NCBI RefSeq assembly: GCF_030252325.1
Contig: NZ_CP126981.1
Span: 1,302,001-1,366,000, forward strand
Reading direction: 5' to 3'
Origin: Candidatus Mycobacterium wuenschmannii
GTDB taxonomy: Bacteria > Actinomycetota > Actinomycetes > Mycobacteriales > Mycobacteriaceae
Length of the DNA: 64,000 bases
Shown: one piece after another, positions 1-64,000 of the stretch
How positions within the stretch are numbered: the first letter of the stretch is position 1
Layout of the letters: every line of letters begins with the position of its first letter
Notes under the pieces: model-generated
Database searches by the model: none
What the model was told of the DNA's origin: nothing
The model's input: the letters and a program-made list of their open reading frames with translations, nothing else
Program-made: the position numbers and the translations under genes

Positions 1-1
1 G

Positions 2-661
2 CACCGCCAGCAGGCCGCGTACCGCGCGCTCGGCCTGCACCCCGACTGGGACGCGGCCGCCCGGCCGCGCATCCCCGCAGCGCTGCTCGACACGTACGAC
101 CGCAACGTCGACGCGCGCCGCGCGCTCAACGCGATCACCCCGGCCCGCACGACGCTGCCGGCCTGGCGCATCGTGCCGCCCGCGCCGGCCGACCAACTGC
201 TGGGCTACTACCACCAGGCGGAATCGGACACCGGCGTCGCGTGGAACTACCTGGCCGCCATCAATCTCGTCGAGACCCGCCTGGGCAGCATCGACGGAGT
301 GAGCACCGCTGACGCGCAGGGTCCGATGCAGTTCCTGCCCGCGACGTTCGCGGCCTACGGACAAGGCGGCGACATCCACTCTCCGCACGACAGCATCCTC
401 GCCGCGGGCCGCTACCTGGCCGCGAACAATTTCGCCAACGACCACGACCACGCCATCTACCGCTACAACCACGCCGCCGACTACGTCCGCGCGGTCAACC
501 AGTACGCCGCGCTGATCGGCGGCGACCCCGCGGCGTTCGCCGGCTATTACCGGTGGGACGTCTACTGCCGCACCACCGCGGGAGATGTGTTGCTGCCCAT
601 CGGATATGCCGAAGCCTCGCCGATCCCGGCGGCGGATTACATCGCCGCCCACCCGCAGTAG
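2..661 (+). CDS. lytic transglycosylase-like protein (5' end outside window)
   Basis: The reading frame is open from base 2, so the gene starts upstream of the window and only the C-terminal 219 codons are present. The visible part contains a soluble lytic transglycosylase-type core: residues following AAINLVETRLG (the catalytic Glu is expected in this segment) and the downstream motif QGPMQFLPATF, with AGRYLAAN and YNHAADYV further on. These are characteristic of SLT/goose-lysozyme-fold enzymes that cleave peptidoglycan glycan strands. Signal peptide or domains upstream cannot be judged. A GTG at 173 lies inside the domain-proximal region and is probably not the true start. Function is inferred from motifs only. 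Confidence 0.75.
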   Translation, partial: HRQQAAYRALGLHPDWDAAARPRIPAALLDTYDRNVDARRALNAITPARTTLPAWRIVPPAPADQLLGYYHQAESDTGVAWNYLAAINLVETRLGSIDGVSTADAQGPMQFLPATFAAYGQGGDIHSPHDSILAAGRYLAANNFANDHDHAIYRYNHAADYVRAVNQYAALIGGDPAAFAGYYRWDVYCRTTAGDVLLPIGYAEASPIPAADYIAAHPQ

Positions 662-685
662 CTCACGTCCTTGTCGAGGGCCGCG

Positions 686-1027
686 ATGTATGGTCCCGAG
701 GTGTCGATCTACGCATTGAACCTCTTCAACGTCGCGAACCGCGCGGAGTATCTCGAATACGCGCGGCGCTCGCCGGCAGCCGTCGACGCCCATGGTGGCC
801 GGGTCGTCGCGCTGGGTCAGTTTCAGGAAGCGATCCTCGGCGATGTCGAGCCTCGCCAGGTGCTGATCCTCGTCGAGTGGGAGTCGCGCGAGGCGTTCGA
901 CTCCTATCGCGACGATCCGCTGCTCGAAGACCTGCATCCGCATCGCGAGGACGGATCGTCGGACTACATCTGGCATCTGTTCGACCGCCTCGACGATCTG
1001 CGTCCGATCCTGGGGCGAGACCGCTGA
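686..1027 (+). CDS. DUF1330 family protein
   Basis: A small soluble protein of about 113 residues with the ferredoxin-like pattern of DUF1330: an N-terminal strand (SIYALNLFNV), YLEYARRSP, then GRVVALGQF and VLILVEWESREAFDSY. Proteins of this family resemble dimeric alpha/beta-barrel proteins; their substrates are generally unknown. Possible starts are TTG 671, ATG 686 and GTG 701. ATG 686 was chosen, but GTG 701 would start directly before the first strand and is also plausible. It lies 25 nt after the transglycosylase gene and 16 nt before hrpA, so it may be co-transcribed with either. Confidence 0.7.
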   Translation: MYGPEVSIYALNLFNVANRAEYLEYARRSPAAVDAHGGRVVALGQFQEAILGDVEPRQVLILVEWESREAFDSYRDDPLLEDLHPHREDGSSDYIWHLFDRLDDLRPILGRDR

Positions 1028-1043
1028 CCAGCCGCCAATTATC

Positions 1044-4000
1044 GTGGCGCGGGTGGTTGCCCCGTCCGTCTCCGACCTGCGCGCGCGCCTCGACGGTCTG
1101 ACCCTGCGAGACGCCGCGCGGTTCGGCCGGCGGTTACGAGGTATCCGCGGCGCCGATCCTGCGAAACTGGCCAAGCTCGCCGACCAGATCACCGCCGCGG
1201 AAAGCCTCGTGGTCGCGCGTCGAGCCACCGTCCCGACGATTGGCTATCCGGCGCTTCCGATCAGTGAACGGCGTCAGGAGATCGCCGACGCGCTGCGCAA
1301 TCACCAAGTGGTCGTGGTCGCCGGCGAAACCGGGTCTGGGAAGACGACCCAGTTGCCCAAGATCTGCCTCGACATCGGCCGCGGCGTGCGGGGGATGATC
1401 GGGCACACCCAGCCCCGCCGGCTTGCGGCCCGTACCGTGGCGCAGCGCATCGCCGACGAAGTGGGCAGCCCGCTCGGCGAAACCGTCGGCTACACAGTCC
1501 GATTCAACGATCAGGTCGGCGACCGCACCCTGGTCAAACTCATGACCGACGGCATCCTGCTCGCCGAAATTCAGCGCGACCGTCGCCTGATGCGCTACGA
1601 CACGCTGATCATCGACGAGGCCCACGAGCGCAGCCTCAACGTCGACTTCCTGCTCGGCTACCTCCGCGACCTGCTGCCGCGGCGGCCCGAACTGAAGGTG
1701 ATCGTCACGTCGGCGACGATCGAACCGCAACGCTTCGCGGCGCATTTCGGGGGCGCCCCCGTGATCGAGGTGTCCGGCCGCACGTACCCCGTCGAAGTAC
1801 GTTACCGGCCGCTGGAAGTGCCGGTTACGCTTGCGGCACAGGAGGATCCGGACGACCCAGACGACGAGATCGTGCGAACCGAAACCCGCGACGAGATCGA
1901 GGCAATCGTCGACGCCATCCACGAACTCGAATCAGAGCCACCGGGCGATGTCTTGGTCTTCTTGTCCGGCGAGCGCGAAATACGCGACACCGCTGAGGCT
2001 TTGAGCGCACTGAAGAATACCGAAGTATTGCCGCTGTATGCCCGGTTGCCGACGGCGGAGCAGCAAAGAGTGTTCGCGCCGCACACCGGACGCCGTGTGG
2101 TGCTGGCAACCAACGTCGCCGAGACATCCCTGACGGTGCCCGGCATCCGGTACGTCGTCGACCCCGGCACCGCACGCATCTCGCGGTTCAGTCGCCGACT
2201 GAAGGTGCAGCGCCTGCCGATCGAGCCGATATCGCAGGCCTCCGCCGCTCAACGGGCCGGCCGGTGCGGGCGAGTCGCTCCCGGAGTCTGCATCCGCCTG
2301 TATTCCGAGCAGGATTACACCACGCGTCCGCGCTTCACCGATCCCGAGATCCTGCGGACGAACCTGGCCGCGGTGCTGTTGCAGATGGCGGCGCTGGAAT
2401 TGGGGGACGTGGAGGAATTTCCCTTCTTGGACCCGCCGGACCGACGCAGCATCCGCGACGGCGTGCAATTGCTGCAGGAACTGAGTGCGTTCGATCGACA
2501 GGGCGACATCACCGACCTCGGCCGCCGACTGGCCCGCCTGCCCGTCGACCCGAGGCTCGCGCGGATGATCCTGGCGGCCGACACCGAGGCGTGCGTGCGC
2601 GAAATCCTGGTGGTGGCCGCGGCATTGACAATCCCCGACCCTCGCGAACGCCCCACCGACCGTGAAGCGGCGGCCCGCCAGAGCCATGCCCGATTCACCG
2701 ACGAGCACTCCGACTTCATGTCGTATCTGAACCTCTGGCGTTATCTGCGTGAGCAGCGAAACACTCTATCGGGCAGTGCGTTTCGGCGGATGTGTCGTAA
2801 CGAGTTTCTGCACTACCTGCGCATCCGGGAGTGGCAGGATCTGGTCGGCCAACTTCGCAGCATCGCCCGCGACCTCGGGATCGCCGAAAGCGACGAGCCG
2901 GCGGATGCTGGCCGGGTCCACGCTGCGCTGCTGGCGGGGTTGCTGTCGCACGTGGGAATGCGCCGCGAGGACGCGAGCGAGTATCTGGGAGCGCGCAATT
3001 CGCGGTTCGTACTCGTGCCGGGATCGGCGCTTGCCAAGCGTCCGCCACGCTGGGTCGTCGTCGCCGAGTTGGTCGAGACCAGCCGACTCTTCGGTCGAAC
3101 CGCCGCGCGGGTTCAGCCCGAGATCGTGGAGCGCAGCGCGGGGGAGTTGGTGCAACGCAGCTACAGCGAACCGCATTGGGACGCAAAGCGCGGTGAGGTG
3201 ATGGCCTTCGAACGAGTCACGCTGTACGGCCTTCCTCTGGTGGCGCGCCGTCGCACCGGCTACGCCCGGATCGAACCGGCGGTGGCGCGGGATCTGTTCA
3301 TCAGGCACGCGCTGGTCGACGGAGACTGGCAGACTCGCCATCACTTCTTCCGCGACAACGCCGCACTGCGCGCCGAACTCGAGGAACTGGAGGAGCGGGC
3401 GCGCCGGCGCGACCTCCTGGTCAGCGACGACGACGTCTTCGCGTGGTACGACAGTCGCATCCCCGCCGACGTCGTCTCGGCACGTCATTTCGACGGGTGG
3501 TGGCGCAAGCAACGACACGAGACACCGGCGCTACTCACCTTCACTCGCGACGCCCTGTTGCGCACCGTCGACGACGCGGACACCGACCGCCCGGATACCT
3601 GGCGGAGCGGCGACGTCCGGCTTCCGTTGACCTACCGCTTCGAACCGGGCGCGACCGATGACGGCGTGACTGTCCATGTCCCGATCGACGTGCTTGCCCG
3701 ACTGGGCGGCGACGAGTTCGCCTGGCAGGTGCCGGCGCTGCGCGAGGAGCTGGTCACGGGTCTCATCAAGTCTCTCCCGAAAGAGTTGCGCCGCAACTTC
3801 GTTCCTGCACCGGACACCGCGCGAGCGGTGCTTGCCACGATCGACACCGAGCAGGAACCGTTGCTGGCGGCTTTACAACGCGAATTGCAGCGCCGCAGCG
3901 GCATTCTGGTGCCGATCGACGCGTTCGATCTCGATAAACTTCCCGCACATCTGCGAGTGACGTTCGCCGTCGAGTCACCCGAAGGCACGGAGCTGGCCCG

Positions 4001-4952
4001 CGGCAAGGACTTGGCCGCATTGCAGGAGCGGCTGGCGGCGCCGGCCCGACAGGCCGTCGCGACAGCGCTGGCGAGCGATGTCGAACGAAAAGGGCTGCGG
4101 GACTGGCCGAACGAGCTCGCGGAGTTACCCCGCGTCATCGAGCGCGTTGTCGACGGACGCGCGGTCCGCGGATTCCCCGGCTTCATCGACACCGGTAACG
4201 CCGTCGACCTACGCGTCTTCACGACGTCCGCCCAGCAGCAACAGGCGGCGCGCGCCGGCCTGCGCCGTCTCCTACGTTTGACCATTTCGATGTCACCGAA
4301 AAGCGTTGAACGGCAACTCGACCCACGCACCAAGTTGCTGCTGGGCACCAATCCCGATGGGTCGCTGCACGCCTTGATCGACGACTGCGTAGAGGCGGCG
4401 GTCGACGCGTCGATCGCCGGACCGGTGTGGACTCACGACGAGTTCGTCGCCCTTCGTGAACTGGTGGCCGCAAGCCTCCCAGCGGATACCCGGGCCACGA
4501 TGGCTCGCGTCGAGAAGGTCCTGGCGGCGGCGCAGGAAGCGCGCCTGGCACTGCCTACGCAGGCGTCACCCACCCAGGCGGACGCGGTCGCCGACGTGCA
4601 TTCACAATTCGATCGCCTGCTCGCGCCGGGCTTTGTCGCCCGCACCGGTAACGCACGCCTCGGCGACCTCACCCGCTACCTGGCCGCGATTCGCCGGCGC
4701 CTCGACCAGTTGCCACACGCGACCAACGCCGACCGCGACCGGATGGAGCGCGTGCGCGCGGTCCAGGACGCCTACGACGAGGTTGTCGAAGGGCTACCCG
4801 CGGCGCGCCGAACCGACACCGATATCCGCGAGATCGCCTGGCAGATCGAGGAATTACGAGTCAGCCTGTGGGCCCAACAGCTCGGCACACCTCGCCCGGT
4901 CAGCGAACAGCGCGTCTACCGGGCGATCGACCAGATCAGCTTCCCGCGCTGA
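1044..4952 (+). CDS. hrpA: ATP-dependent RNA helicase HrpA
   Basis: A 1302-residue DEAH-box helicase. Walker A is GETGSGKTT near residue 94, the DEAH box sits in LIIDEAHERS near residue 191, and the SAT motif (VTSATIEPQRF) and the QRAGRCGR motif VI follow. Helicase-C, HA2 and OB-type regions come next, then a long C-terminal DUF3418-type segment, giving the usual length of bacterial HrpA (about 1300 residues). HrpA proteins act on structured mRNA in the cytoplasm. The GTG start at 1044 gives an N-terminus immediately before the conserved helical lead-in. The gene overlaps the 3' end of the convergent FKBP gene by 17 bp. Confidence 0.95.
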   Translation: MARVVAPSVSDLRARLDGLTLRDAARFGRRLRGIRGADPAKLAKLADQITAAESLVVARRATVPTIGYPALPISERRQEIADALRNHQVVVVAGETGSGKTTQLPKICLDIGRGVRGMIGHTQPRRLAARTVAQRIADEVGSPLGETVGYTVRFNDQVGDRTLVKLMTDGILLAEIQRDRRLMRYDTLIIDEAHERSLNVDFLLGYLRDLLPRRPELKVIVTSATIEPQRFAAHFGGAPVIEVSGRTYPVEVRYRPLEVPVTLAAQEDPDDPDDEIVRTETRDEIEAIVDAIHELESEPPGDVLVFLSGEREIRDTAEALSALKNTEVLPLYARLPTAEQQRVFAPHTGRRVVLATNVAETSLTVPGIRYVVDPGTARISRFSRRLKVQRLPIEPISQASAAQRAGRCGRVAPGVCIRLYSEQDYTTRPRFTDPEILRTNLAAVLLQMAALELGDVEEFPFLDPPDRRSIRDGVQLLQELSAFDRQGDITDLGRRLARLPVDPRLARMILAADTEACVREILVVAAALTIPDPRERPTDREAAARQSHARFTDEHSDFMSYLNLWRYLREQRNTLSGSAFRRMCRNEFLHYLRIREWQDLVGQLRSIARDLGIAESDEPADAGRVHAALLAGLLSHVGMRREDASEYLGARNSRFVLVPGSALAKRPPRWVVVAELVETSRLFGRTAARVQPEIVERSAGELVQRSYSEPHWDAKRGEVMAFERVTLYGLPLVARRRTGYARIEPAVARDLFIRHALVDGDWQTRHHFFRDNAALRAELEELEERARRRDLLVSDDDVFAWYDSRIPADVVSARHFDGWWRKQRHETPALLTFTRDALLRTVDDADTDRPDTWRSGDVRLPLTYRFEPGATDDGVTVHVPIDVLARLGGDEFAWQVPALREELVTGLIKSLPKELRRNFVPAPDTARAVLATIDTEQEPLLAALQRELQRRSGILVPIDAFDLDKLPAHLRVTFAVESPEGTELARGKDLAALQERLAAPARQAVATALASDVERKGLRDWPNELAELPRVIERVVDGRAVRGFPGFIDTGNAVDLRVFTTSAQQQQAARAGLRRLLRLTISMSPKSVERQLDPRTKLLLGTNPDGSLHALIDDCVEAAVDASIAGPVWTHDEFVALRELVAASLPADTRATMARVEKVLAAAQEARLALPTQASPTQADAVADVHSQFDRLLAPGFVARTGNARLGDLTRYLAAIRRRLDQLPHATNADRDRMERVRAVQDAYDEVVEGLPAARRTDTDIREIAWQIEELRVSLWAQQLGTPRPVSEQRVYRAIDQISFPR

Positions 4953-5574
4953 GGATCTTGATCGCGAAGATCAGGCTGTCGCCCTTCTGGATGCCGGCCT
5001 GGGGCTGGCCCTCGGGGTAGCCGTCGGCGGAGCTCATCGCGACGGCCACGGTGGAGCCGACCTTCTGTCCGGCGATCGCCTTCTGGAAGCCGGGTACCAC
5101 GCCGTCGAGGGGGAACTGGGCGGGGGTGCCGCGGTCGTAAGAGCTGTCGAACACCTTTCCATCGCGGCCGTCGACGCCCATGTAGCAGACCGAGACTGTC
5201 GCCGCGGGCGCCACCACAGGGCCGTCGCCGGCCTGCAGCGTGTGCACTTGGGTCTCGCCAACGCTGAACGGTTCGGTCACGGTGATCAGTGGTGCGGTCT
5301 TGTCCGTCGAACCGGTCACGGCGACACTGCCGGTCGCCCCGCTCACCGTCCACTCCGGCGCACCGCCTGGTGCAGGAGCCTGGGTGGGGCAGCCGGTGTC
5401 CGTTGTCGCCGGCGCCTCGGGCGCGGTCATGGCGGGCGCGCTGGCCGGTCCGGTGGACGTGTGCGACGCGGCCGGCTTGTCGGAGCTGCACGCGGCGACC
5501 GCGACAACGGCCGATGCGGCGCAGGCGGCGATGCCGGCAGAGGAGCAGATACGCGAGAGGTTCACGGTGGTCAC
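4936..5574 (-). CDS. FKBP-type peptidyl-prolyl isomerase lipoprotein
   Basis: A secreted lipoprotein. From the GTG start at 5574 there is a signal sequence ending in a lipobox-like AVAAC (Cys about residue 29), a Thr/Ala/Pro-rich linker, then an FKBP_C domain with VSVCYMGVDG, VFDSSYDRG, FPLDGVVPGFQKAIAG and the C-terminal strand LIFAIKIL. These match the active-site face of FKBP prolyl isomerases. It is expected to assist folding of exported proteins at the outer face of the membrane. GTG 5565 is an equally possible start. Upstream in-frame codons to 5724 are Cys/Pro-rich and unlike a signal peptide, so they were excluded. Convergent with hrpA, overlapping by 17 bp. Confidence 0.85.
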   Translation of the reverse strand: MTTVNLSRICSSAGIAACAASAVVAVAACSSDKPAASHTSTGPASAPAMTAPEAPATTDTGCPTQAPAPGGAPEWTVSGATGSVAVTGSTDKTAPLITVTEPFSVGETQVHTLQAGDGPVVAPAATVSVCYMGVDGRDGKVFDSSYDRGTPAQFPLDGVVPGFQKAIAGQKVGSTVAVAMSSADGYPEGQPQAGIQKGDSLIFAIKILSAGS

Positions 5575-5611
5575 GTTACCTGCGCGCGTGCGGCACGCTC
5601 GGCCGGGCCGT

Positions 5612-6025
5612 CTAGCTGCGAAAGGCAGCCCATGCCCCGGTGCACCACAGCGCCCACACGACAAGGACGGGCTGAAACAGCAGTCGCACGCCACGCGCGA
5701 GATCGGAGTCCAATCCGAAAGCATTTGTATGGGTGACGAATTGAGAGAGGTTGCCAGGGAATATCATGATGAAGAAGGCGGCGGCGCTCCATCCGAGGAG
5801 CACTCGCCACCGCGTCAGCACCACGAGGCTCGCGCCTAGCAGGATCTCCACGACCCCGGAAGCCACGATGACGAAGTCGGCGTCGAGCGGAAGCCAGTGC
5901 GGCACCTGGGCGCGAAACGTGTCGCGCGCAAAGGTCAGATGGCTGATCCCGGCAAAGACTAGGAAGGCGCCGAGCACTACGCGCGCACCGTGGCGGGCGA
6001 GGGACAGCTTTACGTTCGTCGCCAT
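5612..6025 (-). CDS. DoxX family membrane protein
   Basis: A 137-residue integral membrane protein with about four hydrophobic segments. It begins with RVVLGAFLVFAGISHL, a typical DoxX/DoxX-like opening, and later has FFIMIFPGNLSQFVTHTNAFG and a final hydrophobic helix ending in WALWCTGAWAAF. Members of this family are small membrane proteins sometimes linked to thiol or redox homeostasis; no specific substrate can be read here. It starts 3 nt after the methyltransferase gene upstream of it on the same strand, so the two are probably co-transcribed. Confidence 0.75.
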   Translation of the reverse strand: MATNVKLSLARHGARVVLGAFLVFAGISHLTFARDTFRAQVPHWLPLDADFVIVASGVVEILLGASLVVLTRWRVLLGWSAAAFFIMIFPGNLSQFVTHTNAFGLDSDLARGVRLLFQPVLVVWALWCTGAWAAFRS

Positions 6026-6028
6026 GAA

Positions 6029-6664
6029 TCAGCTTGTCGCAAGCACCGTTTGAGCCATCCCCAGGCCCCGAGCACCGCGGTGATACGTCACATCGAACCC
6101 AGCGGCGGTGAGCATCCGGGAAAGGCCATCGCCGCAGACGTCCTTGGCGTGCTGCGGTTCCATCACGGCAAGGTAGACATCGCTCAGCAGACCCGCCGGG
6201 GGCGGCGGCCGATCGAGATCGACGGTGGCGAACACGCCACCGGGCCGCAGCAGGCGCATCGACTCGGCGATGCCCGCGCTGCGTGCCGGCTCCGGCACTT
6301 CGTGTAACCCGAACACCGCCATCACCGCGTCGAACGAGTTGTCGTCGAACGGTAACGCGGCGATGTCGCCGACTTGCAAATCGACGTTCGAAACACGCTG
6401 GGCGCGAAGCTTTTTACGGCCGACGCTGATCATCTCCGGCGAGACATCGATTCCGACGATCGAGCTGTCGGGCCGCAGGCGCGCCAACAGCCGCGACGCA
6501 TAGCCCGTGCCCGCACAAAGCTCCAGGACCCGCGGCGACGAGCCCGAATCGGCGACGAGATCCACGACGCGACGGTGGGGGTGGCCGGGTAGAAGCGGGT
6601 TCGCCGCCTCGAGAATTTCGCCGGCCAGCGCGAACTTCACGCGGTTACTCCAGGATGCCGCCAT
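6029..6664 (-). CDS. class I SAM-dependent methyltransferase
   Basis: About 211 residues with a Rossmann-type methyltransferase fold: motif I VLELCAGTGYASRL, the acidic end of strand 2 IVGIDVSPEMI, motif VGDIAALPFDDNSFDAV and post-motif LRPGGVFATVDLD. This is the Methyltransf_11/UbiE-like arrangement. The substrate cannot be inferred. ATG 6664 was chosen over the longer in-frame start at 6682 because a GAGGTG ribosome site lies just upstream of it. It is divergent from the small gene at 6726 with 61 nt between starts and is followed at 3 nt by the DoxX gene. Confidence 0.8.
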   Translation of the reverse strand: MAASWSNRVKFALAGEILEAANPLLPGHPHRRVVDLVADSGSSPRVLELCAGTGYASRLLARLRPDSSIVGIDVSPEMISVGRKKLRAQRVSNVDLQVGDIAALPFDDNSFDAVMAVFGLHEVPEPARSAGIAESMRLLRPGGVFATVDLDRPPPPAGLLSDVYLAVMEPQHAKDVCGDGLSRMLTAAGFDVTYHRGARGLGMAQTVLATS

Positions 6665-6725
6665 GCACCTCACGGTAGCCACAAAGCGGAGACAACGGTC
6701 GCGTCCGCGCGACTACCATCCGTTC

Positions 6726-7019
6726 ATGGCTGAGCCCCCGACCGCCGACGACGGGCACTACCTGCTGATCGACGGCCGCAAGTGGCGAGCCACCGACCCC
6801 AAGATTCCACAAGACCGGCGTGACGAGCTGGTACGCATCTTGATGGCCTGGCGTCGAAAGGTGCGCTCCACCAAAGGGACTCCACAGGAGTCGACGGCCC
6901 GGGCCGGTGTGCATGCCGCGAAGGTCGCGCTGGGGGAGCGCGGCGCGCCGCCCTGGTGGGAGCAGACCGACGCGCAACGCGCCGCCCGATGGCAGGCCTC
7001 GGTTCCCGAACCGGATTAG
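6726..7019 (+). CDS. small conserved mycobacterial protein of unknown function
   Basis: A 97-residue soluble, charged protein starting at ATG 6726 (MAEPPTADDGHYLLIDG). It has a central basic helix (VRILMAWRRKVRSTKGT), the motif HAAKVALGERGAPPWWE and a DAQRAARWQ tail. The sequence resembles a family of short actinobacterial proteins that I remember only as hypothetical, sometimes mislabelled as a Tol-related transporter. No membrane segment or signal is visible, so I do not support that label. The longer in-frame extension back to 6507 lies antisense to the methyltransferase and was rejected. Confidence 0.65.
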   Translation: MAEPPTADDGHYLLIDGRKWRATDPKIPQDRRDELVRILMAWRRKVRSTKGTPQESTARAGVHAAKVALGERGAPPWWEQTDAQRAARWQASVPEPD

Positions 7020-7028
7020 ACCGATGTT

Positions 7029-7044
7029 TCGAACATCCGTGCGA
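7029..7044 (+). promoter_or_regulatory. candidate LexA (SOS) box
   Basis: The sequence TCGAACATCCGTGCGA matches the mycobacterial LexA consensus TCGAAC-N4-GTTCGA at 11 of 12 defined positions. It lies 31 nt upstream of the DUF3072 start codon. A single near-match in high-GC DNA can occur by chance, so this is a candidate only. Confidence 0.4.
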
Positions 7045-7075
7045 AGGTTACTCCCTGTCCGGAGGTGATCGCACG

Positions 7076-7291
7076 ATGAGCGACAACACGCAACAAGCGC
7101 CGAACGAGACGGCGGAGAAAGACCCGGCGGACTGGGTGACCGGCGATGAGCCGATGACGGGGCCGCAGCGCAGCTACCTGCACACACTCGCTCAGGAAGC
7201 CGGGCGCGAGGTGCCCGACGGTCTCAGCAAGGCCGACGCGTCAAGCCTGATCGACGAGTTGCAGCACAGCACCGGGCGCGGCGCGGAATAG
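7076..7291 (+). CDS. DUF3072 domain protein
   Basis: A 71-residue acidic protein whose second half (DEPMTGPQRSYLHTLAQEAG, then a SKADASSLIDELQ helix) is the DUF3072 pattern found in many actinobacterial short proteins. The start at ATG 7076 is well supported by a near-perfect Shine-Dalgarno sequence, GGAGGTGATC at 7061-7070. The first 25 residues are polar and probably disordered. Molecular function is unknown. A LexA-like box lies upstream and a hairpin begins right after the stop codon, so it is likely a single-gene transcript. Confidence 0.75.
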   Translation: MSDNTQQAPNETAEKDPADWVTGDEPMTGPQRSYLHTLAQEAGREVPDGLSKADASSLIDELQHSTGRGAE

Positions 7292-7318
7292 GGGATTTAT
7301 GCCTTTGACATGAATCCC
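7292..7318 (+). terminator. hairpin after DUF3072 gene
   Basis: A stem of 10 bp (GGGATTTATG paired with CATGAATCCC, one G-U pair) closes a 7-nt loop and starts one base after the DUF3072 stop codon. There is no T-tract, as is common for mycobacterial intrinsic terminators. It would separate this gene from the PPE gene promoter. Confidence 0.5.
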
Positions 7319-7329
7319 GTCAACGTCGT

Positions 7330-7350
7330 TGATAACGACAACCATTGTCA
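7330..7350 (+). promoter_or_regulatory. Zur/Fur-family-like operator upstream of PPE gene
   Basis: An AT-rich, 21-bp imperfect palindrome begins TGATAACGA and ends ATTGTCA. Read on the minus strand it contains TGACAAT-G-GTTGTCG, which fits the 7-1-7 Zur pattern TGAnAAT-N-ATTnTCA perfectly in one half and at 5 of the 6 defined positions' core in the other with A to G changes at the ends. It lies 50 nt before the PPE start codon in otherwise GC-rich DNA. Zur binding is inferred from sequence resemblance and from the histidine-rich product downstream. Confidence 0.5.
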
Positions 7351-7400
7351 TTTAGCGTGGCGGCGACCCGATAGCTTGTCCAGCCCAGGAGTTGCCGGAG

Positions 7401-9026
7401 ATGACGTCGCCTGCCGCAGGCACCCTGCTGTCCGCACCAATCTGGATGGCCTCGCCGCCTGAGGTGCATTCGGCGCTGTTGAGTAGCGGGCCGGGGCCGG
7501 CCTCGTTGTTCGCCGCAGCGGCGGCGTGGCGGTCGATGAGCGTCGAGTACGCCTCGGTTGCCGAGGAACTCGCCGAGGTTCTGGCCTCGACGCAGGCGGC
7601 GGCCTGGCAGGGGCCCAGTGGGGAGTCCTACGTGTCGGCGCACGCCCCGTACCTCGCGTGGCTGACGCGGGCCAGTGCGGACAGCGCCGCGTCCGCGACG
7701 CAGCACGAGACAGCGGCGACGGCCTACACCGGAGCGCTCGCCGCGATGCCGACGTTGCCGGAGCTGGCCACCAACCATGTTGTCCATGGAGCGCTGATTG
7801 CGACGAACTTCTTCGGCATCAACACGATTCCGATTGCCGTCAACGAAGCCGACTACGTGCGCATGTGGGTTCAGGCCGCCACCACCATGACGACCTATCA
7901 AGCGGTGGCAGATGCGGCCGTGGCCGCCGCGCCCCTGACCGACGAACCGCCGCCGATCCTGCGGGCCGATGCCACCGACCCGCACGATCATGACCACGAC
8001 GACCACGACGACGGCGAACACCACGGAGACGAGGACGATCACCATGACCACGAGCATGGGTTCGACAGCCCACTGAATCAGTTCGTCGCGGAGATCCTGC
8101 GTCTTGGTGGAATCAATTGGGATCCGGCCGAGGGGACCCTCAACGGATTGCCGTTCGAGGACTATGCCAGCCCCTCGGATCCGCTGTGGTGGACCGCGCG
8201 ATCACTCGAATTGTTCTCCGATTTCCAGCAATTCGGGAACCTGCTCGCGGAGAACCCGACGGCCGCCTTCGAGTTTGTCTCCGAACTCGTGCTGTTCGAC
8301 TACCCGACGCATCTCGCGCAGCTGACGAGTTGGCTCCCGGCGCAACCACAGTTGTTCGTCGCGCCGTTCGTCCTTGCGGTTGCTCCGTTCGGCGCGCTGA
8401 GCGGTCTTGCGGGTCTGGCAGGCGTGACGCCGCCACCCCCCGCGCCGGTGCTTGTACAGCCCGCCCCGCCCGTGTTGGCGGTGGCCGGGGCCACGGTACT
8501 GCCGGGTGCGGCCCCGACTGCGTTCTCGAGCGCTAGCCCGACGACGGCGCCCGCGCCGGCCAGCACCGCGACCGCCCCGGCGTCACCGGCGCCGCTGGCC
8601 GCGAATGCATCCCCACCGTTTCCGCCTTATGCCGTCGCCCCACCGGCTATCGGGTTCGGTGCCAAGAACAGCGCAGCCGCTGCGGCCGGGGCGAAACGAC
8701 CTGCACCGGAAGCCGATTCGGCTGCGGTGGCAGCGGCGACGACGGCACGCAAAGCGGCGCGCACGCGACGACGCCAACAGCTGCGGCGCCACGACAACGC
8801 CGACGAGTTCATGGACATGAATGTCGACGTCGCCCCGGAATGGGAGAGGCCTGCGCCCACCGGCTCCGAAAGAGGTTCCGGCACAATGGGCTTCAGTGGT
8901 GTAGCAACCAAGAGTGCTGCCACGGCGGCGGGCTTGGCGACCATTGCCGGCGACGAGTTCGGCGACAGCCCTCGCATGCCGATGATCCCGAGCGGCTGGA
9001 ACCCGGCCGACGACACTGAACGCTAG
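7401..9026 (+). CDS. PPE family protein (PPE-PPW) with His/Asp-rich segment
   Basis: A 541-residue PPE protein. Residues about 12-180 form the helical PPE domain ([19 protein letters not shown], then [19 protein letters not shown] and [19 protein letters not shown]), known to pair with PE partners for ESX secretion. Residues about 193-220 are a His/Asp/Glu run with ten histidines in 28 residues, a likely metal-binding segment. A Pro/Ala-rich middle follows, then GFSGV and PMIPSGW near the C-terminus, the signature of the PPE-PPW subfamily. ATG 7401 is preferred over TTG 7392; a GGAG lies just before it. No PE gene is adjacent. The Zur-like box upstream suggests zinc-dependent control. Confidence 0.9.
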
Positions 9027-9051
9027 GGCCGCTCAGCGTCGCCTCCGTTCG

Positions 9052-9489
9052 TCACCGGACGTTCGGTAGGCCAGTGGACCGCTCCATATACGTGGAATCG
9101 GGCGCCGCGAAGCCAAATTTTTCGTAGAGGCCGTGTGCGTCGGCGGTGTGCAGCATCCATCGGAAGTCGCGGCCCGGCCCGTCGTCGATCATTGCCCGCA
9201 GCAGCCCTTGTCCGATTCCGCCACCGCGTTCGTTGCGGGACACGTACACATCGGCGAGGTAGGCCATGGCCGCTCCGTCCGAAAACGCGCGGCAGAACCC
9301 GACCATGGCGCCATCGACGGCTCGATATGCGCCGACCACCCGCCAGGCACAGTCGAGTTGCCGGTCGAACATCTCGCGGGTGCGGTACTTCGCCCAATAC
9401 GTGTGCTCGGTCAATTCGGTCCACAGCCAGTCGCGGTCCAACCGTGCCGGATCTGTCGAGAACTCGACGGTGGGCAACGCGGTCACCAT
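9052..9489 (-). CDS. GNAT family N-acetyltransferase
   Basis: A 145-residue single-domain acetyltransferase. The hallmark is the acetyl-CoA pyrophosphate-binding loop RNERGGGIGQGLLRAMI following the strand MAYLADVYVS, and the C-terminal substrate side has YEKFGFAAPDSTYMER. This order is typical of GNAT enzymes of the Acetyltransf_1 type that modify small molecules or protein amines. The substrate is unknown. Convergent with the PPE gene (25 nt apart) and divergent from the LGFP lipoprotein gene, with a 123-nt shared upstream region that shows no strong operator. Confidence 0.85.
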   Translation of the reverse strand: MVTALPTVEFSTDPARLDRDWLWTELTEHTYWAKYRTREMFDRQLDCAWRVVGAYRAVDGAMVGFCRAFSDGAAMAYLADVYVSRNERGGGIGQGLLRAMIDDGPGRDFRWMLHTADAHGLYEKFGFAAPDSTYMERSTGLPNVR

Positions 9490-9612
9490 TCAGCAATTGC
9501 AGCACGGCGCACTGCGGGTTCGGCTCCTGCGTCTTGCACGTGCCCTGTGACCACGTCGTAAGGTCGTTCGGAGGTACGAAGGCTATGCAGAGCAATACGC
9601 GAGAGGAAGCTC

Positions 9613-10224
9613 ATGAGAACGGTCGGATACCGCAACGCGTCAATCGTCGGCCTGGTCGCCGCCGCGCTGATCACTGCAGGTTGCAGCAGCAGCAACAAGA
9701 GCGTCGACGCCTCCGCACCGCCTCACACGGCGGCGAGCGCCACGTCGACGTCGACATCGCAAGCGCAGCCCGCGGAGGTGAAGCTGATCGGGGAGAGTGG
9801 CGCAGAGGTGACGCTCACCGGCCCGATCGCAGCCAAGTACTCATCGGCGACCCAAAGCCAGAAAGATGCCCTCGGCAAGGCGTTGACGGGTGACCACAAC
9901 GCGGGCACACGCCAGAGCGGCCTGATATTCCAGCAGTTCGAGGGCGGCGCCATCACCGCCAAGAACGACGAGCCCGGCACGCCCGCCTACATCACGACGG
10001 GCAAGGTCCGCGAGGCCTGGAACGTCCAACGTGCCCCGGACGGTACACCGGCGGTCACGGGCGAAAACGGCTCTGCAGGCCCGTTGGGGTTTCCGACGAG
10101 CGACGTGAACGCGGTCGGCGATCAATTGGTGTCGACTTTCGAGCACGGCAAGATCGCGTACACCCCGACGACCGGTGCGGTCGAAGTGACGGTGAACGAC
10201 AAGGTCGTGCCCTCGGGCCTGTGA
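9613..10224 (+). CDS. LGFP-repeat lipoprotein
   Basis: A 203-residue lipoprotein: signal sequence with the lipobox ITAGC (Cys about residue 24), a Ser/Thr-rich linker, then a globular domain ending in an LGFP-type repeat (GSAGPLGFPTSDVNAVGD followed by FEHGKIAYTPTTGAVEV). LGFP repeats are common in exported mycobacterial and corynebacterial proteins and are thought to bind the cell wall. Start ATG 9613 follows a GAGAGGAAGC ribosome site. It is followed 16 nt later by the DUF1761 membrane gene on the same strand. Confidence 0.8.
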   Translation: MRTVGYRNASIVGLVAAALITAGCSSSNKSVDASAPPHTAASATSTSTSQAQPAEVKLIGESGAEVTLTGPIAAKYSSATQSQKDALGKALTGDHNAGTRQSGLIFQQFEGGAITAKNDEPGTPAYITTGKVREAWNVQRAPDGTPAVTGENGSAGPLGFPTSDVNAVGDQLVSTFEHGKIAYTPTTGAVEVTVNDKVVPSGL

Positions 10225-10240
10225 CGCGAAAAGCCTTGAA

Positions 10241-10657
10241 ATGCAGATTAATTGGCTCGGCATCATCATCGCCATCGTCGTGGGGATGGCGGTCGCGGGC
10301 GCGTGGTACGGAAAGCTGTTCCTAACCACCTGGTCGCGCTTGACCGGCATCACGGCGGAGCAATCCGAGGCGTTCAGGCGACGGAATATGGCCCAACTGT
10401 TGATCGCCAACACCATCACCGCCATCGGCCTGGGAAGCGCCATCGGGGTCACCCATACGGCGACCGGCAGTCGCGCGGTGTGGCTCGCCGTCCTTGTGGG
10501 CGCTGCGGCCTGGTTGGCGTTTTCTGCCACAACGTTGCTTCAGCACAACGCATTTGAATTGAAGCCACCTCGACTGACCGTCCTCAACAGCGCGTACCAA
10601 CTCACGCTGTTCCTCGCGATGGCACTCGCCATCGGGGTCACTCCCGGCATTGGCTGA
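10241..10657 (+). CDS. DUF1761 membrane protein
   Basis: A 138-residue protein with four predicted membrane segments (IIIAIVVGMAVAGAWYG; a helix around TITAIGLGSAIGV; VWLAVLVGAAAWLAF; the final LFLAMALAIGV). The WYGKLFLTTWSRLTG motif after the first helix is characteristic of DUF1761. Function is unknown. It probably shares a transcript with the LGFP lipoprotein. Its last 20 bp overlap the 3' end of the convergent hydrolase gene. Confidence 0.75.
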   Translation: MQINWLGIIIAIVVGMAVAGAWYGKLFLTTWSRLTGITAEQSEAFRRRNMAQLLIANTITAIGLGSAIGVTHTATGSRAVWLAVLVGAAAWLAFSATTLLQHNAFELKPPRLTVLNSAYQLTLFLAMALAIGVTPGIG

Positions 10658-11513
10658 ACTGCAGGACGGCTGAGGCGACTTGACCTGGGTGTTCCTCGTG
10701 CACAAGCAATTTGGCGTCCGGAATCACGGTCAGTTCAGCGGCGGGGGAGAACTGCTCTGCCATCTCGCGGGCCAGGTCGACGGGGAAGAACGGGTCGTCG
10801 GCTCCCCAGATCATGTGCACCGGCGCCGACAGCTCGCGGTGGGTAATCCGGAAATTGTCGACGACATTCCAGTCGAAACCGAGCAGATATCGACGTACGC
10901 CCTCTCGTCGTCGCCGGTTCATGACGAGTGGCTCGACGACGCACCGGAAGAAATCGTCGTCGAGCAACTTCCGGTCGGCGAACACGTCACCGAACGTCGC
11001 GCGGGACACCAGAAACGGTCGCCAACGAGTCAAGGGACGCAGCAATTCCGTCGAACCGGGAATGCGCGCCAGCGCGGTGTAGAGGGGGATGAGCTGCGGT
11101 CGGTGGCCGGGCATTTCGGTATTGAGCAGAATCAGCCGCTCGACGCGCTCTGGATCGCTCAGGCACAGCAGCCGTGCGAGAGTCCCACCGCTGTCCTGAC
11201 CCAACACCGTGTAGGACCGAACGCCGAGTGTGTCGACGAACTGGCGAATCGTGAGCGCTTGCGACGGGAAATGAAAGTCGAAATTGCTGTGCCATTCGGA
11301 CGCGCCGAGGCCTGGAGTGTCAGGATCGTAGCAGGTGAAGTGGCGCGCCAGGTGCGGCACGAGGTGCCGATAGCTCAAGCTGGACAACGGGAAACCGTGT
11401 AGCAATAGCAGCGCCGGCCCGTCGCCGAATTTGCGGTAGGCGATCTGAGCGCGGTCGACCTGGGCGAATTGCAGCGGCTGCGCGAGGAATTGTTCGGTGA
11501 TAGTCGTATTCAT
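10638..11513 (-). CDS. alpha/beta hydrolase (epoxide hydrolase/haloalkane dehalogenase type)
   Basis: A 291-residue alpha/beta-hydrolase starting at ATG 11513, where a GGAG lies upstream. It shows the oxyanion region LLLLHGFPLSSLSYRHL, DPDTPGLGASEW, the nucleophile elbow VLGQDSGGTLARLL (Asp as nucleophile in G-Q-D-S-G), WGADDPFFP and the C-terminal His in LLVHEEHPGQV. The Asp nucleophile places it with epoxide hydrolases and dehalogenases rather than esterases. The in-frame extension to 12128 overlaps the GMC gene and was rejected. It lies 71 nt downstream of the GMC oxidoreductase on the same strand, so the pair may act on related small molecules. Confidence 0.85.
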   Translation of the reverse strand: MNTTITEQFLAQPLQFAQVDRAQIAYRKFGDGPALLLLHGFPLSSLSYRHLVPHLARHFTCYDPDTPGLGASEWHSNFDFHFPSQALTIRQFVDTLGVRSYTVLGQDSGGTLARLLCLSDPERVERLILLNTEMPGHRPQLIPLYTALARIPGSTELLRPLTRWRPFLVSRATFGDVFADRKLLDDDFFRCVVEPLVMNRRRREGVRRYLLGFDWNVVDNFRITHRELSAPVHMIWGADDPFFPVDLAREMAEQFSPAAELTVIPDAKLLVHEEHPGQVASAVLQFSQCRE

Positions 11514-11584
11514 GTCTCCGAAAATGCCTGCTAGGCAGCTGCCATGGCGATCCCGAAAGGTGCCAGACACTGCCAGCAGCCGAT

Positions 11585-13270
11585 CTAGCCCACGATCGCC
11601 CGCGCCGCGCGCTCGGCGATGAGCATCACGGGCGCGTTGGTGTTGCCCGACGTGATCGAGGGCATCGCCGACGCGTCGACGACGCGGAGACCGGCGACGC
11701 GATAGACGCGGCAGTCGGTGTCGAGCACGGTGGCGGACGCCCGCGGTCGGCCATGGGCGTCGAAGGCTCCCATCGCGCAGGTTCCCACCGGGTGGAAGAT
11801 CGTCGTGCCCAGTTCGCCGGCCGCCTTCTGCAACTCGTCGTCGCTCGTTAACTGCGGACCGGGGAGCAGCTCCTGCGGGCGATAGCGGGCGAGCGCCGGC
11901 GCCGCCATGATCTGCCGCGTTTTCCGCAGGCCGCGCACGGCGGTGAGGAGGTCGGCGTCGGTCGACAGGTAGTTGCAGGAAATTTTCGGACTGACCTGCG
12001 GGTCCGCGCTGGCCATCCGCACGAGACCCCGCGAAGTGGGCCGCAGATTGCAGACCGAGGGAGTGATCGCGCCGAAATGATGCAGCGGTTCGCCGAACTT
12101 CGGCAATGACAGGGGCTGAACGTGCCACTCCATGTCAGAGCTGGACAACGCGGGGTCGCTCTTGGCGAACGCCCCGAGCGTTGAGGGTGGCATGGTCATA
12201 GGACCGGATCGCATGGTGAGGTACTGAAGTCCCATGCCGCCGCGGGTGATCAAGTTCCGGTACAGCGTGTTGACGGTCCGGGCGCCCCGCACTTGATAGA
12301 TCGTCCGTATCTGCAAGTGGTCCTGGAGGTTTTCGCCAACACCGGGCAGATCGACGGCTACCGGCACCTGATGCTGGGCGAGCAGCCCGGCCGGGCCGAG
12401 ACCGGACACCTGCATCAGATGCGGCGATCCGATACTGCCGGCGCTCAGGACCACCTCTCGGCGGGCGTGGACGTCAATGGTGTTGCCGCCCTTGAGTAAC
12501 CGAACGCCGGTGACGCGGTGCTGCGCCGTGGTCCAGGCCCCTCGGCGCTGGTCTTCGTGAACCTGGTCGTCCATCAGAAGGCGCAATGCCTGCGCCTTCG
12601 TGTACACGGTGAGATTCCGCCGGTGGGCGATGGGATGCAAGAATGCGTCGGCCATCGACCAGCGCCGACCACGCCGTTGGTTGACATGGAAGTACGCGGA
12701 GCCGGCGTTGTCGCCGCGGTTGAATTCCTCGATCGGAGAGATGCCCACCTGGGCGGCGGCGGCCTGCCAGGCATCCAGGATCTTCCACCGCACCCGCGGC
12801 CGCTCGACCCGGATCTCACCGCCGGCGCCGTGCCACTCGTCGGCTCCACCGAAGTAGTCTTCCAACTCCTTATAGATCCCCAGGGTTTCGCCGGGAGAGT
12901 CCGGGCCGCCCCAGAGCCAGCGATCGTCGCCGGTCGTCTGGGCCCACATGTCGTAATCGCTTGCCTGGCCACGCATGTGGATCATCGCGTTGATCGATGA
13001 GCTGCCGCCGATAACCCGGCCACGCGCGTAGTGAATGCTGCGACCGGCCAGACCGAGGTCGGCCTCGGTAGTGAAGCACCAGTCGGTGCGCGGGTTGGCA
13101 ATCGTATAGAGGTAACCCACCGGCACTTTGATCCAGAACCAGTCGTCCTTGCCGCCGGCCTCGATCAGGAGCACGCGGTGATCGGGGTTGGCGCTCAGCC
13201 GGTTCGCCAGCAGGCAGCCCGCGCTGCCTGCTCCCACGATGATGAAGTCGAATTCGGGCACCGGGCTCAT
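11585..13270 (-). CDS. GMC family FAD oxidoreductase (choline dehydrogenase-like)
   Basis: A 561-residue flavoprotein. The N-terminal ADP-binding motif is IIVGAGSAGCLLANRLS, followed by LLIEAGG, the GMC signature GRVIGGSSSINAMIHMRG and GSIGSPHLMQVSGLGP. The C-terminal catalytic region has FHPVGTCAMG (active-site His) and a second conserved segment SGNTNAPVMLIAE. Family members oxidise alcohols with FAD; BetA-like choline dehydrogenases are the closest in layout, but the substrate cannot be assigned. The start at 13270 leaves the usual 8-residue lead before the flavin motif. Confidence 0.9.
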   Translation of the reverse strand: MSPVPEFDFIIVGAGSAGCLLANRLSANPDHRVLLIEAGGKDDWFWIKVPVGYLYTIANPRTDWCFTTEADLGLAGRSIHYARGRVIGGSSSINAMIHMRGQASDYDMWAQTTGDDRWLWGGPDSPGETLGIYKELEDYFGGADEWHGAGGEIRVERPRVRWKILDAWQAAAAQVGISPIEEFNRGDNAGSAYFHVNQRRGRRWSMADAFLHPIAHRRNLTVYTKAQALRLLMDDQVHEDQRRGAWTTAQHRVTGVRLLKGGNTIDVHARREVVLSAGSIGSPHLMQVSGLGPAGLLAQHQVPVAVDLPGVGENLQDHLQIRTIYQVRGARTVNTLYRNLITRGGMGLQYLTMRSGPMTMPPSTLGAFAKSDPALSSSDMEWHVQPLSLPKFGEPLHHFGAITPSVCNLRPTSRGLVRMASADPQVSPKISCNYLSTDADLLTAVRGLRKTRQIMAAPALARYRPQELLPGPQLTSDDELQKAAGELGTTIFHPVGTCAMGAFDAHGRPRASATVLDTDCRVYRVAGLRVVDASAMPSITSGNTNAPVMLIAERAARAIVG

Positions 13271-13433
13271 TTGAAAATGATTGTGGCACAGCTAAAGACT
13301 GCGATGGCTTTGGATGTAGGGCTAACGTGCAGATTTCTCATCGGACGTACCGACTTCTCAAACCACGACGAAATGCGCCGTGTCGACGCGGCACTGCACA
13401 CGTCCTCGATCTGTGAACGCAGGGCAATACTAA

Positions 13434-13574
13434 CTACGCGTGTTTGGCCGAACGTCGGCATCGCTCTGAGCAATACGTGACCTGATCCCATTGGCCGCGG
13501 TTGCGCCACTTCTTACGGTTGGCAAACGGACGTCCACACACGACACACGTCTTGGTTTCCGAAGAGCGTTGCAC
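13434..13574 (-). CDS. DUF2256 zinc-finger-like miniprotein
   Basis: A 46-residue protein read from GTG 13574 to the TAG at 13434-13436. The conserved part has CVVCGRPFANRKKWRNRGQW, then a second Cys pair in YCSERCRR. This is the DUF2256 pattern (CxxC...CxxxC, basic), in which the four cysteines probably bind a metal. Family members often lie beside or are fused to photolyase/cryptochrome genes; none is visible here. GTG 13574 is the only in-frame start after an upstream stop. It is too short for the usual length cut-offs. Function unknown. Confidence 0.75.
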   Translation of the reverse strand: MQRSSETKTCVVCGRPFANRKKWRNRGQWDQVTYCSERCRRSAKHA

Positions 13575-13719
13575 CGCCTGGTTATACCCGCCGACGCGGC
13601 TCTCGTATCGATTCCGTCAGCGTCTTTGGAGGTGAAGACGCTATGCAGACCGCGTGCCGGCCCCGCTGCGGTCGCACGATTCGCGCGTAACATCGGAACC
13701 ATCAACAGGGGAGGTACCG

Positions 13720-13968
13720 ATGCGGTCTTACATGACCCGCTCGCTCGTTGTCACGTCTGCTGCAATGTTCGCCTTCGGCTTCTGTAGTGCCGTCGCCGCA
13801 GCCGACCCAGCTCCGGGATCTTCGTGCGGCCAAGACAAGGTGATCACATCGATCAATACCTGCGAGCCGCTCAACTCGTCCTGCACCGGCTACGACAGCA
13901 TGGTCATCGGCCGCGTGGCGGCGAGCGGGCGGTGCGTGATTCCCGGGCTCGACGGCACCAGCTGGTAG
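13720..13968 (+). CDS. small secreted cysteine-containing protein
   Basis: An 82-residue precursor with a clear signal peptide (RSLVVTSAAMFAFGFCSAVAA, cleavage near AVA-AADP), leaving a mature protein of roughly 55 residues with four cysteines, enough for two disulfides. ATG 13720 follows AGGGGAGGTACCG, a strong ribosome site; the longer in-frame start at 13654 is not supported. No family is recognised; the layout resembles many small secreted mycobacterial proteins. A terminator-like hairpin follows 11 nt after the stop. Confidence 0.65.
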   Translation: MRSYMTRSLVVTSAAMFAFGFCSAVAAADPAPGSSCGQDKVITSINTCEPLNSSCTGYDSMVIGRVAASGRCVIPGLDGTSW

Positions 13969-13979
13969 CGGGCGAGGGT

Positions 13980-13998
13980 AGGTCGGGTGCCGACCTTT
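13980..13998 (+). terminator. hairpin terminator after the small secreted protein gene
   Basis: A 7-bp GC-rich stem (AGGTCGG / CCGACCT) with a 3-nt loop GTG, followed by TT. It starts 11 nt after the stop codon of the secreted protein gene. Confidence 0.55.
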
Positions 13999-14026
13999 CG
14001 CGGCATACCTGACTTGACATAATGTC

Positions 14027-14058
14027 GCTTATCGGCACAATCCTGACGTGCGATAAGC
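14027..14058. repeat. inverted repeat GCTTATCG/CGATAAGC
   Basis: Perfect 8-bp arms at 14027-14034 and 14051-14058 separated by 16 nt; with one bulged base the pairing extends to GCTTATCGGCAC/GTGCGATAAGC. No T-tract follows. It could be a regulator site or an RNA hairpin. Confidence 0.5.
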
Positions 14059-14273
14059 CGGTGAACACCGACAGAATGCCCTCTGACCTCGGTCATCTTC
14101 CGCTCGCCTCTTCGGGTTGCGCAGGTTCAACCGCAGCCGTGAACCCGCCGGCGGCCTAGGGCCCACGGCCGATCCGACCAGATCGCACGCTCGAGGTGCC
14201 GACCTGTCGCCGGCCGACCCCGATCGGCAACCTCCGACCCCCAACTTCGCGAGCGGCCCGTTACACCATCAAT

Positions 14274-14288
14274 ACGTCACAGTGACGT
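14274..14288. promoter_or_regulatory. palindrome ACGTCAC-A-GTGACGT, copy 1
   Basis: A perfect 15-bp palindrome with 7-bp arms around a central A, 176 nt upstream of the SnoaL-like gene. The same core recurs at 14951-14967 after that gene. The symmetry and length suit a TetR- or GntR-type dimer, but no regulator for it is identified. Confidence 0.55.
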
Positions 14289-14463
14289 TTTTATGGTGCG
14301 CGTCTGCGTCGCAGCAGCGCCAAAATCAGTTGCGGGACAAGCGACTTCGGCATATCGGCGCACCCACGGCCTGGTTGCGTGAAGCAATTTCTAAATTGGC
14401 TGATTTAATCGACGCGAAAGTGCTTGACTGGCCAGGAACCCGTCGTCTCGGAGGTAATGAGCA

Positions 14464-14907
14464 GTGACAACTATCGATCGTCCGCTGAGCACCAACGAGC
14501 AACTCGTCCTGGACTTCGTCCACGCCGCCTATGGGCAGGCGATGAACGTGGATGCAATGACAGCCCTACTGCACGAGGATTTCGAGTGGCAACTGAACGT
14601 GCCGCTGTCACCAGTCGTGCACGGCCGCGAGGCAGCTAAGGCGGCACTGGCGCAGCAGTCCGGCATGTCGTCCGGCATGGTCGACGGCAGCGAGATCCGC
14701 TCCGTGGTGTCAACGGGCGATACGGTCGTCGTGGAACGAGTCGACGTGAACATGATCGGCGAAACCCCGGTGAAGTTCTTCGTGGCGGCCATCTTCGAGG
14801 TTCGCGACGGACTCATCTCCTGCTGGCGCGAATACTGGGACACCGCCCACATCGCCAAGCAACTCGGCATCGATCCGCTGCTGATGTTCGATCAACTCGA
14901 GTCGTGA
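14464..14907 (+). CDS. SnoaL-like (NTF2-fold) protein
   Basis: A 147-residue NTF2-fold protein starting at GTG 14464, 8 nt after GGAGGT. Features are an N-terminal helix (NEQLVLDFVHAAYGQAMN), HEDFEWQLNVPLSPVVHG, the paired strands TVVVERVDVNMIG and FFVAAIFEVRDGLISCWREYWDT. The C-terminal WREYWD with conserved acidic residues resembles limonene-epoxide-hydrolase and SnoaL-like polyketide cyclase families, which act on small hydrophobic molecules. The reaction is not known. Matching palindromes lie upstream and downstream of the gene. Confidence 0.75.
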   Translation: MTTIDRPLSTNEQLVLDFVHAAYGQAMNVDAMTALLHEDFEWQLNVPLSPVVHGREAAKAALAQQSGMSSGMVDGSEIRSVVSTGDTVVVERVDVNMIGETPVKFFVAAIFEVRDGLISCWREYWDTAHIAKQLGIDPLLMFDQLES

Positions 14908-14946
14908 TCCAGCCGTCTCCCCCGTGCCAACCGCCACTCCCCACTC

Positions 14947-14971
14947 GTGAAACGTCACAGTGACGTTTCAC
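14947..14971. promoter_or_regulatory. 25-bp perfect palindrome, copy 2
   Basis: Arms GTGAAACGTCAC and GTGACGTTTCAC flank a single central A. The inner 15 bp are identical to copy 1 at 14274-14288. It lies 40 nt after the SnoaL-like stop codon and 125 nt before the lipoprotein gene at 15097, so it more likely acts as an operator for the downstream gene than as a terminator. Confidence 0.65.
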
Positions 14972-15096
14972 TCCCAACTGCCCCGCCAATGACAAGCCTT
15001 GCTGCACAGCACCTTTAACCGGTAATCGACCGCGGCAGCTAAGCTCAGACGACACGGGAACCGTCGGACTGGTTCTCCTACGGGAAATGAGCGACG

Positions 15097-16791
15097 ATGC
15101 CACCAGCCCGCTCGACGCGCATCCGTCAGTGCAGCAAGGCATTCCACATCTTGGCGGCAGTGCTGATCGCTACGGCGGTGTGCAGCTGCAGCGGGCACGG
15201 CAGTTCATCGGCCAACCACTCGGCCACCAGCACGACCGCCAAGGGCACCGAAACCTCTCTGGACACCAAGAGCTACAGGCTGACTGTCAATGACGCTTCC
15301 GGTTCCGTCACCATCGCGCCGTCGTCCCAAGATCCACCGAAGGCGCAGTCGTACTTGGCAATTGCGGCGCCCGGCGCCACGGTCGAACTGCCCGGCGGCA
15401 AACAACCTTCGGGGCCGCTCACGCTGACTTACGACTTTCACGGCAAGCCGCTGCCGTTCAAGCCGGGACAATTGCCGGCCGTCGTGGCGCTGTCGGAGGG
15501 CACAACCGAACCCGAAGTACTGCCGTCGCACTGGGACTCGGAGCGACAGATTCTGACCGCTCAGACGACCCATCTGAGTGGATTCTTTCCGTTCACCATC
15601 GACGTGAACGCCTTGGGGCGTCAGGTAACGCAAGCGCTGAACGGCTATCTCGGGCTCTCGTCACCGCAACCGGCATGCGTCGGGAAGGCTCTCGTCGTCG
15701 ACGACACGACGTACACCCTGGATCCGACGACCGTGCCGGCGGCGTGGCCGTGCCTGTCGCGCAACGGAAATGACGTCAGTGTCGACCTGGTGTCCAACTC
15801 GCCGTTGGGCTGGGTCGTCCGCTCGCGGCCGGTGTCGACGAATCAAGGACCTGAGTTCGCACCCGACGTTTCCCAGTGGATCGACTCGGCTTTCTACCAG
15901 ACGGTGTTCGCGCCGAGCGTCGGCGACGGCACTGTGTTGCTGCCGGGCGGTACGACGCATCTTCAATTCGGCCTGACCAGCCCGCCCGAGCTGATCGGAC
16001 TTCGCGCCGACCCGGGTGTCACGTTGATCAACGGATTCCTGCTGGGAATGCACGCAATGTACCCGGGCGCAAAGGTTTTCGACATTCCCGGTGTCGTCAG
16101 CTGTCTGAAGCCCTTCACCACCATCGCGGGCGAGACGATTCCATCGGGTGCCGACCTCGGCGGCCGGATGCGGCCGCTGATCGACTGCGTCACCAGTGGC
16201 ACGGACGCGGTGTCCACCAACCCCATTGCCGACGCTGGTCGTTGGGCCGGCAACATCGCGACCAAGAGCCTGAATGCGGTGTTGTCACTGGGCCCCGATA
16301 TCGCCAACCAGTTGGCCGCCACCCTGAGCGGCTTTTTCGGCGAATTCACCGGGCAGAACACCGAAACCATCAACGTCCGCACCGACAAACGCGCCACACC
16401 TGTCGCATCCGGACCCGCCACGTTGACTCTGTCGACCAAAGGACTCGAGGCCGGCGGCGGATTGATGATCGGGCCCAACCACTACAAATTCAGCCCCAAA
16501 TCCCATGACAAGAAAGGGTATTACGTCGATCTGTCATACCGATGGACGATCGATCGGCCCGAAAACAGCGACTTGGGCTACTGCAAGGGCCACATCACCG
16601 TCACCGACAGTTCCGGCGCCACCGTGTACCGGGAAGACGACGACGGCTTCAACGCCTGCCAGGGTGGCGGTGGCTGGGGTGCTCACATCAAGCTCTACAA
16701 CGCGGGCACATACACCGTCAGCGCCGCCATCGACATGGAGCGCGGACCGACGCTGCACGGAACGGTGCAATTCACCGTCGATCCGCTCTAG
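15097..16791 (+). CDS. large secreted lipoprotein of unknown function
   Basis: A 564-residue exported protein. The N-terminal signal (FHILAAVLIATAVCSCSG) ends in a lipobox-like TAVCSC, with the acylated Cys around residue 29-31. A Ser/Thr-rich linker and beta-rich regions follow; HLSGFFPFTIDVN around residue 158 resembles the ends of Ig-like exported domains. The C-terminal part (YYVDLSYRWTIDRP to GTVQFTVDPL) looks like a further beta-sandwich. No catalytic motif is recognised. Palindrome copy 2 lies upstream. Its last 20 bp overlap the 3' end of the convergent VOC gene. Confidence 0.7.
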   Translation: MPPARSTRIRQCSKAFHILAAVLIATAVCSCSGHGSSSANHSATSTTAKGTETSLDTKSYRLTVNDASGSVTIAPSSQDPPKAQSYLAIAAPGATVELPGGKQPSGPLTLTYDFHGKPLPFKPGQLPAVVALSEGTTEPEVLPSHWDSERQILTAQTTHLSGFFPFTIDVNALGRQVTQALNGYLGLSSPQPACVGKALVVDDTTYTLDPTTVPAAWPCLSRNGNDVSVDLVSNSPLGWVVRSRPVSTNQGPEFAPDVSQWIDSAFYQTVFAPSVGDGTVLLPGGTTHLQFGLTSPPELIGLRADPGVTLINGFLLGMHAMYPGAKVFDIPGVVSCLKPFTTIAGETIPSGADLGGRMRPLIDCVTSGTDAVSTNPIADAGRWAGNIATKSLNAVLSLGPDIANQLAATLSGFFGEFTGQNTETINVRTDKRATPVASGPATLTLSTKGLEAGGGLMIGPNHYKFSPKSHDKKGYYVDLSYRWTIDRPENSDLGYCKGHITVTDSSGATVYREDDDGFNACQGGGGWGAHIKLYNAGTYTVSAAIDMERGPTLHGTVQFTVDPL

Positions 16792-17239
16792 TGCGCGGCG
16801 GCAACACCGACAGCCACGTATCCGGGAGCAACTCGAGCAGCTGACCATCGGGATCGCGAATCATCGCCGACTGCTCGGACACGGTGTCGTCGACGACGGT
16901 GCCACCGAATTCCGAGACCCGCGAGAGGACCCCGGCGAGATCGGACACCGACAGCGAGATGTGGGTCAGCCCAGCCTGATCCATCACGCGGTCCGACCCG
17001 GCCCGCAACACCCGGTGCGAGTAGGCCAGCAGTTCGAGCACCAGGCCGTCGCGCACGAGGTACGTCGCGTGCAGTCCGATCGGCTCGTTCAGTTGCAACA
17101 GTTGGCCGGTGCCCTCGTCGGGTGGCGTGAGCTCCCACCAGAAGTCGAAGCCGAGCAGGCCCTCATAGAAGCGGCGCGATCGAGCGGTGTCGGACACACA
17201 CAGGCCGACGTGATTGAAAACCGTTCGCTGACCGGCCAT
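16772..17239 (-). CDS. VOC family (glyoxalase/dioxygenase-fold) protein
   Basis: A 155-residue protein with two vicinal-oxygen-chelate modules. The first opens NHVGLCVSDTARSRRFYEG with a metal-ligand His; the second has LTHISLSVSDLAGVLSRV and ends RDPDGQLLELLPD, where His and Glu are the expected metal ligands. VOC members include glyoxalases, dioxygenases and resistance proteins; substrate unknown. ATG 17239 follows AGGAGG. It is the last gene of a minus-strand run that starts with the sedolisin gene at 22399. Confidence 0.8.
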   Translation of the reverse strand: MAGQRTVFNHVGLCVSDTARSRRFYEGLLGFDFWWELTPPDEGTGQLLQLNEPIGLHATYLVRDGLVLELLAYSHRVLRAGSDRVMDQAGLTHISLSVSDLAGVLSRVSEFGGTVVDDTVSEQSAMIRDPDGQLLELLPDTWLSVLPPRTRADRR

Positions 17240-17266
17240 TGCAACCTCCTGCGGATGGGCTCCGCC

Positions 17267-18073
17267 CTACGGGATCCTCAGTGGGAACGGGCTGTTGGCG
17301 AAGTCGATTTGGGCGGCCGGATTCGCGACCGCCGTCGTCATGCCGGAGCCGAAAGCGCCTGACCGATCGAACAGTGTCGCGGTTCCGACCGCCACCCCGT
17401 CCTCGGCCCAATGCGAATCAGCCTGCACACCAATCCATTCCCCGATCGGTAATCGCGCCAATCCGACGGTCAGATCGCCGTTGATATAGCCGATGCCCTC
17501 GGTGCCGAGGTTTGTCACCAGGCTGGTCGACTCCGCGGCCATCACGGCTCGGACGAACGGTGAATTGGGTTGTCCCGCGACAATGTCGATGGCGCTGTTG
17601 TAGAAGCGCTTTCGAGAGGCGTTCTGGTGTTCACCCGGCGAGCGACTCCATTCGACCGCGTCGCTGTGCACCGCGGTCATCGCCCCGTCCTCCAGCGGCG
17701 GCGGAAACGGGAACACCATCGGCACGCTCCACAATTCGCCGGGCGGTGCCGTCGATCGCCGGTATTGCAGCAAGCTGGCGCGTGCGATCAACCGCCCGTC
17801 CTGCGCGATATCGCACTCCGCGCTGCGGACCCGCCGACCGTCGCGAATCACCCGCACACTCACCGCGGTGGGAAGCCCGCGAGCGGCGCGAAACAGATCG
17901 ACCGTCAACCGACTCGCCATGAAATCCGGTGACCCGCAATCTCTTTCGAGCGCCTGAGCGGCCAGACCGACGACGGCGGGCCCGTTGAGATGATCGTCGC
18001 CCCAGTGGCTGCCCGCGAATTGGGTCGGCTCGAATTCGCCGTTTTCGGACCGGGTGAAGTGTGCCGGGTTCAC
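17267..18073 (-). CDS. thioesterase-family (double hotdog) protein
   Basis: A 268-residue protein with the layout of mycobacterial acyl-CoA thioesterase-like proteins: an N-terminal half with GDDHLNGPAVVGLAAQALER and RLTVDLFRAARG, and a C-terminal half with LGTEGIGYINGDLTVGLARL and IGVQADSHWAEDGVAVGTATLFDRSG, the usual second-hotdog strand. The reaction would be hydrolysis of an acyl-CoA; the chain specificity is unknown and catalytic residues could not be assigned with certainty. It lies 14 nt after the DUF5642-type lipoprotein gene and 27 nt before the VOC gene, so is part of the same operon. Confidence 0.7.
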   Translation of the reverse strand: MNPAHFTRSENGEFEPTQFAGSHWGDDHLNGPAVVGLAAQALERDCGSPDFMASRLTVDLFRAARGLPTAVSVRVIRDGRRVRSAECDIAQDGRLIARASLLQYRRSTAPPGELWSVPMVFPFPPPLEDGAMTAVHSDAVEWSRSPGEHQNASRKRFYNSAIDIVAGQPNSPFVRAVMAAESTSLVTNLGTEGIGYINGDLTVGLARLPIGEWIGVQADSHWAEDGVAVGTATLFDRSGAFGSGMTTAVANPAAQIDFANSPFPLRIP

Positions 18074-18087
18074 AGCCGCCGCCTCCG

Positions 18088-18816
18088 CTAACCCGAGCGG
18101 ATGACGTTCACGGCTTTGACAAGCATGCCGCTGAGCAGATCTTCCGCCTCGGGATTCCCGGGAAGAACACCCTCGGCGGTGACCGCCACGTTGTCGCTGA
18201 GGAACGCCGCGAAGACATAGGACTTGGTGGCACCCTCGGCGGACATCGAGATCGATTCGGTGGTGACGACGCCGTCGATGGGCGGCCCGGCTTGGCGGGT
18301 GACCTTGGACACGGCCAGTCGGCCGCCGACTCGCTGGGTGACCGAGACCTCCTCACAGCCTTTCGGCACAATCCCCTTCCCCAGCGGCTTGGGGGAATTC
18401 ACGGCGCCCACCAGAATCGCGCCCTTACCGAGTCCACCGATCATGGTGTACTGCGCTTCCGGAGGCGGTCGCACCGGTTGCAGCACCGATCGGCACAGGG
18501 GCGGATCGATCTTGACGATGTCGCCGACACCGACGGCGAAGAACTTGTCCGCGTCGGGTCCCAGCGGCGCGATGGTGGTGTTCTGCACGCGGTCGAACCC
18601 GGGCGGGAACTGGCCCTCGAGCTCGCTGATCTTGGTGATGTCGAAATAGGTGGTCTGGGGCGGTGGGGTGTTCTTCGGCGTCGGCAGGGACGGGGGCGGT
18701 AGCGCAGTCACGTCCGGCGGGCTCACCGGCGCCCCGTCCACGGAGTGCGAGCATCCGGGCAGCAGACCGAGCGCCAGCACTACGCATGCGACTACTCGAC
18801 GGGAGGAACGTCTCAC
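18088..18816 (-). CDS. lipoprotein of the DUF5642 type
   Basis: A 242-residue lipoprotein: signal VVACVVLALGLLPGCS with lipobox LLPGC, a Pro-rich linker, then a domain beginning FDITKISELEGQFPPGFDRV and ending FLSDNVAVTAEGVLPGNPEAEDLLSGMLVKAV. The pattern fits mycobacterial DUF5642 exported proteins, a group related in style to the PknH-type sensor domains encoded nearby. It has two Cys residues in the mature part that could pair. It overlaps the zinc-ribbon membrane gene by 4 bp, so is translationally coupled to it. Function unknown. Confidence 0.65.
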   Translation of the reverse strand: MRRSSRRVVACVVLALGLLPGCSHSVDGAPVSPPDVTALPPPSLPTPKNTPPPQTTYFDITKISELEGQFPPGFDRVQNTTIAPLGPDADKFFAVGVGDIVKIDPPLCRSVLQPVRPPPEAQYTMIGGLGKGAILVGAVNSPKPLGKGIVPKGCEEVSVTQRVGGRLAVSKVTRQAGPPIDGVVTTESISMSAEGATKSYVFAAFLSDNVAVTAEGVLPGNPEAEDLLSGMLVKAVNVIRSG

Positions 18817-20768
18817 TGGCCCGCCGGCTTGTTCCAGGTGAAGCTGTTGACTGAGTTACCCATGAGCTGAGCGATCATCATATTCACCGCCGAAGGATGC
18901 CCGGAGGTGCGCGGGGTGAATCTGATCATCGGGCCCTCCGCAACCGCGACCAACGCCAGGCCGTTCTTGACCGCGGTCATGACGAGCAGCCGCCCGCGCC
19001 GAGACGCCGCGTTGGGGTTCTCCAGCGAGAAATCGTCCACTTCCCCGTACCCGGGCTCGTAACCCACCATGGCGTTGGGAATTTGGTATGCCGTCTGGGC
19101 GGTCCGGTAGTTCTTCTGGATGTACTGCTCCACGATCTGCCGGGGTGTCCGATTGTTCGCCGGCGTACCGAAGAGCCTTATCTCGCCGTCCATCCGGTCG
19201 AAGGTCAGCGTGATGCCGTCATCGCTCTTCGTGACGTTCGCCGCCGGGAGGTAGGCGACCGAGAACGCGCCGTCCTTGGAGGTGAACCGTGGGTAGGTCT
19301 TGACCGCGACAGGCTTCTCGGCCGGCGGTGTGGCGGCGGGCGGTTCGGCCACCGGCGCCTGACCGGGTTCGGCGCCGACCGGCGGGCCGATCGGCGGCCT
19401 TCCACAATCCGGAGGGCACGCGTAGTGCACGGCAGCGGGCGTCGCCTTGACCGAGATGGCCGACACCACCGCCACCGCGACCGCCAACACCGCGGCCATC
19501 GTGCCGACCAGCGCGGCCGGCGATGCTCTGCGTGGCAGCGGCGCGCTGTACGACCCGGGCGGCACGCCGTATCCGGGAAACAGCCCAGAACCCGAAGGGT
19601 CCTCGGCGACAGCACGTCTGGCGCCGCGGGCCAACCGGCTCGACGCTCGCGCGGCCGCCCCGCAGTTCGGACAGAACGGCATGTCCGGGACCGCGTGGCG
19701 GCAGTGGAAGCACAACGCAGCATCACCGCGCGCGGGATCGGGCAGCTCGTGCAGCAGCCCGAGATGCACACAGATCCGCAAGCCCAGCAGGGCAATGGCG
19801 GTGACGATCAGGTGCAGGCCGAGCTGAACCTGAGGGGTGAGATTTGCGGCGTCGACGGCGCCGAGGGCGGCGTAGATGACGACGACGGCCGCCAACGCCG
19901 CGACGACCACACGATGTCGCGGACCACGCTGGGGCGCCCCGCGCCGGGTGAACCAAAGCGCCACGCCGGTCAGACCACCGGCGGCCGCGGCCGTCACCGG
20001 CATGGCAAGGCCCTGCACGCCGGCCTGCATCAGCAAGACAGCGGTCGGCTTATGCTGCGCGACAAGCCCATTGGACAGCTGAGGCGTCGCGCGGACCGCG
20101 ACGGCCGCCGCGGTGAAGAACAGGGCCGCCCGGGCGCCGAGCGCATACCCGTCGAGCGACTCCTGACTCGCGGGCTGAACGACGCGGGCCACGACCACGG
20201 GCACGACCATCAAGAGCGCCCCGAGCACCGGGATGCTGATCCCCTGTACCAGCAACCCACCGCGTCCAGGGCCGAGCACATTGAGGTAGGTGTTGGCCAG
20301 CACCGGACCGGTCAGGTACGCCCAGCCTGCCCCCAGCACCAACCCGGCCAGCGACGTCGATGCGACCGTCGGCAACCCGAGATCGCTGCGCACACCGGCC
20401 TGTCGGAGGTAGCCAATGAAGAGCACGGGCACACCGAACACGCTGATGGCGATCAGCGCCGCCTGCCACCGCAGCAACGCCAAGACCACCAACGCCACCA
20501 CCAGCAGCCCCAACGCGACCCGGAATGCCGTCCGCGACCGCGGCAGCAGATGCGGAAACAGTGTGGTGATCAACGAGAGTCGCAGCAACTGCTCGTTGGG
20601 CTCCGCCACGTAGGCATCGGAGCGCAACCGGTCGGGTCCGCTGCCGGGCAGCTGGTACAGGTGAGCACCGCAGTTGCCGCAGAATGCCCCGCTGGGCACA
20701 TCGCTCTGGCACACCCGGCATTGCACGATCGCCGAATTCTGCTGAGCCACAGCATTACTCGTCGTCAT
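18813..20768 (-). CDS. zinc-ribbon multi-pass membrane protein with exported C-terminal domain
   Basis: A 651-residue protein. An N-terminal zinc ribbon (CRVCQSDVPSGAFCGNCG, about residues 17-34) is followed by about eight hydrophobic segments (80-350), a second ribbon (CFHCRHAVPDMPFCPNCG, about 350-370), a further membrane helix near 420-440, a Pro-rich linker, and a C-terminal domain of about 170 residues expected outside the membrane. The two ribbons would both be cytoplasmic. No family function is known to me. It overlaps the sedolisin gene by 4 bp upstream and the lipoprotein gene by 4 bp downstream, so the three products are probably made in fixed ratio and may form one envelope complex. 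Confidence 0.75.
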   Translation of the reverse strand: MTTSNAVAQQNSAIVQCRVCQSDVPSGAFCGNCGAHLYQLPGSGPDRLRSDAYVAEPNEQLLRLSLITTLFPHLLPRSRTAFRVALGLLVVALVVLALLRWQAALIAISVFGVPVLFIGYLRQAGVRSDLGLPTVASTSLAGLVLGAGWAYLTGPVLANTYLNVLGPGRGGLLVQGISIPVLGALLMVVPVVVARVVQPASQESLDGYALGARAALFFTAAAVAVRATPQLSNGLVAQHKPTAVLLMQAGVQGLAMPVTAAAAGGLTGVALWFTRRGAPQRGPRHRVVVAALAAVVVIYAALGAVDAANLTPQVQLGLHLIVTAIALLGLRICVHLGLLHELPDPARGDAALCFHCRHAVPDMPFCPNCGAAARASSRLARGARRAVAEDPSGSGLFPGYGVPPGSYSAPLPRRASPAALVGTMAAVLAVAVAVVSAISVKATPAAVHYACPPDCGRPPIGPPVGAEPGQAPVAEPPAATPPAEKPVAVKTYPRFTSKDGAFSVAYLPAANVTKSDDGITLTFDRMDGEIRLFGTPANNRTPRQIVEQYIQKNYRTAQTAYQIPNAMVGYEPGYGEVDDFSLENPNAASRRGRLLVMTAVKNGLALVAVAEGPMIRFTPRTSGHPSAVNMMIAQLMGNSVNSFTWNKPAGQ

Positions 20769-22399
20769 CGCCGGACCCCTTGCTGGATGTCGAGGATGTC
20801 ATGGGCCAGGTTGTCGGTGTCGGGAGTGCCCAGTCCGGTGACGAGGTCGTAGCCGGGCACCGCGATGTGCACCGCGTTTCCGCCCATCACCACGTCGTGA
20901 AAGGCGGGCTTGGCCGCCCCCGCTGCCACTTGATAGAGCACCGGGTTGATGTTGCCGACCGGCTGCCCACCGTTTGTCGTGAGGAACTGGTTGACCAGCA
21001 CGGTCAGCGCCGCCCAGATCGGCGCCGCCTGCGACGTGCCGCCCCCGGCCATCCACTGCCCGTCGACCAGGATGCTGACGCCGCTGTACGGGTCGGCATC
21101 CGCGGCGACGTCGGGCGTGAGGCGGTGGGTAGCGTCCCACGCCGACGACACGGTGCTCTGCCATGACGGACGGGAGAACAGTCGCGAGACTCCCCCGCCG
21201 GTGCCCTGGGACATGGGCGAGTCGAACCAACTGGCTTCCGAGACCCAGACGCCGTTGGCGTCGGTGCTCAGGGTCGTTCCGCCGACGTCGGTCATCGCCG
21301 GCACCGAACCGACGGCGTTCACGCCTTGATCGTTCTCCCCGGGCGGTGTCGACCAATCACCGTTGAACTCCGCGCATTCCAGGCCCCCGGAGTCTCCGCT
21401 GGACATGAAGGCCGACGTGCCGTGTGACTCCGCGATCTGCACCGCGGATTCCACCGGGGCGAGATCGGCGGCGGTCGCCATCCGGTCGCAGCCGATGCCG
21501 AGCGAGGTGCTCCACACCGCGCCGGGGAACTGACGGTCGGCGAGCTGGTACATCTGGCCCGCCTGCGCGTAGCTGGTCGAGCCGCCGAAGGCGAGCGCGT
21601 TGACGACCACGAGCCGCGCGTCGGGCGCGATCGCGTGGACGACCTCGAGGTCCATCTCGGTCTCGCCCAGCACCTTGCCCGGCTGGCCGCCGATGAGCTC
21701 CGGCGTGAAGCGCGGCGAGCCCAGCTTGTCTGCCCAGCGGTCGAGGTCGACCTGCTTGAAGCCGTCGATCTCGAAGAACACGACCGTTTGTCCCTTGCCG
21801 GTGAAACCGGCCTGCGCGAGCGGCTCGGCGTTGTACGTGCGCAGCAGCGCCGGAGGCCGGAGGCCACCGCGAGGAACGTCGAGCGGGATGTTCGGCGGTT
21901 GCGCGCGATGCATCAACTGGTAGCCCAGGATGCTGCCGAGCTCGCTGACCTCGCCGGTCAACGCGGCCGGGATCGACGGCTGCTGCGCGGCCGCGTAGAA
22001 GACCTGACCGCTGCGGCTGCGGAAATCGTGGATCGCCACGCTGAACGCCGACCCCAGGTCGGCCGGCGTGCCGTCGATGTAGGCCCAGTCAGCACCCGGC
22101 TGCCACTGCAGGCCCAGGTGATGGCCCTGCGCCCAGCCGATCAGCGCGTCCGGGCGGTCCGCGCGGTGCAGCGCAGCGGCCAACGAAATGCGGTCCTGAT
22201 GCGCCGGGCCGAGGTCCTTCGACGCACCGAGCAGCCAGGCCATCGGTCCGCCGATCAAGGTCTGATGCCCGGCCCGACCCGGTCCGGCCCCGAGGGCCAG
22301 GGCCAGGTATGCGACGGCGAACAACGCAACCAGACGCAGCCCCACCCGGCCGCTTGAACGATTGACAAAGGCACCCCGGGAGCGCCACAGTCGAATCAC
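20765..22399 (-). CDS. S53 family serine peptidase (sedolisin)
   Basis: A 544-residue exported acid-type protease. After an N-terminal membrane/signal segment (LRLVALFAVAYLALALG) comes a pro-kumamolisin-like region, then the catalytic domain: GETEMDLEVVHAIAP carries the Glu-x3-Asp pair, SSGDSGG the oxyanion Asp, and GGGTSQAAPIWAAL the nucleophile Ser. The C-terminal FHDVVMGGN...GYDLVTGLGTPD is the sedolisin calcium-site region. GTG 22399 is preferred over 22444 because AAGGAG lies 7 nt upstream of it. First gene of the minus-strand operon, with a 214-nt upstream region shared with the sensor-domain genes. Confidence 0.9.
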   Translation of the reverse strand: MIRLWRSRGAFVNRSSGRVGLRLVALFAVAYLALALGAGPGRAGHQTLIGGPMAWLLGASKDLGPAHQDRISLAAALHRADRPDALIGWAQGHHLGLQWQPGADWAYIDGTPADLGSAFSVAIHDFRSRSGQVFYAAAQQPSIPAALTGEVSELGSILGYQLMHRAQPPNIPLDVPRGGLRPPALLRTYNAEPLAQAGFTGKGQTVVFFEIDGFKQVDLDRWADKLGSPRFTPELIGGQPGKVLGETEMDLEVVHAIAPDARLVVVNALAFGGSTSYAQAGQMYQLADRQFPGAVWSTSLGIGCDRMATAADLAPVESAVQIAESHGTSAFMSSGDSGGLECAEFNGDWSTPPGENDQGVNAVGSVPAMTDVGGTTLSTDANGVWVSEASWFDSPMSQGTGGGVSRLFSRPSWQSTVSSAWDATHRLTPDVAADADPYSGVSILVDGQWMAGGGTSQAAPIWAALTVLVNQFLTTNGGQPVGNINPVLYQVAAGAAKPAFHDVVMGGNAVHIAVPGYDLVTGLGTPDTDNLAHDILDIQQGVRR

Positions 22400-22613
22400 C
22401 GCTGCTCCTTCGACTGATTCATCATGCGTGCCGGCCACCGGCAAAAGTACTTCACATCCAAACCGCCCTTGTGCCGATTCTGCGAATTTCGCTCACGCGC
22501 CGCCGTTTACGCTACCGCGACCCCACTCATATGAATCCCACAAAATTGGTCAGCAGGCTAACATCACCTTGCCTACTCCCCGCCTGCACCAGAAAGACGA
22601 GAGGACCGCACTG
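22400..22613. promoter_or_regulatory. divergent promoter region, sedolisin operon and sensor-domain genes
   Basis: This 214-bp region between two divergent starts contains the AAGGAG ribosome site of the sedolisin gene near its left end and, for the plus strand, a TAACAT element around 22558-22563 that could serve as a -10 box. No clear operator palindrome was found. Confidence 0.35.
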
Positions 22614-23978
22614 ATGATGCAAGGACGACGGCGTCGATTTCTGGCAGCGGGAAGTGCTGCCGCGATCGCGTTGACGCTCGCAGCCTGCGGTACTCACACG
22701 ACGGCCGGCGTACCGGTGCAGGCGAAGAAAACCACGACGGCTCCGGCCGCCGACGGCGCGCCGACCAGCCCCGCGCCACCACCAAAGCCGTTGTCCGCCA
22801 GCAGCATCAAAAACCTCAGTCTGTCGACCGAAGACGTCGACGAGATCGTCGGACTCTCACTTGACGACCGCACCGAACTCGCCTCACCGAGTGTGTCGTC
22901 GAGCGACTTCGACCACCCCAGCTGCGCGTTGACGATGGGCCTGACCAAGGATGCGCTCGGCGACGGCGAGTTCACCGCCTATCGTGGAATTTCGAACCGA
23001 GCGACAAAAGGCGACAGTCTTGTCGGGGTGTTCAAGCAAGCCGTCGCCACCTTCGAAACGGCCGCCAAAGCGAGCGAGCTTTTCCATAACGCTTACGGTT
23101 CCATCGGTAAGTGCAACGCCACCACGATCTCCGCTAAATCGGAAACGACCGGGTGGAAAATCATTGCGCCCGGACCATTCACCGGTGATGTCGCGAAATT
23201 CTCCTCACTTCAGCTGACCGATAAGCAGCAGATCCTGGGCTGGCGCTGCAGTCACGAAGTTCGTGTAAAGAACAACGTGATTGTCGAGGCATACTTCTGT
23301 GGGTGGGCAAACGGAAGTCCGGCGACCGCAGCGGCGGTGGATCAGATCAGCGCCCGTATTCCCCCGCCGGACAAGCCGGCGCCGCGGGCGCCGTCCGATT
23401 TCGTTGCGCCCAACAAGATCAAGTCCGTCATCTTGGGCGTTCCGCAGGTCGGCCAGATCATCGGCGCGAACCTCGGCGTCAGCACCTCGCTGCCCTACCC
23501 CACCGACCCGCGCGACCTCGACGGCAAGCCGAACTGCAGTCCCCTGATCGGGCCCGACTCGAATTCGTTCGGCGCCAATGTCGATTACACGGCATTTCGC
23601 TCGGTCGACTCGCGCGAAGACAAAGACAATTACCAGCACATCGTCACCCAACTGGTCGCCACCTACGCCGACACCGACACCGCTACCCGCACTTTCCAGA
23701 GCGCACTGAGCAATCTCGGCGGTTGCGACGGCGCCCGGGTACCGGCGAGTTCCGATCCGGACGAGCAGTTTCAGCTGCAAGCGCCTGTCGTCAATGGCAA
23801 CAGTGCGCAGTGGGCCTTCATCGACCTGGTCAAGGGCCAGCCCAGTACATGGCGCTGCGTCTTCAATTTCCGCACGCAGAGCAATGTCGTCTTCGCCGCG
23901 AAGGTCTGCCAGTACGGCAACCCCGCCGACGTGGTCGGGCAGATCGCCGATCAGATGGCGAATTCAATTCCGAAGTAA
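22614..23978 (+). CDS. lipoprotein with two tandem PknH-like sensor domains
   Basis: A 454-residue lipoprotein from ATG 22614 (ATG 22617 equally possible): signal RRRRFLAAGSAAAIALTLAAC with lipobox TLAAC, a Pro/Thr linker, then two copies of the mycobacterial PknH-type extracellular sensor domain. Copy 1 runs from LSTEDVDEIVGLSL to ISARIPP, copy 2 from VPQVGQIIGANLG to QMANSIPK. Each has the typical paired cysteines and a W/C motif (ILGWRCSHEVRVKNNVIVEA in copy 1, STWRCVFNFRTQSNVVFAAK in copy 2). There is no kinase domain, so it is a stand-alone ligand-binding type protein. First of three paralogues in a row. Confidence 0.8.
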   Translation: MMQGRRRRFLAAGSAAAIALTLAACGTHTTAGVPVQAKKTTTAPAADGAPTSPAPPPKPLSASSIKNLSLSTEDVDEIVGLSLDDRTELASPSVSSSDFDHPSCALTMGLTKDALGDGEFTAYRGISNRATKGDSLVGVFKQAVATFETAAKASELFHNAYGSIGKCNATTISAKSETTGWKIIAPGPFTGDVAKFSSLQLTDKQQILGWRCSHEVRVKNNVIVEAYFCGWANGSPATAAAVDQISARIPPPDKPAPRAPSDFVAPNKIKSVILGVPQVGQIIGANLGVSTSLPYPTDPRDLDGKPNCSPLIGPDSNSFGANVDYTAFRSVDSREDKDNYQHIVTQLVATYADTDTATRTFQSALSNLGGCDGARVPASSDPDEQFQLQAPVVNGNSAQWAFIDLVKGQPSTWRCVFNFRTQSNVVFAAKVCQYGNPADVVGQIADQMANSIPK

Positions 23979-24029
23979 GCCAATATTTTTCGTCGTCAAC
24001 GGTTCAGATCAGAGGAGGCAAGAATCTCG

Positions 24030-24692
24030 ATGAAACGTAAACTTCGCGCACTTGGCTGTGCAGGACTGGCCGTGCTCATGGCGGCGACGCCCACCGCGGC
24101 AGCGGATACGTCGGCCGCCCAGGTCACCGGCTCCAACATCGACGCGGTGCTGCTGTCGGCCGACACGGTCGGCGACATCCTCGGCACCAACCTGCCGATT
24201 CAGGCGAAGGGCAAACGACCCTTTCCCGAGGCGGAACTCGACAAGCATCCCGAGTGCGCACCGTTGTTGTCGACCGGGACGAAGTTCTACGGGTCGGACC
24301 TGAACCTGTTTCGCATCACCATGTTCAAGGACGACAAGGACGATCCGGACTACATCGTGATCCAGACGGTCGCGACGTTCCCGGACGCTCAGACGTCGCA
24401 GAACGTCTTCACCAAGGGCATCGAGCCGACGTCATCGTGCAACGCGACGGTGCAGATCACCGATCTCGACAGCAAGCCGTCGTGGGAGCTCTCGGCGCCG
24501 AAAGTCACTGGCAACGACGCGAAGTGGCACCAAGCCCAGCTGTACCAGGGTGACCCGGTCGGCTGGAACTGCTACGTCGACCTGCACGCCGCCGAGAACG
24601 CGATCATGCGGGCGCAGGTGTGCCAGATGGGTAACGCGGGCCCGTCAGTCAGTCAAATGATGGATCAGATGGTGGCCGGTCTTCCGTCCTGA
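24030..24692 (+). CDS. secreted PknH-like sensor-domain protein
   Basis: A 220-residue exported protein with a signal peptide (LGCAGLAVLMAATPTAAA) and no lipobox Cys, then one PknH-like sensor domain: VLLSADTVGDILGTNLPIQ, YIVIQTVATFPDAQTSQNVF, VGWNCYVDLHAAENAIMRAQ and the end QMMDQMVAGLPS. ATG 24030 follows GAGGAGGCAAG. It differs from its neighbours in being apparently released rather than lipid-anchored. The three tandem genes are spaced 51 and 56 nt apart and are probably one transcript. Confidence 0.75.
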   Translation: MKRKLRALGCAGLAVLMAATPTAAADTSAAQVTGSNIDAVLLSADTVGDILGTNLPIQAKGKRPFPEAELDKHPECAPLLSTGTKFYGSDLNLFRITMFKDDKDDPDYIVIQTVATFPDAQTSQNVFTKGIEPTSSCNATVQITDLDSKPSWELSAPKVTGNDAKWHQAQLYQGDPVGWNCYVDLHAAENAIMRAQVCQMGNAGPSVSQMMDQMVAGLPS

Positions 24693-24748
24693 ATTCAGTA
24701 GAAGCGATTGCCATACCTCCGAATTTGATTGACAGAAAGGCGAATTCC

Positions 24749-25543
24749 ATGAAGCGGCTCCACCTCATCGCAACGTGCGCGAGCCTGATCGCTGTGGCGG
24801 CCGTCGGCTGCTCGCACCCCAAGAACGACGAAGACACCCTCAACCCGGCGGTCGACAAGCCGGCACCGACTGCCACCTCGCAGCAGGCCGCCGCGGGCGA
24901 TCCGACGGCCCCGCCGGCGGCTGCGCCGACGTCATCGGCAGCACCGGCCACGCCCCCTCCCCCCGCGGTCGTCGCGCCCGGCAAGGTGGACGGGCTGCTG
25001 CTGTCACTGGACGACGTGAGCGGAATCATCAGCGGCACATTGAACTACGAGCAGAAATTCAAGACACCGCTGCAGCCCTACGCCCTGGGCAACCAATCGG
25101 CGTGCGCGGTGCTGTTCGGCCTCAACACCTCAGCGGTGGGCAAGGACTTCACCACCTTCCGCGCCTTGCGCCAGCAGGAGAGCAAGGACAACTACTCGCA
25201 CGTCGTCGAGCAAGAGGTCGCCTCTTACGCCGACGCCGCGAGCGCGACCACTGCCTTCCAGAACGCGTTCAAGTCGGTCGATCAGTGCAACAACGTGACG
25301 GTGCACCGGCCCACCGACAATGCCGGCACGTCGTGGCAGTTCCAGGTGCAACCCGGCGATCCGGCCAGCGCGTACTGGCACAACACCGAGTTGACCAACA
25401 ACAACGCCGACGGCTGGGGATGCGCCCACGGTGCACGGGTGAAGAACAACGTGATCTTCGCTGTCCGGGTGTGTCAGCGGGGTGACAGCGGTGCCGCGGT
25501 GCCCACGATCCTCGACCGGCTCGGGAATTCCATTCCGGCGTAA
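24749..25543 (+). CDS. lipoprotein with one PknH-like sensor domain
   Basis: A 264-residue lipoprotein from ATG 24749 (an AGAAAGG site precedes it; the in-frame start at 24725 was rejected). Signal IATCASLIAVAAVGCSH with lipobox AAVGC, then an Ala/Pro/Thr linker, then a PknH-like domain: LLSLDDVSGIISGTLNYEQK, YSHVVEQEVASYADAASATT, DGWGCAHGARVKNNVIFAVR and the end ILDRLGNSIPA. Close relation to copy 1 of the first gene (both have ARVKNNVI/VRVKNNVI) indicates local duplication. It ends 9 nt from the convergent ABC transporter operon. Confidence 0.8.
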   Translation: MKRLHLIATCASLIAVAAVGCSHPKNDEDTLNPAVDKPAPTATSQQAAAGDPTAPPAAAPTSSAAPATPPPPAVVAPGKVDGLLLSLDDVSGIISGTLNYEQKFKTPLQPYALGNQSACAVLFGLNTSAVGKDFTTFRALRQQESKDNYSHVVEQEVASYADAASATTAFQNAFKSVDQCNNVTVHRPTDNAGTSWQFQVQPGDPASAYWHNTELTNNNADGWGCAHGARVKNNVIFAVRVCQRGDSGAAVPTILDRLGNSIPA

Positions 25544-25552
25544 GCGATCACG

Positions 25553-26635
<1,083 letters not shown>

Positions 26636-26638
26636 GAG

Positions 26639-27481
26639 TTATCCACCCAGCCCGGTCACGGCTATCCCCCGAATGAAGGCACGCTGCGCGATCGCGTACA
26701 CGACCAGCAGCGGCAGCAGAATGAGCATCGAAGCGGCCATAAGCACGGGCCAGCGCGACACGTACTCGCCCTGCATCCGCACCAGCCCCAGCGTGAGCGT
26801 GGCGATGCTGTTGCGTTGGATCATCAACAACGGCCACAGGAAATCGTTCCAGACGTTGACCCAGGTGAGCACCGCGAGCACCATCACCGCCGGCTTCGCG
26901 TGCGGAAGAAGTATCCGCCAATAGATTTGCCATGGGGTGCAGCCGTCAAGGATCGCCGCCTCTTCGAGTTCGTCAGGCATGTTCCGAAAGAACTGACGCA
27001 TCAGGTAGGTGCCGAAGGCGCTGCCGAACAAGCCCGGAACGATCATGGCCCAGGGTGTGTCGGTCAGCCCGGCCGTCCGCATCAGGATGAACTGCGGGAC
27101 CACCGTGACCGTCAACGGCACCATCAAGGTGCCCAGATACAGCACGAACAGCGTGTCGCGTCCGCGAAATCGCAACCGGGCGAACGCATAACCGGCAAGT
27201 GAGCAGAAGAAGACCTGTCCGACGCTGATACAGCCGGCATACAGCACCGAGTTGAAGAACATCCGCCAGAACGGCATCACCGCGAAGACCTCGCGGTAGT
27301 TCGACCACTGGGGGTGCGCGGGAAACAGTGTCGGCGTGGTGATCTCGCCCGCGCGTTTCAGCGACCCCGACAGGCCCCACAGGATCGGGAACAGCGCGCA
27401 GGTGGCGATCACCGTCAGGGCGGCGTACACCGCGACCCCCCGAAGCACGCTCGGCCGGATCGCCCGGGTCGTCACGCCCAC
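26639..27481 (-). CDS. sugar ABC transporter permease (UgpE/MalG type, Rv2039c-like)
   Basis: A 280-residue permease with six membrane segments, starting with YAALTVIATCALFPILWGLSG. The EAA coupling loop for the ATPase is EELEEAAILDGCTPWQIYWR, followed by ILLPHAKPAVMVLAVLTWVN. The end, IAQRAFIRGIAVTGLGG, resembles the terminal loop of MalG-type proteins. It overlaps the partner permease gene by 10 bp. Confidence 0.88.
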   Translation of the reverse strand: MGVTTRAIRPSVLRGVAVYAALTVIATCALFPILWGLSGSLKRAGEITTPTLFPAHPQWSNYREVFAVMPFWRMFFNSVLYAGCISVGQVFFCSLAGYAFARLRFRGRDTLFVLYLGTLMVPLTVTVVPQFILMRTAGLTDTPWAMIVPGLFGSAFGTYLMRQFFRNMPDELEEAAILDGCTPWQIYWRILLPHAKPAVMVLAVLTWVNVWNDFLWPLLMIQRNSIATLTLGLVRMQGEYVSRWPVLMAASMLILLPLLVVYAIAQRAFIRGIAVTGLGG

Positions 27482-28413
27482 GACTTCTCCTCCTGCGCCG
27501 CACGACGGCGCCCGAGCCGCAACTGAATCACGGTCAGCACCAGCAGGATTGCGAACATCACCCAGGCCAGGGCGGAGGCGTATCCGAACTCGAGGAAGGC
27601 GAACGCGTGCTGGAACAGCATGATGCCGAGAACATACGTCGAGGTCTCGGGTCCCCCGTTGCGTCCGGTGAGCACGTAGAACAGGTCGAAAGCCTGAAAC
27701 GCGTGGATGATCGAGATGACCACGACGAACGACACGGCCGACCGGACCAACGGCACCGTGATCGCGAAGAACTGCCGCAACTCACCCGCCCCGTCGAGTC
27801 GGGCGGCCTCATAGAGCGTTTCCGGCACACCTTGCATCGCGGCCAGCAGGATGACGGTGGCAAACGGCACGCTGCGCCACACGCTGACCATGCACAGCGA
27901 CGTCATGGCCCACTTCGGATCCACCAGCCATGGGATCGGGTCGATGCCGACCCAGCCCAGGACGATGTTGAGCAGACCGTTATCGGTGTTGAACACGAAC
28001 TGCCATACGACGGCGATAACGACTGACGACACCGCGAGCGGTACGAAGATGATCGTCCGGAAGATGGCTATGCCCTTGATCTTTCGGTTTAGCACACCGG
28101 CCACCGCGAGGCTGATCAGAACGGTGGGTACGACCGTGCCCACCACGTAGACCACCGTGTTGCGCATGGCGATGCTGAACAGCGGGTCCTGGGTGAACAG
28201 GCTGCGATAGTTCGCCATCCCGACGAATCTGGCCGGGGTGAACACGTCCCAGTTGTGCAGGCTCATGTACAACGAGAAGCCGAGCGGGAACAGCATGAAC
28301 ACGGCCACCGCCGCCAGATTCGGCGCGACGAACAGCCGTCCCGCCCGCGCACGCCGTTTCGACGGGCCGCGACGGCGGGCCACGGGTGCGGCGGCGATGT
28401 CGACGGGAGTCAC
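27472..28413 (-). CDS. sugar ABC transporter permease (UgpA/MalF type, Rv2040c-like)
   Basis: A 313-residue permease starting at GTG 28413, whose GTGA overlaps the stop of the binding-protein gene. A basic N-terminus is followed by six membrane segments (first APNLAAVAVFMLFPLGFSLY). The EAA loop is YEAARLDGAGELRQFFAITV and the last helix is in ALAWVMFAILLVLTVIQ. The long in-frame extension to 29481 lies antisense-shifted over the binding-protein gene and was rejected. Confidence 0.88.
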   Translation of the reverse strand: MTPVDIAAAPVARRRGPSKRRARAGRLFVAPNLAAVAVFMLFPLGFSLYMSLHNWDVFTPARFVGMANYRSLFTQDPLFSIAMRNTVVYVVGTVVPTVLISLAVAGVLNRKIKGIAIFRTIIFVPLAVSSVVIAVVWQFVFNTDNGLLNIVLGWVGIDPIPWLVDPKWAMTSLCMVSVWRSVPFATVILLAAMQGVPETLYEAARLDGAGELRQFFAITVPLVRSAVSFVVVISIIHAFQAFDLFYVLTGRNGGPETSTYVLGIMLFQHAFAFLEFGYASALAWVMFAILLVLTVIQLRLGRRRAAQEEKSWA

Positions 28414-29882
28414 GGCGCTCGCAGCACCTCGTCGACGTGGTGCGACAGTGTGTCGGCCAACGTCGTCGCGGGACGCGCGCCACGCAGCACCGGCCCGAGG
28501 TTGCGATCCAGCAGCGCGGCGATCTTGGGCCAGTCCGGCGTGACGGGCAATCCTTCGGCGTGCCCGGGTCCACCGGTGAGCACGGCAAGGTTGCCGATCC
28601 GGCTGTGCGCCTTGGCAAAACCGGCCGAGTGGATCGCCGATTTGAGCACCGGCACGAATAGCCCGGACTCGGCGATCACGGCCTGCCCCACCGGGCCGGC
28701 GGCGAATTTTACGAACTCCCACGCCTGCTTCTTGCGCGGGCTGCTCGCCGCGATCGCCAGACCCGTGGTGCCGATGTTCGAGTGCACCCCGTGCCCTTTC
28801 GGCCCGAGCGGCAGGGGGGTGATGTCGAAGTCGAGACCCCGCGCGCGGTCCAATGTCTGGTATCGCCAGTGCCCGCCGAGCGCCAGCGCCGCGTGCCCCG
28901 AGGTGAAGAGATCCGTCGTCGCCATCGACTGCGCCTCCGAGGCATTCGGCGCCACTCGGTGCCGGTTGGCCAGATCGGCGTAGAACTGTATGCCCTCGAT
29001 GAACGCCGGGTCGTCGAAGTTGAGGTGCGTCGGGTTGAGGCGCGGATTCGACCACGGCACACCGTTGTTCATCCCGAACAACATCGCCGAGTAGTACGGC
29101 GCCCAGGTGTCGACGAATCCCCACTGCGTGACGCGACCCGAATCGTCCCGCTTGGTCAACGCCTGGGCCGCGTCGAGAAACTCGGCGAAGCTCCACGGCT
29201 CGTCCCAGCGTCCCGGTGGCGGATGCACGCCGCCCTCGGCGAACAGAGTCTTGTTGTAGAACAGGAAGTTTCCCGACCACTGCTCGGGAAACGCGTACTG
29301 CCCGCCGTTGTAGCCGAACGTTTCGTACAACGACGGCACGCTGTCCGCCTTGAGTTCGGTGGCGAACAGTTTGTCGTGCGCCAGCATGGTGTTGAGATCG
29401 AGCAGCACCCCACGCTCGGCCAACCCGGAATAGGTGAATTCCCATGCCATCAGCACGTCCGGGCATTTGCCGCCGGCGCAATATATCGACACGTGCTGCA
29501 GAGCGTCGGGGCCCGACAACAGCGTTCGCACCCTGATGTCGGGATGCCGGCGCTGGAAAGCGTCGACGACCCGCAGTCGGGCGTCGGCCTCCTCAGGGTT
29601 GGCCGCGAAGAAGAACGTCAGCGCGTCGTCATCGGAACTGCACGCGGTGGGCCACAGCGCCATCGACGCGGCACCGAGTGCGCCGGCACCGCGCAACAAT
29701 GCGCGTCGATCGAACGGTCGACCGCGACCAGGGCTGGTGTTCGTGTCGTCTCTCCGGCTTGCTGTGGTGGATGTGGTTCTTTGGTAGTCGATTCGGCTGT
29801 GGTGTTGCTGGGTGGCGGCGACGGGGGTGTCACTGCGGGAAGTAACGCACCTGCCGAATTCCAGTGCCCCGCTTCGCCACAT
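28410..29882 (-). CDS. sugar ABC transporter substrate-binding lipoprotein (Rv2041c-like)
   Basis: A solute-binding protein of the extracellular family 1 type. The export signal has a twin-arginine-like FDRRALLRGAGALGAASMA and ends in a lipobox-like WPTACSS. The body shows VVDAFQRRHPDIRVR, LMAWEFTYSGLAERGVLLDL and AFPEQWSGNFLFYNKTLFAEG, typical sugar-binding segments. The start is uncertain: the only standard start codons before the signal are ATG 29882 and TTG 29888, which put about 60 residues before the twin arginine and overlap the upstream gene by 53 bp. It delivers the ligand to the two permeases. Confidence 0.82.
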   Translation of the reverse strand: MWRSGALEFGRCVTSRSDTPVAATQQHHSRIDYQRTTSTTASRRDDTNTSPGRGRPFDRRALLRGAGALGAASMALWPTACSSDDDALTFFFAANPEEADARLRVVDAFQRRHPDIRVRTLLSGPDALQHVSIYCAGGKCPDVLMAWEFTYSGLAERGVLLDLNTMLAHDKLFATELKADSVPSLYETFGYNGGQYAFPEQWSGNFLFYNKTLFAEGGVHPPPGRWDEPWSFAEFLDAAQALTKRDDSGRVTQWGFVDTWAPYYSAMLFGMNNGVPWSNPRLNPTHLNFDDPAFIEGIQFYADLANRHRVAPNASEAQSMATTDLFTSGHAALALGGHWRYQTLDRARGLDFDITPLPLGPKGHGVHSNIGTTGLAIAASSPRKKQAWEFVKFAAGPVGQAVIAESGLFVPVLKSAIHSAGFAKAHSRIGNLAVLTGGPGHAEGLPVTPDWPKIAALLDRNLGPVLRGARPATTLADTLSHHVDEVLRAP

Positions 29883-30627
29883 CGGCAAACAACACTCCGC
29901 GCTGTTGGCCCGCCACGACCGAAGCCGCGACGGTCGTGCCCGCGGCGATCAGCTTCGTCACCGTCGCGCCGGGACTGCGCGCGATCAACGCCGCGACATC
30001 GGCGGTCTCGTCGTCACCGAAAGTGATTTCCGCACCGGATGACAATGCCTGCAGCGCGGTGAATCTGTCGCCGCGTCCCACGGCGTTCACGAACGTGTCG
30101 ATCAATGTTTTCTGCCGGGGGCCCGCGCGGCGGAAGCCCGCGGCGAATCCGGCCGTGCCGCGCAGGCGCTGATTGCGCAGTAGGCCCCGGGTCAGCGCGA
30201 CGCCGGCGGGCAGCGCCGATGCGCCGTTGCCTAGGAACCGCAGCATCATCGCGGGTAATTCCCAGTACGCGCGCAACGTCGCGATCTTCCAGTCGCCGTC
30301 GACCTGGCGCAGGTCGTAGCGCAGGAACGCCGGAATCCTCATGGTCACAGCCGAACCCATCACCACCTCCAGCTCGAGGTCGCGGATCACCGTTGAGCCA
30401 CGGACGATGTCGAGATCGCGGTGGAAGCCGATCTCGCGCGGGCCGATGAAGGTGTCGTAGAAGCGACCGATCTCGGCACGACCGGTGTGTGGCCACGACC
30501 CCACCGGGTCTTCGACACTGCCGTCGCTGGTGAACAGGCCCACCCACCCGTCGCGATCGTGTGCCGCGGCGGCCGCCGGCGATTGCTCGACCGCAGCCAG
30601 CAATGCCGACGACGTCGCACCCGTCAT
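29830..30627 (-). CDS. NTF2/SnoaL-like protein (Rv2042c-like)
   Basis: A 265-residue protein that looks like two NTF2-type halves. The first has DGWVGLFTSDGSVEDPVGSW and IGRFYDTFIGPREIGFHRDL, as in ketosteroid-isomerase-like proteins; the second contains KTLIDTFVNAVGRGDRFTAL and GAEITFGDDETADVAALIAR. Position and size match Rv2042c of M. tuberculosis, which lies between pncA and the ABC transporter. It overlaps pncA by 4 bp (ATGA), so is translationally coupled. Function unknown. Confidence 0.75.
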   Translation of the reverse strand: MTGATSSALLAAVEQSPAAAAAHDRDGWVGLFTSDGSVEDPVGSWPHTGRAEIGRFYDTFIGPREIGFHRDLDIVRGSTVIRDLELEVVMGSAVTMRIPAFLRYDLRQVDGDWKIATLRAYWELPAMMLRFLGNGASALPAGVALTRGLLRNQRLRGTAGFAAGFRRAGPRQKTLIDTFVNAVGRGDRFTALQALSSGAEITFGDDETADVAALIARSPGATVTKLIAAGTTVAASVVAGQQRGVLFADVAKRGTGIRQVRYFPQ

Positions 30628-31184
30628 CGGCTCATCGCGATCTCGACGCCGACCGCCCGCAGGTCCTCCAGTGCCGCGGCGGTGGATTCCTCCTCGACGC
30701 CGACGGTCAGGTTCACCAGCACCCGGGTGGCCAGGCCTTGACGCGCGGCGTCACGCGCCGTCCAGCGCACACAGTGATCCGTCGCGATGCCCACCACGTC
30801 GACCGCATCGATCCGGCGCTGCCGCAGCCAATCCCCCAGCGACGTACCGCGGTCGTCGCGGCCGCTGAACCCGCTGTATCCGGCGTCGTACGCGCCCTTG
30901 CGGAAGATTGCCTCGAACCGGGCGGGATCGATGTCGGGGTGGAACTGCGCACCGACGCTGTCGGCGCGGCAGTGCGGCGGCCACGACGAGATGTAATCCG
31001 GCTGATCGGAGAAGTGCCCGCCGGGGTCGATGTGCGCATCCTGGGTGGCGATCACGTGGCGGTATCCGGCGCCGTCGGCGAGGTAGTCGCGGATGGCGGC
31101 CGCCAGATCCGCTCCACCGGTCACGGCAACCGGGCCGCCCTCGCAGAAATCTCTCTGAACGTCGACGACGACCAGCGCGCGCAT
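30624..31184 (-). CDS. pncA: nicotinamidase/pyrazinamidase PncA
   Basis: A 186-residue cysteine hydrolase that converts nicotinamide to nicotinate in NAD recycling and activates the prodrug pyrazinamide. The triad is visible: Asp8 in VVDVQRDFCEGG, Lys96 in FRKGAYDAGYSGF and Cys138 in GIATDHCVRWTA. The metal-site residues are in TQDAHIDPGGHFSD and WPPHCRADS (Asp49, His51, His57, His71 numbering), including the His57 that is altered in M. bovis. Length equals M. tuberculosis PncA. First gene of the operon with the Rv2042c-like and ABC genes. Confidence 0.95.
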   Translation of the reverse strand: MRALVVVDVQRDFCEGGPVAVTGGADLAAAIRDYLADGAGYRHVIATQDAHIDPGGHFSDQPDYISSWPPHCRADSVGAQFHPDIDPARFEAIFRKGAYDAGYSGFSGRDDRGTSLGDWLRQRRIDAVDVVGIATDHCVRWTARDAARQGLATRVLVNLTVGVEEESTAAALEDLRAVGVEIAMSR

Positions 31185-31302
31185 GACACCACGTTATCGC
31201 CGACCGGGCCGGTACCCGAGTCACCGCGGGCATTCCGCTGGGTAGGATCGGCAAAGTCGATGCCACTAGCTGCGCGTTGCATCAGGTAGTTCGTCAAACT
31301 AT

Positions 31303-31320
31303 AGTCCAGACACGTGTCCA
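31303..31320. promoter_or_regulatory. candidate TetR operator upstream of the MMP-type cluster
   Basis: The sequence GTCC-AGACAC-GTGTCC-A (31304-31320) has the same three alternating half-sites as the site in front of tetR at 35190-35207, sharing GTCC, GACAC and GTGTCCA. The core GACACGTGTC is a perfect 10-bp palindrome. It lies 76 nt before the glycosyltransferase start and about 120 nt before pncA. Confidence 0.6.
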
Positions 31321-31396
31321 GAAAGTTCGTCGACGCCTCGTCCGGACCTTTCACCGTGCTGATTCTCGGCACCTCAACATCAGATCGGGCGTGAGT

Positions 31397-32668
31397 ATGC
31401 GGATTGCGCTGTTGTCGTATCGCAGCAAGCCGCACTGCGGTGGCCAGGGAGTTTATGTTCGGCACCTCAGCCGAAGCCTGGTCGACCTGGGCCACCACGT
31501 CGAGGTGTTCTCCGGTCAGCCCTACCCCGAGGAGCTCGACCCGCGGGTGGTGCTGACCGAGGTGCCCAGCCTGGACATGTACCGCGAGCCGGACCCCTTC
31601 CGCATCCCGCACCCCCGGGAGATCCGGGACCGCATCGATGTGCTCGAACTGGCCGGCGTGTGGAGCGCGGGCTTTCCCGAACCACGGACCTTCAGCCTGC
31701 GGGCGGCTCGGCTGCTCGCCGGCCGGCGGGATGACTTCGACGTCGTGCACGACAACCAGAGCCTGGGCGTCGGCCTCCTGGACATCGCCGCCGACGTCCT
31801 ACCCGTGGTCGCGACCGTGCACCACCCGATCACCCGTGACCGGCTGGTGGATCTCGCCGCCGCACGTTGGTGGCGCAAACCCTCGGTGCGCCGGTGGTAC
31901 GGATTTCTGGCGATGCAGCAGCGGGTGGCCCGCCGCATCCCCGAGTTGCTCACCGTCTCGTCGTCCTCGGCGACCGACATCATCGCCGATTTCGGCGTAC
32001 ACCCGGATCAGCTGCACGTCGTACCGTTGGGCGTCGACACCGACATGTTCGCGCCGTCCGCGGAACCGCGAATTCCAGGCCGCATCATGGCAATTGCCAG
32101 CGCGGACGTTCCGCTCAAGGGCGTCGGACACCTGCTGCAGGCGATCGCCAAACTCCGCCACCACTACGACCTCGAGCTGCAGCTGGTCGCCAAGCTGGAG
32201 CCGAATGGGCCGACCGAGAAGCTGATCGCCGAGCTCGGCATCTCCGACATCGTGCACATCTCCAGCGGTCTGTCCGACGAGGAATTGGCCCGGCTCTTCG
32301 CTTCTGCCGAAATCGCTTGCATCCCTTCGCTGTACGAAGGTTTCTCATTGCCCGCCGTCGAAGCCATGGCGAGCGGCACGCCGATCGTCGCCAGCCGGGC
32401 CGGCGCGCTGCCCGAGGTCCTGGGTGAGGACGGCCAGTGCGCCAGGCTGGTGCCGCCTGGCGATGTCGCCGAGTTGACCCGGGTGGTGGGCCAGTTGCTG
32501 GACTCCCCGGGCGAGCTCAAACGCCTGGGGGCCGCGGGACGCCGCCGCGCCGTCGAGGTGTTCAGCTGGGAGTCGGTGGCCGCGCAGACGGTGCGCGTGT
32601 ACGAGCAGGCCATCGCACGAACCGGCGTGGCACGTGACCCCAGCCCGGCGGTGGGCGAACTGTGCTGA
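31397..32668 (+). CDS. manT: GT4 glycosyltransferase, probable MMP mannosyltransferase ManT
   Basis: A 423-residue GT-B enzyme starting at ATG 31397 (GTG 31391 possible). MRIALLSYRSKPHCGGQGVY is the acceptor-side loop; the donor-side has EGFSLPAVEAMASGTPIV with the E-x7-E motif of retaining family-4 transferases. Its neighbours, a methyltransferase, a six-hairpin hydrolase and a second methyltransferase, reproduce the four-gene cluster described for methylmannose polysaccharide synthesis in rapid growers, where ManT adds alpha-(1-4)-linked mannose from GDP-mannose. That role is inferred from this context. Its 3' end overlaps the next gene by 7 bp. Confidence 0.75.
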   Translation: MRIALLSYRSKPHCGGQGVYVRHLSRSLVDLGHHVEVFSGQPYPEELDPRVVLTEVPSLDMYREPDPFRIPHPREIRDRIDVLELAGVWSAGFPEPRTFSLRAARLLAGRRDDFDVVHDNQSLGVGLLDIAADVLPVVATVHHPITRDRLVDLAAARWWRKPSVRRWYGFLAMQQRVARRIPELLTVSSSSATDIIADFGVHPDQLHVVPLGVDTDMFAPSAEPRIPGRIMAIASADVPLKGVGHLLQAIAKLRHHYDLELQLVAKLEPNGPTEKLIAELGISDIVHISSGLSDEELARLFASAEIACIPSLYEGFSLPAVEAMASGTPIVASRAGALPEVLGEDGQCARLVPPGDVAELTRVVGQLLDSPGELKRLGAAGRRRAVEVFSWESVAAQTVRVYEQAIARTGVARDPSPAVGELC

Positions 32669-33379
32669 CCGTCGATTTCGACCGGCTCCACATCGGCCCG
32701 GGCAGCAAGGTCATCGACGTCGGCTGCGGCGCCGGACGGCACAGCTTCGAGGCGTACCGGCGCGGCGCTGACATCGTCGCGTTCGATCAGAATGCCGGGG
32801 AGATCAGCGATGTCGGCACGATGTTCCGCGGCATGGCGGACGCGGGCGAGGCACCCGAATCCGCCCGCGCGGAGGCCGTCACCGGCGACGCGCGGGCGCT
32901 GCCCTATCCGGATGAGACCTTCGACTGCGTCATCGCCTCCGAAATTCTCGAGCACATTCCGGCCGACGACGCCGTGATCTCCGAGTTGATCCGGGTGCTG
33001 AAAGTGGGCGGGCAGCTGGCCGTCTCGGTGCCGCGGTGGCTCCCCGAACAGCTGTGCTGGCTGCTGTCCGACGACTACCACAGCAACGAGGGTGGCCACA
33101 TCCGCATCTACCGCGCCAACGAGCTGCGCGGCAAGATCGCCGATCGGGGAATGGACTTCACCCACGCGCATCACTCGCATGCGCTGCACTCACCGTTCTG
33201 GTGGCTGAAATGCGCTGTGGGCGTGGACAAGCCGGATCACCCCGCAGTCACCGCCTACCACAAGCTGCTGGTATGGGACATGATGCGGCGCCCGCTGCTG
33301 ACCCGAGTCGCCGAGTCGGCGCTGAACCCGCTGATCGGCAAGAGCGTCGCGCTGTACTTCGAGAAACCGGTACCCGCCG

Positions 33380-33393
<14 letters not shown>
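32662..33393 (+). CDS. SAM-dependent methyltransferase, candidate MMP 3-O-methyltransferase
   Basis: A 243-residue class I methyltransferase from GTG 32662: motif I VIDVGCGAGRHSFEA, strand 2 end IVAFDQN, motif GDARALPYPDETFDCVIASE and LIRVLKVGGQLAVSVPRW. The C-terminal half has FTHAHHSHALHSPFWWLKCA, a His-rich loop that may line the acceptor site. By position in the MMP-type cluster it is the candidate for methylating mannose at O-3; this is inference, as the motifs alone only show SAM binding. Overlaps the genes on both sides by 7 and 14 bp, so the three plus-strand genes form one operon. Confidence 0.65.
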
Positions 33394-35783
<2,390 letters not shown>

Positions 35784-35815
35784 CCACTCGACGCGGGCTG
35801 GCATGATCAACGCCC

Positions 35816-36328
35816 ATGGACGTCGTCGACCATCCCGAACGCGATCAGGCGTGGGACACCACGGCGCGATCGGAGACCGAAACCCAACGCTTGGACCGCA
35901 ATTGGCTCAGCCTGCTGCAGGAGTTGCGGGTCGTCCAGACCGGCGTTCAGTTGCTCACCGGCTTCTTGTTGACGCTTCCGTTTCAGCCCCGCTTCGACGG
36001 CCTGAACACCACCATGCGCGCGATCTACCTGGCGACGGTGGGGTGCTCGGTGGGCGCGACGGTATTGTTGGAGGCCCCGGTCGGGATGCACCGGCTTCTG
36101 TTTCGACGCCATCGCACCCAGTTCCTCGTATCGGCGGCGCACCGGTTTGCCTACTCCGGCCTGCTGTTGATGGGTCTAGCGCTGACCGGCGTCACGGTGA
36201 TCATCTTCGGCGCAGTCGCCGGACCCACCGCGAGCGTTGTCGCCGGATCCTGCGCGATCGCCGCACAACTCGGCTTCTGGGTGCTGCTGCCCATGTGGGT
36301 GCGCCGCGCCGCGCCGCCGCCCGACTGA
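35816..36328 (+). CDS. DUF6328 family membrane protein
   Basis: A 170-residue protein with a polar N-terminus (RNWLSLLQELRVVQTGVQLL opens the conserved part) and four membrane segments: TGVQLLTGFLLTLPF, AIYLATVGCSVGATVLL, FAYSGLLLMGLALTGVTVII and IAAQLGFWVLLPMWV. The EL-R-Q-TG-Q-L pattern followed by the LPFQPRF loop is the DUF6328 signature common in actinobacteria. Function unknown. It follows tetR by 32 nt on the same strand. Confidence 0.75.
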   Translation: MDVVDHPERDQAWDTTARSETETQRLDRNWLSLLQELRVVQTGVQLLTGFLLTLPFQPRFDGLNTTMRAIYLATVGCSVGATVLLEAPVGMHRLLFRRHRTQFLVSAAHRFAYSGLLLMGLALTGVTVIIFGAVAGPTASVVAGSCAIAAQLGFWVLLPMWVRRAAPPPD

Positions 36329-36395
36329 TCCCGGCACACCGATGCGAGTTTGCCCGCGCGGTTTGCATCGCGGACAACGTGGGAACACCCCCGCC

Positions 36396-37433
36396 ATGTT
36401 GATTCGGCGAATCGCTCGTCCCCTGCTGTCTGCAGCATTCATCGGCCAAGGTGTCGAGGCGCTGCGCAACCCCGCGGTCACGCTCGAGGCGACGGAGCCC
36501 ACCGTCGCGGCGCTGCGTCAGCTGCCCGAGCCCTACGGCGACAAGGTGCCGTCCAACCCCGAGACGGCCGCCCGGATCAACGCTGCCGTTCAGGTCGCCG
36601 GCGGGGTGCTGCTGGCCACCGGCAAGGCTCCTCGAATCGCCTCCGCCGCACTGGCATTCACGGTGATCCCGGGAAGCCTTGGCGGACACTTGTTCTGGAC
36701 CGAAAGCGATCCGCAGCGCAAGGCGCAGAAGCGGCGCGACCTGCTGACCGATCTGAGCCTGCTGGGTGGACTCATCATCGCCGCGGCCGACACAGCCGGT
36801 AAGCCATCGTTGGGATGGCGCGGAAGGCAAGCGGCGGAACGACTTTCTTCCGCACTCCCCCTGACGGGCTCGGACGACTCGTTGCTCGACTCCGAGCTCG
36901 CCGAACGCATCGCGCAAGGCCTGCACGCGGGGGCCGAGCGCAGTCGCGAACTCGCCAGCGCCGCCGCCGAACGCAGCGCGCCAGTCGTCGAGGCGGCCCG
37001 CAAGCGAGGCGAAGAACTCGCGCACGACGCCGCCAAGAAGAGCAAGCCCGTGGTGAAGAAGGCGCGCAAGAAGGCACGCAAGCGCGGTGCCGAACTCGCC
37101 GAGACGGTGCGCGAACGTGGTGCCGACCTGGCCGAGACCGCCCGTGATCGCGGTAGCGAATGGGCGCATGATGCCGCCAAGAAGAGCAAGCCCGTCGTGA
37201 AAAAGGCGCGCAAACGCGGCGCTGAACTCGCCGACGTCGCCCGCGACCGGGGCAGCGAGTGGGCCGACATCGCCTGGGACCGCGGCAGTGAATGGGCGGA
37301 GATTGCACGGGACCGGGGCAGCGAGCTGAGCGAGCGCGCCTACGAACGCGGCAGTGAGCTAGCGGAACTGGCCCGCGATCGCGGCGAGGAGCTGGCCCAC
37401 CGCGGGCGGGCCACAGCGCGCCACTGGCACTGA
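36396..37433 (+). CDS. DoxX-like membrane protein with C-terminal 11-residue repeat tail
   Basis: A 345-residue protein from ATG 36396. Residues 1-145 are a DoxX-type membrane domain (RRIARPLLSAAFIGQGVEAL, VQVAGGVLLATGKAPRI, FTVIPGSLGGHLFW, LLTDLSLLGGLIIAAADTAG). From about residue 180 the protein turns into a charged helical tail with the element AAKKSKPVVKKARK twice and at least seven near-repeats of the 11-residue unit [AS]E[LW]A-x-x-A-x-[DE]RG. Such 11-residue periodicity forms amphipathic helices. The longer ORF from 36237 overlaps the DUF6328 gene and was rejected. Function of the tail unknown. Confidence 0.75.
   Translation: MLIRRIARPLLSAAFIGQGVEALRNPAVTLEATEPTVAALRQLPEPYGDKVPSNPETAARINAAVQVAGGVLLATGKAPRIASAALAFTVIPGSLGGHLFWTESDPQRKAQKRRDLLTDLSLLGGLIIAAADTAGKPSLGWRGRQAAERLSSALPLTGSDDSLLDSELAERIAQGLHAGAERSRELASAAAERSAPVVEAARKRGEELAHDAAKKSKPVVKKARKKARKRGAELAETVRERGADLAETARDRGSEWAHDAAKKSKPVVKKARKRGAELADVARDRGSEWADIAWDRGSEWAEIARDRGSELSERAYERGSELAELARDRGEELAHRGRATARHWH
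37089..37410 (+). repeat. 33-bp coding repeats (11-residue protein repeat)
   Basis: The 3' part of the DoxX-like gene is built from degenerate 33-bp units encoding AELAETVRERG, ADLAETARDRG, AELADVARDRG, SEWADIAWDRG, SEWAEIARDRG, SELSERAYERG and SELAELARDRG, interrupted once by a KSKPVVKKARKRG block that also occurs before the first unit. Unit number may vary between strains. Confidence 0.75.
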
Positions 37434-37497
37434 TCAGACCGTCGACGGAGCTTTTTGGCGCGGGTACATTGGCGGCCACCGCCGCTAGGAGCCCCGC

Positions 37498-37974
37498 ATG
37501 ACATCAGCTGACTTCGACCCGAGTTACGGATACGCGCCGCACGGTCCGAGCGGTCGGCCCGGCGGCCTGGGCACGCGGTTCTTCGCGCGGCTGATCGACG
37601 GCATCCTGGTCAACGTCGTGGTGTTTCTGGTGTCGCTGTTCCTGTTCGACCAGGACTACTGGTGGCTGGTCACCGGGTTGTTCTCCGGCGTTCTGATGTT
37701 CGGCTATTTCGTCTTGTTCGAAGTCAGTCAGGGCGCCAGCCCGGGCAAGCGCCTGCTGGGTCTGAGCGTGCATGGTCCCGGCGGATCGCCGCGACCCACT
37801 GCCGGGCAGTCGGCCATCCGCAACTCGTTCACGCTGCTGTCGGTGGTGCCCTACCTGGGTCCGCTGCTGGCGTTCATCGCCTACATCGTGATCGCGGTGA
37901 CGATCAGCGGCAGCCCCACCAAGCAGGGCAAGCACGACGAGTTGGCCGGCGGCACACAGGTGCTCAAGGTCTAG
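37498..37974 (+). CDS. RDD family membrane protein
   Basis: A 158-residue membrane protein. The RDD signature is present as GTRFFARLIDGILVNVVVFL in the first helix (Arg-x5-Asp-type positions), then YFVLFEVSQGASPGKRLLGL and the late helix FIAYIVIAVTISGSP with HDELAGGTQVLKV at the end, as in many mycobacterial RDD proteins. RDD proteins are of poorly known function, some linked to ion or drug exchange. ATG 37498 follows TAGGAGCC. Overlaps the convergent gluconokinase gene by 11 bp. Confidence 0.8.
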   Translation: MTSADFDPSYGYAPHGPSGRPGGLGTRFFARLIDGILVNVVVFLVSLFLFDQDYWWLVTGLFSGVLMFGYFVLFEVSQGASPGKRLLGLSVHGPGGSPRPTAGQSAIRNSFTLLSVVPYLGPLLAFIAYIVIAVTISGSPTKQGKHDELAGGTQVLKV

Positions 37975-38482
37975 CGGACAGGTACCGCACGAATGCGTCG
38001 ACGATCGTGTCGACGCTCTGTGCGATGTCGACGGCCATGCCCCGTTCGCCGGGCTGCAGGGGCTCGAGCGCGTCGTACTGGGACCGCACCAACGACGAGG
38101 GCATGAAGTGACCGGGCCGGTCTGCTTGCCGGCGGCCGACGATGTCGGGCGGACCGGTGAGATGCAGGAATTCGACAGTCGTTCGGTACGAACGCAATTG
38201 GTCCCGATACCGGCGCTTGAGCGCCGAGCAGCTCATCACCCCGCTGTCGTGATCGGCCAGCCACCGCCCCACCGCGGCCAGCCAGGGCCGACGGTCGTCG
38301 TCGTCGAGTGGCGTGCCCGCGGACATTTTCGCGACGTTGGTCGCCGGGTGCAGCGTGTCGGCGTCCGCGAACGGAATGTCGAGGCGACGGGCCAGCGCCG
38401 CCCCGACGCTTGACTTGCCCGACCCCGACACACCCATCACCACGATCGATGTGCCTGGCGGAGAGCGCTTTTCGTCAGGCAC
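37964..38482 (-). CDS. gluconokinase
   Basis: A 172-residue P-loop kinase of the GntK/IdnK family: Walker A VVMGVSGSGKSSVGAALARR, then FADADTLHPATNVAKMSAGTPLDDDDRRPWL, which carries the gluconate-site residues, and SALKRRYRDQLR. It phosphorylates D-gluconate to 6-phosphogluconate. GTG 38482 was chosen: its GTGCCTGA overlaps the stop of the upstream gene, and the in-frame extension to 38518 lies within that gene. Last gene of the long minus-strand run from pks12. Confidence 0.88.
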   Translation of the reverse strand: MPDEKRSPPGTSIVVMGVSGSGKSSVGAALARRLDIPFADADTLHPATNVAKMSAGTPLDDDDRRPWLAAVGRWLADHDSGVMSCSALKRRYRDQLRSYRTTVEFLHLTGPPDIVGRRQADRPGHFMPSSLVRSQYDALEPLQPGERGMAVDIAQSVDTIVDAFVRYLSARP

Positions 38483-40484
38483 CGGGCAGGTTGCGGTTCC
38501 ACTCCAGCCAGCCCACACCCGCCCGGCCGTCGGCGGTGCTCACCGTCGCCCAGGCGCGCGGGAATTGGCTCGCCCGACCGTCCTTGGCGACCAGGCGCAG
38601 CGGCGCGTGTCCGAGCACGTCGATGGTCGCCGCGATACCGCCGGGGTTGACCGCCAATGTCGCGGTGACGGGCAGGCCGTCGGCATCGAATGTCTGTATC
38701 GGGGAGATGGTTTCCAGTTCGGTGACGGTCCCCGCGCGATCCTGGACGTAGCCGACGCTCATCGGCGGAACGCCCGGAATCTTGAGGTCGACCCCGTGCA
38801 CGTGAGTGCCGTCGTCGAAGTGCAATGCGCTCCAGAGCCAGTCCATGCTCCACCAGTCGCGCACTCCCCACGAGTGATCCCGTTGCCCGGGGACCGCGTC
38901 CAGCGTGTAGCGGCGCCCGTCGACCGTGACGGATCCCGTTACCGTGCAGGGGATCTCATAACGCGTTGCCACCCGGTACTGATACGGCGTGCCGTCGGTG
39001 GCCCATTCGAGTTCGATGGCCACCTCGGCCGGATCGCCCTGCTCGCCTCGCAGCAGGCCGGCCGGATCGAGAAACGACTGCCCCCGGCCACGCAGCGTGA
39101 CGCGATAGGTGCGCAGCGGATCGGCGGCGGAGTGCGTGAAGTCGAGCGCGTCGGTGCTCACCGCCCATGGATCGGCGGGCAGCGGCACCTCGAAGTCGAC
39201 CAGCGCGACGGTCGGCAGCCCCGGACCGCACAGCAGCCCGTGCAGCCAGGCCGTTTGCTGGTTGGGAATCAAGCCGAGCCGGATCCAGCCGCCGAATCCC
39301 TGTGCGGCGTCGATGAAGTCGGCGTACCAGCTCTCGTTCCACAGCGGCTCGTCGGTGGGCGGGTGCGCCGACTCGTCATCGGACGACGGGCGCAGCGGTT
39401 CGGTGGAGGCCGGTGCCGGCAAGATGGCCAACGCGTCGGTGTCGAGCACGTGCTCGCAGTGCCGCTGCAGCATCGTCATGAACATCGTGTCGCCACGTTC
39501 GGTGCGCTCGACCAGCATCGACGACACGATGGCCATCATCACCCCGAAAAAGCTCTGCCGTCGCACGCCATCGCGAACGTCGGCGAGGCTGATCGGCGCG
39601 CCCGGGCCGAGCGCGCGGTGATAGCCGTCCAGCAAGTCGTCGTAGTGCGCGCGACGGTCCTCGATCGGTAGGGCGCAGCCGAGGAAGTAGGCCAGGTCGG
39701 TCATTGCCGGACCCCACGTCACCGTCTGCCAATCCACCACGGTCAGTGGGCGTTCCGCGCCGTCGGCGCCGAACAACATATTGTCCAGGCGGTAGTCGCC
39801 GTGGATCAATCCGTGCATCCGCTCGTCGGTGGCCTCCTCGGCGAGATAGGCATCGAAGCCGCCGACCAGCCGCTCGCACACCGTCCGGTGCTGCGGTGAG
39901 ATCTGGTCGCCATAGCGGTCGACGAAGCCGGCGAAGAGTGCGGTGATCAAACCCTGGTTGATCGGCGCGTCACGGTTGAGCCACGCCGCATCGGCGAGGG
40001 TGGTGTCTCCCAGCAGCGGCCCCTGTAGCCGGCCCAGTTCGGTCACGGCGGTGCGTGCTTGCGCCGTTGTGGCACCGCGGATTTCGTCGCCCACCAACGC
40101 CGGGTTGGCGTCACCGAGCAGCACATCGAAAATTCCCGACGAGGCGTCGAACGCGTTGTGGTAGCAAGGCGCGACGGGACCGTGCAGCCGCGGGGCGATG
40201 TCGCGGTAGAAGGACACCTCTCGCTCGTAGAGCTCCAGCGTCATTCCGGTCTGCCGGCTCATCGGGTCGGTGGCCGCGACCTTCAGCACCACCGAGTCCG
40301 GCCGGTCGGCTGCTGACGAGGCATCGGCGTAGGTCAACTGGACGCGGTAGCACTCGCTCATCTGGCCGGTGCCGATTCGCTCGGTGCTGAAATCGGCGAC
40401 GGTTCCCGCACCGATCGCCTCGCTGAGCCAGGCAGCGGTGAGGTCGGCCGGGCGTTCGACGACGTTGTCGGGGTGCGGTGTCAT
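38475..40484 (-). CDS. phosphotransferase (kinase-fold) fused to a lipocalin-like/DUF7064-type domain
   Basis: A 669-residue fusion from ATG 40484. Residues about 1-340 are an aminoglycoside-phosphotransferase/ecdysteroid-kinase-like domain: IHGDYRLDNMLFGADG holds the catalytic HGDxxxxN, and VVDWQTVTWGPAMTDLAYFL the DxD-type metal site. Residues about 380-669 are beta-rich with GQRDHSWGVRDWWSMDWLWS, a hydroxyneurosporene-synthase/DUF7064-like motif. The second domain may bind a lipid-like substrate that the first phosphorylates, which is inference. It sits between lipT and gluconokinase. Confidence 0.72.
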   Translation of the reverse strand: MTPHPDNVVERPADLTAAWLSEAIGAGTVADFSTERIGTGQMSECYRVQLTYADASSAADRPDSVVLKVAATDPMSRQTGMTLELYEREVSFYRDIAPRLHGPVAPCYHNAFDASSGIFDVLLGDANPALVGDEIRGATTAQARTAVTELGRLQGPLLGDTTLADAAWLNRDAPINQGLITALFAGFVDRYGDQISPQHRTVCERLVGGFDAYLAEEATDERMHGLIHGDYRLDNMLFGADGAERPLTVVDWQTVTWGPAMTDLAYFLGCALPIEDRRAHYDDLLDGYHRALGPGAPISLADVRDGVRRQSFFGVMMAIVSSMLVERTERGDTMFMTMLQRHCEHVLDTDALAILPAPASTEPLRPSSDDESAHPPTDEPLWNESWYADFIDAAQGFGGWIRLGLIPNQQTAWLHGLLCGPGLPTVALVDFEVPLPADPWAVSTDALDFTHSAADPLRTYRVTLRGRGQSFLDPAGLLRGEQGDPAEVAIELEWATDGTPYQYRVATRYEIPCTVTGSVTVDGRRYTLDAVPGQRDHSWGVRDWWSMDWLWSALHFDDGTHVHGVDLKIPGVPPMSVGYVQDRAGTVTELETISPIQTFDADGLPVTATLAVNPGGIAATIDVLGHAPLRLVAKDGRASQFPRAWATVSTADGRAGVGWLEWNRNLPGA

Positions 40485-40511
40485 GGCTCGTTCACGAAAC
40501 CACATCCACCG

Positions 40512-42017
40512 TCATCTCGCTAGCGAAAAGCCCTCCCAGGCTCGCCGCCGTTCGGGGTGCGGGTCGAACTCGAGGTGGGTCTTGCGATCGAACACCATCA
40601 CCGCGCGGTCGGTGTCGGTGTAGGCGGGCCAGTCGTCGCCGGGATTGCCCGTCCGGCTGAATGATCGCCAACGCCTTTGCACTTCGCGGGTGACCCGCAG
40701 CGCCGACCGCCGATCGACCGGCGCGGTGAGCAGGGCGCCGACTCTGGTGCGGTAGAAGCCGAACACCGCGAGCAACTCGGTGGCGTGGGTGGCACCGAGC
40801 CCGGACCAGCGCAGCGCGCGGGGCGCGTAGTCGTAGCGGTACAGGTACGTCGGCGCGTATCTGCCGTGGGCTTCGGCCATCCCCCACGCCGCCGAACCGA
40901 AGGCGAAATCGCCGCCCAGCCGGATGCACGCTGACCGCTGCGGGTAATCGGGGTAGGCCCCGGTGATGCGCTCCCGCTCCGCCGGTTCGACCTCGGCCAG
41001 CAGCGCTTCGATCATCGGTTCGTTGGTCGGCAGCAGTTGCAGGAAGCGGGTGAACAGCTTTCCCTCGTCGGCGTTGGTGCCCACGATCAACGGCACCCGG
41101 TGCGCCTTGCCCTGCTGCATCGCGTCGACCGGATCGAGCGGTAGCACGTCGTCGCCGAACACCGGGCCAATGGGGAACGCGCCCAACATGTCTCGCACAC
41201 CATCATTGATCAGACGGTTCTGCGCGGCCACCAGGTCTGCGGGCGACGCCGTCAGCAATGCGTGTGCGGCATCCTGCTTGCGGGTGCCGAGCAGAGTCGC
41301 GAACCGCGCGGCGAACTCCGCCGCGACGGCGGTGGGCCGGGTCATCCCGCTGGCCGGGCTTTCTGAAATCGCCTGGGCGAACAGGCCTTCGGCGTCGGGT
41401 GCGGTCAACAGCGCGCCGACGGCGTGGGCACCGGCGCTTTCGCCGAAGATCGTCACATTGGCCGGGTCGCCCCCGAACGCCGCGACGTTGTCACGCACCC
41501 AGCGCAGCGACAGGATCAAGTCACGCAGGAACAGATTGCTGTCGATCGTGATGTCCGACGTCGACAGCGACGACAGGTCGAGGCAGCCGAGCGCACCGAG
41601 GCGGTAGTTCACCGAGACGTAGATGCAGCCCCGCTTGGCCAGCGCCACCCCGTCGTAGATCGGCGTGGCCGAGCTGCCCATGATGTAGCCGCCGCCGTGG
41701 ATGAAGACCATCACCGGCAGCGGCTGGGGCGGCGACGCCGCGGGCGCGGTGACGTTCAGGGTGAGGCAGTCCTCCCCCATGGCCTGGTACTTGCCCACCC
41801 CGAGCATGGCGTAGCGGTGCTCCTGCGGGGAGCACTTGGTGAAGCCGTGGCAATACCGCACACCCCGCCAGGGCTGGGCCGGCTCCGGCGCCCGGTAGCG
41901 CAGCGCGCCCACCGGGGGCTTGGCGTACGGGATGGATCGCCAGCGGTGAACGCCGTCACGGGTGAAACCTTCGACGGTGCCCGCGGTGGTCGTCACGCGG
42001 ACCGTGTGTTCGTGCAT
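40512..42017 (-). CDS. lipT: type B carboxylesterase LipT-like
   Basis: A 501-residue carboxylesterase/lipase. The oxyanion-hole segment is VMVFIHGGGYIMGSSATP, the nucleophile elbow NVTIFGESAGAHAVGALLTA (Ser in GESAG), the acid is expected around TNADEGKLFTRFL, and the catalytic His is in GLGATHATELLAVFG. ATG 42017 was chosen over TTG 42020. Family members hydrolyse short- and medium-chain esters. Position next to the Rv2047c-like gene and pks12 matches Rv2045c (lipT). The spacing to its upstream neighbour is 19 nt, so it is in the pks12 run. Confidence 0.85.
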   Translation of the reverse strand: MHEHTVRVTTTAGTVEGFTRDGVHRWRSIPYAKPPVGALRYRAPEPAQPWRGVRYCHGFTKCSPQEHRYAMLGVGKYQAMGEDCLTLNVTAPAASPPQPLPVMVFIHGGGYIMGSSATPIYDGVALAKRGCIYVSVNYRLGALGCLDLSSLSTSDITIDSNLFLRDLILSLRWVRDNVAAFGGDPANVTIFGESAGAHAVGALLTAPDAEGLFAQAISESPASGMTRPTAVAAEFAARFATLLGTRKQDAAHALLTASPADLVAAQNRLINDGVRDMLGAFPIGPVFGDDVLPLDPVDAMQQGKAHRVPLIVGTNADEGKLFTRFLQLLPTNEPMIEALLAEVEPAERERITGAYPDYPQRSACIRLGGDFAFGSAAWGMAEAHGRYAPTYLYRYDYAPRALRWSGLGATHATELLAVFGFYRTRVGALLTAPVDRRSALRVTREVQRRWRSFSRTGNPGDDWPAYTDTDRAVMVFDRKTHLEFDPHPERRRAWEGFSLAR

Positions 42018-42036
42018 CAATCGACGGTAGCGAACG

Positions 42037-44655
42037 TCAGGGGCGGACGCTCGGCAGGTCCGGATCGACGACCCGGATCGTGCCGGTGGTGCCGTCGACC
42101 TCGATCAGCGCCCCGGGCGCCAGCCGTCGAGTCGCGTCGTGCACATCGACCACGCAGGGGATACCGAATTCGCGCGCCACCACGGCCGCGTGTGACATCG
42201 GTCCGCCGAGTTCTGTGACGACGGCCCCGGCGTAGGAGAAAGCGGCCGTATAGCCGACGTCGGTGACCTCGGCAACGAGGATCTCCCCGGCCTGCAGGTC
42301 ATCGATGGTGTCCGGGCGCACGATCCGAACCCGGCCGCGAACCTGGCCGGCGCTGACGCCGGCCCCGGTCAGCTCCTGACCGGGCGACAGCACGGACGCG
42401 GCTATGGCGGTGGGTCGCCATCCGCCGCTGAACACCGCCGGCGGCACGGTGTCAGCGAGGCTCGCCTGATCGGCGCGGCGGCGGCGCACCAGCGCGGCGG
42501 TGTCGGCGGGCAGTGCGTCCAACTCGTCGACGAGCAGATAGAACACGTCGTCGACGGTCTCGAGCACCCCCGTGTCGACCAATCGTCGGCCGAGTTCGCG
42601 AAGGAGCTTGCGCAGCAACCAGTTTGCCCGAACCAGACGGTCCCGGCGGGTTTCACGGTCGCGGACCTGGTGGGCGGCGAGCAGCGCCACCGGCCGGGCC
42701 CGCAACGGGATCGTGGGTGCGTGGTTCTCCGAACGTAGCGGTGTGTCAAGGGCTTTCGACACGATGCGGAGTAACAACTCCGGGTTGTCGGCGTAGCTGG
42801 ACGAGCGCATCTCCAGCTCCGCGGGCCCGCGGTGTCCGCACGCCGCCAGTTCCGCGAGCAGGTTTTGGTGAAACTCCGGCGCCTGGGCGGCCAGTTCGCC
42901 GAGATGATCGCCGGGGCCGGACAGAATGCGCAGAACGGTGGGATCGCGCCGGGCGGTTTCGGCGATGCGGTACACCGCGCTGAGCAGGCTGGCGCTGGCC
43001 AACTCCTGACCGACCGGCAACACCATGTCGCGTCCGTTCAGGGCGCGCAGGATCGTGCTGAGCGCGGCGAAGGCCATGAACGATCCGGACGCCAGCACCC
43101 AGCCGTCGATGACGTGGTCGCGGGCCAGCAGGATCAGGCTCTGCAGCCTCGGCTCCGACAGGCGCGAAAGGTCACCCGCGGCACTCGCTTCCAGCCACTC
43201 GATGTCGTCGACGAAACACTTGGTGTCGCGGTCCGCCCCGACGATCAGGCCGGCCAGGTTGACCCCGAACACTCCCAGGTTGCGGATCGTGCGCAACGGT
43301 CCTGCGGCGCTGCGAGATTCGGGTGGCAGCTGCTGCTCGCCGTGGATCGGCATGGACGCCACACTGGGGCCGAAGAATTGGCTCTGCCGCACCACCATCT
43401 CGGGCTTGACGAAAGGCACGACTTCGGCCATGTAGTGCGCGGTGGTGATGGCGCCGTACAGCCGGTGCGCGAACACTCCGACTGTGCGGGTGGCCATTTC
43501 GCGCTGGATCAACCCACCGGGCCGCAGCCGGTTCGCGATGACCGCGCCGGAGGCGCGCAATCCCTTGACCGTCGCCGATGCCGACGAGGGCGAAAACGGC
43601 CCCGGCAGGGCCTCGGACAGGTTGGTGGCGAGATACATCGGAAACCGCGGATCGATCGGGGTGTCGAACTCGCCGTTGCCGCCGTCGGGACCCGCCAGCT
43701 CGGTCGCCTGTCCGTCGGCGGCCGGGATGTCGACCGCGGGGATGTCCTGCACATGGGTCAGGCGCCACGGCAGCGACGTCGACCAGCGACCGACGCTCAG
43801 ATGTCCGCGCACCGCCAACGCCATGTCGTGCAGGCAATCCCGTGCGGTCCACGCCGTCTCGACGCGCCAGGTGTCGCGCAGCAGCGCGGTGTCCATCGAC
43901 GGGGTGTCGAGCAGCAGATCGAGTTCGGCTGCTGGGCTGATCGCGCGCAGCAGCCGGGGTGCACGCGGCCGACCGAGAGCGTCGGCGATCTCCCCCAGGG
44001 TGAGCTCCCCCTCAGCCGCGAGGTTCACCGGCCCGTTCGTCAGATCCGGGTCGACGGCAGCGCGAACGAAAATTCGGTGCGCATCGTCGCTGTGCACGAC
44101 CGGCAGCGTGCGGCGCCCCGCATCGGGGAACACCGCCGACGCCAGCGCCCGCCGCACCCAGTTGTCGACGCCGCGACCGAGGATCGCGGCGGCGCGAATC
44201 GACACCCATTCCACGCCGGACGCGGCGACCATTTCTTCGGCGCGAACCTTGTCTCGGCCAAACGACGAATTCGGCTGCAGTGCAGCGTCTTCCGTCCGGA
44301 CGCGAGGGTCGGGTCCGTACACGTGGGCCGACGAGGCGAACACCACGCGCCGGATCCCTCCGCGGTCGACCGCGTCGAGGACGTTGCTGGTGCCACCGAT
44401 GTTGACGTCACGGTCCGCCGGCCCATTCGCCGCGGGATCGGTCGACCACGCGCAGTGCACCACGACCTCGGCGCCCGACAGCGCGCGCGCCACGGCTGCG
44501 GCGTCGCGAATGTCGGCCGAGACGAAAGCGGCTTGGCTTGGCCAGCTTTCGGGCTGACGACGACCCACTCCGACCACGTCGTGTCCGGCGCTGAGCAGTC
44601 GCACGACGACGCCGCGGCCGACTACCCCGCTGGCCCCGGTGACGGCAATCCTCAT
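42037..44655 (-). CDS. NAD-dependent epimerase-like domain fused to PEP-utilising phosphohistidine domain (Rv2047c-like)
   Basis: An 872-residue two-part protein. Residues 1-290 are an extended SDR: IAVTGASGVVGRGVVVRLLS binds NAD(P), SSAHVYGPDP follows, but the usual YxxxK is FGRDK, with Phe for the catalytic Tyr. Residues 370-870 resemble the middle and end of rifampicin-phosphotransferase/PEP-synthase-like proteins and end in a swivel domain with LGGPMSHAAVVAREFGIPCV, which carries the phosphohistidine. No ATP-grasp domain is visible. It starts 3 nt after the pks12 stop, so is probably coupled to it. The reaction is unknown. Confidence 0.82.
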   Translation of the reverse strand: MRIAVTGASGVVGRGVVVRLLSAGHDVVGVGRRQPESWPSQAAFVSADIRDAAAVARALSGAEVVVHCAWSTDPAANGPADRDVNIGGTSNVLDAVDRGGIRRVVFASSAHVYGPDPRVRTEDAALQPNSSFGRDKVRAEEMVAASGVEWVSIRAAAILGRGVDNWVRRALASAVFPDAGRRTLPVVHSDDAHRIFVRAAVDPDLTNGPVNLAAEGELTLGEIADALGRPRAPRLLRAISPAAELDLLLDTPSMDTALLRDTWRVETAWTARDCLHDMALAVRGHLSVGRWSTSLPWRLTHVQDIPAVDIPAADGQATELAGPDGGNGEFDTPIDPRFPMYLATNLSEALPGPFSPSSASATVKGLRASGAVIANRLRPGGLIQREMATRTVGVFAHRLYGAITTAHYMAEVVPFVKPEMVVRQSQFFGPSVASMPIHGEQQLPPESRSAAGPLRTIRNLGVFGVNLAGLIVGADRDTKCFVDDIEWLEASAAGDLSRLSEPRLQSLILLARDHVIDGWVLASGSFMAFAALSTILRALNGRDMVLPVGQELASASLLSAVYRIAETARRDPTVLRILSGPGDHLGELAAQAPEFHQNLLAELAACGHRGPAELEMRSSSYADNPELLLRIVSKALDTPLRSENHAPTIPLRARPVALLAAHQVRDRETRRDRLVRANWLLRKLLRELGRRLVDTGVLETVDDVFYLLVDELDALPADTAALVRRRRADQASLADTVPPAVFSGGWRPTAIAASVLSPGQELTGAGVSAGQVRGRVRIVRPDTIDDLQAGEILVAEVTDVGYTAAFSYAGAVVTELGGPMSHAAVVAREFGIPCVVDVHDATRRLAPGALIEVDGTTGTIRVVDPDLPSVRP

Positions 44656-44658
44656 CGG

Positions 44659-47600
44659 CTAATCGTCGTCGTCGAGGAACGCGGCGTTGACCAAGTCGTC
44701 GAGATCCATTGTCGCGAGGTCTTTTTCCTTGTTCTGCTCGGAGTCGGGGCCGTCGGCCTCGTTGGCCAGGCCCAGCAGCAGGTCGAGCACGCCGGCCTGC
44801 CGTAGGCGCTTGACCGGGATGGACGCCACCACACGCTGGATCTCCGCCTCGCCCGGTGCGGCCTTGGGCGCGACCTCTGCCGACGCGCCCACCAATTCCT
44901 GCCGGAAGTAGCCGGCCAGCGCAGCCGAGTTCGGGTAGTCGAAGATCAGCGTCGGCGACAGCGGCAAGCCGGTGGCCGCCTTGAGCCGATTCCGCATCTC
45001 GACGGCGGTCAGCGAGTCGAAACCCAACTCCTGGAATGCCTTGTCCGGGTCGATCGCCTCCGGGGTGCTGTTGCCCAGCACGGTCGCGATGTGCGAGCGC
45101 ACCAGGTCCAGCAACACGGCCTGCTGCTCGTCCTCCGGCAGCCCGTCCAGGCGTTGCAGCAGGGCCGATTTCGACTTGGCCGCGGCAAGCGAGTCATCGA
45201 CCTGGCGCCGGGCCGGCGCGTTGATCAGGTCGACGAACATCGGCGGCAGGGTGCCACCGTCGAACTTGGTCCGCAGGGCGGCGGTGTCGATGTGCGCGGG
45301 TAGCAGGAACGGCTCGTCGATGACCATCGCGGTGTCGAGCAGCTGCAAAGCCTGGGTGGAGGTCATCGCCACGATTCCGTCGCGGGCGAACCGCGCGAAG
45401 TCGACCGCACCGAGTTCGCCGGTCATGCTGCTGGTCTGGTCCCACAGCCCCCAGCCCAGCGAGATCGCCGGCAGGCCGCGGTCCCGCCGGTACGACGCCA
45501 GTCCGTCCAGGAAGCTGTTGGCCGCGGCGTAGTTCGCCTGACCCGAAGAGCCCACCAATCCCGCCATCGACGAGAACATCACGAACGCCGACAGGTTCGA
45601 ATCCTTGGTCAGCTCATGCAGATTCCACGCCGTGTCGACCTTGGCCCGCAACACCTCGTCGACCCGCTCCGGGGTCAGCGACGTCACCACCGCGTCGTCC
45701 AGCACACCCGCGGTGTGGATCACCGCGGACAGCGGATGCTGCACCGGAATGTCGGCCAGCACCTTCGCCAGAGCCGCACGGTCGGAGGCGTCGCACGCGA
45801 CGATCGATACCTCCGCGCCGCCCGCGGACAACTCCGCGGCCAGGTCGGTGGCGCCGGGTGCGTCCGGGCCGCGGCGGCCGATCAGCACCAGGTTGCGCAC
45901 CCCGTGGTTCGCGACGACGTGGCGGGCCAGCGCGGACCCGGCCATCCCGGTACCGCCGGTGATAACCACGGTGCCCAACGCCCAGGCGTCGGGCATCGTC
46001 AGCACGACCTTGCCGGTGTGCCGGGCCTGGCTGAGGTAACGCAGCGCGGCCGGTGCACGTCGTACGTCGAACGTGGTGACGGGCAGCGGTCGCAGCGTCG
46101 CGTCCTCGAACAGCGCGGTGAGGTCGGACAGCATGCGCGCGATGTGGTCGGCGCCCGCCTCGAACAGGTCGAAAGCCCGGTAGCGCACCCCACTGTGTTC
46201 GGAAGCGACCTCACCGGGGTCGCGGATGTCGGTCTTACCCATTTCGAGGAAGATCCCGCCGGGCGTGACGAGCCGCAGTGAGGCATCGACGAATTCGCCG
46301 GACAGCGAGTCCAGCACGACGTCCACCCCGCGGCCGCCGGTGGCGGCCCGGAACTTGTCCTCGAACTCCACGGTGCGGGAGTCGCCGATGTGGGTGTCGT
46401 CAAAGCCCATCGACCGCAACGTGTCCCACTTGCCGCGGCTGGCCGTGGCGAACACCTCGAGACCGAAGTGACGGGCCAACTGCACAGCGGCCATGCCCAC
46501 GCCGCCGGCGGCGGCGTGGATCAGGATCCGCTGGCCCGCCTTGACATCGGCGAGCGCGGTGAGTGCGTAGTAGGCGGTGGCGAACACCACCGGCGCGGTC
46601 GCCGCTTCGGTGTACGACCATCCCGACGGGATGTCCATCAGCAGGCGCCCATCGGTGATGGCCTGGGTGCCGGTGCCTTCGGGGAACAGCCCGGTGACCC
46701 GGTCGCCCACCGCGAAACGGGTTACGTCCGGCGCGGTTTCGATCACGACGCCGGACGCCTCGACGCCCATGACGGCGTCCTCGTCGGGGTACAGGCCGAG
46801 CGCGATCATCACGTCGCGGAAGTTGGCCGGCATCGTGCGCACCGCGACCCGAACCTGCCCGGCGCCCAGCGGCGCATCGGCGTCCGGAATCGGCTCGAGC
46901 ACCAGGTTTTCGAAGGTGCCCTTGCTCGACATGCCGAGCCGCCAGGCATCGCCACCGGGCGGAACCAGTAGCGCGTCGACTGCGCGGCTGCCGTGCACCC
47001 GGCCGGTGTACACCGTCTCCGCGCGCACCAGGACCTGCGGCTCGCCGGCGGCCAAGACGGCGGCGATCGTCGTATCGCTCAGGGGCGCATCGGAATCCGC
47101 CAGCACGATGCGGCCGGGATGTTCGGTCTGCGCCGACCGCACCAGGCCCCACACCGCGGCGCCGGCCAGATCGGTGACGGCCTCCCCCGCCCGTCCCACC
47201 GCTCCGCGGGTGGACACCACCAGCGTTCCCGAGTCGTGCTCGGTCAGCCACGTCTGCAGCGCGGCGAGCGCCTCGTGAGTGCGGTTGTAGGTCGCGGCGA
47301 GCGCGTCGTCGTCAGCAGCCAGCGACTCGAAGACGTCGTACGCCGGTGTGTCCGCATGCGATCCGGACGCCGCCGGCGTCCACACCACTTCGAAGATCCG
47401 GTCCGGACCGGACCCCGAAACGGCGGCCATCAACTGCTGCCGGGACACCGGACGGGCCACCATGGAGGCGACCGACAACACCGGAAGTCCCAGTGCGTCA
47501 GCGAGTTCCAGCGACACCGACGAGGGGCCGGACGGTGCGATGCGGGCTCGCACCGACGATGCGCCCGCGGCGTGCAACGACACGCCTTGCCATGAGAACG

Positions 47601-50600
47601 GCACCAGGACACCGTCCTTGCCGTCGTGCTCGGCCTCGGTCGCGACGATCACCGCGTGCAGCGTCGCGTCGAGGACGGCGGGGTGCACACCGAATCCGGC
47701 CGGGGATACACCAGCGTCGCTGGGCAGCGTCACGTCGGCGAAGATCTCGTCGCCGCGGCGCCACATCGCGGTCAGCCCCTGGAACGCCGGGCCGTAGCCG
47801 TAGCCGTTCGCCGCCAACCGGTCGTAGAGACCGTCGATGTCGACCGCCGTTGCGCCGGCCGGGGGCCACGCGGACAGGTCGGTACCCGACCCCGGCGTGC
47901 CGGGCGACACGATGCCCTCGGCGTGCAGCGTCCAGCCCGAGTGTGCGTCGGCGCGCGAAAACACCGAGACCGCACGGCTTCCCGATTCGTCGGCGCCGTC
48001 CACGACTACCTGCACCGCCACCGACCCGGTCGCCGGGATCACCAACGGCGCCGCCAACGTCAACTCGTCGACCACCGAGCAGCCGACCTCGTCCCCCGCT
48101 CGGATGACCATCTCGACGAATCCGGTGCCAGGCAGGATCACCACGCCGCCGACCGCATGGTCGGACAGCCAACCCTGCGTTCCCGCTGCGAGCCGACCGG
48201 TCAGTACGACACCGCCCGAGGTCGGTAGGTCTATGACCGCGCCCAGCAGCGCGTGCTCGCTCGGCGACAGGCCGAGTCCTTCGGCGTCGACCGCTGCGTC
48301 GTCGGCGGACAGCCAGAAGCGCCGCCGCTCAAAGGCATACGTCGGCAGCTCGATGAAGCCGGCGCCGGGCAGCGTGGCCCGCCAGTCGACGCCAACGCCC
48401 GAAACGAACGCGTGGGCCACACCGGTCACCAGGCTGGTGGGCTCGGGGCGGTCCTTGCGCAGCAATGGCACCGCCGCCAGGGTGGCCTCGGCGAGCGACT
48501 CCTCGATGGACGAGGTGAGGCCGCCACTCGGTCCGACCTCCAGGAATCGGCTCGCACCAAGCGAATTAGCGTGCCGGATGCTGTCGGCGAACCGGACCGC
48601 GGCGCGAATGTGCCCGATCCAGTAGTCGGCGGAAGCGAAATCGTCGCCGACCAGCTCTCCGGTGACGTTGGAGATCACCGGAATGGTGACCGGGTTGACG
48701 GTCAATTCCCGGGCCGCCGCTTTGAACTCGTCGATCATCGGTTCCATCAACGGTGAGTGGAATGCATGCGACACCGCGAGCCGGTGCACGCGGCGGCCCT
48801 GTGCCCGTAGTTGCTCGGCGATGGCGTCGACAGCCGACTCGTCGCCGGAGACCACCACCGACGCCGGGCCGTTGACCGCGGCAATGCCGACCGTGTCGGT
48901 CAGCAGGGGACGAACCTCATCCTCGGTGGCCTGCACCGCGACCATGGCCCCGCCGGCGGGCAGCGCCTGCATGAACCGGCCTCGCGCGACCACCAGCAAC
49001 GCGGCGTTCTCCAGCGACAGCGCACCCGCGACGTGCGCCGCGGTCAATTCGCCGATCGAGTGACCCATCACGAAATCGGGCCGCACGCCCCAGGATTCCA
49101 GCAGCCGGTACAGCGCGACCTCGACGGCGAACAACGCCGGCTGGGCGAACTCGGTGGTGTTCAACAGGTCTTCATCGTGGCCCCACATCACCTCGCGCAG
49201 CGGGCGCAGCAGGTGGCGGTCCAACTCCCCGACGACGGTGTTGAATGCCTCGGCGAACACCGGGTGGGTGGCGTGCAGACCCATGCCCATGCCGAGCCAC
49301 TGCGAGCCCTGACCGGGAAACACGAAGACGGTCTTGCCTGGCAGCGCGCTGCCGGTGATGACCGAAACCGGTGCGTCGTCGGCCAATTCGGTCAGGCCGG
49401 CGAGCAACTGGTCCCGGTCGGCGCCCAGCGCCACCGCGCGGTGCTCGAACGCGGCGCGGCCGGCCAGCGACCAGCCGACATCTGTGGCAGCCAATTCTGT
49501 TCGAGTGCCGACGAATTCGGCCAGGCGCGCGGCCTGGGCGGCCAGCGCTGAGGTGGACTTCGCCGTGATCGCCCACGGGACGACCGGTGGCGGCGCGACC
49601 GGCGACACCTCCGCGGGTGTCTCGATCGGCGGTGCCGATTCGATGATGACGTGCGCGTTGGTGCCGCTGATGCCGAACGACGACACCCCGGCGCGGCGTG
49701 GATGGCCGTTGGCAGGCCAGGGCTGCTGGTCGGTCAGCAGTTGGACCGAGCCCATCGTCCAGTCGACGTGCGGGCTCGGCGCATCCACGTGCAGGGTGGC
49801 CGGCAGCACCTCGTGGCGCATCGCCAGGATCATCTTCATCACCCCGGCCACACCTGCGGCGGCCTGGGTGTGGCCCATGTTGGACTTGATCGATCCCAGC
49901 CACAGCGGCGTCGGCCGGTCTTGCCCGTAGGTCGCCAGAATCGCCTGCGCCTCAATGGGATCGCCCAGGGTGGTGCCGGTGCCGTGGCCTTCGACCACGT
50001 CGACGTCGGCACCGCTGAGTCCCGCACTGGCCAACGCCGAGCGGACGACCCGCTGCTGCGAGGGCCCGTTCGGGGCGGTGAGCCCGTTGGAGGCACCGTC
50101 CTGGTTGATCGCCGATCCGCTGACCAGGGCGAGCACCGGGTGGCCGTTGCGCCGGGCGTCGGAAAGCCGCTCCAGCACCAGCATTCCGCCGCCCTCGGAG
50201 AACCCGGTACCGTCGGCCGCCCCGGCGAAGGCCTTGCAACGGCCGTCGGTGGACAGCCCCCGCCAGCGGCTGAATTCGACATAGATGTCGGGAGTGGCGT
50301 TGATCGTGACGCCGCCGGCCAGCGCGAGGTCGGACTCCCCCGACCGCAGCGACTGCGCAGCCATGTGCAGGGTCACCAGCGACGTCGAGCACGCGGTGTC
50401 CACCGACACCGCGGGGCCCTCCAGACCGAGAACGTAAGACACCCGGCCGGACGCGACGCTCGAGAGCTGACCGGTGAGGCGGAAGCCCTCCACCGGCTTG
50501 GCGGAGAACATTCCGTAGCCCTGGGTCATCAGGCCGGCGAAGACGCCGGTGGCGCTGCCGCGCAGCGTGGTCGGGTCAATTCCGGCCCGCTCCAACGCTT

Positions 50601-53600
50601 CCCAAGTCAATTCCAGGAACATCCGCTGCTGTGGGTCCATCGCCAGCGCCTCGGACGGCCCGATGCCGAAGAAGGCCGGGTCGAAATCGCCGACGTCCTC
50701 GACGAATCCGCCCACGCGGGTGTAGCAGGTCTCGGCCACGTCCGGGTCGGGGTTGTACAGATTGGCCAGGTCCCAGCCGCGATCGCTCGGGAACTCGCTG
50801 ATGACGTCGCGGCCCTCAATGACCATGTCCCACAGGTCTTCCGGCGAGTTGACGTTGCCGGGGTATCGGCACGACATGCCGACGATCGCAATCTGTTCGT
50901 CGCCGGCGACGCGCACGGCGGGAACGGTCTTGACTTCCTGCGGCACACCGGCGAGTTCGGTGCGGAAGTAGTCCGCCAGCCGGCTCGGGGTCGGGTAGTC
51001 GAAGATCAGCGTCGGCGACAGCGCCAGACCGGTGGCGGCCTTGAGCCGGTTGCGCATCTCGACAGCGGTCAACGAGTCGAAGCCCAGTTCCTGGAACGCC
51101 TTGTCCGGGTCGATCGCCTCCGGCGTGGTGGTGCCCAGCACCGTGGCGATGTGCGAGCGGACCAGGTCCAGCAGCACCGCGTGCTGCTCGGCCTCCGGCA
51201 GGCCGTGAATGCGTTGCGCCAGAGCCGACTTCGACTTGCTCGCGGCCAGTGAGTCGTCGACCCGGCGGCGGGTCGGCGCGTTGATCAGGTCGACGAACAT
51301 CGGCGGCACGACGGCGGTGTTGGCCCGCAGCGCGGCGGCGTCGATGTGCGCGGGCAGCAGGAACGGCTCGTCGACCGCCATTGCGGTGTCGAACAACTGC
51401 AACGCGTCGGCGGACGCCAACGCCTTGACGCCGGTGCGGGCCAACCGCGCCCGGCCGGCGTCGTCGAGGCCACCCGTCATCTCGCTCGCCTGATCCCACA
51501 GACCCCAGCCGAGAGAGATTGCCGGCAGCTTGTGCGCCCGCCGGTGGGCGGCCAGGGCGTCGAGGTAGCTGTTGGCCGCCGCGTAGTTGGCCTGGCCCGA
51601 CGACCCGACCAGGCCGGCCATCGACGAGAACAACACGAAGGCCGAGACGCTCGAATCCTGGCTCAGCTCATGCAGATTCCAGGCCGCGTCGATCTTGGCT
51701 CGCAGCACCGGATCCACCCGCTCGGGTGTCAGCGACGTTAGCACTGCGTCGTCGAGCACACCGGCGGCGTGGATGACCGCGGACAGCGGATGCTGCACGG
51801 GGATGTCGGCGATGACCTTGGCCAGCGCGGCGCGGTCCGCCGCATCGCACGCGACGATCGACACCTCGGCGCCGGCCGCGGTGAGTTCGGCCGTCAATTC
51901 CGCGGCGCCTGGGGCGTTGGGGCCGCGGCGACCGAGCAGAAGAAGATGCCGCGCACCGTGATTGGCCACCAGGTGGCGGGCCAGCGCAGAACCGGCCATG
52001 CCGGTTCCGCCGGTGATCAGCACGGTGCCCTGCGCCCACACGTCAGGCATGGTGAGCACGACCTTGCCGGTGTGGCGGGCCTGGCTCAGGTAGCGCAGGG
52101 CCGCGGGTGCGCGGCGAATGTCGAAGGTCGTCACCGGCAACGGCCGCAGCACGCCGGAGTCGAAGAGTTCGGCGAGTTCGAGAAGGTACTGGTGCATCCG
52201 GTTGCGGCCGGGTTCGAACAGGTCGAAGGCGCGGTAGCGGACGCCCGGGTATTCCTCGGCGATCTTCCCCGGGTCGCGGATGTCGGTCTTGCCCATCTCG
52301 AGGAAGACCCCGCCCGGTTTGACGAGTCGCAGTGAGGCGTCGACGAATTCACCGGCCAGCGAGTCGAGCACGACGTCGAAGCCGCGGTCGCCGACGATGG
52401 CGCGGAACTTGTCCTCGAACTCCAGGGTCCGGGAATCGCCGATGTGGTCGTCGTCGAAGCCCATCGCCAACAACGTGTCCCACTTGGGACGGCTGGCGGT
52501 GGCAAAGACTTCGAGGCCGAAGTGGCGGGCGAGTTGCGCGGCGGCCATACCCACACCGCCGGTTCCGGCGTGCAGCAGCAGGCGCTGGCCCGGTTTGACG
52601 TCGGCGAGATGGACGAACGCGTAATACGCGGTGGTGAACACCGCGGAGATGGCCGCGGCTTCGGGGTACGACCAGTCCGACGGCATCGGCAGCAGCAGCC
52701 GGGTGTCGCCGGCGACCAGGGTGCCGCTGCCGTCCGGGAAGAAGCCGTAGACGTCGTCGCCGACGGCGTACTCGGTGACGCCGGGCCCGACCTCGACGAC
52801 GACGCCCGCGCCCTCACCGCCGATCAGCGCGTCGTGGGTGAACATGCCCAGCGTGATCATGATGTCGCGGAAGTTGGTGGAGATGGATCGCAGCGCGACG
52901 CGGACCTGGCCGGGCTCCAGCGCCGCAGCCGCGTTGGGCACCGGCTCCAGTTGCAGATTTTCGAAGGTGCCCGCCGTCGACAGGCCCAGTCGCCACGGGC
53001 CCTCGGCCGGCGGCACCAGCAGGCTGTCGACCGCCCGGCTGCCGCGCACCCGCGCGGTGTGAATCGCCTCGCCGCGGACCAGCACCTGCGGCTCCCCGAC
53101 CGCCAGCACGTCGGCGATCGTCGAATCAGTCAGCGGTGCATCGGAATCCACCAGCACGATGCGGCCGGGATTCTCGGTCTGCGCTGAGCGCACCAGGCCC
53201 CACACGGCCGCACCGGCCAGGTCCGTGACGTCCTCGCCCGACAGTGCGACCGCGCCGTGCGTCGACACGACCAGCACGCCCGACTCGTGTTCGGACAACC
53301 AGGACTGCAATGCCGTCAGCGCGGTGTGCACCCGCTCGTAGCTCGCGGCGACCGGATCGCTTGCGGTGGAAGCGGATTCGAAGACGTCGTAAGCCGGGGT
53401 CTCGGCGTGGGATACCGGGGAAGCCAGCGTCCACGCGAGCTCGAACAGCCGATCCCCGGTGGCACCGGCCACGGCGGCCGCCAGCTGCTGTTGGGAAATC
53501 GGGCGCGCCACCATCGACGACACCGTCAGCACCGGCAGGCCCAGCCCGTCGGCAAGTTCGACCGAAACCGCCGAGGGGCCCGACGGCGCGATTCGCGCCC

Positions 53601-56600
53601 GCACCGACGACGCTCCCGCCGCGTGTAGCGAGACGCCCTGCCACGAGAAGGGCAGTGCCACACCATCACCCACGTGTGTGACCGCGGCCGCGTGCAGGGC
53701 TGCGTCAAGCAGCACCGGGTGTACGCCGAATCCGCCGACGCCACCGGCCGGTTGAGGCAGCGTCACCTCGGCGAAGAATTCCTCGCCGCGCCGCCACAGT
53801 GCGGTCAGACCTTGGAACGCCGGACCGTACTGGTATCCGCGCTCAGCGAGCCGCTGGTAGCCGTCGCGCACGTCGACGGCAACGGCGCCCTCGGGCGGCC
53901 AGACCGAGAGGTCCGCGATCGGCTCGACCGGGGCAGCCGACAAAATGCCCGTCGCGTGGCAGTTCCATGCGGAATCCGCAGTCTCCCTGGAGAACACCGA
54001 GATGCTGCGCTGGCCCGCGTCGTCGGCGGCGCCGACCACTACCTGCACCGAGACCGCACCCGACGCGGGCAACAGCAGAGGCGATTGCAGATTCAGCTCG
54101 TCGATCACCGGGCAGCCAACCTCGTCGCCGGCGCGAATCGCCAACTCGACGAAGCCCGCGCCCGGGAACACTGCGACGCCGTCGACGGCGTGATCGGTCA
54201 ACCAACCCTGGGTAGCCGAGGACAACCGACCCGTGAGCACGACGCCACCCGAATCCGGCAGCTCGACCACCGCACCCAGCAGGGGGTGTTCGCTGGCGCC
54301 GAGACCCAACCCGGCCGCGTCCACCGCGGCGCCGTCGCCGGAGAGCCAAAAACGTTTGCGCTCAAAGGCATACGTGGGCAGCTCGACGAACCCGCCCGCC
54401 GGTACGGCGGCACGCCAGTCGACCTTGACGCCGGCAACGAAGGCCGCGGCGGCCGAGCTGAGGAAGCGCTGCAGGCCGCCGTCCTCGCGACCCAGGGTCG
54501 GCACCACGACCGCACCCGCACCACCGTCGGTCGCGGTGTCCTCGATGCCGGCGATCAGCGCCGGGTGTGGGCTGGATTCGATGAAGGTCCGGTAGCCGCT
54601 CTGGGCGGCGGTCCGCACCGCCTGGTCGAATTCGACGGTCTGGCGGATGTTGCGGAACCAGTAGTCGGGAGTCAGGTCTGCGGTGTCTTGAACTGCGCCG
54701 GTGACCGTCGAGAAGAACACGGTGCGCGTCGACTGCGGTTCGATACCGGCGAGCGCCTCGGCGAGTTGGTCGCGGATCTCGTCGACGGCCACCGAATGCG
54801 ATGCGTAGCCGACATCGATACGGCGGGCGCGGGTTTCGCGCTCGACGCACAAGGCGACGACCTCGTCCAGGGCGACTTCCTCGCCGGACAGCACGACGGC
54901 GGAGCGACCGTTGACGGCGGCGATACTCACCCGATCGCCGTAGGGCGCCAACAGTTCTCGCGCCTGGTCAGCCCCGCAAGCCAACGACGCCATGCCGCCG
55001 CGACCGGACAGCGCGAGCAGCAACTTGCTGCGCAGCGTGACCACGCGGGCGGCGTCGCGCAACGACAGCGCCCCGGCGACGTAGGCCGCGGCGATCTCGC
55101 CCTGGGAATGCCCGATGACGGCGTCCGGGCGCACCCCGATGGAACGCCACAACTCGGCCAGCGACACCATCACCGCGAACAGCGCGGGCTGGACCACGTC
55201 AACCCGATCCAGGCCCGGGGCGCCCGGGGAGCCACGCAATACGTCGATGAGCGACCAGTCGACGAACTCGGCGAACGCCTCCGCGCACGCGTTCATCCGC
55301 TCAGCGAAAACCGGTGCGGTGTCCAGTAATTCGACGCCCATGCCAATCCACTGCGAACCCTGACCGGGGAATACGAGGACGGTCTTGCCCGCCGGCGAGG
55401 CGTGGCCGGTGATCACCGACCCGCCAGGCAGTCCCTCCGCGAGTTCGCCGAGCCCGGTGAGCAACTGGCCGCGGTCGTCACCGAGCACGACCGCACGGTG
55501 CTCGAACGTCGAGCGGCCCGCCAGCGACCAACCCACGTCGGCGATACTCAATTGCTCACGGCCGCCGACGAATTCGCTGAGGCGTCGCGCCTGCGCCTCC
55601 AGCGCTGCAGAGCTCTTGGCCGATAGCACCCACGGCACCACCGAAGGCTGCGGGTCCGCACTCTCGACCGCCTCGGCCGCCGGCGACTCCTCGATGATCA
55701 CGTGAGCGTTGGTGCCGCTGATACCGAACGACGACACCGCGGCCCGGCGGGCGTGGCCGTTGGCGGACGCGCCCTTCCATGGCTGCGCTTCCGTTAGCAG
55801 CGACACCGAACCCGCCGTCCAATCCACGTGCGGGCTAGGCACATCCACGTGTAGGGACGCGGGCAGCGTCTCGTGCCGCATGGCCTGCACCATCTTGATC
55901 ACGCCGGCGACACCGGCCGCGGCCTGGGTGTGACCCATGTTCGACTTGATCGAGCCCAGCCATAGCGGCTGGTCGGTCCGGTCCTGGCCGTAGGTCGCGA
56001 GCAGAGCCTGCGCTTCGATCGGATCGCCCAAAGTCGTTCCGGTGCCGTGGCCTTCGACCACATCCACCTCGCCCGGGGTCAATCCGGCATTGGCGAGCGC
56101 GGTGCGGACCACGCGCTGCTGCGACGGCCCGTTGGGCGCGGTCAGCCCGTTGGAGGCGCCGTCCTGGTTGACCGCGGTACCACGCACCACAGCGAGCACC
56201 CGGTGACCCAACCGCTGCGCGTCCGAAAGGCGTTCGACCACAAGCATTCCGCCACCCTCGGACCAGCCGACACCGTCGGCCGCACCCGAGAAGGGCTTGC
56301 AGCGGCCGTCCGGCGAAAGTCCGCGGTGCCTGCTGAATTCCACGAAAACCGTTGGAGTGGCGTTGACGGTCGCGCCGCCGGCCAGCGCCAGATCGCACTC
56401 CCCCGACCGCAGCGATTGCACCGCCATGTGCAGGGCCACCAACGACGACGAGCACGCGGTGTCCACCGAGACCGCCGGGCCCTCCAGGCCCAGCACGTAC
56501 GCGACCCGGCCGGTCGCCACGCTGGACGTCATGCCGGTCAGTCGGTAGCCCTCGATCTCCTCGGCGAGCATGCCGTAGCCCTGCACGATGATCCCGGCGA

Positions 56601-57060
56601 ACACTCCGGTCGCGCTGCCACGCAACGAGGTCGGGTCAATTCCGGCCCGCTCCAACGCCTCCCACGACAACTCGAGCAGCATGCGGTGCTGAGGATCGGT
56701 CGCCAGCGCCTCGCTGGGGGCCACGCCGAAGAAGCCGGCGTCGAAACCGGCGACGTCGTCGACGAATCCACCCGAGCGGGCGTAGCACTTGTGCGGGGCG
56801 TCGGGGTCGTCATCAAACAGGTCGGCCAGGTCCCAGCCGCGGTCGGTCGGGAATTCCGACATGACGTCACGCTTGTCGGCGACCATCTCCCACAGGCTGT
56901 CCGGCGAATCGACGCCGCCCGGAAAACGGCACGACATACCGACGATGGCGATCGGCTCACCCGAGCGCTCCAGCAGCGCACGGTTCTTGTTCTTCAGCCG
57001 CTCGACCTGAACCAGCGCCTTACGCAACGCCTCGGTTGCATGCTGAAGTTGGTCAGCCAT
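44659..57060 (-). CDS. pks12: mycoketide synthase Pks12 (two-module type I PKS)
   Basis: A 4133-residue polyketide synthase, close to the 4151 residues of M. tuberculosis Pks12, which makes mannosyl-beta-1-phosphomycoketide chains. An N-terminal docking coil (residues 1-33) precedes two full modules. Module 1: KS (36-460, [13 protein letters not shown]), AT (560-880, GHSQG, YASHS), DH ([10 protein letters not shown] about 957), ER ([11 protein letters not shown] about 1497), KR ([11 protein letters not shown] about 1680), ACP (LGFDSL about 1993). Module 2: KS from about 2053 (VDTACSTS), AT (GHSIG, HAFHS), DH, ER, KR and ACP (about 4013). There is no thioesterase; an acidic C-terminal docking tail ends in LDDDD. 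YASHS predicts methylmalonyl-CoA and HAFHS malonyl-CoA, which agrees with mycoketide's methyl pattern. Modules can be handed over between subunits by the docking ends. Confidence 0.95.
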
Positions 57061-57293
57061 GTCGTAACCCCTCGCCTAACGTCGGTCGTCGCTCAATCCG
57101 AGATGTGGCCCTGGATGAGGAGCAGAGTCACTGTCCGCGCGGATGGCGGCGTACCTGCTCGTCGGCCCGAGAACATCGTCGGGGGGCGCCGACTCGCCCA
57201 CCCCGCCGATGGCTTGGCTCCGCAACTGTTTCCGGTGCCCAGCGACCCATGGCGAGACTGTACCCGGCACAAGTCAGCCGAGCCTAAACCCGG
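57061..57293 (-). promoter_or_regulatory. pks12 upstream region
   Basis: A 233-bp region between the Rv2049c-like stop and the pks12 start with no coding frame of interest. On the minus strand GGTACAGTC (57260-57268) offers a possible -10 box TACAGT about 200 nt before the start, and GAGGGGTT (about 10 nt upstream of ATG 57060) is a usable ribosome site. No operator palindrome was seen. Confidence 0.35.
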
Positions 57294-57632
57294 TCAGCGC
57301 CACCCGTCGGCGGCAGCGGCCGCTCGCATCAGGGCATCGCACAGCTCACGGAGTTCGGGAGTGCCGGCGCCTTCATCCAGCGCGGTGGCCACGTCCTCCG
57401 CCGCGCATCGCACCTGGTAGACGCGGTCGGAGAGGTCGGCGGCCTCGTCGGCCGACAGCACCACGGCATCAGCTGGCAGCGACGCGCCCTTCGTCCCGTT
57501 GATCGACGCGCGCTGCTCGTAGGCCCGCTGGCGGCATGACTGCCGGCAGTACTGACGGCGCCGGCCGAGCCCGCTGTCGGTGACGTCGCGGCCGCACCAG
57601 CGGCACGGCTGTGGGCGGGCGCGACGTGTCAC
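57294..57632 (-). CDS. small zinc-finger-like protein (Rv2049c-like)
   Basis: A 112-residue protein starting at GTG 57632. The first 40 residues have CRWCGRDV and QYCRQSCRQRAYEQR, a CxxC...CxxxC set as in short zinc-binding proteins, followed by an acidic helical half (LSADEAADLSDRVYQVRCAA, AGTPELRELCDALMRAA). It lies between pks12 and rbpA, where M. tuberculosis has Rv2049c. No function is known. Divergent from rbpA with 142 nt between starts. Confidence 0.7.
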   Translation of the reverse strand: MTRRARPQPCRWCGRDVTDSGLGRRRQYCRQSCRQRAYEQRASINGTKGASLPADAVVLSADEAADLSDRVYQVRCAAEDVATALDEGAGTPELRELCDALMRAAAAADGWR

Positions 57633-57700
57633 GGGGCCGACTTTAGTCGGGGTGTAACCCGGATCCCGGTATCATGGAACGTCGGGTTGCCTGCAGGCCC

Positions 57701-57727
57701 GGGAACTACCCCGCTCGCCGCGACGTT
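57701..57727 (+). promoter_or_regulatory. candidate ECF-sigma (SigE/SigH type) promoter of rbpA
   Basis: GGGAAC at 57701-57706 and GTT at 57725-57727 are separated by 18 nt, matching the GGGAAC/T-N18-GTT pattern of mycobacterial SigE and SigH promoters. It would start transcription about 40 nt before the rbpA ATG. Streptomyces rbpA is known to be under the related oxidative-stress sigma SigR, which supports the idea. Confidence 0.5.
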
Positions 57728-57774
57728 GATCAAGGCGCTAACTGCTGAGAAGACATTAAGAGGAGTGCAGACCA

Positions 57775-58119
57775 ATGGCTGATCGCGTCCTACGAGGCAG
57801 TCGCCTTGGAGCCGTAAGTTACGAGACCGACCGCAACCACGACCTGGCGCCGCGCCAGCTCGCGCGCTACCGCACCGACAACGGCGAAGAGTTCGAAGTG
57901 CCGTTCGCCGACGACGCCGAGATCCCCGGCACCTGGCTGTGCCGCAACGGCATGGAAGGCACCCTGATCGAGGGTGACGTGCCCGAGCCCAAGAAGGTCA
58001 AGCCGCCCCGCACCCACTGGGACATGCTGCTGGAGCGTCGCTCCGTCGACGAACTCGAAGAACTGCTCAAGGAGCGCCTCGAGCTGATCAAGACCCGCCG
58101 CCGCGGCAGCGGGAGCTAG
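57775..58119 (+). CDS. rbpA: RNA polymerase-binding protein RbpA
   Basis: A 114-residue actinobacterial transcription factor. The core has VSYETDRNHDLAPRQLARYR and FEVPFADDAEIPGTWLCRNG, followed by a basic linker KKVKPPRTHWD and the sigma-interaction helix RRSVDELEELLKERLELI, as in Rv2050. RbpA binds RNA polymerase and the primary sigma factor and helps open promoters. It matches the family's usual length, and ATG 57775 follows AGAGGAG. Ends 1 nt from the convergent secreted-protein gene. Confidence 0.97.
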   Translation: MADRVLRGSRLGAVSYETDRNHDLAPRQLARYRTDNGEEFEVPFADDAEIPGTWLCRNGMEGTLIEGDVPEPKKVKPPRTHWDMLLERRSVDELEELLKERLELIKTRRRGSGS

Positions 58120-58120
58120 A

Positions 58121-59290
58121 TCAGAACAGGAAGTCGAACGTCGGCGGGATGAGGTTGTCCGCAGGGAAAGCTGCTCCGATGTCGAAGTAGTTCGGGTCGA
58201 ACATCTGGGCCGCCAGGCTCGCCCACGGCGACACGTCGTAATCGCCGAACGGTGTCTGCAGCCACGCCCCAATCGCGTCGGACGACGACCCGGTGAGGTC
58301 GAGGTCGATCGAGCTGTAGCTGAAATCGCCGCCGAGGAGTTGTGTGGTGATCACGCCGCTGTCGATATTGGTGCCGTCGATTTCGGGCAGGAACAGCTGC
58401 TGCGCCGAGAAGCCATTGCCGATACCCGTGTAGCTCAGGGTGTCGATGATGTTGGCCTTGGACACATCCAGCACGCTGTCCTGGCCAAAGGCCTGTCCGT
58501 CGACGAGGACGTTGTCCTCGAAGAACTTCTGCGCGAACGGTTCCAGGTTGTCCGCGTTAAAGGTGACATCCTGCGTGCCGTAGGCGGTGTTACCGAACAC
58601 ACCGGCTGTCTGATAGGTGAAGTCGGCGGTATCAGGGGTCACCGCAATGCCGAACGGGTTCTCGGGGGGGTTGGAGAAGTCGAACAGTTGGCTCTCCAGG
58701 TAGGCCAGGCCGCCATAGTCTTGCCCGTTCTCGACGTGCGACACGTCGAGGATCCCACTCGGGGTCACCAAGAACGCGCCGACGGCGTGGTCGACGCCGT
58801 TGCTGTTCAGCGAGGTGAAACCGGGGCCGACCATGTCGATGTAGGCGTACCCGTAGCCACCGCCGAAGTCGTGGATGCCGATGACGCCGCTCTCGATGTT
58901 GGTGCCCTCGATCGCAGGCAGCAAGATCTGCTGCTGACTGCCGAGGCCGTCCTGCAGCTTGTTGATGATGTCGCCTTGCAGAGTCGCAGTGAAATCGTCC
59001 CCGATCGGCTGGCCGTTGACAGTTACGTACTGCTGAAAGAACTGCTCGACGGGCGCCGCAAGTGATCCCGCGTTGAAATCGATGGTCTGGTCATTGGCAT
59101 AGGCGATGCTTTGGAGCGCATTGCCCGCCGTGTAGCTGAAGTCGGAGCCGGCGAGGGGGTCGAAGCTGAAACCAAACGGGTCGGGCACCGTGACGCCCTC
59201 TGCACCGACATCCGCGAAGGCAGTGCCAATGGACAACGACGTTGCTGCCGCGGCACCCCCAAGGACAACGGACGTGATCAGGCGCTTCAT
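58121..59290 (-). CDS. secreted protein made of two tandem repeats, function unknown
   Basis: A 389-residue exported protein with a signal peptide (LITSVVLGGAAAATSLSIGTAFA). The mature part is two similar halves of roughly 180 residues: each has FxYxxAxxxxxxAYxxQ-type openings (FSYTAGNALQSIAYANDQ; FTYQTAGVFGNTAYGTQD), a partner FFQQYVTVNGQPIGDDF versus FFEDNVLVDGQAFGQDS, then LLPAIEGTNIESGVI versus FLPEIDGTNIDSGVI. It has almost no Cys or Lys and is acidic. I do not recognise a family function. ATG 59290 follows GGGGAGGACC. It stands between rbpA and ppm1, where I recall no such gene in M. tuberculosis. Confidence 0.75.
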   Translation of the reverse strand: MKRLITSVVLGGAAAATSLSIGTAFADVGAEGVTVPDPFGFSFDPLAGSDFSYTAGNALQSIAYANDQTIDFNAGSLAAPVEQFFQQYVTVNGQPIGDDFTATLQGDIINKLQDGLGSQQQILLPAIEGTNIESGVIGIHDFGGGYGYAYIDMVGPGFTSLNSNGVDHAVGAFLVTPSGILDVSHVENGQDYGGLAYLESQLFDFSNPPENPFGIAVTPDTADFTYQTAGVFGNTAYGTQDVTFNADNLEPFAQKFFEDNVLVDGQAFGQDSVLDVSKANIIDTLSYTGIGNGFSAQQLFLPEIDGTNIDSGVITTQLLGGDFSYSSIDLDLTGSSSDAIGAWLQTPFGDYDVSPWASLAAQMFDPNYFDIGAAFPADNLIPPTFDFLF

Positions 59291-59334
59291 AACGGTCCTC
59301 CCCGATTTGCGGGCTGCAAGTACGCAACCCAGGC

Positions 59335-59383
59335 AAAAACTGAGATTACGGTATGAACTGATAAATTTCTATGAGAATCTCAG
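59335..59383 (-). terminator. terminator-like hairpin after ppm1
   Basis: On the minus strand, 3 nt after the ppm1 stop, 8-bp arms CTGAGATT and AATCTCAG (59383-59376 and 59347-59340) enclose a 28-nt AT-rich loop and are followed directly by TTTTT (59339-59335). The loop is long, but the T-tract is unusual in this genome. Confidence 0.5.
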
Positions 59384-59386
59384 ATG

Positions 59387-60172
59387 TCAGCCGACCGGCG
59401 TACGCCGTGTGCGCTGCATTCGCCCTTCTAAACCCCACTGGGCCACCTTCACTACGGCCTCGCGGATGTTGGAACCACTCATCTTCGAGACGCCCAACTC
59501 GCGTTCGGTGAACGTGATCGGCACCTCGGCGACGACGAACCCATTGGTGATCGTGCGCCAGGTCAGGTCGATTTGGAAGCAGTAGCCCTTGGAGTCGACG
59601 TGGTCGAGGTCGATCTTCTCCAGCACGTCGCGGCGGTACGCGCGGTAGCCGGCGGTGATGTCGTGGATGCCGATGCCCAGCGCCAGGCGCGCGTAGGTGT
59701 TGGCCGTCCAGGACAGCGCCCAGCGTCGCCACGGCCAGTTCTTCACGTCGCCGCCCTCGACGTAGCGCGAACCGATCACCAGGTCGGCGCCGCCGTCGAT
59801 CGCAGCCAGCAACAGATGCAGCTGCTCGGGAGCGTGGCTGCCGTCGGCGTCCATCTCGACGAGCGTGGTGTAGCCGCGGCCGAGACCCCAGGCGAAGCCG
59901 GCCAGGTACGCCGCGCCCAACCCGTCCTTGACGGTCCGGTGCATCACGTGGATCACGCCCGGGTTGGCGGCCGACAGATCCTCGGCCAGCTTCCCGGTGC
60001 CGTCTGGGCTGTTGTCGTCGACGATGAGTAGGTGCACCTCGGGCAGGGCGGTGCGGAGTCGCTGGACGATCAGCGGCAGGTTCTCCCGCTCGTTGAACGT
60101 CGGGATGATCACCAGGGTGCGCTGGCTGGGGCGCTCGCCCGCAGCCCCGGGCACCGAATCACCGGTGGTCAT
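59387..60172 (-). CDS. ppm1: polyprenol monophosphomannose synthase Ppm1
   Basis: A 261-residue GT2 enzyme that transfers mannose from GDP-mannose to polyprenyl phosphate, giving the donor for lipomannan, lipoarabinomannan and protein mannosylation. [20 protein letters not shown] opens the donor fold; [13 protein letters not shown] and [14 protein letters not shown] hold the catalytic acidic residues (DAD metal site); [16 protein letters not shown] follows. It corresponds to the catalytic (second) domain of Rv2051c. The ATG overlaps the stop of lnt (ATGA), so the pair is coupled although separate. Confidence 0.93.
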
Positions 60173-62277
60173 AGGTCTCCTTCTGCTGGCCCTTGCCGGG
60201 AGGGATGAAGTTCGTCGCCGTCGTCGACCACTGCGTCGTCACCAACTGGGTCGTCGTCGGGATTGTCTGGCGCCGGGGCGCCTCTGTTTGCCAACTCGGA
60301 CAGCCGTCGGTGGATATCCGCGAACCATCCATTGTGCAGTATCGCGGCGAACAGGACCGCCAGAGCGGCTACGACCAGAGCGCCCTGCACGATCGGACCC
60401 CACTTGGCGGCGGGCGTCATCGTCGTCTTGAGGCGAACCTGGTTGTCGAGATAACCGGGCGTGAAGAACCGTGTCCGGTGGAGTTCACGGCCATCCGGGG
60501 TGACGATGGCCGAGATTCCGACGTTGCTGGAGACTAGCGCGTAGCGGTCGAGTTCGACCGCGCGCAGCTTGGAAAACGCCAGCTGCTGCTCGCTCATCGT
60601 CTGGTTGAAGTTGGCGTTGTTGGCGGGCACCGCGAGCACCTGTGCGCCGTTGCGGACCGAATGCTGCAGCGCCCGGTCGAAGCTGACCTCCCAGCAGGTC
60701 GCGATGCCGATCGGAGTATTCCCGGCCCGCACGACACCGGTCCCCTTGCCGGGGACGATGTAGCCGGCCATATCGGCCATCGAGGACAGGTGCCGGAAGA
60801 AGCCCCGCCACGGCAGGTATTCGCCGAAGGGCTGGACGATCCGCTTGTCGTGGCGGTCGCCGGGCCCGGTTTTCGGATTCCAGACGATCACCGTGTTCGT
60901 CTGTGCCGGGTCCTCGATCGACCGGTTGGGCAGGTCGAGCACCGTGCCGACCAGGATCGGCGCGCCGATCGCCTCGACAGCGACCGAAATCTCTTGTGCC
61001 GCTTCGGGATTTGCTGTCGGGTCGATTTCCGAGGCGTCCTCCGGCCAGACGACGAAGTCGGGCTGCGGCGCGCGACCGGCCCGCACGTCGTCGGCCAGGT
61101 GGCGGGTCTCCCGTACGTCGTTGCCCAGCACCGCGAGCCGCTGGGCGTTGAACTCCAGCCCGAGCCTGGGCACGTTGCCCTGCACGATCGCCGCGGTGAC
61201 GGTCGGCTCGTTGCCGGCGCCGGTGCCGGAATGGCGCACCTGCGGCCAGACCGCAGCGGCCAGAAAGAACATCAGGCAGATGCACAACGCGGGCAGCACG
61301 ACGGCGGGCGGGGCGTCGGCAATCCGGGCGTCGGCGGCGCTGTGCTGGTCGGAGCCGTGCCGGCGTCGCGCCGCCCACCACCACGTCACGGTCTCCATGA
61401 CCAGCGCGGCGGCGGCGCAGCCGGTGAGCACGATCGCCAGTGAGAGCAGCGGGACCCCGCCCAATCGGGCCAGCGGCAGGAACGGCCCCGAAGTCTGACC
61501 GGCGGCTACCACGCCCCACGGGAAGCCGCCGAACGGGATGGTGCATTTCAGCCACTCCTGCGCCGTCCACAACAGCGCGAACCAGATCGGCCAGCCGGGT
61601 AACCGTCGGGCTGTGACCGCCGCCAGGCCGAAGAGGCCCGGAAATGCCGCACACAGCGCGACCAGCGCGAGCAACGGGATGCCGCCGACGAGGATGCTGA
61701 TCCAGCGGATCAGCGGTAGGTAGAACGCGACGCCGAACAGGGCTCCGTAGCCGAATCCACCGAATGGCGTGGTGGCCGGTCGGGTCAGCACCCAGGCCAG
61801 CACGGCGAAGGCGAGGATCGCCGCCCACCACCAGTTGAACCGCGGGTAGCTGGCGCAGAGCAGCAATCCGGCGACGATGGTCGCGGTCAGTCGCGTCAGC
61901 CGGGGCCGGAGCCAGCGGCCCGCCTGCGGCACCCGGATCCGCGTCTGCCGGAACAGCCAGGCCGCCAGCGCCCCGGCCAGAAGCACGAGCCGGGCCCACA
62001 CGTACTTGCCGATCCGGCCGGCATGCGCGCGCAGCTCGGCCCCGCGGTCGTTGCCGGGGGGCAGCTCGAGATCGGTTGCAGCATCATCGATGTCGTCGTC
62101 CGGCAAGTCGTCGTCCGCGACCGGCGGGATCTCCCCCGTCACCTCGGCGTCGACGGGCGCCGGGATCTCGCCGGTGACGGCCTCGTCGTCCTTGATGGGG
62201 TCAGTGATGGGCGGGATGATGTCGGTGTTCTCGGCCGGCCGGATCCGGCGATCGGACCGTCGCAGTCCCCTAGGCAT
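60169..62277 (-). CDS. lnt: apolipoprotein N-acyltransferase
   Basis: A 702-residue membrane enzyme that adds the third acyl chain to lipoproteins. Residues 1-75 are an acidic, repetitive cytoplasmic extension (TGEIP occurs twice). Several membrane helices (about 90-330) follow, then a nitrilase-like domain with the catalytic Glu in [14 protein letters not shown], Lys in [16 protein letters not shown] and Cys in [16 protein letters not shown] last membrane helix ([17 protein letters not shown]) precedes an Asp-rich tail. It matches the Lnt half of M. tuberculosis Rv2051c, kept as its own gene. Overlaps the amidohydrolase gene by 8 bp. Confidence 0.92.
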
Positions 62278-63871
62278 GGATCACCGCGCCACGGTGCACG
62301 GTCTGCCGGCATCGCGGCAGGGAGTCGGTGGCACCCAGTCGCGGCAGCGCGGGCACCCGCGATCGCGGGTCGGTCGACCAGCGGCGGACGGCGTCGCTCG
62401 ACGCGCTGTCGTCGAATTCGTCGACATCCCACACCGCGTACGACGCGGGGGCGCCCGGAACCAGGCTGCCCGCCAGCTCGTCGGCGGCGCCGCAGGCACG
62501 CCAGCCTCCGCGCGTCGAGGCGGCAAAGGCGGCGCGCGCGGAGATCGAACTGTCCGCCGAATGATGGTGGGTGGCCGCCCGGATCGTCGCCCACGGGTCG
62601 AGGCCGGTCACCGGGGCGTCGGATCCGAACGCGAGGGCCACGCCTTGGGATGCTAGCAGCGCAAACGGGTTCATCAGCCCGGCTCGATGGATACCGAGAC
62701 GGCGGGCGTACATGCCGTCCGCACCACCCCAGAGCGCGTCGAAGTTGGGCTGCATGCTGGCCAGCACTCCCCACGCGCCGAGCTTGGCCGCCTGCTCGCC
62801 GGTGACCATCTCGAGGTGTTCGAGGCGATGGCCGCAGCGGGCGACGGCGGGCACACCGAGATCGTCGACCACCCGCTCGAGGGCGTTGACGACGCTCGCT
62901 ACCGCGGCATCGCCGATGACGTGAAAGCCCGCGGTGACGCCGGCTTCGGTGCAGGCCCGCAGGTGTGCGCCGACCGCGTCGTCGTCGAGGTAGCAGGTGC
63001 CGCGGTGTTCGGCGTCGTCGTAGGGGTCGTGCAACCAGGCCGTTCGGGACCCGACCGCGCCGTCGACGAACAGGTCGCCGGCCAACCCGGCGGCGTTGGT
63101 CTCGTCGATCAGCGCGCGGGCGGCGGTGGGACTGGTGACCGCCTCACCCCAGTAGCCGATCACCTCGACGCCGTGCTCGAGTGCGCTTAGTTCCCGCCAG
63201 TCGTCCAGGCCGCCGATCTGTGGGCCGGCGCATTCATGCACGGCGACAACGCCATTCGCGGCGGCGGCATCCAGCGCGGCATGGCGGGCTTCGCGGCGCT
63301 GAGCGTCGGTGAGCAGGTCACGCGCGACGGCGCGGACCCGGTGATGCGCGTCGGCCACGAGCGGCCGCAGCTCGTCGTGGCCGGCCGACGCGGCCAGACC
63401 CTCGACGCGCTGCCGCAGGCCGGTCGATGCCAGCGCCGAGTGCACGTCGATGCGGGCCAGGTAGGCCGGCCGGTCGCCGAGCACCGCGTCGAGGTCGTCG
63501 GTGCTGGGCGCGACGTTCTCCGGCCACGCCGTCTCGTCCCAGCCGTGACCCCAGACCGGCTCGCCGGGGTGGGCGGCGGCATAGTCGGCGATCAGTCGCA
63601 GGCAGTGCGGCAGGGATGTCGAGGCCCGCAGGTCGAGGCCGGTGAGCGTCAGGCCGGTCGCGGTGAGGTGGATGTGGCTGTCGACGAAGGCGGGGGCGAC
63701 GTAACCGCCGGCCAGGTCGACGATGTGCGCGCCCGCGAACTGGTCGCGGCCGACGTCGTCGCTGCCCAGCCACGCCACGGCGCCGCCGCGCACCGCCATG
63801 GCGGTGGCGTCGGGATGGCTGGGACTGTGCACCCTGCCGTTCAGCAGCAGGGTGGTCGGGACGTCCGTCAC
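62270..63871 (-). CDS. amidohydrolase family protein (Amidohydro_3)
   Basis: A 533-residue metal-dependent hydrolase of the YtcJ-like group. The first metal motif is [11 protein letters not shown] (HxH); [12 protein letters not shown] follows the second strand, [18 protein letters not shown] and [13 protein letters not shown] hold further His ligands, and [18 protein letters not shown] the conserved Asp. N- and C-terminal strands form the usual small beta-sandwich ([28 protein letters not shown]). The substrate is unknown. It starts at GTG 63871, 11 nt after the preceding gene, and overlaps lnt. Confidence 0.85.
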
Positions 63872-63882
63872 GCCGATAGAAC

Positions 63883-64000
63883 CTAGGCGTTGGGGCGATT
63901 CGGACCGAGCGCGGGTGGATCGACCTCGGTGACGTCGATTACCTCGCCGTCGATGTAATTGGCCCGCGGCGTGCGGGCGTAGGGGGTGCCGCCGACGACG
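63883..64000 (-). CDS. fxsA: C-terminal fragment, probable FxsA family membrane protein
   Basis: Thirty-eight codons of a gene that begins beyond the window's right end; reading 63999 to 63883 gives a Pro-rich tail with ANYIDGEVIDVTEVDPP before TAG. FxsA proteins of mycobacteria end in a similar polar tail (IDGEVID-type), and fxsA (Rv2053c) lies upstream of this operon in M. tuberculosis. The membrane domain is not visible, so the call rests on synteny. Confidence 0.45.
   Translation of the reverse strand, partial: VVGGTPYARTPRANYIDGEVIDVTEVDPPALGPNRPNA

Follow-up and report, generated by a model that had tools for sequence, protein, structure and literature searches.

A Zur-boxed PPE-PPW protein with a histidine-rich loop as a candidate zinc-capture protein of mycobacteria

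In the window, the whole 64 kb stretch of DNA analyzed here, the gene at 7401–9026 (plus strand; P0001) encodes a PPE-PPW protein that combines a Zur operator upstream of its start codon with a loop of ten histidines amid aspartate and glutamate, and we read it, with a probability of roughly 60%, as a PPE protein that is repressed by Zur, exported by a type VII system, and equipped with a disordered loop that captures Zn2+ to be taken up. Seen in the sequences themselves are the operator, the regulator, the domain plan, and the joint conservation of loop and operator; that Zn-Zur represses the gene, that the protein is exported, that the loop binds metal, and that zinc is taken up are steps that we infer. 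When zinc is plentiful, Zn-Zur (FurB) bound at 7333–7353 would repress the PPE gene; when zinc is low, the PPE would be made together with an ESX-3-type system, an MRF-type GTPase, and a Cys-poor L28, and it would be exported as a PE/PPE-type substrate, most likely via ESX-3, given that its PPE domain most resembles PPE4. The His/Asp/Glu loop, held between the PPE bundle and a second helical region, would then capture Zn2+ in or on the outer membrane and enrich it locally where a PE/PPE route takes it up (compare Ca2+ and PE15/PPE20, below). The protein is thus proposed as a probable part of mycobacterial zinc collection; as of 2013, by the account of one paper, no zinc uptake systems of mycobacteria had been identified (PMC3796483). 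In a genome in which no Znu was found, this Zur-boxed PPE and its candidate metal-binding loop narrow the question to a single testable gene and a single loop and, if the reading is true, would extend the idea of PE/PPE nutrient channels to zinc.

The reading frame runs from the ATG at 7401 to a stop at 9026 (541 residues), and the assignment of its product to the PPE-PPW subfamily in the first-pass annotation is borne out by Pfam: an N-terminal PPE domain (PF00823) is found at residues 15–177 (7443–7931, plus strand; E = 2.8e-61, 206.8 bits against a cut-off of 26) and a C-terminal PPW motif (PF18878) at residues 489–533 (8865–8999, plus strand; E = 8.5e-16, 58.2 bits against a cut-off of 27), i.e., both features that define the subfamily. 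The nearest solved relative of the PPE domain in a PDB sequence search is PPE4 in the PE5-PPE4-EspG3 (ESX-3) complex (6uuj; E = 3.4e-69), and in Foldseek, PPE chains make up all nine rows with E ≤ 0.001, the 6uuj rows giving 66–67% identity. An AlphaFold2 model built on a 56-sequence alignment has a mean pLDDT of 59.7 and a pTM of 0.39, and we therefore use only its well-scored parts. These place the helices of the PPE bundle at residues 14–176 and predict a second helical region after the His loop at residues 224–320 (8070–8360, plus strand), with block pLDDT values of 79–95 over residues 221–300, a drop to 66 and 58 over residues 301–320, and values below 50 beyond residue 320.

The operator is the 21-mer TAACGACAACCATTGTCATTT at 7333–7353, which ends 47 nt 5′ of the PPE ATG; its 15-bp core at 7336–7350 is the near-palindrome CGACAAC-C-ATTGTCA, in which five of the seven arm positions are complementary when counted by eye. 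To score it, we used a 21-base position weight matrix (PWM) made from the 19 Zur boxes in Table 2 of PMC4298942, boxes that are predictions by that paper's own account, with a mutation test described there for only one. The window box scores 25.7, and the runner-up place in the 64 kb scores 4.7. When the published boxes are left out one at a time, they score 24.9–43.3, a range that includes the window box; by this measure, the operator is at the weak end of known Zur boxes, yet far from background. The loci of real relatives (868 kb, with some overlap between loci) contain 83 places that score 15 or more, of which 82 reach 20, and dinucleotide-step shuffles of the same loci (4.34 Mb) yield a single place of at least 20, with a maximum of 20.4. 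The box of the orthologue in locus L001 is identical to that in the window. On the PWM scores, a genome pattern search, and orthologue identity, a Zur operator at 7333–7353 is strongly supported, and both the Zur-type near-palindrome that had been proposed upstream of the start codon and its standing above random sequence hold up. A chance box is ruled out by the PWM score, the shuffles, and the conservation. A box belonging to a divergent neighbor is likewise ruled out: the upstream genes at 6726–7019 and 7076–7291 are co-directional with the PPE gene, and both are present, in swapped order, in L001.

The same operator type recurs at a small number of sites in the source genome. A 15-base pattern allowing up to two mismatches matches 48 places in the 5.1 Mb genome (the reversed pattern, seven), and PWM scores that include the flanks were obtained for roughly half of these, namely 15 with surrounding loci, those lying in further extracted stretches, and two in the window. 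Among these scored sites, values of at least 20 occur only at the window PPE gene (25.7), the start of eccA (32.4), a PE-PPE-WXG100 (PE-PPE-esx) cassette (33.6), and a pair of genes for L28 and a CobW-family protein, which has two boxes (34.1 and 32.8). Weaker sites score 18.2 (3219474), 16.8 (4699332, the start of another PPE gene), 15.1 (3423702), 15.1 (386525), 13.7, and 12.5. A whole-genome search with a degenerate Zur 21-mer and up to three mismatches returns six places, namely the five strong ones and 386525, compared with one for the reversed control.

The identity of the other boxed genes speaks for the window PPE gene being a Zur target. EccA was identified by TIGR03922; an LCM-type methyltransferase gene lies before it, and genes for PE, PPE, and two WXG100 proteins come after. 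We call this cluster ESX-3-type on the basis of its gene order and the likeness of its PPE to the PPE4-like domain of the window protein. For the PPE of the cluster (L085), the preceding 400 bases hold no box; the box of the cluster is the one before eccA. The CobW-family gene is assigned as ribosome hibernation factor-recruiting GTPase MRF by NF047431 (554.6 bits, cut-off 375) and is divergent from the L28 gene, with the two Zur boxes between them. The L28 beside MRF has one Cys and no CXXC, and the other L28 copy has four Cys and two CXXC, a difference that fits a zinc-independent substitute. FurB/Zur itself is encoded at G000:C1:1639254, directly behind an ArsR-type gene, and its closest solved relative is M. 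tuberculosis FurB (2o03; E = 8.9e-72). The source genome gave no match to ZnuA (PF01297) or to the ABC-3 permease (PF00950); of 14 control genomes, 11 matched the former and 13 the latter. The suggestion that the window box would score alongside the other Zur sites of the genome holds for eccA, L28/MRF, and the PE-PPE-esx cassette; with neither ZnuA nor the ABC-3 permease found, the genome offered no znu site for comparison. It should be noted that ESX-3 of M. smegmatis is described as being under IdeR, not Zur (PMC3796483), and the regulon thus differs between species. As a separate observation, the PE-PPE-WXG100-WXG100 cassette with the box of 33.6 (G000:C1:785378–788091; L139) is a second one, located away from the ESX-3-type cluster, and its Esx-like proteins are identical to those of that cluster at 96/97 and 97/97 residues.

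The loop occupies residues 192–219 (7974–8057, plus strand), the best 28-residue stretch of the protein by residue count, with 10 His and 14 Asp/Glu; shuffling the protein's own residues reached 10 His per 28 residues in 0 of 20,000 trials. The ten-His run after the PPE domain in the first-pass annotation is confirmed in content, and its boundaries move by one residue from the 193–220 given there. AlphaFold2 predicts the loop to be disordered (block pLDDT 46–50, with low confidence over residues ~191–220). Disordered loops rich in His, Asp, and Glu bind many ions, and such a loop might act as a zinc store on the cell surface or within the envelope, or protect the cell from zinc toxicity, with no role in import; we consider this improbable, given that a Zur operator predicts expression in zinc shortage, when detoxification would be needless. 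The affinity of His-rich loops can extend to Ni, Co, or Cu, and the loop chemistry does not discriminate between metals. A loop for nickel, cobalt, manganese, or iron, with the Zur box coupling the gene to general metal stress, would be in keeping with the report that ESX-3 of M. tuberculosis is under both IdeR and Zur (PMC3796483), but the operator fits Zur boxes (in a scan made with the Zur matrix alone), and we regard this possibility as very improbable. Among the titles of open-access papers on PPE proteins and histidine-rich regions, zinc, Zur, or ESX-3, none refers to a His-loop PPE.

Loop and operator go together among close relatives of the window protein. Five or more His per 28 linker residues occur in 36 of a set of 121 proteins (the query and the 120 matches listed out of 4619, which include the gene of the window itself), and the loop end H[DE]HGFDS is common to every one of the 36; the other 85 have at most three His, including one (P0041) that carries H[DE]HGFDS but falls outside the His count. 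A DNA pattern for H[DE]HGFDS matches in 14 of 198 genus genomes, in 12 cases within a PPE gene (that of the window included) and in two within unrelated genes. Each of these 12 His-loop PPE orthologues, again including the window gene, has a Zur box, with scores of 20.8–33.5, in accordance with the co-occurrence of His run and box that the first-pass annotation had proposed to check. One of the 12 loci is the window gene, six are new relative to the collection of 80 loci described below, and five share box and linker or leader with L001, L003, L005, L008, and L017. Judged from these comparisons, the His loop marks an orthologous PPE group, and an oddity of one genome is ruled out by the 12 genomes that have a His-loop PPE with a box. 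The neighborhood of the gene in L001 is that of the window and those in L003/L004 and others differ, which indicates that the His-loop PPE gene has moved.

The upstream regions of the 12 orthologues also share a leader stretch. In the window, a Shine-Dalgarno AGGAG at 7387–7391 (plus strand), assigned from its spacing (9 nt 5′ of the ATG) and the alignment of the 12 regions, lies in this stretch. Nine of the 12 leaders (L144, L145, L148, L149, and L151–L155) have a short ORF of ~18–21 codons after the conserved AGGAG, and the stop codon of this ORF and the PPE start codon overlap; the window (7387–7430) and two other orthologues have the PPE start itself after AGGAG, and the N-terminus of the window protein looks like a fusion of the leader ORF and the PPE.

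Beyond this group, box and His run were compared across PPEs in a collection of loci obtained with peptide patterns, the His run among them, of which the best 80 were kept, so that His-rich relatives are over-represented in the counts that follow. Of 143 PPE starts (duplicates included, two rows having too little upstream sequence), 49 are preceded, at a distance of up to 400 bases, by a place scoring 20 or more, and the next best scores 11.3. After removal of duplicates and of PPEs with <58% identity, a tree of the N-terminal domain was made for 107 rows; with a His run defined as at least five His in 30 residues, 12 rows have both box and run, 35 the box alone, one the run alone, and 59 neither. 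The association is significant in a Fisher test that ignores the relatedness of the rows (p = 1.8e-4), and a tree-based pair test offers two usable pairs only, too few to decide the matter. A box is thus present within 400 bases upstream in 12 of the 13 His-rich rows, and the remaining one (L014_8307) is located downstream of a boxed PPE in the same orientation. The linker holds the run in each of the 13, within ~20 residues of a P-x-I stretch after the PPE domain, and PPEs of other lineages under a Zur box have their His runs at this same linker position. Downstream of the His-rich PPE in L055 come an LCM-type methyltransferase and then EccA, and in L076 a similar methyltransferase comes next. 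Because the His trait changes at least seven times on the tree, which is weakly supported (42 of 104 branches open), recurrent gain of the run in PPEs is suggested, with repeated loss as the alternative. We can propose only tentatively that a distinct class of PPEs gained a metal-capturing His loop more than once in the same linker under Zur and that this class is the device by which zinc enters mycobacteria through the outer membrane, if not in all of them then in those that, like the source of the window, have no Znu match.

Several of the individual loci deserve mention in their own right. Two His-rich PPEs of another lineage (L069 3374 and L076 3384) have boxes of 29.0 and 28.2 and the run at the same linker position, and a Zur-boxed PPE of M. 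peregrinum (L078, 6001–7533) has 14 His in 30 residues in a near-perfect Asp-His repeat. A contig labeled as an Opitutia MAG (L080) carries a mycobacterial-type PPE, perhaps through a binning error. Among 31 records of plasmid PPEs, none covers 80% of the PPE-PPW protein; on the M. avium plasmid pHP17a (L143), a PPE gene adjoins non-ribosomal peptide synthetase, cysteine-synthase-like, and ArsI/CadI-type genes.

Several points speak against the zinc-uptake reading. Besides the IdeR control of ESX-3 in M. smegmatis, the binding of other metals by His-rich loops, and the functions reported for PPE3 (below), 35 of the 47 boxed PPE rows lack a His run, and Pfam found no PE domain among the window neighbors of the gene that were scanned, though a PE encoded elsewhere may take that part. 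The rows without a run rule out that a Zur box needs a His run, and they are half of what the first-pass annotation had named as telling against its proposal, namely, a box kept without the run; the His run is therefore an elaboration that arose among PPEs which already had the Zur box. The boxed rows without a run also fit a different account, in which the protein is a Zur-regulated PPE for general nutrients (PPE3-like, for organic nutrients or iron/heme) and the run is a tolerated low-complexity expansion of the linker with no role in metal binding. The broad nutrient defects described for PPE3 mutants (PMC13102306) and the variation of the run, from 5 to 14 His and down to the nearly bare Asp-His repeat of L078, agree with it. 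However, a tolerated expansion does not sit well with an H[DE]HGFDS end common to all 36 His-rich proteins in the set of 121, or with all 13 His-rich rows of the 107 being boxed or behind a boxed PPE, and we find this account doubtful. Zinc capture by a Zur-controlled PPE is the reading that we prefer.

Envelope proteins with His-rich stretches that are used in zinc shortage include ZnuA-type zinc-binding proteins and the streptococcal polyhistidine-triad proteins; the window PPE differs from the former in that a Pfam scan finds no ZnuA domain (PF01297) in it. Zur control of PPE genes has been described before (PMC4298942, PMC13284343, PMC13102306). Like the window gene, MAP3737 and MAP3765 of M. 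avium subsp. paratuberculosis are PPE genes with listed Zur boxes, and zinc chelation is reported to raise their expression 75.7-fold (a value marked # in the source) and 24.4-fold, respectively (PMC4298942); as for a loop, which can be compared here by text alone, the word “histidine” is absent from the main text of that paper. PPE3 of M. tuberculosis (Rv0280) is likewise described as a Zur-regulated PPE, but the links reported for it are to the use of lactate and other nutrients and, with reservation, to ESX-5; zinc is not among them (PMC13102306). PE15/PPE20 of M. tuberculosis, in which the PPE is a PPE-PPW protein, is associated with ESX-3 and reported to bind and import Ca2+ (PMC9731449); it differs in its ion, in its PE partner, a pairing not seen at the window locus, where the scanned neighbors include no PE, and in that “histidine” does not occur in the text of that report. 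PPE4 of the PE5-PPE4-EspG3 complex is alike in the PPE domain, at the identity given above, and its solved chain of 178 residues consists of that domain only. PPE genes under Zur are thus already known, and what appears to be new here is the His loop in a conserved Zur-boxed PPE.
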